A DNA stretch of 23,674 nt, from the IMG/VR virus record IMGVR_UViG_3300035703_000410, positions 1 through 23,674 of that record. One strand, given 5' to 3'. Below the pieces are notes generated by a model. The model had not been told where the DNA came from. It searched no databases and saw nothing but the letters and a program-made list of their open reading frames with translations. Position numbers and translations under genes: made by a program. This DNA is from a virus. This document shows positions 1-23,674 of the stretch, one piece after another; within the stretch, counting starts at the first letter, position 1; each line of letters opens with the position of its first letter.

Positions 1-86
1 TGCCTACTCAACCTCAGTTCTTGACACAAAGCATCAGTCCCACCAACCATCGCTGACGCAGCCTTCAATGCTCTTTCAGGGTCCAT
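1..86 (-). CDS. Probable Cro/YdaS-like HTH regulator, N-terminus only
   Basis: This leftward gene starts with ATG at 86-84 and runs off the left edge, leaving 28 codons. An excellent Shine-Dalgarno sequence (AGGAGGTG, 91-98 on the complementary strand) lies just upstream, so the start is well supported. The visible peptide begins MDPERALKAASAMVGG and continues TDALCQELRLSR. That pattern (helix, GG turn, 'aLcqeLrls') resembles the start of small Cro/YdaS-type helix-turn-helix repressors. It is transcribed divergently from the recombination genes, which is where a phage switch regulator often sits. The identity is inferred from under 30 residues; the existence of the gene is much more certain than its function. 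Confidence 0.55.
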   Translation of the reverse strand, partial: MDPERALKAASAMVGGTDALCQELRLSR

Positions 87-249
87 TTGACACCTCCTGA
101 CGCAATGCTACACTACAGGTTGATAGAGTGCAAACAAATGCTATAGCTTTTGGCTAACACGAAACAGAGATCAATAAAAATATTTGTGTTGACCGAGCGT
201 CTGTAAGTAGCGAGAATGACAACCATCGACACACAAACAGGGGATTGAG
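87..249. promoter_or_regulatory. Divergent intergenic control region
   Basis: These 163 bp separate the leftward HTH-like gene from the rightward recombination genes and are the largest gene-free stretch in the window. The region is AT-rich around 140-190. It holds the palindrome GCTATAGC (140-147) and two copies of AATGCTA (104-110 and 137-143), which could be operator sequences. A candidate promoter is present for each direction. A weak leftward candidate is TTGCAC (133-128), a 17-nt spacer and TAGCAT (110-105). Operator function is inference from position only. Confidence 0.45.
189..217 (+). promoter_or_regulatory. Candidate sigma-70-type promoter for the rightward operon
   Basis: TTGACC at 189-194 matches the -35 consensus at five of six positions. 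A 17-nt spacer is followed by GAGAAT at 212-217, which matches the -10 consensus at four of six positions. Transcription would start near 224, about 25 bases before the first rightward start codon. No second promoter was seen before the ERF gene. Confidence 0.45.
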
Positions 250-423
250 ATGCTGATTGACACTCTGAAACAAGTTCAGGCTTTGCTGGACAAGATGATC
301 CAGCATGACTGTCTGAACTTCGACCACTCAGGTCAGTACCTGCGCGAAGCAAGGATTGATTACGTTCGGGACGTCCTGTCCGTGCAAGGCAAGATTGACT
401 ATCTACTCGGAGAGAAGAAATGA
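250..423 (+). CDS. Small hypothetical phage protein (57 aa)
   Basis: This is the first gene of the rightward block. It begins with ATG at 250, five bases after a good ribosome binding site (AGGGGA, 239-244), and ends with TGA at 421-423. The protein is soluble-looking and mostly helical: an N-terminal amphipathic helix (LIDTLKQVQALLDKMI), a short polar middle, and a second helix ending in GEKK. I recognise no family. Its stop overlaps the next start as ATGA, so it is probably translationally coupled to the 47-aa gene that follows. The ribosome binding site, start position and coupling make it a likely real early gene. Confidence 0.7.
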   Translation: MLIDTLKQVQALLDKMIQHDCLNFDHSGQYLREARIDYVRDVLSVQGKIDYLLGEKK

Positions 424-563
424 ACGATCAGAACCGTTGGGAGTACGAGGTGCAACGTCACCAAGAGAGGGAAGAGATCAAGCGCAAGCTCTTTGCATTC
501 AGCGCCTGGGGATTCGCTTGGACCTTTTTCTTTGCTCTGATGTACGCAATGCTCGCAGCATGA
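420..563 (+). CDS. Small single-pass membrane protein (47 aa)
   Basis: ATG at 420 overlaps the stop of the preceding gene (ATGA), and TGA is at 561-563. Residues 1-24 are highly charged and helical (…RHQEREEIKRK). Residues about 25-47 form one hydrophobic segment rich in Phe, Trp and Ala (…FAWTFFFALMYAMLAA), so this is a candidate inner-membrane protein with a cytoplasmic N-terminus. Function is unknown. It sits among early genes rather than beside holin and endolysin, so a lysis role is unlikely. Its stop overlaps the next ATG in the same ATGA arrangement. Confidence 0.65.
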   Translation: MNDQNRWEYEVQRHQEREEIKRKLFAFSAWGFAWTFFFALMYAMLAA

Positions 564-757
564 ACGACCCGGCATTTGTCTGGGTTCCTAGCGCCGCCAC
601 AGACGTAACACAAACATGGCGCAAGTTTGGTTGGAAACCTATTTCGGAGAGAACTGATCATGAAGCAAATCGCATCCGCGCTCGTCAAAGCTCAACAGGC
701 TTTTGGCCCAGCACTCAAGAGCAGCAGCAACCCGCACTTCCGCAGCAAATACGCTGA
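560..757 (+). CDS. Small hypothetical protein with WRKFGW motif, overlapping ERF
   Basis: ATG at 560 overlaps the stop of the membrane-protein gene as ATGA. The first 30 residues (MNDPAFVWVPSAATDVTQ, then TWRKFGWKPISE) have the look of a short phage protein carrying a W-R-K-F-G-W-x-P core. I recall similar short proteins in other phages but cannot verify it here. The frame stays open to 757, so its last 98 bases overlap the start of the ERF gene in another frame. The tail after about residue 32 is Gln/Arg-rich and looks like read-through of ERF sequence. It could therefore be an ancestral short gene that lost its stop. Function is unknown. Confidence 0.5.
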   Translation: MNDPAFVWVPSAATDVTQTWRKFGWKPISERTDHEANRIRARQSSTGFWPSTQEQQQPALPQQIR

Positions 758-1214
758 TTTAGCAGCAGTCATCGAAGCAGTAATTGACGGTCTCAACAAA
801 AACGGGATCTTTCTGACGCAAGGCACCCACGAGTGCGACAACGGGGTCATCGTCGAAACCATTCTCATTCATGAGTCAGGCGAAACACTGTCAGGTGGCA
901 AACTACACGTTCCAGCAACCAAGCAAGACGCACAGGGTTACGGCTCGGCATTGACCTATGCTCGACGCTACAGCCTGATGGCAATCACCGGAATCGCACC
1001 GGAGGATGATGACGGTAACGCTGCAAGCAAAAAGACGATGAAACCTCTTGATGCAACAGCAGCCGTTAAAACGCTCTCAGAGGCTCCAACAATGGAGGAT
1101 CTCAAAACCATCTATGCCAAGGCTTTCAAAGCCTTCCAAGGCGATTCTGAGGCTCTGAAGGCTATTGACGCAGCCAAAGATTCACGCAAAGCTGAACTGA
1201 TGGAGATTGCGTAA
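660..1214 (+). CDS. erf: ERF-family single-strand annealing protein
   Basis: This 184-aa protein anneals complementary single strands during phage recombination, in the manner of P22 Erf. The recognisable core includes AQQAFGPALKSSSNPHFRSK near residues 10-29, then YADLAAVIEAV, a GVIVETILIHESGETLSGG beta segment, and the family signature QGYGSALTYARRYSLMAI. A charged C-terminal region follows. The start at 660 is chosen over an in-frame ATG at 627 because GGAGAG (646-651) lies 8 bases upstream and MKQIASALVKAQ is a typical ERF N-terminus. The stop overlaps the exonuclease start as TAATG. Pairing with a YqaJ exonuclease is the classic two-component phage recombination system. Confidence 0.93.
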   Translation: MKQIASALVKAQQAFGPALKSSSNPHFRSKYADLAAVIEAVIDGLNKNGIFLTQGTHECDNGVIVETILIHESGETLSGGKLHVPATKQDAQGYGSALTYARRYSLMAITGIAPEDDDGNAASKKTMKPLDATAAVKTLSEAPTMEDLKTIYAKAFKAFQGDSEALKAIDAAKDSRKAELMEIA

Positions 1215-1813
1215 TGGATCAACGCTCAGACGAGTGGTTCTCTGCCCGTCTGGGCTTTGCTACCGCATCCCGCATGAACGATGCTCTAGCAGGCTCAGAA
1301 ACTGCGGCAAGACGAGGCTACCTCATCCAACTTGTGACAGAGAGGCTCACCGGCCAGCAACAGGAGTCATTTTCGTCAGCAGCAATGCAACGGGGGACAG
1401 ACCTGGAACCTGTCGCTCGAATGGCGTATGAGGTTACATACAAATTTGTATCTAAAGCAGGATTCTTAAAACATCCGTCTATAGAGTGGTTTGGTGCTTC
1501 ACCGGATGGTCTGGTCGGGGACGATGGTTTGGTAGAGATCAAATGTCCAAACAGCACCACCCATGTCGACTACATCCTGGAAGGAAAAGTTCCGACAAAG
1601 TACAAGCGTCAGATGCTGGCTCAACTGGCCTGCACAGGACGGAAGTGGTGCGATTTCGTGTCGTTCGATGACAGGCTTCCAGAACACCTGCAACTATTCG
1701 TGGTCAGGTTTGAGCCTAAGCCAGAGGAGATCGACAAGCTGCAAGAAGGTGTGATCAAGTTTCTCAACGATGTTCAGAAGGAGTACGACAAGTGCCAGTC
1801 GTTTACGAAGTGA
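1214..1813 (+). CDS. YqaJ-family (lambda-exonuclease-like) recombinase nuclease
   Basis: This 199-aa nuclease of the PD-(D/E)XK superfamily would resect double-strand ends and hand single strands to ERF. Visible motifs in order are the N-terminal QRSDEWFSARLG (residues 3-14), QRGTDLEP with Glu65, SPDGL with Asp98, and EIK with Glu108 and Lys110. A helix YKRQMLAQLACTG with Gln133 follows. These match the metal-binding and catalytic positions of the family. Length is normal for small phage YqaJ proteins. The start overlaps the ERF stop by one base, so equimolar coupled synthesis is likely. Confidence 0.93.
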   Translation: MDQRSDEWFSARLGFATASRMNDALAGSETAARRGYLIQLVTERLTGQQQESFSSAAMQRGTDLEPVARMAYEVTYKFVSKAGFLKHPSIEWFGASPDGLVGDDGLVEIKCPNSTTHVDYILEGKVPTKYKRQMLAQLACTGRKWCDFVSFDDRLPEHLQLFVVRFEPKPEEIDKLQEGVIKFLNDVQKEYDKCQSFTK

Positions 1814-2028
1814 CAGCAGCAGGTGAGAAGTACCAAGCCAAAGACGGTACAGAGAAAACCAAATGGATCAGGATGGGGTCAGTAATTCAGACCAAGAACG
1901 GACGGATGACGCTCAAGATCGAGTCCATCCCTGTCGGATGGGATGGGTGGGCAAGCCTGATGGAGCCTCGACAGGATGAGCCGAAAAAGTCACGACAACC
2001 AGGGGATGATGATGATCTTCCATTCTGA
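1792..2028 (+). CDS. Small protein with SSB-like acidic C-terminal tail
   Basis: This 78-aa protein starts with GTG at 1792 (ribosome binding site AAGGAG 1778-1783, spacer 8) and overlaps the exonuclease by 22 bases. It reads as a compact beta-rich domain (YEVTAAGEKYQAKDGTEKTK, then KWIRMGSVIQTKNGRMTLKI and ESIPVGWDGWASLMEP). A short linker leads to the terminus PGDDDDLPF. That tail closely imitates the DDDIPF tip by which bacterial SSB recruits repair enzymes. The body could be a reduced OB-like fold, but this is inference. Position directly after ERF and YqaJ fits a single-strand-binding or SSB-mimic accessory of recombination. Confidence 0.7.
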   Translation: MPVVYEVTAAGEKYQAKDGTEKTKWIRMGSVIQTKNGRMTLKIESIPVGWDGWASLMEPRQDEPKKSRQPGDDDDLPF

Positions 2029-2329
2029 AACCGGAGGTGCGACGATTTTCAACTCTCAAGTTGGAGCTATTTCCAGAAAAGATCCAATCAATCCAGCACA
2101 CTACAAACGAGGGGATATTGAATGTATTGACGCGCTAGCAGCAGCAACAGCAAACCTGAAAGGTATCGAGGCTGTCTGCACTGCTAACGCGATCAAGTAT
2201 CTGTGGAGGTGGAAAGAAAAGAACGGGATGGAGGATTTGAAAAAAGCTCACTGGTACATTGAGCGACTCATTCAGACATGTCACGTGCAGCCTTCGCAAC
2301 CTCCAACACCCTTCGAGTCCAACCTTTAG
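2012..2329 (+). CDS. DUF3310 protein
   Basis: The conserved block DPINPAHYKRGDIECID and the following EAVCTANAIKYLWRW and EDLKKAHWYIERLI are typical of DUF3310, a small phage family often called a nucleotide-kinase-like domain but without an established biochemical role. Three tandem ATG codons occur at 2006, 2009 and 2012. The last has AGGGG (2001-2005) at a 6-base spacing and is chosen; an upstream ATG at 1976 is also open. The gene overlaps the SSB-tailed gene by 17 bases. Its last 62 bases overlap the 3' end of the endolysin gene on the opposite strand. It is the last gene of the rightward block. Confidence 0.85.
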   Translation: MIFHSETGGATIFNSQVGAISRKDPINPAHYKRGDIECIDALAAATANLKGIEAVCTANAIKYLWRWKEKNGMEDLKKAHWYIERLIQTCHVQPSQPPTPFESNL

Positions 2330-2774
2330 CAAATGTCGGGAAGTGCGGCAAGCCTTGGAGAAACTCTAGGCGCTTGTCGCATATCTCCTGGACCAATTTA
2401 GACCTCTGGTGGCGTTTTGTAGCCTCGATAGTCTTAGGACCAATGATCCCGTCTTTCGTGGCTCCTACGCATTCCTGAAGCATCCTAGAGGCTCTGGTAA
2501 CACCAGAGTTCACCGCAAAGTCGAATACGGCATAGTCAACACCGCGAGGCAGGTCATCTGCTCGAACAGCATCCCAGTACCGGGCTTTGTACAGAGGTTT
2601 GACGTCTTTGACCGTGAGGTTACGCATTTCCTCTTCGGTCACTTCTCGCTTCACCCAATCCTCCCAGGTTGCTTTCGTGATGCCGAGATTGGTCATTCCA
2701 CCAGGGTCGGATGGATGCTCTACAAAACCACCTTCATGTTTAATCACCATCGGAAAGCAAATGTCAAACATCAT
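2268..2774 (-). CDS. Endolysin, GH108 N-acetylmuramidase
   Basis: This 168-aa peptidoglycan hydrolase degrades the cell wall at lysis. The N-terminal domain has the GH108 catalytic signature HEGGF with Glu14, followed by DPGGMTNLGIT and a helical segment ending LYKARYWDAV. The C-terminal part (AVFDFAVNSG, then GATKDGIIGPKT) matches the peptidoglycan-binding domain that usually accompanies GH108. No signal peptide or SAR segment is seen, so release should depend on the holin. The start overlaps the holin stop as ATGA. A second ATG follows immediately and could also be used. It is the final gene of the late block. Confidence 0.93.
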   Translation of the reverse strand: MMFDICFPMVIKHEGGFVEHPSDPGGMTNLGITKATWEDWVKREVTEEEMRNLTVKDVKPLYKARYWDAVRADDLPRGVDYAVFDFAVNSGVTRASRMLQECVGATKDGIIGPKTIEATKRHQRSKLVQEICDKRLEFLQGLPHFPTFAKGWTRRVLEVAKAARDMSE

Positions 2775-3160
2775 CGCTTAATTGCCTCAGCAACAGTCGG
2801 AGCAATCTTTTCAATTGACCTGCCGATAACGTAACCACCGAGACCAAACTCCACAATCGACCAAAGTTTGATGTACTCAGCCTCAGACAGGTTAGGAGCA
2901 GCCCAGCCAAACCAGCGAGCAACTATCAAACAAACAAACACAATCATCGTCAACGGTCGCCAATTGCTAGCCAGCCAGTGAGACGATGCTGCTTCGGTCT
3001 TGATGATGTCAGCAGCAGCAGCGTTTAGTTGATGCGCGTTTTGCCATAGCTGAGTCGTCATCTCCGCTTCGGCTTTGGCTGCTTCAGCAGGATCAGGGAA
3101 CTTGCTGGCAACAATCTTTCCAAGGATCGGAGCCAACACGGGGATCAGTGCTTGAATCAT
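2771..3160 (-). CDS. Holin of the 3-TM family
   Basis: This 129-aa membrane protein would form the inner-membrane lesion that lets the endolysin reach the wall. It has an N-terminal hydrophobic helix (ALIPVLAPILGKIVA), an Ala/Glu-rich soluble segment, the family signature NWRPLTMIVFVCLIVARWFG, and a final hydrophobic helix with EFGLGGYVIGRSIEKI. This arrangement matches the Holin_3TMs family. The start at 3160 is preferred over an in-frame ATG at 3178 because it gives the same ATGA overlap with the upstream stop seen at the downstream end, and it places the hydrophobic helix at the very N-terminus. Confidence 0.9.
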   Translation of the reverse strand: MIQALIPVLAPILGKIVASKFPDPAEAAKAEAEMTTQLWQNAHQLNAAAADIIKTEAASSHWLASNWRPLTMIVFVCLIVARWFGWAAPNLSEAEYIKLWSIVEFGLGGYVIGRSIEKIAPTVAEAIKR

Positions 3161-3351
3161 TTTAGCCACCCATCCCAAGCGGTTTTAAGTACGAGCAAAG
3201 CCGCACCAATACCTGCTAGCCACTTCATAAAAGCAACAAGCGTCTGAGCCGCTTTCCAGGCTTCTGCAAGGTCTTTGATTGAGTGATTGAGGTCGTCAAC
3301 TTTAGCCTCAATTTTCTCAACGTGCGCACGGAGTTGTTCGACCTCGCTCAT
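3157..3351 (-). CDS. XhlA-like coiled-coil membrane protein (64 aa)
   Basis: The first ~36 residues form a heptad-like charged helix (EQLRAHVEKIEAKVDDLNHS). One hydrophobic stretch follows (residues about 38-60: TLVAFMKWLAGIGAALLVLK) and then a short WDGWLK tail. This layout resembles XhlA-type haemolysin/holin accessories found beside phage lysis genes. GAGG at 3359-3362 serves as ribosome binding site. The gene directly precedes and overlaps the holin, so it is likely part of the lysis cassette. It could be an antiholin or pinholin partner. A spanin role is less likely because there is no lipobox or periplasmic C-terminal domain. No separate Rz/Rz1 pair was seen. Confidence 0.72.
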   Translation of the reverse strand: MSEVEQLRAHVEKIEAKVDDLNHSIKDLAEAWKAAQTLVAFMKWLAGIGAALLVLKTAWDGWLK

Positions 3352-3359
3352 GCTCTACC

Positions 3360-4490
3360 TCAACGGAATACAGCAACGGAAATTGCAGCAACGTCTGTTG
3401 CAGCCCCAGATCCAGCAGAAATTCTAACCTTGAAGTTGCCAGCAGCAAACGATGCTGATGGGGTGAATGCGACAAACTCTTCACCGGCAGAATCACCACC
3501 GCCACCAGAACAAACAGCGCAATAGTTTGCATCAGCCATTGCGGTTGTAAAGTTCACCGTATAGTCGCCAGTTCCGTTCTTGTAAACACTAGCAACATTG
3601 CCAGATGCAGAAATTGTTTGATTGGTTCCTGTAGTTCCCGTCCCATCAAACCTTACCCAGGCGCGAGCACCAAACACAGGAGCAGACCCAGACTGAGCAC
3701 CGCTCATCTTGGCAGCGGTAATAGCTCCATCAGATACAGTCGTGGCTGTCGTTGCTGTACCAGCATTGCCTGTAATGTTGATGCCCCAGTTGCCTGTAGC
3801 ACCTGTGCCGTTGGATGACGGGACATCAATGTTGATTCTCGCAGCAGCAGCCGTTGTTCCACCAGTTCCTCCGCTTGCAATCGCAAGCGTCGATGACAAT
3901 CCTGCTGCATTGCCTGTAATGCTGATCCCCCAAGTTCCTGACGCATTCGTTCCAGTTTTGGATGGCGCATAGTCGGTAATCTGCGCACCAACGAATGCAG
4001 TAGTCGCTGCTTTGGTGCTGCTATCTCCAAGAGTGGCAGTCGGAACGATTGGGCTACTGGAAAACGTCTTAACACCGGCAATCGTCTGATCTCCGGTCGT
4101 ATAAACCCCATTCGTCACCGTGTCGGCATTGCCTGTCACGTTACCCGTCACATTGCCAGTCAGGTTGCCTGTAACATTCCCAACAAACCCAGCAGACGTA
4201 AACGTACCAACAGACACACCATTGGCAGACACCCCTACAACATTAGCTCCACCAGAGTAAAAACCTGTATCAAGATCACCTGTAAACGTCCAAGATGGAG
4301 CAGCAGCAGTACCTGCCGGAGCAATGTATCGATCCATTGCGCCTGATTGCCACTCTTTCAGATCAGCCATCAACTGCCGGATGGCATTGTTGATGTTCGC
4401 AGGAGAGCAACCCTCTGCGATGTTGATTGAGTTGATGTCGGTGTTAAGGTCTGGGTTAGTGTCAAACTCGGAGATCTTTGTCTTTGCCAT
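3360..4490 (-). CDS. Tail fibre / receptor-binding protein
   Basis: This 376-aa fibre-type protein opens with a motif common to phage fibres (INIAEGCSPANINNAIRQLM, residues 22-41), probably the virion-attachment part. The middle is Gly/Thr/Asn-rich, includes four GN(V/L)T units (residues 104-119), and has the TLGDSSTKAATTAFV segment typical of trimeric fibres. The last ~100 residues (starting near FGARAWVRFDGTG) form a separate compact domain ending ISVAVFR and are the likely receptor-binding tip. It follows the internal virion genes and precedes lysis genes, the position of T7 gp17. It begins 2 bases after the upstream stop with GAGGA as ribosome binding site. Confidence 0.85.
   Translation of the reverse strand: MAKTKISEFDTNPDLNTDINSINIAEGCSPANINNAIRQLMADLKEWQSGAMDRYIAPAGTAAAPSWTFTGDLDTGFYSGGANVVGVSANGVSVGTFTSAGFVGNVTGNLTGNVTGNVTGNADTVTNGVYTTGDQTIAGVKTFSSSPIVPTATLGDSSTKAATTAFVGAQITDYAPSKTGTNASGTWGISITGNAAGLSSTLAIASGGTGGTTAAAARINIDVPSSNGTGATGNWGINITGNAGTATTATTVSDGAITAAKMSGAQSGSAPVFGARAWVRFDGTGTTGTNQTISASGNVASVYKNGTGDYTVNFTTAMADANYCAVCSGGGGDSAGEEFVAFTPSASFAAGNFKVRISAGSGAATDVAAISVAVFR
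4134..4181 (-). repeat. Four tandem 12-bp units encoding GN(V/L)T
   Basis: Four consecutive 12-base units of the form GG-N-AA-Y-N-TG/TT-AC encode GNVT, GNLT, GNVT, GNVT in the fibre gene, and a fifth degenerate unit encodes GNAD. The units differ mainly at third codon positions, so the repeat is kept at protein level. It could expand or contract by slippage or recombination and change shaft length. Confidence 0.8.
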
Positions 4491-4492
4491 GA

Positions 4493-6433
4493 TTATTCCT
4501 CAGTCAGACCAAACACCTGACCGTAGCCAAGTTTAAGTGCGCGTTTTTGAAGCTCTTGCGACAACGGAACCATTTCAGCAGTAGTCGCTTTCCTCATTAG
4601 CCTTGCAGCCAGTTTAGGGTCAAGCATAGCGTCAACAATCACCTCTCTGATCTGGTCGTCTGTTCCGTTGTATAGCCAGTTCATCGGAGCAGCAACCTTC
4701 TGCAAAACTGCTGGAACGTCTCCAAACATAGATTTCCCGGCAATAGCACCAATCACGTTTGCGACAGACAGGTTCCTGAACGTATTAGACCCAGGCTCTT
4801 GAGTAACTCGCAGCGTCGCTTCATCAAGATCCTGTCCAACCTTTTTCAAAACAGACAACTGTGTTTTGGATAGCTTGGTTTCGTTTTCAGCAGCACGAAT
4901 TGCGTTGACGAATTTTGGTTGTGAGATCAAATATTCAGACACATTCCCAGGGTCAGAAATCATTGGCGTTGTCGTCAACACCTTGCCCCTAAAATCCTGC
5001 GCGGCCTTCATCCGTTCAATGCCACGGCTTGATGCTGCATACTTTTTTAGATATTCACCATAACCCGGAGCAATAGACTCGATCTGTTCATCAATTGATC
5101 TAATGACTTGTTCAAGTTGGCCTTTGGCAAGACTGAAAGCAGATCCATCCTTGTCAAGCAATCCTTGAGCAGCATCTCTTAGGTCTTTACGAACTTCGTA
5201 AAGATCCGCTGGAGTTGTGGCTTTTTCGATTCTGGCTCTCGCAAAATTCATCGCTCGTTCAACAGGAACCCTTTTACCAGCAGGAGACGAGAGAATATTG
5301 GAGATCAAACCATCAACATTAGTGATGTTGTCGAAAAACTGCTCAGGAGTAACAGTTGACCGTTCAAACGCTTGCTCTCTCAAAGGTCTCGTTACCTCAT
5401 CACGCTTTGCGATAGCAGCATCAAGATCCGTTTTTTCTTTGGCAAGACGATCAAGAATTGACAACCTTGCACGATTGGCTTGCATGGATTGCTCAGTCAG
5501 TTTGCCTGTTACATCCAACCCACGAACAGGAGGAACAGCTGCGGCAAGACCAACGTCACGAGCAGCCTGTGCTGTAGTTGGAGTGTATCCCTGAACACCA
5601 GTCTGATACGCTTCCAGATTCCGAACAGCAGCATCTGGATCGCGTGACAACTGGCGGAGAATGTTTCCAACCACAACTTCCCTACCTGCTTCGGTAAACG
5701 GTCTTACAAGCTCTCGGCCACCCCTGGCAGCAGATTGAGCAGACAAGACAGCAGCAGTTCCGGCAGACGGAGCAACAGTCCCGGCAAGCACACCAAGACC
5801 AAGCTGCTCATACGGTCCCATGCCCTCTTCTCTCGCAAGAGCAGAGCCTAGAGCGCCAGCACCGGCAGATGTTGCCTGAAAAACTGGAGATTGCGTGAGC
5901 AATTCTTTGGGGGCAGCAAACCGAGCGGGCAATGCAGCACCAATACCAGCACCACCTAATACACCAGCAACAGCCGATGAAATATCTTGCGCTCGCTTCT
6001 CTTGCTCTGTCTCAGCCTCTGGTAGCCCAGCACGAGTCATCAACTGCTGTTGCGCCTGTGATGGCATCGGCAGACTTGTTCCACCAATCATGTTGACCAA
6101 AGACACAAGAGCATCAGACGCAAGAGCAGGAAGCCCTAGCGCACCAGTCACACCAGCACGAGCAGTCAACCCAAGTTGCCGACCAATGTCTGTATCTGTA
6201 ATTGAAAGAGGTTGGGCTTTTGCTTGCCTTGCCTCTTCAAGCAATCGCATTCTAGGCTGTTGACCTGGAGGTGTAGGTTGTAACCCAAGAGCAGTATCAA
6301 CAGCAGTCAAGGCGCGTTGAGCAATCGGTTCTTTCCCTGCAAGGATTCGCAATCCTGCTTCGCTAACATCCTGCATCCTGCCAGCAGAAATAAGCTCCAG
6401 ATCCTTCTCTGACAGCCTAGACAAATCAGCCAT
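4493..6433 (-). CDS. Large internal-virion / DNA-ejection-like protein (646 aa)
   Basis: This is the largest of four consecutive Ala/Gly/Gln-rich genes between the tail hub region and the tail fibre, in the place of T7 gp16. The N-terminus (DLSRLSEKDLELISAGRM) is helical. Residues roughly 85-250 hold several weakly hydrophobic Gly/Ala segments such as VAGVLGGAGIGAAL and LGLGVLAGTVAPSAG that could insert in membranes. Residues roughly 300-500 are charged and helical. I see no transglycosylase or peptidase motif. The family is not recognised with confidence, and the ejection role is inferred from position and composition. The start overlaps the preceding stop as TAATG. Confidence 0.72.
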   Translation of the reverse strand: MADLSRLSEKDLELISAGRMQDVSEAGLRILAGKEPIAQRALTAVDTALGLQPTPPGQQPRMRLLEEARQAKAQPLSITDTDIGRQLGLTARAGVTGALGLPALASDALVSLVNMIGGTSLPMPSQAQQQLMTRAGLPEAETEQEKRAQDISSAVAGVLGGAGIGAALPARFAAPKELLTQSPVFQATSAGAGALGSALAREEGMGPYEQLGLGVLAGTVAPSAGTAAVLSAQSAARGGRELVRPFTEAGREVVVGNILRQLSRDPDAAVRNLEAYQTGVQGYTPTTAQAARDVGLAAAVPPVRGLDVTGKLTEQSMQANRARLSILDRLAKEKTDLDAAIAKRDEVTRPLREQAFERSTVTPEQFFDNITNVDGLISNILSSPAGKRVPVERAMNFARARIEKATTPADLYEVRKDLRDAAQGLLDKDGSAFSLAKGQLEQVIRSIDEQIESIAPGYGEYLKKYAASSRGIERMKAAQDFRGKVLTTTPMISDPGNVSEYLISQPKFVNAIRAAENETKLSKTQLSVLKKVGQDLDEATLRVTQEPGSNTFRNLSVANVIGAIAGKSMFGDVPAVLQKVAAPMNWLYNGTDDQIREVIVDAMLDPKLAARLMRKATTAEMVPLSQELQKRALKLGYGQVFGLTEE

Positions 6434-7737
6434 TACTGTCTCCCTCTGCGTCTTTCAAGTTCTCGCTGAGCCTGTTCCTGCAACGTCAATTGGCGTTCCT
6501 GTTGGGTTTTGTTCAAACCTGGGATTGTTGGTTCAGCACCAACAACACGTTTGACGTCAAAACCATACTCAGAAGCAAGATCAGAATACTGATTTCGTTT
6601 CTCATTAAACGCATCAACACTAACAGAGAACAAAGAATTGGCAAGGTTTGCAAACTCTTTGCGTTGAGCCGGAGATAACTTAGTACCCTGCATAACGTTA
6701 GTTGCGTAATTTGAAACTCGATCAAGTAGACCACCAGCTTGCATAGCAAGAGCAAGTTCAGACTCTCGCACGACAGAACCTGGATCAAGCAGTTTCATGA
6801 TCTTGGTTGCAGCAGCAAGGTCGCCAATAGCGTTTGCCTTGTTAAGACCTTCCATTACCTGACCATACGCTGATTTCATTTCTCCAAACGCTTTGTAATC
6901 TGGAGAACCTTGAAATTCAGTCCGCAACCTGGTTTCGTTTTCAAACCCTCTTTGACCACCAGTCATGTCAAGCACAGTTGTTGCCCTACCTGCCGTAGCT
7001 CGTTCAATAGCTCTGGTTTGAGCAAGACGCGACGCTTGTTGAGACTGATCAGCAGTAAGTTCTCGATCTGTTCCAAACAAATCAAGCGCAGCAGCGCGAA
7101 CATCTGTTGGCAATTCACGAACCTTCGGAGCACTAGCACCAATTTGCTTTAACTGTCCTGTCGGCGTAACAACGTTTGCTGTCTGACCCTCTCCAAGAAC
7201 AAGTGTCTTTGGTTCTCTAGGCTGCTGAACCTCAAACTGCAACTTGATTGACTCCATGACCTTTTTAAACTGGTCAGGGTCTAATGCACCTCGTAGCGTA
7301 CTCAATGCCGTTTCGTTAATTGCAGGTTGATTGAGTGTTCCAGCATTTGCCGATTGGATAAGCGAAGCCAGCGGATCAGCCGCTTGCGCTCCAGTAGTGA
7401 GTGCTTGCTGACGCTCAGTCGTCACCAACTGAGGCATGACTTTCCGCACAAGCTCCTGCTGCTGACGCTGCCTCTGATCCTCTTGCAACTTTTGAATCGC
7501 ACCGGCTTGCGTGATCTGCTGATTGACTGCTTGGTTGTACATCTGCTGACCAGCAAGCAACCCTGACCCGATAGCCTGTCCGATATTCGTGCGAGTCCTG
7601 CTAGGCCCACCTGCTTGCAACAAACCAGCAGCCAGACCCAACAGACCCTGCTGCCTTGCCTGCTGAGTCATGTTCTCATCACCCAACAGACCAAGCATCT
7701 GATTCTGTGGGAACAAGCGATCAAGGATTCCGTCCAT
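6433..7737 (-). CDS. Internal-virion-like structural protein (434 aa)
   Basis: The N-terminal ~60 residues contain Gly/Leu helices (GLLGLAAGLLQAGG, NIGQAIGSGLLAGQQ). A Gln/Arg-rich coiled region covers about 62-110. Residues about 262-395 form a conserved-looking helical block including GSPDYKAFGEMKSAY and LDPGSVVRESELA (317-329), which I associate with phage virion proteins of unknown detailed function. The C-terminus is Gln/Glu/Arg-rich and ends RRGRQ. Both ends are coupled by TAATG overlaps to the neighbouring genes. The position corresponds to T7 gp15. A role in genome ejection is inference. Confidence 0.72.
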   Translation of the reverse strand: MDGILDRLFPQNQMLGLLGDENMTQQARQQGLLGLAAGLLQAGGPSRTRTNIGQAIGSGLLAGQQMYNQAVNQQITQAGAIQKLQEDQRQRQQQELVRKVMPQLVTTERQQALTTGAQAADPLASLIQSANAGTLNQPAINETALSTLRGALDPDQFKKVMESIKLQFEVQQPREPKTLVLGEGQTANVVTPTGQLKQIGASAPKVRELPTDVRAAALDLFGTDRELTADQSQQASRLAQTRAIERATAGRATTVLDMTGGQRGFENETRLRTEFQGSPDYKAFGEMKSAYGQVMEGLNKANAIGDLAAATKIMKLLDPGSVVRESELALAMQAGGLLDRVSNYATNVMQGTKLSPAQRKEFANLANSLFSVSVDAFNEKRNQYSDLASEYGFDVKRVVGAEPTIPGLNKTQQERQLTLQEQAQRELERRRGRQ

Positions 7738-8366
7738 TAGCGCCTCCGAGACGGGAAGTATTCGAGCATCAGGTCATCCTGTCCTGGCCTCATCTGCGTC
7801 CGAATCATGCTCGGCACATCACCTATACCAAGTTCTTCATCAATCGGCATCATGTTTGAAAACCTGGTCAACGGTGTCATCGCAATCGGAGGAGGCTGAA
7901 ACGCAATTGGAATCTGCTGACCAGGAGTCACCCTTCCAAAGGCAGTTTGCGCAGGCTGTGGCCCCATAGAACTTGCCAACTGAGCACCAGCCATCAACGT
8001 CTGCGGATTGGCCAATTTAGACATCATGCTAGGCGCAGCACCAGCAGTAGACATCATCGCCGGAGCCGATGTCATGCCTTGAGCAGCGAGAGCACCAGCA
8101 ACAGGAGACGCTCCACCTGACATCATTGGGGCAGACGACAACAGCCCGTGACCGGCTAACTGAGCGCCGAACCCGCTTTGCAATCCGACAGCACCAGCAG
8201 CACCAGATGCAGCTTGAGTTGCTGTTGCACCGAGCAAACTAGGAGCAACAGCGCCGCCAACGCCACCCAGCGTTGCTCCCATCAAAGCCCCTTTCAGCGG
8301 ATCTTTCTTGTTGGTCACAGCACCAGCAGCAGCACCAACCATCGCTAGGGTAATAGGATCAGCCAT
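7737..8366 (-). CDS. Gly/Ala/Met-rich ejection-like protein (209 aa)
   Basis: The first ~130 residues are almost entirely small residues with glycine-zipper-like spacing (AMVGAAAGAV, GALMGATLGGVGGAVAPSLL), then several Met-Met-Ser segments. The last ~70 residues are Pro-rich and polar and end EYFPSRRR. Such composition is typical of short-tailed phage proteins that enter the host envelope during ejection, but no specific family is certain. It starts one base after the preceding stop (TGA-A-ATG) and its stop overlaps the next start. It could pair with the 383-aa protein as a T7 gp14-like component. Confidence 0.68.
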   Translation of the reverse strand: MADPITLAMVGAAAGAVTNKKDPLKGALMGATLGGVGGAVAPSLLGATATQAASGAAGAVGLQSGFGAQLAGHGLLSSAPMMSGGASPVAGALAAQGMTSAPAMMSTAGAAPSMMSKLANPQTLMAGAQLASSMGPQPAQTAFGRVTPGQQIPIAFQPPPIAMTPLTRFSNMMPIDEELGIGDVPSMIRTQMRPGQDDLMLEYFPSRRR

Positions 8367-8367
8367 T

Positions 8368-9519
8368 TCACGCTCCTTGCTGAGCAGTCATTCCGAGATT
8401 CTGTCTCGGTTGATTAAACGCACTCACCAACGCAGCACCACCCAGTGCGGTAGCAGCGGGATTAGTGTACTCAGGAGCAACTTGTTGCTGTCCAGCAGGG
8501 ACACCACCGATAAACGATAGGTATTGCTGGAGCGCTCTGAACGGAGCTTGCTGCTGAAAGTTAAACCGGTTTAGCTGATCTTGCAGTTCCTGCTGCTGAT
8601 ATTGCTCACCCATCTGACCAACCTGCAACAGACGCTGGATGTCTGCGTAATCTTGAGCAGCCATGCCAGGAGCCAACTGGGAAGCAGCCAGACGCACATT
8701 CGCAGCACCCTGTTCAGCACCCGTCAATCCCTGTGCCGCTTGCAACTGAGTCGCAAACTGTTGAGCCTGCGTCTGACCCAATCCACTCGTGGCTGCTAGT
8801 TGATTGATAAGTGCCTGCTGTTGAGCCTGTTGCTGACGATTGAGAGCAGCCTCTTGGAGTTGACGCTCCTGCTGATACCCAGCAAACCCAAGACGCTCAC
8901 CCAGACCAGACAGATTAGCCGCCAATGACTCAGCAGCACCTGCCTGCAACTGACCCTGTGCCGCAGATCCAAACCGGCCAGCACGGGATGCTTGCGAGTT
9001 GATGTTCTGAATCTGCTGCTGAAACTGACTTGTAATCGGCCGAGAAGCAGCCTCAAACGTTGCTTGCAAGAACGGATTCATACCCAGAAACGCACCGCCA
9101 GCAGTTTGATCCTGTTGCGTCTGACCAGCCCTACCGTAGATGTCTTGATACATCCCTGCCGCCGGACCTTTACCAGCCTGACCGTAGATGTTTCCGAACA
9201 TACTCCCAGCAGGAGCTTGAAAGCCCGTAGCAGCCCCTACAGCACCTTGCGCACCCTGTACCAGCGGAGAGCCTGCTTGTGCCCTCTGTGCGGCCATTTG
9301 CATGGCTTGCTGGGTGTAATCAGACGGTCCAACAAACGTCTGACCAGAGAAATATTCGGGTACGTACCCGGCTCTCATTTCTCCTGTGGTCGGGTCTTTG
9401 TATTGCAGTTGACCAGTTTGGAACAGGTTCTGAGCACCTGATAGACCCTGCTCAACAAAAGGGACTAACCTTGGATCAATCCTAGTCTCAGTTTGAGAGG
9501 TTCCTGATCTGCTACCCAT
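8368..9519 (-). CDS. Gln-rich virion protein (383 aa), gp14-like position
   Basis: The N-terminus IDPRLVPFVEQGLSGAQNLF and the segment YVPEYFSGQTFVGPSDYTQQ belong to a pattern I recognise from uncharacterised phage structural proteins (an aromatic 'yf.gqt.v..s..t..a' motif). From about residue 120 the protein is extremely rich in Gln, Ala and Gly, with long helical stretches such as LNRQQQAQQQALINQLAA. The C-terminus has another small-residue segment (TALGGAALVSAFNQP). Ribosome binding site AGAGGTG lies just upstream, and the start overlaps the GNAT-like gene by 8 bases. Function as an internal or ejected protein is inference from order. Confidence 0.72.
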   Translation of the reverse strand: MGSRSGTSQTETRIDPRLVPFVEQGLSGAQNLFQTGQLQYKDPTTGEMRAGYVPEYFSGQTFVGPSDYTQQAMQMAAQRAQAGSPLVQGAQGAVGAATGFQAPAGSMFGNIYGQAGKGPAAGMYQDIYGRAGQTQQDQTAGGAFLGMNPFLQATFEAASRPITSQFQQQIQNINSQASRAGRFGSAAQGQLQAGAAESLAANLSGLGERLGFAGYQQERQLQEAALNRQQQAQQQALINQLAATSGLGQTQAQQFATQLQAAQGLTGAEQGAANVRLAASQLAPGMAAQDYADIQRLLQVGQMGEQYQQQELQDQLNRFNFQQQAPFRALQQYLSFIGGVPAGQQQVAPEYTNPAATALGGAALVSAFNQPRQNLGMTAQQGA

Positions 9520-9916
9520 TCGACACCTCTTTCGCCCATCTTATAGGCTTGTAACCGTGTTTTTCGGCCATCTTCGCCCATCCTGGCCGATTTGACTCAA
9601 ACGTGATTTTACGCGCTCCACCCGATTTGGCAATTTCTTCTGCGTGGCGGAAACCTTCCTCCATCAAAAACTTGCCATATCCTGCCCAGATATGGATGCG
9701 ATCTTCAAACGGTTGGAGCACACCAAACCCAACAGGCTGATCGTTCTCGACCATCAGCCACAACATTGATCTTCCAGAGTAACAGTCGCAATAGATGTCC
9801 TCCGGTATCCAAGGCTCTGAGCTAGCCTCTTTCACCCTCAAAAGACCTTCTCGAACGTAATCCCAAACATCCCGCAGGTTGTTTGGTTCGACAAAGACCC
9901 TAGCCGAGGATGACAT
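9512..9916 (-). CDS. GNAT-fold protein, T7 gp13-like position
   Basis: This 134-aa protein has an acetyltransferase-like layout: a helical N-terminus (NNLRDVWDYVREGLLRVKEA), beta strands LWLMVENDQPVGFGVLQPF (residues 52-70), a helix with MEEGFRHAEEIAKSGG (85-100), then ARKITFESNRPGWAKMAEKH and GYKPIRWAKEV. The last two match the final GNAT strand-helix-strand. The usual acetyl-CoA loop (R/Q-x-x-G-x-G/A) is not evident. T7 internal virion protein gp13 is grouped with this fold and sits after the gp12 tail gene, as here. The start at 9916 is chosen because the frame upstream lies inside the neighbouring gene; it overlaps that gene by 17 bases. Confidence 0.75.
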   Translation of the reverse strand: MSSSARVFVEPNNLRDVWDYVREGLLRVKEASSEPWIPEDIYCDCYSGRSMLWLMVENDQPVGFGVLQPFEDRIHIWAGYGKFLMEEGFRHAEEIAKSGGARKITFESNRPGWAKMAEKHGYKPIRWAKEVSNG

Positions 9917-10679
9917 ACCGATAGGTTTTGTCTGCGGTACTGTTAGCAAAGTGATTGACGGTAGCCTGACCTTGCGTCTGATTGGATGCGTATACATCAG
10001 ACGTTGAAGATTCAGACACCATTTGCATAGTTGCGATCACAGACGGAGTTGACGGTCTGTCAGGGGCTGTTTGTGTCGGAAGATGCTCCAACCTTACAGC
10101 AATATTTGTGGTTGACCACATGATTTGAATGTAGTCACCAGCTTCGAGGTCAACAAAGAAATTCAACGCAGCAATCAAGTGACCATCAACAGATCCATGA
10201 CGCTCGTTAACAGAAAACCTACTGTTGCTTCCTGCGATATTGGTTCCGTTCTTGCGAAACCACACATCTACATCCTGTATCTGAGAGTCAGTATTCGTAA
10301 ACTGAGCAGAAAATTGAAGGTTATAGACACCGGAACTGGTAACAGTTATCTGCGATCCAGACGCAACAGACACACCATTGCTAAAGTCTGTCGTGCTGAA
10401 CGACATCGCGTAAGCAGCAGTTGTCGTCGTCGCAGACTGGTCTGTGTCGTCCTGAAATGCTCCATATGGCACACCATCACCAGACGCAGCAGCAGAGTAT
10501 GGAGCAAACAGGATGATGCTATCTTCGCTGATACGCTCATCAAACAGCGTGGTAGTTGTAGCGTTTCCTGTGTCAAGAGTAATCAGCCCGACAGAGTTGA
10601 TCTTTCCGTCCAAAATGCGATTGACGATCTCGGATACATCTCGAGGAGTACCACCCTGTTGAGGTAGCCTGCGAAACAT
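9900..10679 (-). CDS. C1q-like jelly-roll virion protein (259 aa)
   Basis: The N-terminal ~60 residues (LPQQGGTPRDVSEIVNRILD) are a helical attachment-type region seen before phage decoration or fibre domains. Residues about 100-200 contain the beta pattern SSGVYNLQFSAQF, then DVDVWFRKNGTNI and DLEAGDYIQIMWSTTNIAVR, which resembles C1q/TNF-like jelly-roll domains. The C-terminal ~50 residues are a Ser/Thr/Gln-rich extension. It is coupled by TAATG to the tail hub gene, so it is probably a tail-associated decoration or receptor-contacting protein. The domain assignment rests on pattern only. Confidence 0.65.
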   Translation of the reverse strand: MFRRLPQQGGTPRDVSEIVNRILDGKINSVGLITLDTGNATTTTLFDERISEDSIILFAPYSAAASGDGVPYGAFQDDTDQSATTTTAAYAMSFSTTDFSNGVSVASGSQITVTSSGVYNLQFSAQFTNTDSQIQDVDVWFRKNGTNIAGSNSRFSVNERHGSVDGHLIAALNFFVDLEAGDYIQIMWSTTNIAVRLEHLPTQTAPDRPSTPSVIATMQMVSESSTSDVYASNQTQGQATVNHFANSTADKTYRYVILG

Positions 10680-12100
10680 TACCGACCACCAACCGCTTTA
10701 ACTTCAACATCAACACCGACAGCAGTAATCCAGCTTTCCGTAGGAGTAAGACTCACTCTGTGGTACTTGCCGCGGGATCTGAGTGGAATCCTGTTCTCGC
10801 TATCAGCAGCAACAGCGGTCGAATAGCTAAGATTGCCATCAAGACGATAACGCGATGCAACCTGAACCGTGGCAGATCCGTTGTCCACAATGGGTCTGGC
10901 AAGCGTCAGAATCGTTTCTGTGGCTTCCGTTTCGATGTCTCCTGTAGTGAGCACAGCAGTCTGATTAGCACCGCCAAACGTCACCAAACGGCTTGCATCA
11001 ACACCACCTAGAACCAACTTGCCACCGGCCCAGAGCCTAGAATCCAATGATTCTGGCAAGGCATCCAGGCTCGATGAGATGTTCGCCAACTGCTCCAGCG
11101 TATAACTTGCAGTCGCCAATGTAGATACGAAATCAGCAGTAGTGTTGGCATGGCTCCACTTGTCTACCGAGTAGTTGTAGATCAGCAGCTTTTGAACGTT
11201 GAAAATATCACGGAAACACCAAACTACAACCTTGTTGACCGGATCAACAGCAGCAGACATCTTGTTCAATTGAGCAGGGTCTGCATTGTTGAAGAACCAC
11301 CGATCTACAACCTCATTCCCAATAGATTTAACAGTCTGACCATCAGTAACAAAAAATCCATCATCGCTCAAAAAATACGTCAGCGCACCTGATTGAGCAA
11401 CAGATCGAGACTCATAACACCCAAGATTGCGAGCAATAATGTCAAACTGGAAAAACAGCGGAGAACCTATATACGTCATCCGCGCAATCGCTCTTTCCAG
11501 CAGAACAATCCCAAACTCACCACCAGTCATACCACGAATCTCACCACCATCAGCGATGACCTGAGAATCAGCTTGACTGCCAGCACCAGGAGTCCAATCC
11601 GTCTCATCGTTTATATCTGACCAGTAGACCGTAGAAATTTCACTTGCAGTCTTGGCAGCGACAACGAAGTCTCGGACAACAGCCACAAACTGAGCAGTCG
11701 GAGCAGCAGCAGCAACATCAGCAAACGTTGTACTCGACCCCATGTCCCAAGCCTGGATCTTGTCTATCCCATTCGCTGCTAAAACAACAGATCCAAACTG
11801 AGCAGTAGTCCACAGGGTCGTTGTTGAGTAAGCGGTCGATACCCTACTGACATCATCCATAGACGAATCAGCAGGATCAAACTTAAATAGCTTTGTAGAC
11901 CCAGCAGCGAACAGAGTGGTTGTTGTTCCCTGTCTACCAATAAAACTCGTTAAAAGGCTCTCAGACGCTGTAGAAGATAGATTGGCATTGGATGGTATCG
12001 GACCGTATCCAGACGCGACAGGAAGGCAGTTTAGAGCCTCTGTGAGCCCTCCTGCGATACCCGGTCGGTCAGGTGTCCATTTACCAAACGCAATTCTCAT
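10679..12100 (-). CDS. Tail hub / nozzle protein (P22 gp10 or T7 gp12-like)
   Basis: This 473-aa beta-rich protein starts with FGKWTPDRPGIAGG followed by LTEALNCLPVASGYGPIPS. That is a signature I associate with the tail-completion proteins of short-tailed phages, where the chain forms a propeller-like ring below the adaptor. Later motifs include VYWSDINDETDWTPG, GEIRGMTGGEFGIVLLER, YIGSPLFFQFDI and YFLSDDGFFVTDG. The position after the adaptor and before the gp13-like gene agrees with T7 gp12 order. It should seal packaged DNA and form the lower tail. It is coupled to the 97-aa gene by ATGA and to the C1q-like gene by TAATG. Choice between P22 and T7 analogy needs structure comparison. Confidence 0.78.
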   Translation of the reverse strand: MRIAFGKWTPDRPGIAGGLTEALNCLPVASGYGPIPSNANLSSTASESLLTSFIGRQGTTTTLFAAGSTKLFKFDPADSSMDDVSRVSTAYSTTTLWTTAQFGSVVLAANGIDKIQAWDMGSSTTFADVAAAAPTAQFVAVVRDFVVAAKTASEISTVYWSDINDETDWTPGAGSQADSQVIADGGEIRGMTGGEFGIVLLERAIARMTYIGSPLFFQFDIIARNLGCYESRSVAQSGALTYFLSDDGFFVTDGQTVKSIGNEVVDRWFFNNADPAQLNKMSAAVDPVNKVVVWCFRDIFNVQKLLIYNYSVDKWSHANTTADFVSTLATASYTLEQLANISSSLDALPESLDSRLWAGGKLVLGGVDASRLVTFGGANQTAVLTTGDIETEATETILTLARPIVDNGSATVQVASRYRLDGNLSYSTAVAADSENRIPLRSRGKYHRVSLTPTESWITAVGVDVEVKAVGGR

Positions 12101-12390
12101 TCCGCAGCCTCATCTACCACTTCACCAATCACCGGCACAACCACCATCAGCCCAGCCTTCTCGATAGCAGCCTGCCAGTCAGACCCGAAGTAGATCTGCT
12201 TTGGCCAAGTGTAGACGTTCACGATGTTGTCCAGCTCGTCGTCGTACCACCAGCCAGAAGACATCCAATGCGTCGCCGGAGCCTCGCCCGTCTCGGACAG
12301 AGGTGTGGTGAACTGATAGGTTGAGAGGTCAGACTGAGCCTGCGCTTTGTCGGCGTCTGCGATGATGACGGTGGCTTGTGTGGAGTTCAT
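12097..12390 (-). CDS. Hypothetical tail-region protein (97 aa)
   Basis: ATG at 12390 overlaps the stop of the adhesin gene (TGATG), and its own stop overlaps the tail hub start (ATGA). A longer open frame extends upstream to 12522 but lies within the adhesin gene, so the coupled start is preferred. The sequence is acidic (PLSETGEAPATHWMSSGWWY, then DDELDNIVNVYTWP) and ends VVVPVIGEVVDEAAE. It is mostly polar with no membrane segment. I do not recognise the family. Tight coupling on both sides between an adhesin and the hub suggests a small structural or assembly protein, perhaps a chaperone for the adhesin. Confidence 0.75.
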   Translation of the reverse strand: MNSTQATVIIADADKAQAQSDLSTYQFTTPLSETGEAPATHWMSSGWWYDDELDNIVNVYTWPKQIYFGSDWQAAIEKAGLMVVVPVIGEVVDEAAE

Positions 12391-14126
12391 CAGTAAGCCC
12401 TGGTTTTGGAGTTCATGTACCCTTCCAGCGCGGCGATCTGCTGGTCGTTTGACTGTGCACCTCGGCCCACGGAGCCGTAAAAGCGACCGTTGAAGAACAA
12501 AGATGCCTGGTTTCGGCTGCATATGTTGAGAACGTAATTGCCGTAGTTGCCTGTGCCTTGGTCTGCGGTGCTGGATGCTGCTTGAGAACCGTTGACGCGG
12601 AGGATTGCTGAATCGCCGGAGATGTTGCCAAGAGCTGTTAGGACGTTGGTTATGGGAGCAGCAAACGTATTTGATGTTGTGGCTTGTGCGAGCGCCGTTC
12701 CTTGAGAACGAAACTCATAATTTGCTGCTGCGCTCAACGGCGCAAACAAACCAATTGATCCGTTTACTGTTGCTGTACCCAACTCCATCACAGTTCCAGT
12801 CGCCGCATCACTCAGCTTCCTGACCCCAGCACAGAGCGTCATCTTGTCCGTGCCGGTGAAATCAATGCTGTTCGTCAGGAGATAATCATTGCTCCCGTCT
12901 GCTCGCAGATACACCGGGAATCCAGAAGAATCGTAGTCCGTGGCTGTGTTCACACGCTGGTAGGCAGGGATGCCAACACCGTCGTTGGCGACGCGAAGGT
13001 CTGCGCCCCAAGCAAAATAAGTTGAATTTGAAACTCTGGTTAAAGATGCGTCTGCTGAAGCGCTGCACACAAATATTTGGTATGTCGATATACCTGCTAA
13101 ACTTCCTCGCACAAAACATTGGTACCAACCGTTTCCGGCTGCAACAATATCTAATGACGCCCCTGCGGCTGTACCGCCAGTTGTTTGCGAACCTTTTACG
13201 CCATTACTTAAATCAAACCACGCCCTAATAAAATTTGTAGCAGCGGCAGCCGGATCGACAATGCAAACACGAACCCAATCAGCACCGGTATTTTTCTTAA
13301 GATGCATTAATTCAGTGCATGCAACACCAGTTGCAATCGCTTGATCTTGTCGAGTTAATGCTGTTCCAGCCGAACCCTCAGTTAACAAATCTGCGGTCAA
13401 TGTTCCGTTAGGCGCTACTGCTGCATTTGCTGTGACTGTAACATCGACTTTCGTCCACGCCGCATCATCAAACTGCTCAGTCTTCGTGAGCAGATTCACC
13501 CTCGCACTCACCGTTGGTCTGGCAGTGCTCGCAGCAGCGGGGGTGTAGGCATGATTGCCGGGGAGCTCGCGGACGGAGATGTCGTCTACTGTAAAACTAA
13601 CTGACGTCGAGCTTGACCTAATCGCAATCGTTGCCCCGGTTGATGGGGCCGATAATATATCCGAATATGTCCCAGGAGAAGTTCTAAACGCAGCAACGGC
13701 ACTGCCGCCAACAAAAAAAACTCCTGCGCCTGATCCTGATGTAATTGTATAAGTGACTTTATAAAACTTCCCGGCCGTTGTGTTTATTGTTTGAGTTAAA
13801 TTTCTTCCCGTCCCCCCTGACGTATAAACCGCTTGCCCACCAGAAATCGTCCACCCATTTTCTGCGGTCCAATTTGAACTTGTACTAAAATCGCCATTTG
13901 TCACCAACTCACTACTCAGCACCAGCCCCAGCCGCTTGTCCAGCATCAGGCCACAGGGCTGCTCGACTGCCGTGACAGGGGTCGTGCCTGCTGCGTCTTG
14001 ATACAGCGTAGAGAAGTCACTCGGGTCCCACCACCAGCCCTGTTCGCCGTTCTGGAACAGATACGGCACAGGATAGCCACCCCATGTCGTAAGCCCTGGA
14101 AGTTTGAGACTCAGCCCCAAACGCAT
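12390..14126 (-). CDS. Three-domain lectin-like adhesin
   Basis: This 578-aa protein looks like an N-terminal anchor plus three beta-sandwich domains. Residues 25-65 (GEQGWWWDPSDFSTLYQDAA) form the anchor. Residues about 73-190 match the carbohydrate-binding module type that begins ELVTNGDFSTSSNW and ends FTVDDISVREL. Residues about 210-395 form a second similar domain (NLLTKTEQFDDAAWTK to YFAWGADLRV). Residues about 405-578 resemble a concanavalin-A/LamG-like domain (YLRADGSNDYLLTNS, NGRFYGSVGRG). It probably binds surface glycans. The first two domains are noticeably AT-richer than the rest of the gene, a sign of domain exchange. It starts one base after the spike-base gene stop. Confidence 0.78.
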   Translation of the reverse strand: MRLGLSLKLPGLTTWGGYPVPYLFQNGEQGWWWDPSDFSTLYQDAAGTTPVTAVEQPCGLMLDKRLGLVLSSELVTNGDFSTSSNWTAENGWTISGGQAVYTSGGTGRNLTQTINTTAGKFYKVTYTITSGSGAGVFFVGGSAVAAFRTSPGTYSDILSAPSTGATIAIRSSSTSVSFTVDDISVRELPGNHAYTPAAASTARPTVSARVNLLTKTEQFDDAAWTKVDVTVTANAAVAPNGTLTADLLTEGSAGTALTRQDQAIATGVACTELMHLKKNTGADWVRVCIVDPAAAATNFIRAWFDLSNGVKGSQTTGGTAAGASLDIVAAGNGWYQCFVRGSLAGISTYQIFVCSASADASLTRVSNSTYFAWGADLRVANDGVGIPAYQRVNTATDYDSSGFPVYLRADGSNDYLLTNSIDFTGTDKMTLCAGVRKLSDAATGTVMELGTATVNGSIGLFAPLSAAANYEFRSQGTALAQATTSNTFAAPITNVLTALGNISGDSAILRVNGSQAASSTADQGTGNYGNYVLNICSRNQASLFFNGRFYGSVGRGAQSNDQQIAALEGYMNSKTRAY

Positions 14127-14127
14127 T

Positions 14128-14382
14128 TCAGATCAGCCCGACAATGTTGGTTGCAGTAGTACCCGTGGACCATACCCTCCGAGCCATGACAGGCAGAATC
14201 ACACCAGCAGGCACGTTAGCAAAGGTCACAGCACCGTTGCCGGTATCACTGATCCTGACGTTGCCAGCGCCACCGATATACAAGGCACGGACAGGAGCAA
14301 CAAGGTCAGCATCAGCAGGAGTGATAGCAATGCAGTTGACTGCGCAGCTATCAGGAGTAGTTGAAAACGGAGCAGGCATCAT
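14128..14382 (-). CDS. Spike base protein, RCAP_rcc01079-like (84 aa)
   Basis: This short beta-rich protein has the pattern AITPADADLVAPVRALYIGG, then AGNVRISDTG, VTFANVPAGVILPVMARRV and TGTTATNIVGLI. The 'a.tPsD..dl...raLYvG.aG…V…v..G…P…rRV..TGTtAt.Iv.l' layout matches the small spike base proteins named after the Rhodobacter capsulatus gene transfer agent gene. In the virion it would support a host-contacting spike or fibre. It overlaps the preceding 53-aa gene stop as ATGA and is immediately followed by the adhesin, which may be the spike it carries. A second ATG follows the first and has a slightly better spacing from GGAG. Confidence 0.75.
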   Translation of the reverse strand: MMPAPFSTTPDSCAVNCIAITPADADLVAPVRALYIGGAGNVRISDTGNGAVTFANVPAGVILPVMARRVWSTGTTATNIVGLI

Positions 14383-14540
14383 TGACTCCAGGAGTTAGAA
14401 CCGCCAGAAACGGTTGTCCAGTTATTGGACGTTACAGGTGAATTATCCCACGAATTGTCAACATCTTGAACTGTACCCCAAACATCAGCAACAGAAGCAT
14501 CAGAAAAGCTAAGTTCAGCAAAGGATACGTCCCCAAACAT
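14379..14540 (-). CDS. Trp/Ser-rich small virion protein (53 aa)
   Basis: ATG at 14540 overlaps the S74 fibre gene stop (TGATG), and the TGA overlaps the spike-base start (ATGA). The peptide begins MFGDVSFAELSFSDASVADV and ends in a Trp/Ser/Asn-rich tail (NNWTTVSGGSNSWSQ). It contains four Trp and no charged C-terminus. The pattern resembles short 'aFaE.aFsD…W' proteins found beside tail spike genes in phages, but no function is established. Both couplings are exact, which strongly supports translation. Confidence 0.72.
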   Translation of the reverse strand: MFGDVSFAELSFSDASVADVWGTVQDVDNSWDNSPVTSNNWTTVSGGSNSWSQ

Positions 14541-16117
14541 CACTTAGCCTCCAGTTGCTCTATTCTGCTAGACAGTTCCTTGACAGCATTGACCAGATAC
14601 CAAATCAACCTGTCAGTATCAACCGAAAGCACTCCGTTTGACCTCTCCCGCACACACTCAGGCAGCATCTCCTGAGCGATCACACCGATTTGAACACCCG
14701 GCTTTTTAATCGCTTCAGACGGAGGCAGATCCGTAATCTCTTCTGCCAAACGGTACTCAAAGTTCCGAACCCTGATTGACTGAATCTTTTCCAGACCGTC
14801 TGAGCTATCAACAATGTTCTTCTTGATTCGTTGATCAGAAGTCGTCGCCCAAGTTGTCGTGTTAGACTCGTTGTACGCTCCGGTTGATCCACCTATGAAC
14901 GCTGTGTCGTTTCCTTTGCCTTGTAGCGCAGTTCCTAGGACAATCTCTTTATTGGCTGCCCCGCTGCTGGCTTGCGAATCAAGTCCGATATAGATCGATT
15001 TCTCACCTGTAGTGAAATCCTTGCCAGCATTCCGACCTACAAATACGGACTCTTTCCCATCCGTAAGTTGAGTTCCAGCAGAAAATCCAATAGCAGTGTT
15101 TTGCTGCCCAGAGTTGCTTTGACTATCTAGTGCAGTGCTACCAACTGCAACGCATTCTGTGTTGCTAGTTCCCGTTCCACGATTTAGCACCAAACCATTG
15201 ATACTTGTAGCAGCTGCAACCCCAAGAGTCGGCGTCACAAGCGTCGGCGATGTAGCAAACACCAGCGCACCTGTTCCCGTCTCACCCGTCACCGCTGCTG
15301 CAAGGTTGGCCGAAGACGGTGTGGCGAGGAACGTGGCAACGCCAGTTCCTAAAGCAGTCAGTCCTGTGCCGCCTCTACCAGCGGGAAGCGTTCCGGTCGT
15401 ACCCGCATCAATTGGTAAACCAGTGCAACTGGTTAGCGTCCCGGAACTTGGTGTGCCTAGCGCAGGAGTGACAAGTGTCGGGGACGTTGCAAATACTAGA
15501 GCACCAGTGCCCGTCTCGTCCGTAACAGCAGCGGCTAAATTGGCTGATGACGGAGTGCCCAGGAATGTTGCAATCCCTGTACCAAATGCAGAAATCCCTG
15601 TCCCGCCATTGGCAACTGGCAATATGCCGGTCACGCCAGTTGTAAGCGGCAATCCTGTTGCACTCGTCAGCGTAATCGCTGATGGTGTCCCAAGATTCGG
15701 AGTGACCAGAACAGGAGAGGTTGCAAACACCAATGATCCCGTGCCGGTTTCATCGGTCACAGCAGATCTAAGGTTTGCGGATGTTGGCGTCACCATCCAG
15801 GTGTTTACGTTCGCATCCAACCCTGTTTGAGATATTGAAGCAGGGAAAGTAGCAAAAACCTGTTTTTGCTCACCCGTAAAGTTGACCTTAGACCCCGTGC
15901 TGGACGACAAAACAGTTGTGCGTTGCAACGTAGATCCAACAACCTTACCTAATCCAACTTCCCAATCAAACTCACCGGCAATGCAGTAGTAGGTGTCATT
16001 TCCTTCGCCAATCACCTGAAATGTCTGATAGCCAGGATAAGACCCACTCAGGACAATATCGCCTGTTCCAGCCGTGGTGGAATACTGCCTGACCCGATCT
16101 TTCAGGACAATTGCCAT
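14540..16117 (-). CDS. Tail fibre with S74 intramolecular chaperone
   Basis: This 525-aa fibre has three parts. Residues 1-108 form a conserved N-terminal domain with TYYCIAGEFDWEVGLG and LQRTTVLSSSTGS, likely virion attachment. Residues 110-299 contain a 78-residue unit present twice in full and once in part. Residues ~320-525 carry a head-like repeat area and a C-terminal Peptidase_S74 chaperone. The S74 signature is clear: SDQRIKKNI (427-435) and IGVIAQE (477-483), then a terminal coiled coil ending SSRIEQLEAK. Ser427 and Lys432 are spaced like the Ser-Lys dyad of endosialidase chaperones, so autocleavage between Thr426 and Ser427 is predicted after trimerisation. It is coupled to the adaptor by TAATG. 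Confidence 0.9.
   Translation of the reverse strand: MAIVLKDRVRQYSTTAGTGDIVLSGSYPGYQTFQVIGEGNDTYYCIAGEFDWEVGLGKVVGSTLQRTTVLSSSTGSKVNFTGEQKQVFATFPASISQTGLDANVNTWMVTPTSANLRSAVTDETGTGSLVFATSPVLVTPNLGTPSAITLTSATGLPLTTGVTGILPVANGGTGISAFGTGIATFLGTPSSANLAAAVTDETGTGALVFATSPTLVTPALGTPSSGTLTSCTGLPIDAGTTGTLPAGRGGTGLTALGTGVATFLATPSSANLAAAVTGETGTGALVFATSPTLVTPTLGVAAATSINGLVLNRGTGTSNTECVAVGSTALDSQSNSGQQNTAIGFSAGTQLTDGKESVFVGRNAGKDFTTGEKSIYIGLDSQASSGAANKEIVLGTALQGKGNDTAFIGGSTGAYNESNTTTWATTSDQRIKKNIVDSSDGLEKIQSIRVRNFEYRLAEEITDLPPSEAIKKPGVQIGVIAQEMLPECVRERSNGVLSVDTDRLIWYLVNAVKELSSRIEQLEAK
15220..15790 (-). repeat. 78-residue (234-bp) tandem repeats in the S74 fibre
   Basis: The motif TP(T/S)SANL begins at residues 110, 188 and 266, corresponding to codons starting at 15790, 15556 and 15322 on the minus strand. 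The period is exactly 78 residues both times, and the third copy is truncated after TLVTPTLG. Each unit carries ETGTG(A/S)LVFATSP and, in the full copies, NGGTG or RGGTG. DNA copies have diverged in codon use while protein is kept. Confidence 0.88.
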
Positions 16118-16731
16118 TATCGCCTCGCAACTTTCATGCTGATCGGAGCGCCACTGTACTCACCCCTGTCGTCCGAGGTGGTCAACGAGTTCAATCCTCG
16201 CTCAAACATTCCAGCCCACACCGTCAGCCTGTTGTCGTTCATCAGATACGGTTCAGCCTCAACCAGAGACCCGTAGAGCAATAGATCAGGACACTGAGCC
16301 ATGAACACATTACTGGTGTTTGCGTTGCTCAGAAAGGGCGGAGCAGCGTAATACAGCATATAGATGTTGAACGTACCATTCGGAGCAGGGGAGACCTGGA
16401 TCTCGTCTGACAGAATGGTGTAGTTCCTAGGCTGACCAGACTCTTGAGCAAGTCCGTCACGAGTGAAGATCGACGGAGTTTGATAGGTTAGAGGCTGTTC
16501 TGGATTGGTCTCAAGATACAGGTTTCGCATCTCAAGAAAGTCACTCGGCAAACCAACAGTCGAACCCGTCATTGACGTATAGGACAGCTTCAGCATCTGC
16601 CGGATGCGAACATCCCTTCGCAACCTGATCTCAGTCAGACGGATAAAATCAGGGATCTGAGCGGTCAGATCACTTCTTGCGAGATAGTTTGCGATGCTTG
16701 TTTGCAGGTCGCTGTAGGTTGCTAGGGCCAT
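16117..16731 (-). CDS. Head-tail adaptor (gp11/tail tubular A-like)
   Basis: This 204-aa protein begins TYSDLQTSIANYLARSDLT and IPDFIRLTEIRLRRDVRIRQ, a helical opening typical of phage adaptor proteins that bind below the portal. It continues with beta segments (VGLPSDFLEMRNLYL, FNIYMLYYAAPPFL) and the closing pattern CPDLLLYGSLVEAEPYL, seen in adaptors of short-tailed phages. The protein should link the portal to the tail hub. Its start lies 62 bases inside the upstream glycosyltransferase-like gene, and there is no strong ribosome binding site, so it probably depends on coupling. The stop overlaps the fibre start as TAATG. Confidence 0.85.
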   Translation of the reverse strand: MALATYSDLQTSIANYLARSDLTAQIPDFIRLTEIRLRRDVRIRQMLKLSYTSMTGSTVGLPSDFLEMRNLYLETNPEQPLTYQTPSIFTRDGLAQESGQPRNYTILSDEIQVSPAPNGTFNIYMLYYAAPPFLSNANTSNVFMAQCPDLLLYGSLVEAEPYLMNDNRLTVWAGMFERGLNSLTTSDDRGEYSGAPISMKVARR

Positions 16732-17365
16732 GTTTTACGTCATCCCAGCCAAATGTTTTCGTTCCAATGTGACCAATGTGCATTGATAAATCATGGTCAA
16801 CAAACACCGGAACATCGTTTTCAAGACACCTGACACAAAACGTAACATCCTCGCCAATCACGTTTCCATGATCCGTCCAGATGATGTCATGCCATGGTTT
16901 CGGAATCTTCTTGAATACTTCAGTCCTGACGAGTGTAACACCGAACCCAACAGCGGTCACTTGCTCAATCCCGGACTTTCCCCTGCTCTCAATCTTCGTC
17001 CAAACCTGTTTTACAGAGTTAGGATCGCTTTTGTCGATCTTGAGATTCATAGCCGTGGGAACAATAGGCTCCCGCCTGGTCGTAGCATTGACACCTACTA
17101 GCGAGACATTCCTTGCAAGCAATACCTCAACAGTGTTTGCCGGAAACCGCATATCGCTGTCAATCCAGAGCACAGCGTCAGCACCCCATTCCAAAGCTTC
17201 ATCTGCAAGTTTCTCTCTCTGAGTGAAGATCAGCGTACCGGGCATCTGCAATAGCTGGATCTCATTCTGTCCACGCTTTGCCTCATACGCACACAGTCGC
17301 GCCAAATCAAAAGCAAACCCTGCCAGAACTGAATCTCGGCAGGGTACACAGATTGCAACCTTCAT
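16670..17365 (-). CDS. GT-A-type glycosyltransferase-like protein
   Basis: This 231-aa protein has a Rossmann-like start (MKVAICVPCRDSVLAGFAFD), a helix TQREKLADEALEWGAD, and the metal-binding DxD motif in WIDSDMRFP (Asp69 and Asp71). Later come VTAVGFGVTLVRTEVF (136-151), GEDVTFCVRC (171-180) with an Asp that could act as base, and HIGHIGTKTFGW with His196 and His199. These fit a small GT-A glycosyltransferase. Substrate is unknown. The start at 17365 is chosen because GGGGGAG lies directly upstream; an earlier in-frame ATG at 17401 lies within the previous gene. It sits inside the virion operon, so virion or host-surface glycans are plausible targets. Confidence 0.8.
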   Translation of the reverse strand: MKVAICVPCRDSVLAGFAFDLARLCAYEAKRGQNEIQLLQMPGTLIFTQREKLADEALEWGADAVLWIDSDMRFPANTVEVLLARNVSLVGVNATTRREPIVPTAMNLKIDKSDPNSVKQVWTKIESRGKSGIEQVTAVGFGVTLVRTEVFKKIPKPWHDIIWTDHGNVIGEDVTFCVRCLENDVPVFVDHDLSMHIGHIGTKTFGWDDVKHGPSNLQRPANKHRKLSRKK

Positions 17366-17373
17366 GACTCCCC

Positions 17374-17682
17374 CTATACAGAACCAGGATACGTTCGCCA
17401 AACCCTGTTATCTGGATCGTTCAGCCACTGCTTGAACGCTCGCTCATCCTCAATCATGAACCCTCGCATGATCTTCTTCTTGTTGAGGTCATCGATCACC
17501 GTAAACGGGATTCGAGCCACATGGGTCATGACGTTATCAATCTTCCGGGTCGCATTGGAGACCTGGATCTTGTTTGCTTCGATGATCGGAGTGACATCCT
17601 GACGAGTCTCTAGGATCACAACATCATCGAGCTTGTGAGCGATGGTGTATCGCCCGTCCCCAACTGAGAATAGTTCTGACAT
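17374..17682 (-). CDS. Hypothetical head-region protein (102 aa)
   Basis: The protein begins SELFSVGDGRYTIAHKLDDV, continues VVILETRQDVTPIIEANK and ends NDPDNRVWRTYPGSV, with RIPFTVIDDLNKKKIMRG in between. It is soluble and mixed alpha/beta. Such proteins are common directly after the capsid gene in short-tailed phages, but I know of no defined role. The gene begins seven bases after a strong hairpin and has no visible ribosome binding site in that spacer, unlike its neighbours. It ends with TAG eight bases before the glycosyltransferase-like start, whose ribosome binding site lies in that gap. Confidence 0.78.
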   Translation of the reverse strand: MSELFSVGDGRYTIAHKLDDVVILETRQDVTPIIEANKIQVSNATRKIDNVMTHVARIPFTVIDDLNKKKIMRGFMIEDERAFKQWLNDPDNRVWRTYPGSV

Positions 17683-17689
17683 ATTGTTG

Positions 17690-17717
17690 GAGGGAGGCAG
17701 GTTTCCCCACCTCCCTC
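17690..17717 (-). terminator. GAAA-loop hairpin after the major capsid gene
   Basis: On the minus strand GAGGGAGG pairs perfectly with CCTCCCTC. The stem extends inward by two wobble pairs and two G-C pairs to close a GAAA tetraloop, giving about 12 pairs. It lies 5 bases after the capsid TAA and 7 bases before the next ATG. No T-run follows, so it is not a classical intrinsic terminator. It may be a weak terminator, an mRNA-end stabiliser or a translational control element. Confidence 0.6.
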
Positions 17718-17722
17718 GTTAC

Positions 17723-18667
17723 TTACAGCGCAGGGTTCAGGTCAGCAACGATGCCATGAGCAGCCTCATTCCGCATCTCCAGCGTGAACTCAGCAATAAG
17801 CTGGGTCTTCTCGCTGTCGCCGGTCTTGGCAAGCTCTTGAGTCGCAAACGGTCGCAGATACGCAACTGCCGCATACTCAGGATCGAGCAGCAACGCATCC
17901 CGAGTCCGCATGAAGCGATCCGGAGTGATTGCCAACTGACCAAAGTCGCTGAGATACACATCAGCAGCCGCCAGGATGGTCGTGGGCGCATTCGCAGGAG
18001 CGTTGTAACGCTGGGTAGCAATACCCGCAAACGAACTAGCTTTCTGCTTCAGACCAGAACCAACAACCAGCAGCTTCGGATTGCCACCAGAATCAAAGCA
18101 CTCGGCAACAACAGTCTTCAACAGAGTTTCCGTGAAGGTCCGAGTCGCCCCATCCGAACGGGTCGAAACACCAATCGTCGTCGGATCGGTGCCAGACGTT
18201 CCGACAGATGTATTAGTCTTCAGCCACGACAGAATCGCACCCAGTTTCCGAGCGGAGGTCGAACTTCCAGCATCTCGGCCTTGATTGGCCGTGATGATGG
18301 TTTCCATGTCACGCTTCAGTTCTTGCGAAGCCTTCGAAAGCTGATATGCCTTCTCAGATTTCCGACCAGCCTTGTTTACTGCTTCAAGGGTGTTAGAGAT
18401 CTGAATCGTCTTCTGAACAATTTGGCTGTAGTTGCCAAGACGGACAGTCGGGCTGATCGTGGTTGCCGTTGCATCAGCACCTTCAACAGCAGCATTCGCA
18501 GCAGTCGCAGCAGCCAGAACATCAGTCTGCCACTCGTGATAAACAGCCGTCGCCTTCGTCCGAGCCAGAGTGCTCAGAATCGGGGTTTCGGTCGGGCTGA
18601 TGTCATAGATGACATCGATCAGGTCTTCGCGCTGGCCAATGGCCGTGTGTGCGGTAAACGTTGACAT
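17723..18667 (-). CDS. Major capsid protein, SU10-type
   Basis: This 314-aa protein forms the icosahedral shell. Signatures of the SU10-like capsid family (DUF5309) are visible: LIDVIYDISPTETPILSTLA (16-35), TKATAVYHEWQTDVLAAA (37-54), NAAVEGADA, then RLGNYSQIVQKTIQISNT and the central helix ELKRDMETIITANQ. The C-terminal half has LLVVGSGLKQKASSFAG, VYLSDFGQLAITPDRFM and YLRPFATQELAKTGDSEK, typical of the HK97-like fold's P and A domains. Length is normal for the family. It follows the scaffold gene by 5 bases, with AGGA as ribosome binding site, and is followed by the hairpin. Confidence 0.92.
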   Translation of the reverse strand: MSTFTAHTAIGQREDLIDVIYDISPTETPILSTLARTKATAVYHEWQTDVLAAATAANAAVEGADATATTISPTVRLGNYSQIVQKTIQISNTLEAVNKAGRKSEKAYQLSKASQELKRDMETIITANQGRDAGSSTSARKLGAILSWLKTNTSVGTSGTDPTTIGVSTRSDGATRTFTETLLKTVVAECFDSGGNPKLLVVGSGLKQKASSFAGIATQRYNAPANAPTTILAAADVYLSDFGQLAITPDRFMRTRDALLLDPEYAAVAYLRPFATQELAKTGDSEKTQLIAEFTLEMRNEAAHGIVADLNPAL

Positions 18668-18672
18668 TTCAG

Positions 18673-19599
18673 TTATCCTAAAAAGCGTTCAAAAAGTGCC
18701 GCAGCATCTCGCGGTTTGCCAGTCTGCCGCAGCGTTTTTCGCTGTGTCTGATATTGCTTTTGATCGGGTGGCGCACTTGTCGCTGTACCCGGTCTCAACA
18801 TCTTTGGAGCTTCAGCAACCCGCTTGGTTACCTCTGGCTTTCCCTTGACCAGTTTGTCGTACTGGGAAGCCTTCCAAAGCGTCAGAACAGCCCTGCTGTC
18901 ATAAACTTGCGCCAAATCCTCATCCGTGAAACCGACCTGCTTCGCATAGTTCCGGATCTCATTGCGAACAGCAGTGCCTTTCTCTGGATCTGCGAATTCC
19001 GGTATCGCTTGAGACAGTTTCTGCTGCTCTTCAGCAATCACCTGCTGCAACCTCTGCTGCTGCTCCGTTTGTTGCTGTAACGCAAGACGTTGCCTCTCAG
19101 CCTGAATCGCATACAACTGTTGCTGACGCTGCTGCTGCTCCGCGACCTTCACCGCAAAACCAATCGGATCAGACTCTTTCAGCGCATTTAAATCTTCTTG
19201 CGAGTCCTGCTGACTCAACACCTGCTCGATCATCTGCAAGCGTTGCGCATACTGGTCACGCAAGGTCTTTGCTTGCTCTACAGCGGCTTTTTCAGCCTCT
19301 ACAGCCTTCCGCTGCTCTGCAAGCGTCTGGGTCTTCTGAGTGTAGTCCCGGCCCTGCTGATAGCCTCTAATCAGGTCATCGAGCGTTACTTCAACCTCCT
19401 CGCCTGCCGCTTTGATACGGTAGCGGGGAGTTTCTTCAACCTGCTCTGTTTCCTGCTCTTCGGTATCAGGCTGCTCAATCTGTTCTTCCTGGGCTTCAGG
19501 AGTCGGCTGTTCGCCTTCCTCACCACCCATTAGTCCCATGATCGCAGCAGCACCAGTGTTTACATCCAGCGGCACACTTCCATTCGGATTGGTGTCCAT
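18673..19599 (-). CDS. Capsid scaffolding protein
   Basis: This 308-aa protein should guide procapsid assembly and then leave the head. Residues about 26-58 are very acidic (EEGEQPTPEAQEEQIEQPDT). A short conserved-looking domain follows (YRIKAAGEEVEVTLDDLIRG, 60-79). A long Gln/Glu-rich coiled coil covers about 85-205. The C-terminus has a basic helical end (QTQRKTLRQTGKPRDAAALF) suited to capsid contact. Position between portal and capsid and the overall composition fit scaffolds of T7/P22-type phages. AGGGG upstream at 6 bases supports the start. No protease gene is seen. Confidence 0.88.
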   Translation of the reverse strand: MDTNPNGSVPLDVNTGAAAIMGLMGGEEGEQPTPEAQEEQIEQPDTEEQETEQVEETPRYRIKAAGEEVEVTLDDLIRGYQQGRDYTQKTQTLAEQRKAVEAEKAAVEQAKTLRDQYAQRLQMIEQVLSQQDSQEDLNALKESDPIGFAVKVAEQQQRQQQLYAIQAERQRLALQQQTEQQQRLQQVIAEEQQKLSQAIPEFADPEKGTAVRNEIRNYAKQVGFTDEDLAQVYDSRAVLTLWKASQYDKLVKGKPEVTKRVAEAPKMLRPGTATSAPPDQKQYQTQRKTLRQTGKPRDAAALFERFLG

Positions 19600-19607
19600 T
19601 CAAACCC

Positions 19608-19841
19608 CTAAAGTATCTTCCATCGTTTAGACCTGATCTCAGTCGTTTCGGCTATTGCTTGGAAATGACTATAGATTTGATCTATTGCACGAATCATTTT
19701 ATACGCTGATTCGCGTTTGTCAATTTCATCATCCGAGGATGTCGTTATGACATCCAAATGCATCTGTCTGAGATACTGCATTTCATTTTTAAATGCATCA
19801 TCCCTCAGCAGGTTTGCAGCGCGTTCAGGCGTCATCCTCAT
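19608..19841 (-). CDS. Small helical protein between portal and scaffold (77 aa)
   Basis: ATG at 19841 overlaps the portal stop as ATGA. The sequence is strongly helical: TPERAANLLRDDAFKNEMQY, then LDVITTSSDDEIDKRESAYK and MIRAIDQIYSHFQAIAE. The 'dd.ekRe.ay..i.aid.i...f..i' pattern is common in small phage head-region proteins without known function. It is slightly AT-richer than its neighbours by eye. It may be a head assembly or connector accessory. Confidence 0.78.
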   Translation of the reverse strand: MRMTPERAANLLRDDAFKNEMQYLRQMHLDVITTSSDDEIDKRESAYKMIRAIDQIYSHFQAIAETTEIRSKRWKIL

Positions 19842-21859
19842 CCGGGAATCTCAACATTCCGAGTGATTCCAGCACCAATCTTGGCTGCTTTCAGTTGTGC
19901 CTCAACCTGGAATTCTGCTTGCTTTAACTCCAAATCTGCTGCGGCTTTTTCCCTTGCAAGCTGAATATCTGCTTGAGCCTTCATCCTCTGAGTCTCAATC
20001 GCAGCCATTGCTTTCTGCTGTTCAATCTGGATCTGAGCCTGTGCTTGAGCCATCATCGCATCCAGCGCAGGATTAGGCTGCGGTTCCTGCGGAGGAGGAT
20101 TGGACAAAGCCTGATCCTGTTCAGGAGTGATTTCTTTGAAGAACTCGCTGGAGTCCTTGAAGCCTGCCGCCTCGATAAACCGCCCAAGCGTCATCCGATA
20201 CTGACCGAGAGAAACCAGCGGGTTAGCAGGACCAAGCGTCTGTAGGATCTGCTCCTGTTTGGCAAGAACCATCTGGAGCATAGTCATCTGCTCTTGTTTG
20301 GTTCCAGTCCCAAGCCCAACAGAAATGCTCACATCGTACTGATTAGACCACTCCCGCGGGTCCATCTCAATGAACTTTCCACGCATCCTGATGATGGTTG
20401 GCTTGTCTTGGTACTTGCAAACAAGCTGGAGAATGCCCTTGAACAGGCTCTTGACACCAGTCTCAGCAAAGATCCTAGCGATCAACTCCATCTTGCCCTG
20501 CTGAGCGCTTGTAACGGCTGCTACAGCCGCTGCTGTGACATTGGCTAGTACGTTAGGATCAAGCCCCTGCTGTGCGTCTGAGACCCCTGTACGCTTCTGC
20601 TGAACCTGATCGAAGTATTCCAGCATCGGGAATGCTTGCGCGGCAACAGGAGTCACCTGAAGCGGAACAACAGCAGCAGGGTTTTTCAGCCGAACAACAC
20701 CGCCAGGAGTGACGTTCAGCAGGTCATCTAGGTTGACCTGACCCTCGACAGCACCAACACGAGCATTGTTCGTGAGATACAGGTTATCCAGCATCTGCCG
20801 AACGATGGTGGACTTGATCAACTGGATGTCCATCGTCCTGTCGGCCAGCGACTGCCCAAAGAACTTATGCGGAATCGGGATCGGGCAGACAACGTGGAAC
20901 GGGCAATAGTCCGTCTGCTCGTTACTCAAAATTTGATTGTTGGTGTAAACAATCCTGCGGAACTCTGCAATGCCATCCTCATCAAAATCAACGTAGATAT
21001 AGCATTCAAACACCTCGATCTCTTGCATGGCAGGATCAAGGCTGTTCTGCTCAAAAGGTTCCTCTCCAGGACTGTATCGAGCAATCTTCTCTTCAGTGAA
21101 ATCCAGACTGTTGTAAACAGGCAGGTTGTCCACAATCTCAGGGTCAAAACCCATCTGCAATAACTCAGTCCTGGGAACCAATGTGCGATGCGCCATGAAC
21201 GGAGCATCTTGCATATTCTTGGCTCGCTTGGAGACGATCAGTTCTTCCGGAGGAACATTCTCAATGACAATCTTGCCGTGTTTGTTGGACTTGCGCACCA
21301 CAACGTTAAAAAACTGCTGCGCCATCACCTGACCGTCCGGGCCTTGCATCTCCTGTTGCACAACTTCCTGAGCAACAATTTGACGCGATTGGTCCGACAT
21401 CAGCAGGACAAGTTCAGTCTCCGAGAGGTTCTGATACACCTCCTCGATGACGTCGATCTTCTCATCCCAGTAGCATTTCACCGTACCGGTTTTCTGAAGT
21501 AGCGCATCCTTAAACCAGTGGTGCAAAATCTGGAAACCGGGATTCTGTTTGTAGAACACCCAGTTCGCATATTCAGTAGCCTGTTTTGCGCCCTCTTCGT
21601 CTCCAGGTCCAACAGGCTCAAAACGCACGATGTCATCTGATGCCGTGAATACCCGAATCAACTGAGGCAGAGCACCGTCAATCGCCTCTGCGACCTCACC
21701 CGTGACAATCTGGCTGCGACCTTCTACCTCGTTCCCGTACGGGTTTCGCAGGTAGTAATCCATCGACAGTGCGCGTTCTTCGGTCGTCTCAGTATCGAGA
21801 TAACCAATCGCATCATCGATTTCAGCAGACAGGATAGCTTTCAGTCGGCCTTCGTCCAT
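19838..21859 (-). CDS. Portal protein
   Basis: This 673-aa protein should form the dodecameric channel through which DNA enters and leaves the head. The N-terminal part includes LSAEIDDAIGYLDTETTEER, EVEGRSQIVTGEVAEAIDGA and LPQLIRVFTASDDIVRFEPV. The middle carries HHWFKDALLQKTGTVKCYW and CPFHVVCPIPIPHKFFGQS, with SLADRTMDIQLIKSTIVRQM after it. These features are typical of the large portals of P22-like short-tailed phages. From about residue 604 a long Gln/Ala/Lys coiled coil extends to near the C-terminus. Its start overlaps the 52-aa gene by 19 bases and its stop is coupled to the 77-aa gene. Confidence 0.9.
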   Translation of the reverse strand: MDEGRLKAILSAEIDDAIGYLDTETTEERALSMDYYLRNPYGNEVEGRSQIVTGEVAEAIDGALPQLIRVFTASDDIVRFEPVGPGDEEGAKQATEYANWVFYKQNPGFQILHHWFKDALLQKTGTVKCYWDEKIDVIEEVYQNLSETELVLLMSDQSRQIVAQEVVQQEMQGPDGQVMAQQFFNVVVRKSNKHGKIVIENVPPEELIVSKRAKNMQDAPFMAHRTLVPRTELLQMGFDPEIVDNLPVYNSLDFTEEKIARYSPGEEPFEQNSLDPAMQEIEVFECYIYVDFDEDGIAEFRRIVYTNNQILSNEQTDYCPFHVVCPIPIPHKFFGQSLADRTMDIQLIKSTIVRQMLDNLYLTNNARVGAVEGQVNLDDLLNVTPGGVVRLKNPAAVVPLQVTPVAAQAFPMLEYFDQVQQKRTGVSDAQQGLDPNVLANVTAAAVAAVTSAQQGKMELIARIFAETGVKSLFKGILQLVCKYQDKPTIIRMRGKFIEMDPREWSNQYDVSISVGLGTGTKQEQMTMLQMVLAKQEQILQTLGPANPLVSLGQYRMTLGRFIEAAGFKDSSEFFKEITPEQDQALSNPPPQEPQPNPALDAMMAQAQAQIQIEQQKAMAAIETQRMKAQADIQLAREKAAADLELKQAEFQVEAQLKAAKIGAGITRNVEIPG

Positions 21860-21999
21860 TTTTCCGCTCGCTTTGTGTACGGTCGTTTCTCAGGCTGCAA
21901 TTCCTTTACCTGAGCCTCTAGGCGCTCAATTCGCTCGGTGAGTTCTTTAATCACCTCGTCGAACATTCTGCGCGGAGTTATCAATCCTTGAGGAATCAT
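21841..21999 (-). CDS. Small coiled-coil protein between terminase and portal (52 aa)
   Basis: ATG at 21999 overlaps the large terminase stop as ATGA. TGA lies at 21843-21841, inside the portal gene, so it overlaps the portal by 19 bases. The peptide begins MIPQGLITPRRMFDE and contains a clear coiled coil (VIKELTERIERLEAQVKELQ), followed by a basic tail (KRPYTKRAEKWTKAD). Function is unknown; its position suggests a packaging or portal-associated helper. The exact coupling at the start and the coiled-coil pattern argue that it is real. Confidence 0.72.
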   Translation of the reverse strand: MIPQGLITPRRMFDEVIKELTERIERLEAQVKELQPEKRPYTKRAEKWTKAD

Positions 22000-23249
22000 A
22001 CCACCCACCTCGTATTATTTTTCAATGGCTTACCCCAATCGTCATTCGACATCATGTCCAACGATTGAGCCAAATATCGCCAAGCATCCGCTGCGTGACT
22101 GTGCTCATCGTGCAATGGTGCTCCAGGTTCGTTCGTCACCTGATTGACTGCTCGCCTGTATCGCTTGAGATGATTCACAAGCTCCATGCACTTATCAGCG
22201 TCAAAATAGGCTCTAGGGAACACTTGCCGAGCCAGCCTGATACCTTCCTCCAGGTTTCCTCTTGCGAGCACCTGAACCGTTCTACCAAGGCTCTGAAGCA
22301 TTTCCTCTGTGCTCTTGCCTGACTTGAAGTCTCTGTGCGCTCCATCGTGCGGAATGAAGTCTGTGCCCCAGTTCCACTTTCGTTCTTGAAGTTGCATGAC
22401 GTATGAATCAATCGTCCTGTGACTGTCCTCGATGTAATCCACAACCCTGATCTCTGAGGCAACCTTCTGCACACAGATGATCGACATGCTGTCGTTCCAT
22501 CCCAAGTCCCAGACGGTATGCACCTTCAGCAGAGGATCAACAGGGACGTTCCTGATGCGACCGTCTCTCTGAATGGTCTCCATCTCACTGGCGTAGATCG
22601 CACCCTCGACAGCAGGCCTGCACCGACCTTCCCAGGTTGTCAGATACCCTGTCGGGTCCCGATCCAACCAATCCCTGCGCTCTTTGTCTAGTTCAGTAGG
22701 GAACCAAGGATTGTCTGACCAGTTGACCTGACAGACCCAACTCTCAGCAGGTGGACTGGTCACGAATCTGGTGTAGGTCTCATCCGTATCCAATTCAGGG
22801 TTGAAGCTGACCCAGATCTCTGACCCAGGCTTGCGGATGGTCGGAATGAGAATATCCCAAGACCTTTTTGTCACTACTTGAGCCTCTTCCACCCAGCAGA
22901 TGTCCGTGCCTTCGTAGCTCTTGAGATTGGCGACACCCTGTTGGCGTATCCCAGCGAAGGTGAACTCTGTTCCATTCCTACCGAGAATCTTGGTCTCTTG
23001 AACCTCGTAGAACTCATGCAGGTTCAATAGTTCGATCTGATCCTTCAGCAGCCTATGGACAGACTCTTGGATGCTCTTCTGAGTCTCCCTGGCACACAGA
23101 ACCCTGACCGGCTTGGATGCACCTATCGCTACCAATGCACGAGCAGCAGACCATGATTTGCCTGAACCCCGTCCACCATGAAGGATCTTGTATCGCTTCG
23201 GTTGGAAGAGTGGGAGGAGCTTACTCGGAATCTCGACCTTCTGCCTCAA
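21996..23249 (-). CDS. terL: Terminase large subunit (PBSX/Terminase_3 type)
   Basis: This 417-aa packaging motor ATPase and nuclease has all expected motifs. Walker A is GGRGSGKS (25-32), Walker B ICWVEE (117-122), and the coupling motif VSFNP (147-151). The RNase-H-like nuclease domain shows VWDLGWND with Asp248, FIPHDGAHRD with Asp302, and HDEHSHAADAWRY with His384 and Asp388. The sequence resembles PBSX-type enzymes. The start is inside the small terminase gene, overlapping it by 29 bases. The length and intact motifs suggest an active enzyme. Confidence 0.95.
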   Translation of the reverse strand: MRQKVEIPSKLLPLFQPKRYKILHGGRGSGKSWSAARALVAIGASKPVRVLCARETQKSIQESVHRLLKDQIELLNLHEFYEVQETKILGRNGTEFTFAGIRQQGVANLKSYEGTDICWVEEAQVVTKRSWDILIPTIRKPGSEIWVSFNPELDTDETYTRFVTSPPAESWVCQVNWSDNPWFPTELDKERRDWLDRDPTGYLTTWEGRCRPAVEGAIYASEMETIQRDGRIRNVPVDPLLKVHTVWDLGWNDSMSIICVQKVASEIRVVDYIEDSHRTIDSYVMQLQERKWNWGTDFIPHDGAHRDFKSGKSTEEMLQSLGRTVQVLARGNLEEGIRLARQVFPRAYFDADKCMELVNHLKRYRRAVNQVTNEPGAPLHDEHSHAADAWRYLAQSLDMMSNDDWGKPLKNNTRWVV

Positions 23250-23583
23250 CTCCGACCACCTCTAAGATTGCTGCCGTTTTGATTGGCTCACCGTCAATGC
23301 CTGAATGCTCGACAACGTGCTTCTCTTTCCACCCAGCCCTTGTCTTGAGCCAGAAGATCATCGCTGTAGTGTTGCCTGCTTTGGCCTGCTGGAACAACGT
23401 CTGAGCGACCGCGGCATTAGCCTCCATTCGTCCTTCTGTCAGTTCCTTTTTGTAATGCTTGGTAAGTGTGTCGTGGTCAATCTCTAGCTTGTCGGCAATA
23501 TCAACATAACGCACCCCGACAGCAGATAGCGTCTTGACTAGCCGACGATCCTCGTCTGACGGTTTATGCCGCTTGCCTTGCAT
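23221..23583 (-). CDS. terS: Terminase small subunit
   Basis: This 120-aa protein should recognise the packaging start site. The N-terminal part holds a helix-turn-helix (LVKTLSAVGVRYVDIADKLE, then IDHDTLTKHYKKEL, about residues 15-48). A helical middle follows (ANAAVAQTLFQQAKAGNTTA, then MIFWLKTRAGWKE), which is a recurrent signature of phage small terminases. The C-terminal ~30 residues are acidic and would contact TerL. It overlaps the TerL start by 29 bases and the end of the upstream methyltransferase-like gene by 20 bases. Confidence 0.88.
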   Translation of the reverse strand: MQGKRHKPSDEDRRLVKTLSAVGVRYVDIADKLEIDHDTLTKHYKKELTEGRMEANAAVAQTLFQQAKAGNTTAMIFWLKTRAGWKEKHVVEHSGIDGEPIKTAAILEVVGVEAEGRDSE

Positions 23584-23674
23584 TTTTTATATCCGAAAGT
23601 GTATTAAAAGTGTCACCCGTTGCCTCTAGCGTAGCTTGCTTGCCAGTGAAGTCTTGCCAGCGTTTTACGATTAC
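23564..23674 (-). CDS. C-terminus of a probable DNA methyltransferase (partial)
   Basis: A reading frame enters from the right edge and stops with TAA at 23566-23564, giving 36 residues. It begins VIVKRWQDFTGKQATLE and ends SDIKNARQAA. The pattern 'vivkRWqdfTGkqA' is a hallmark of the C-terminal end of phage site-specific DNA methyltransferases, often encoded directly before the terminase genes. It overlaps TerS by 20 bases, consistent with membership in the same operon. The catalytic domain is outside the window, so the class (N6-adenine or cytosine) cannot be told. Confidence 0.65.
   Translation of the reverse strand, partial: VIVKRWQDFTGKQATLEATGDTFNTLSDIKNARQAA

Follow-up and report, generated by a model that had tools for sequence, protein, structure and literature searches.

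Why should a gene that looks like a glycosyltransferase (GT) stand in the middle of a virion operon, with its end running into the gene for the head-tail adaptor? The window analyzed here, a virus record of 23,674 bases, is from a freshwater phage, and the genes that bear on this question are arranged as follows:

21996..23249, minus strand: terminase large subunit
19838..21859, minus strand: SU10-type portal protein
18673..19599, minus strand: head scaffolding protein (phrog_3927)
17723..18667, minus strand: SU10-type major capsid protein (MCP; Pfam SU10_MCP, E 4e-98)
17374..17682, minus strand: g102, a small conserved gene between the MCP and the GT or adaptor (phrog_3982; LUZ24 gp61-type)
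16670..17365, minus strand: predicted GT-A glycosyltransferase gene (phrog_1574), 231 aa, with DxD at residues 69-71, GED at 171-173 and H199
16670..16731, minus strand: GT/adaptor overlap of 62 bases, dual-coding, formed by the GT 3' end and the adaptor 5' end in different frames
16117..16731, minus strand: SU10-type head-tail adaptor (Pfam SU10_adaptor, E 9e-32)
14540..16117, minus strand: tail fibre-like protein, 3' of the adaptor

The SU10 portal, MCP and adaptor occur in that order, which identifies a head module of the LUZ24/SU10 type, and gp66-gp60 of LUZ24 (Bruynoghevirus) have the same succession of terL, portal, small gene, scaffold, MCP, g102 and adaptor. Inspection of the ORFs agrees with the initial annotation in that the GT gene lies between a capsid-linked gene (g102, 17682..17374) and the adaptor gene (16731..16117), with bases 16670-16731 common to both the GT and adaptor ORFs but read in different frames. 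The GT ORF runs on the minus strand from an ATG at 17365 to a stop codon at 16670. A TTG at 17401 would provide an alternative start and a longer ORF; the ATG at 17365, which is preceded by AGGGGGAG, is the start that GT homologues keep. All three motifs initially recognized are present in the 231-residue product, i.e., WIDSDM (containing D69 and D71), GED (171-173) and HIGHIG (containing H199). That this is a chance ORF or an annotation artefact is ruled out by its homologues, its invariant residues and the synonymous constraint described below. The adjacent g102, of the LUZ24 gp61 type, stands universally between the MCP and the adaptor; the idea that it is one of the known decoration or neck proteins was considered and dropped, its predicted model (pLDDT 83, pTM 0.69) having no PDB match at E 0.001.

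The protein itself is modeled as a GT-A glycosyltransferase fold that retains all recognized catalytic residues, so the GT-A-like identity proposed from motifs alone has gained the backing of profile searches and structure prediction. Searched directly and by itself, the protein had no usable match in Pfam or NCBIfam and did not reach the cut-off of PF00535 (CAZy GT2), a family that some of its relatives match at 2e-4. It does match phrog_1574 (E 2e-19, residues 2-209 on profile positions 14-237 of 240), and its aligned relatives match Pfam Anp1 (GT62-like; best 1e-8), Glyco_transf_21 (1e-6) and GT2 (2e-4). When the family profile was compared with the sequences of solved structures, it recovered A197 of the archaeal virus STIV (E 0.0035) and yeast Mnn9 (E 0.028), and the alignment pairs E172-D173 of the GT with E150-D151 of A197. 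An AlphaFold2 model built from 37 sequences (mean pLDDT 89.9, pTM 0.85) superposes over residues 1-207 on many GT-A structures, such that the GT-A fold extends over the whole domain. The top structural match by Z is again A197 (PDB 2C0N; Z 20.5, rmsd 2.1 Å, 169 residues, 20% identity), which Foldseek places second among all chains, making A197 the nearest neighbor by both fold and PDB sequence profile. Next in order are LH3, Mnn9 (Z 17.6, rmsd 3.4, 185 aligned), mimivirus R699 and human ColGalT1, several of which are from protein-glycosylating enzymes. Six residues (R50, D69, D71, E172, D173 and H199) are invariant in 143/143 distinct homologues, and the last five of these provide the DxD, the catalytic acid/base and the C-terminal His of a GT-A enzyme. 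A scan of the protein for hydrophobic segments found no long one. Sugar-transfer activity is an inference, as are the donor, the acceptor and the role of the tail that are proposed below. The family has been catalogued before, as phrog_1574 and in the genomes MW202573 (as ‘A197’) and MW202496 (as ‘putative glycosyltransferase’), some of these being automatic annotations; PHROGs lists phrog_1574 as of unknown function, and our results give it a predicted one.

If the overlap with the adaptor were only a by-product of compact packing, synonymous sites of the adaptor would not be expected to change more slowly within it. In 47 loci the two genes share 62 bases, and in 87 they share 71; this overlap is not a constant of the family, as it shrinks to 1-11 bases in distant members or the genes merely abut. 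Among 20 divergent representatives of the 62/71-base class, the adaptor shows a synonymous third-position change of 0.23 within the shared segment vs. 0.54 downstream (p = 5e-5), with no such drop in modules that have no long overlap (0.54/0.53) or that lack the GT (0.56/0.52). Because adaptor synonymous change falls only in the overlap class, the GT tail is under selection and the region is dual-coding, and packing alone is ruled out as the explanation for the 62/71-base class. A single genome would be insufficient to establish dual coding, since in the window 19% of synonymous adaptor recodings leave the GT frame open for this length, and it is the comparative test that supplies the proof. 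The overlap encodes GT residues ~212-231, which include seven K/R and zero D/E and are mostly disordered in the model (pLDDT <50 at 215-220 and 224-231). The dual-coded region contributes only a disordered, basic tail to the predicted enzyme. Other same-strand ORF overlaps of ~100-130 bases, subject to the choice of start codons, occur in the tail region of the window (12097-12522/12390-14126 and 9512-9997/9900-10679).

The placement of the gene was examined in 257 loci that hold both an MCP and an adaptor. The GT is present in 180/257 and absent from 77/257 of these head modules, a ratio that does not represent a population frequency, since the loci were found through their resemblance either to the GT or to a single MCP from a module without it. 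The order MCP-g102-GT-adaptor occurs in 179/180 GT-bearing loci, and the sole exception (locus L173) results from an over-extended ORF start. Unlike the window, LUZ24 and 76 other modules have no GT between g102 and the adaptor; besides LUZ24, the gene is missing from the cultured relatives Sinorhizobium phiM5, Venkman, HTVC106P and Bradyrhizobium ppBeUSDA76-2, among others. The Microcystis phage Mel-JY34, by contrast, is a cultured phage that bears the GT. On the MCP tree, the presence of the GT requires 4 changes vs. a shuffled mean of 14, and among 32 representatives the divergence of the GT is correlated with that of the MCP (Mantel correlation 0.909) to the same extent as is that of the adaptor (0.902). 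GT presence is clustered on the MCP tree and GT divergence tracks that of the MCP; the gene descends together with the head module instead of being repeatedly gained and lost. The statement in the initial annotation that such genes sit more often in accessory regions applies to distant copies in large cyanophages (e.g., S-TIM5), which lie outside the head genes, but not to the main branch of the family.

Two GT-lacking relatives carry other genes between the MCP and the adaptor, a GDSL/SGNH hydrolase in phiM5 (L206 7346-8656), where the hydrolase is in the virion proteome, and an HNH endonuclease in L211 (5009-5848). With such cargo, the MCP-adaptor interval resembles an insertion hotspot.

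The association with virion genes extends to unrelated capsids. Distant GT members (20-30% identity) occupy the post-coat junction in P22-type phages (L195-L198), and in MW202573 (L295) the order is coat, hypothetical, methyltransferase, GT (auto-annotated A197), hypothetical and tail adaptor. On two Clostridia-associated contigs, the GT directly follows either an HK97-type MCP whose C terminus carries an Ig domain (L202) or a major tail protein (L203). In the cultured mycobacteriophage Wanda (cluster J), gp15 matches the GT family profile (E 4e-17) and stands in the order MCP gp14, GT gp15, kinase, methyltransferase, further GTs and head-tail connector. This cluster J cassette between MCP and connector (gp15-gp24 in Wanda; also in Thibault, Baka and Omega) is similar to the window in having a homologous GT directly after the MCP and before the connector; it differs in belonging to another capsid family and in its size of 8-10 genes, which encode a kinase and a methyltransferase besides several GTs, whereas the window phage has one GT alone. 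The insertion and its predicted glycosyltransferases had already been described, with no role assigned (Pope et al. 2013, PMC3706429). The initial proposal of a link to the timing of virion assembly is thus strengthened by strict synteny, by co-divergence with the MCP and by recurrence beside capsid or tail proteins.

In the P22-type loci L195 and L295 (MW202573.1), the GT comes after a small methyltransferase-like gene, an order shared with the virion-glycosylation cassettes of actinobacteriophages, and this arrangement suggests a methylated glycan in those modules. In L194 (108-1567), two phrog_1574-type GT genes lie in tandem on the strand opposite a P22-type coat gene.

What, then, does the enzyme modify? 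The reading that we favor, with a probability of roughly 0.6, is that, while the head is being assembled, it attaches sugar from the host to a virion protein. The late minus-strand operon would yield a small, soluble GT alongside the head proteins, and the host would provide the sugar nucleotide donor. A metal ion would be bound by D69/D71 and H199, D173 would serve as the catalytic base, and the sugar would reach the virion protein as the head assembles or shortly beforehand. The MCP is the most likely acceptor, the tail fibre-like protein encoded at 14540..16117 being a possible other one, and the dual-coded, disordered basic tail may keep the enzyme close to its substrate.

Several lines of evidence favor a virion-protein acceptor. 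The GT is a fixed neighbor of the capsid protein or the major tail protein in four or more head or tail settings, and its nearest folds come from protein-glycosylating enzymes. Support also comes from STIV, whose capsid protein is glycosylated and in which A197 is essential; A197 has been proposed to glycosylate this capsid protein, a link that is inferred in the literature (PMC10551542). Like the window GT, A197 is a minimal single-domain GT-A fold, and its D151, which aligns with D173 of the GT, is the catalytic base, the D151E mutation delaying virus replication (PMC10551542). The two differ in that A197 belongs to an archaeal virus with a double-jelly-roll capsid, has no overlap with an adaptor gene and is only 20% identical. 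In addition, the capsid and tail tube of Mycobacterium phages are reported to be glycosylated (PMC12619734, PMC11600133, PMC11256854 citing Freeman 2023). In Che8-type virion glycosylation, as cited in these sources, phage-coded GTs glycosylate capsid and tail tube, and their genes lie at the 3' end of the genome, outside the head module. Membership of the window GT in the Che8 gp108-110 family was ruled out, with hhalign probabilities of 0.4-2.7% and different PHROGs. Counting against the proposed role is the existence of 77 sister modules without the GT. An unweighted count had Tyr80 and six other MCP columns tracking GT presence; the tree-based test supported no column, and no MCP, g102 or adaptor residue tracks GT presence in a phylogenetically independent manner, a comparison that is underpowered with only 2-4 independent changes.

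The same placement bears on the alternatives to glycosylation of the virion. If the enzyme were to act on a non-virion protein of host or phage, or on a small molecule (e.g., in host takeover or counter-defence), the operon would set only the timing of its expression. Late operons can hold cargo genes, and large cyanophages have their distant copies away from the head genes; however, cargo would be expected to change slots, and the GT stays put down to ~45% GT identity and below. We view such a target as unlikely. It is likewise improbable that the enzyme alters host surface glycans late in infection, thereby keeping progeny or competing phages from adsorbing again. That some phage GTs alter the sugars on the host surface is well established (restated in PMC10955285 and PMC12619734), and the nearest non-viral folds include the teichoic-acid/polysaccharide GTs TarP, TarS and KfiA. 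Against this role, the GT has no membrane segment and no gtrA/gtrB-like partners were noticed beside it; its fixed position in the head module and tight co-divergence with the MCP show no free shuffling, and in several modules of unrelated types its relatives adjoin a capsid or tail protein.

Glycosylation of modified DNA bases before packaging is very unlikely. Phage DNA GTs exist (PMC12619734 citing Pyle 2024; PMC12838424), but genes for base hypermodification were noticed neither in the window nor in two complete relative genomes, and among the closest folds those whose acceptors are known modify proteins or polysaccharides. Moreover, a DNA substrate would leave the placement at the head junction unexplained. 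Least probable of all is a catalytically dead fold serving as a structural part of the head: the best LH3 match is to its region 296-519, which we take to be a non-catalytic accessory domain, and the protein is small and encoded at a head position, but its recognized metal and base residues are all invariant across 143 homologues, and it is absent from 77 related head modules and so cannot be a needed head part.

Virion glycosylation has, to our knowledge, been documented so far mainly in mycobacterial/actinobacteriophages and archaeal viruses. That phage enzymes glycosylate virions is already known, as is the cluster J cassette at the same junction; what is new is that aquatic phages with LUZ24/SU10-type heads have a single-gene form as a fixed part of the module, that the GT recurs at one junction in phages whose capsids are unrelated, and that its dual-coded tail is under selection. 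We found no paper on the placement of a GT gene in LUZ24-type phages in the open-licence literature. If glycosylation of a virion protein by this enzyme holds true, one gene, kept at a set place in the heads of hundreds of uncultured phages from aquatic habitats and found again at this junction in modules of the P22, HK97 and cluster J types, would make virion glycosylation a common trait. The stability of the particles, their adsorption or their recognition would probably be affected, and the window GT would offer a simple one-enzyme system for testing it. A broader reading, that assembly-coupled capsid glycosylation by one tail-tethered GT-A enzyme is widespread among aquatic LUZ24/SU10-headed phages and that the junction is reused in unrelated capsid lineages, is tentative and, in our judgment, rather doubtful.

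Individual members of the set depart from the window in gene structure or annotation. Homologues of the GT in L162, L167 and L173 have C-terminal extensions of ~50-90 residues past the core, and in L201 the adaptor directly after the GT (3343-5304, 653 aa) apparently carries a long C-terminal fusion. In the public complete genome MW202462.1 (L293), the GT ORF at 17946-18557 is unannotated and occupies a gap between two annotated genes.
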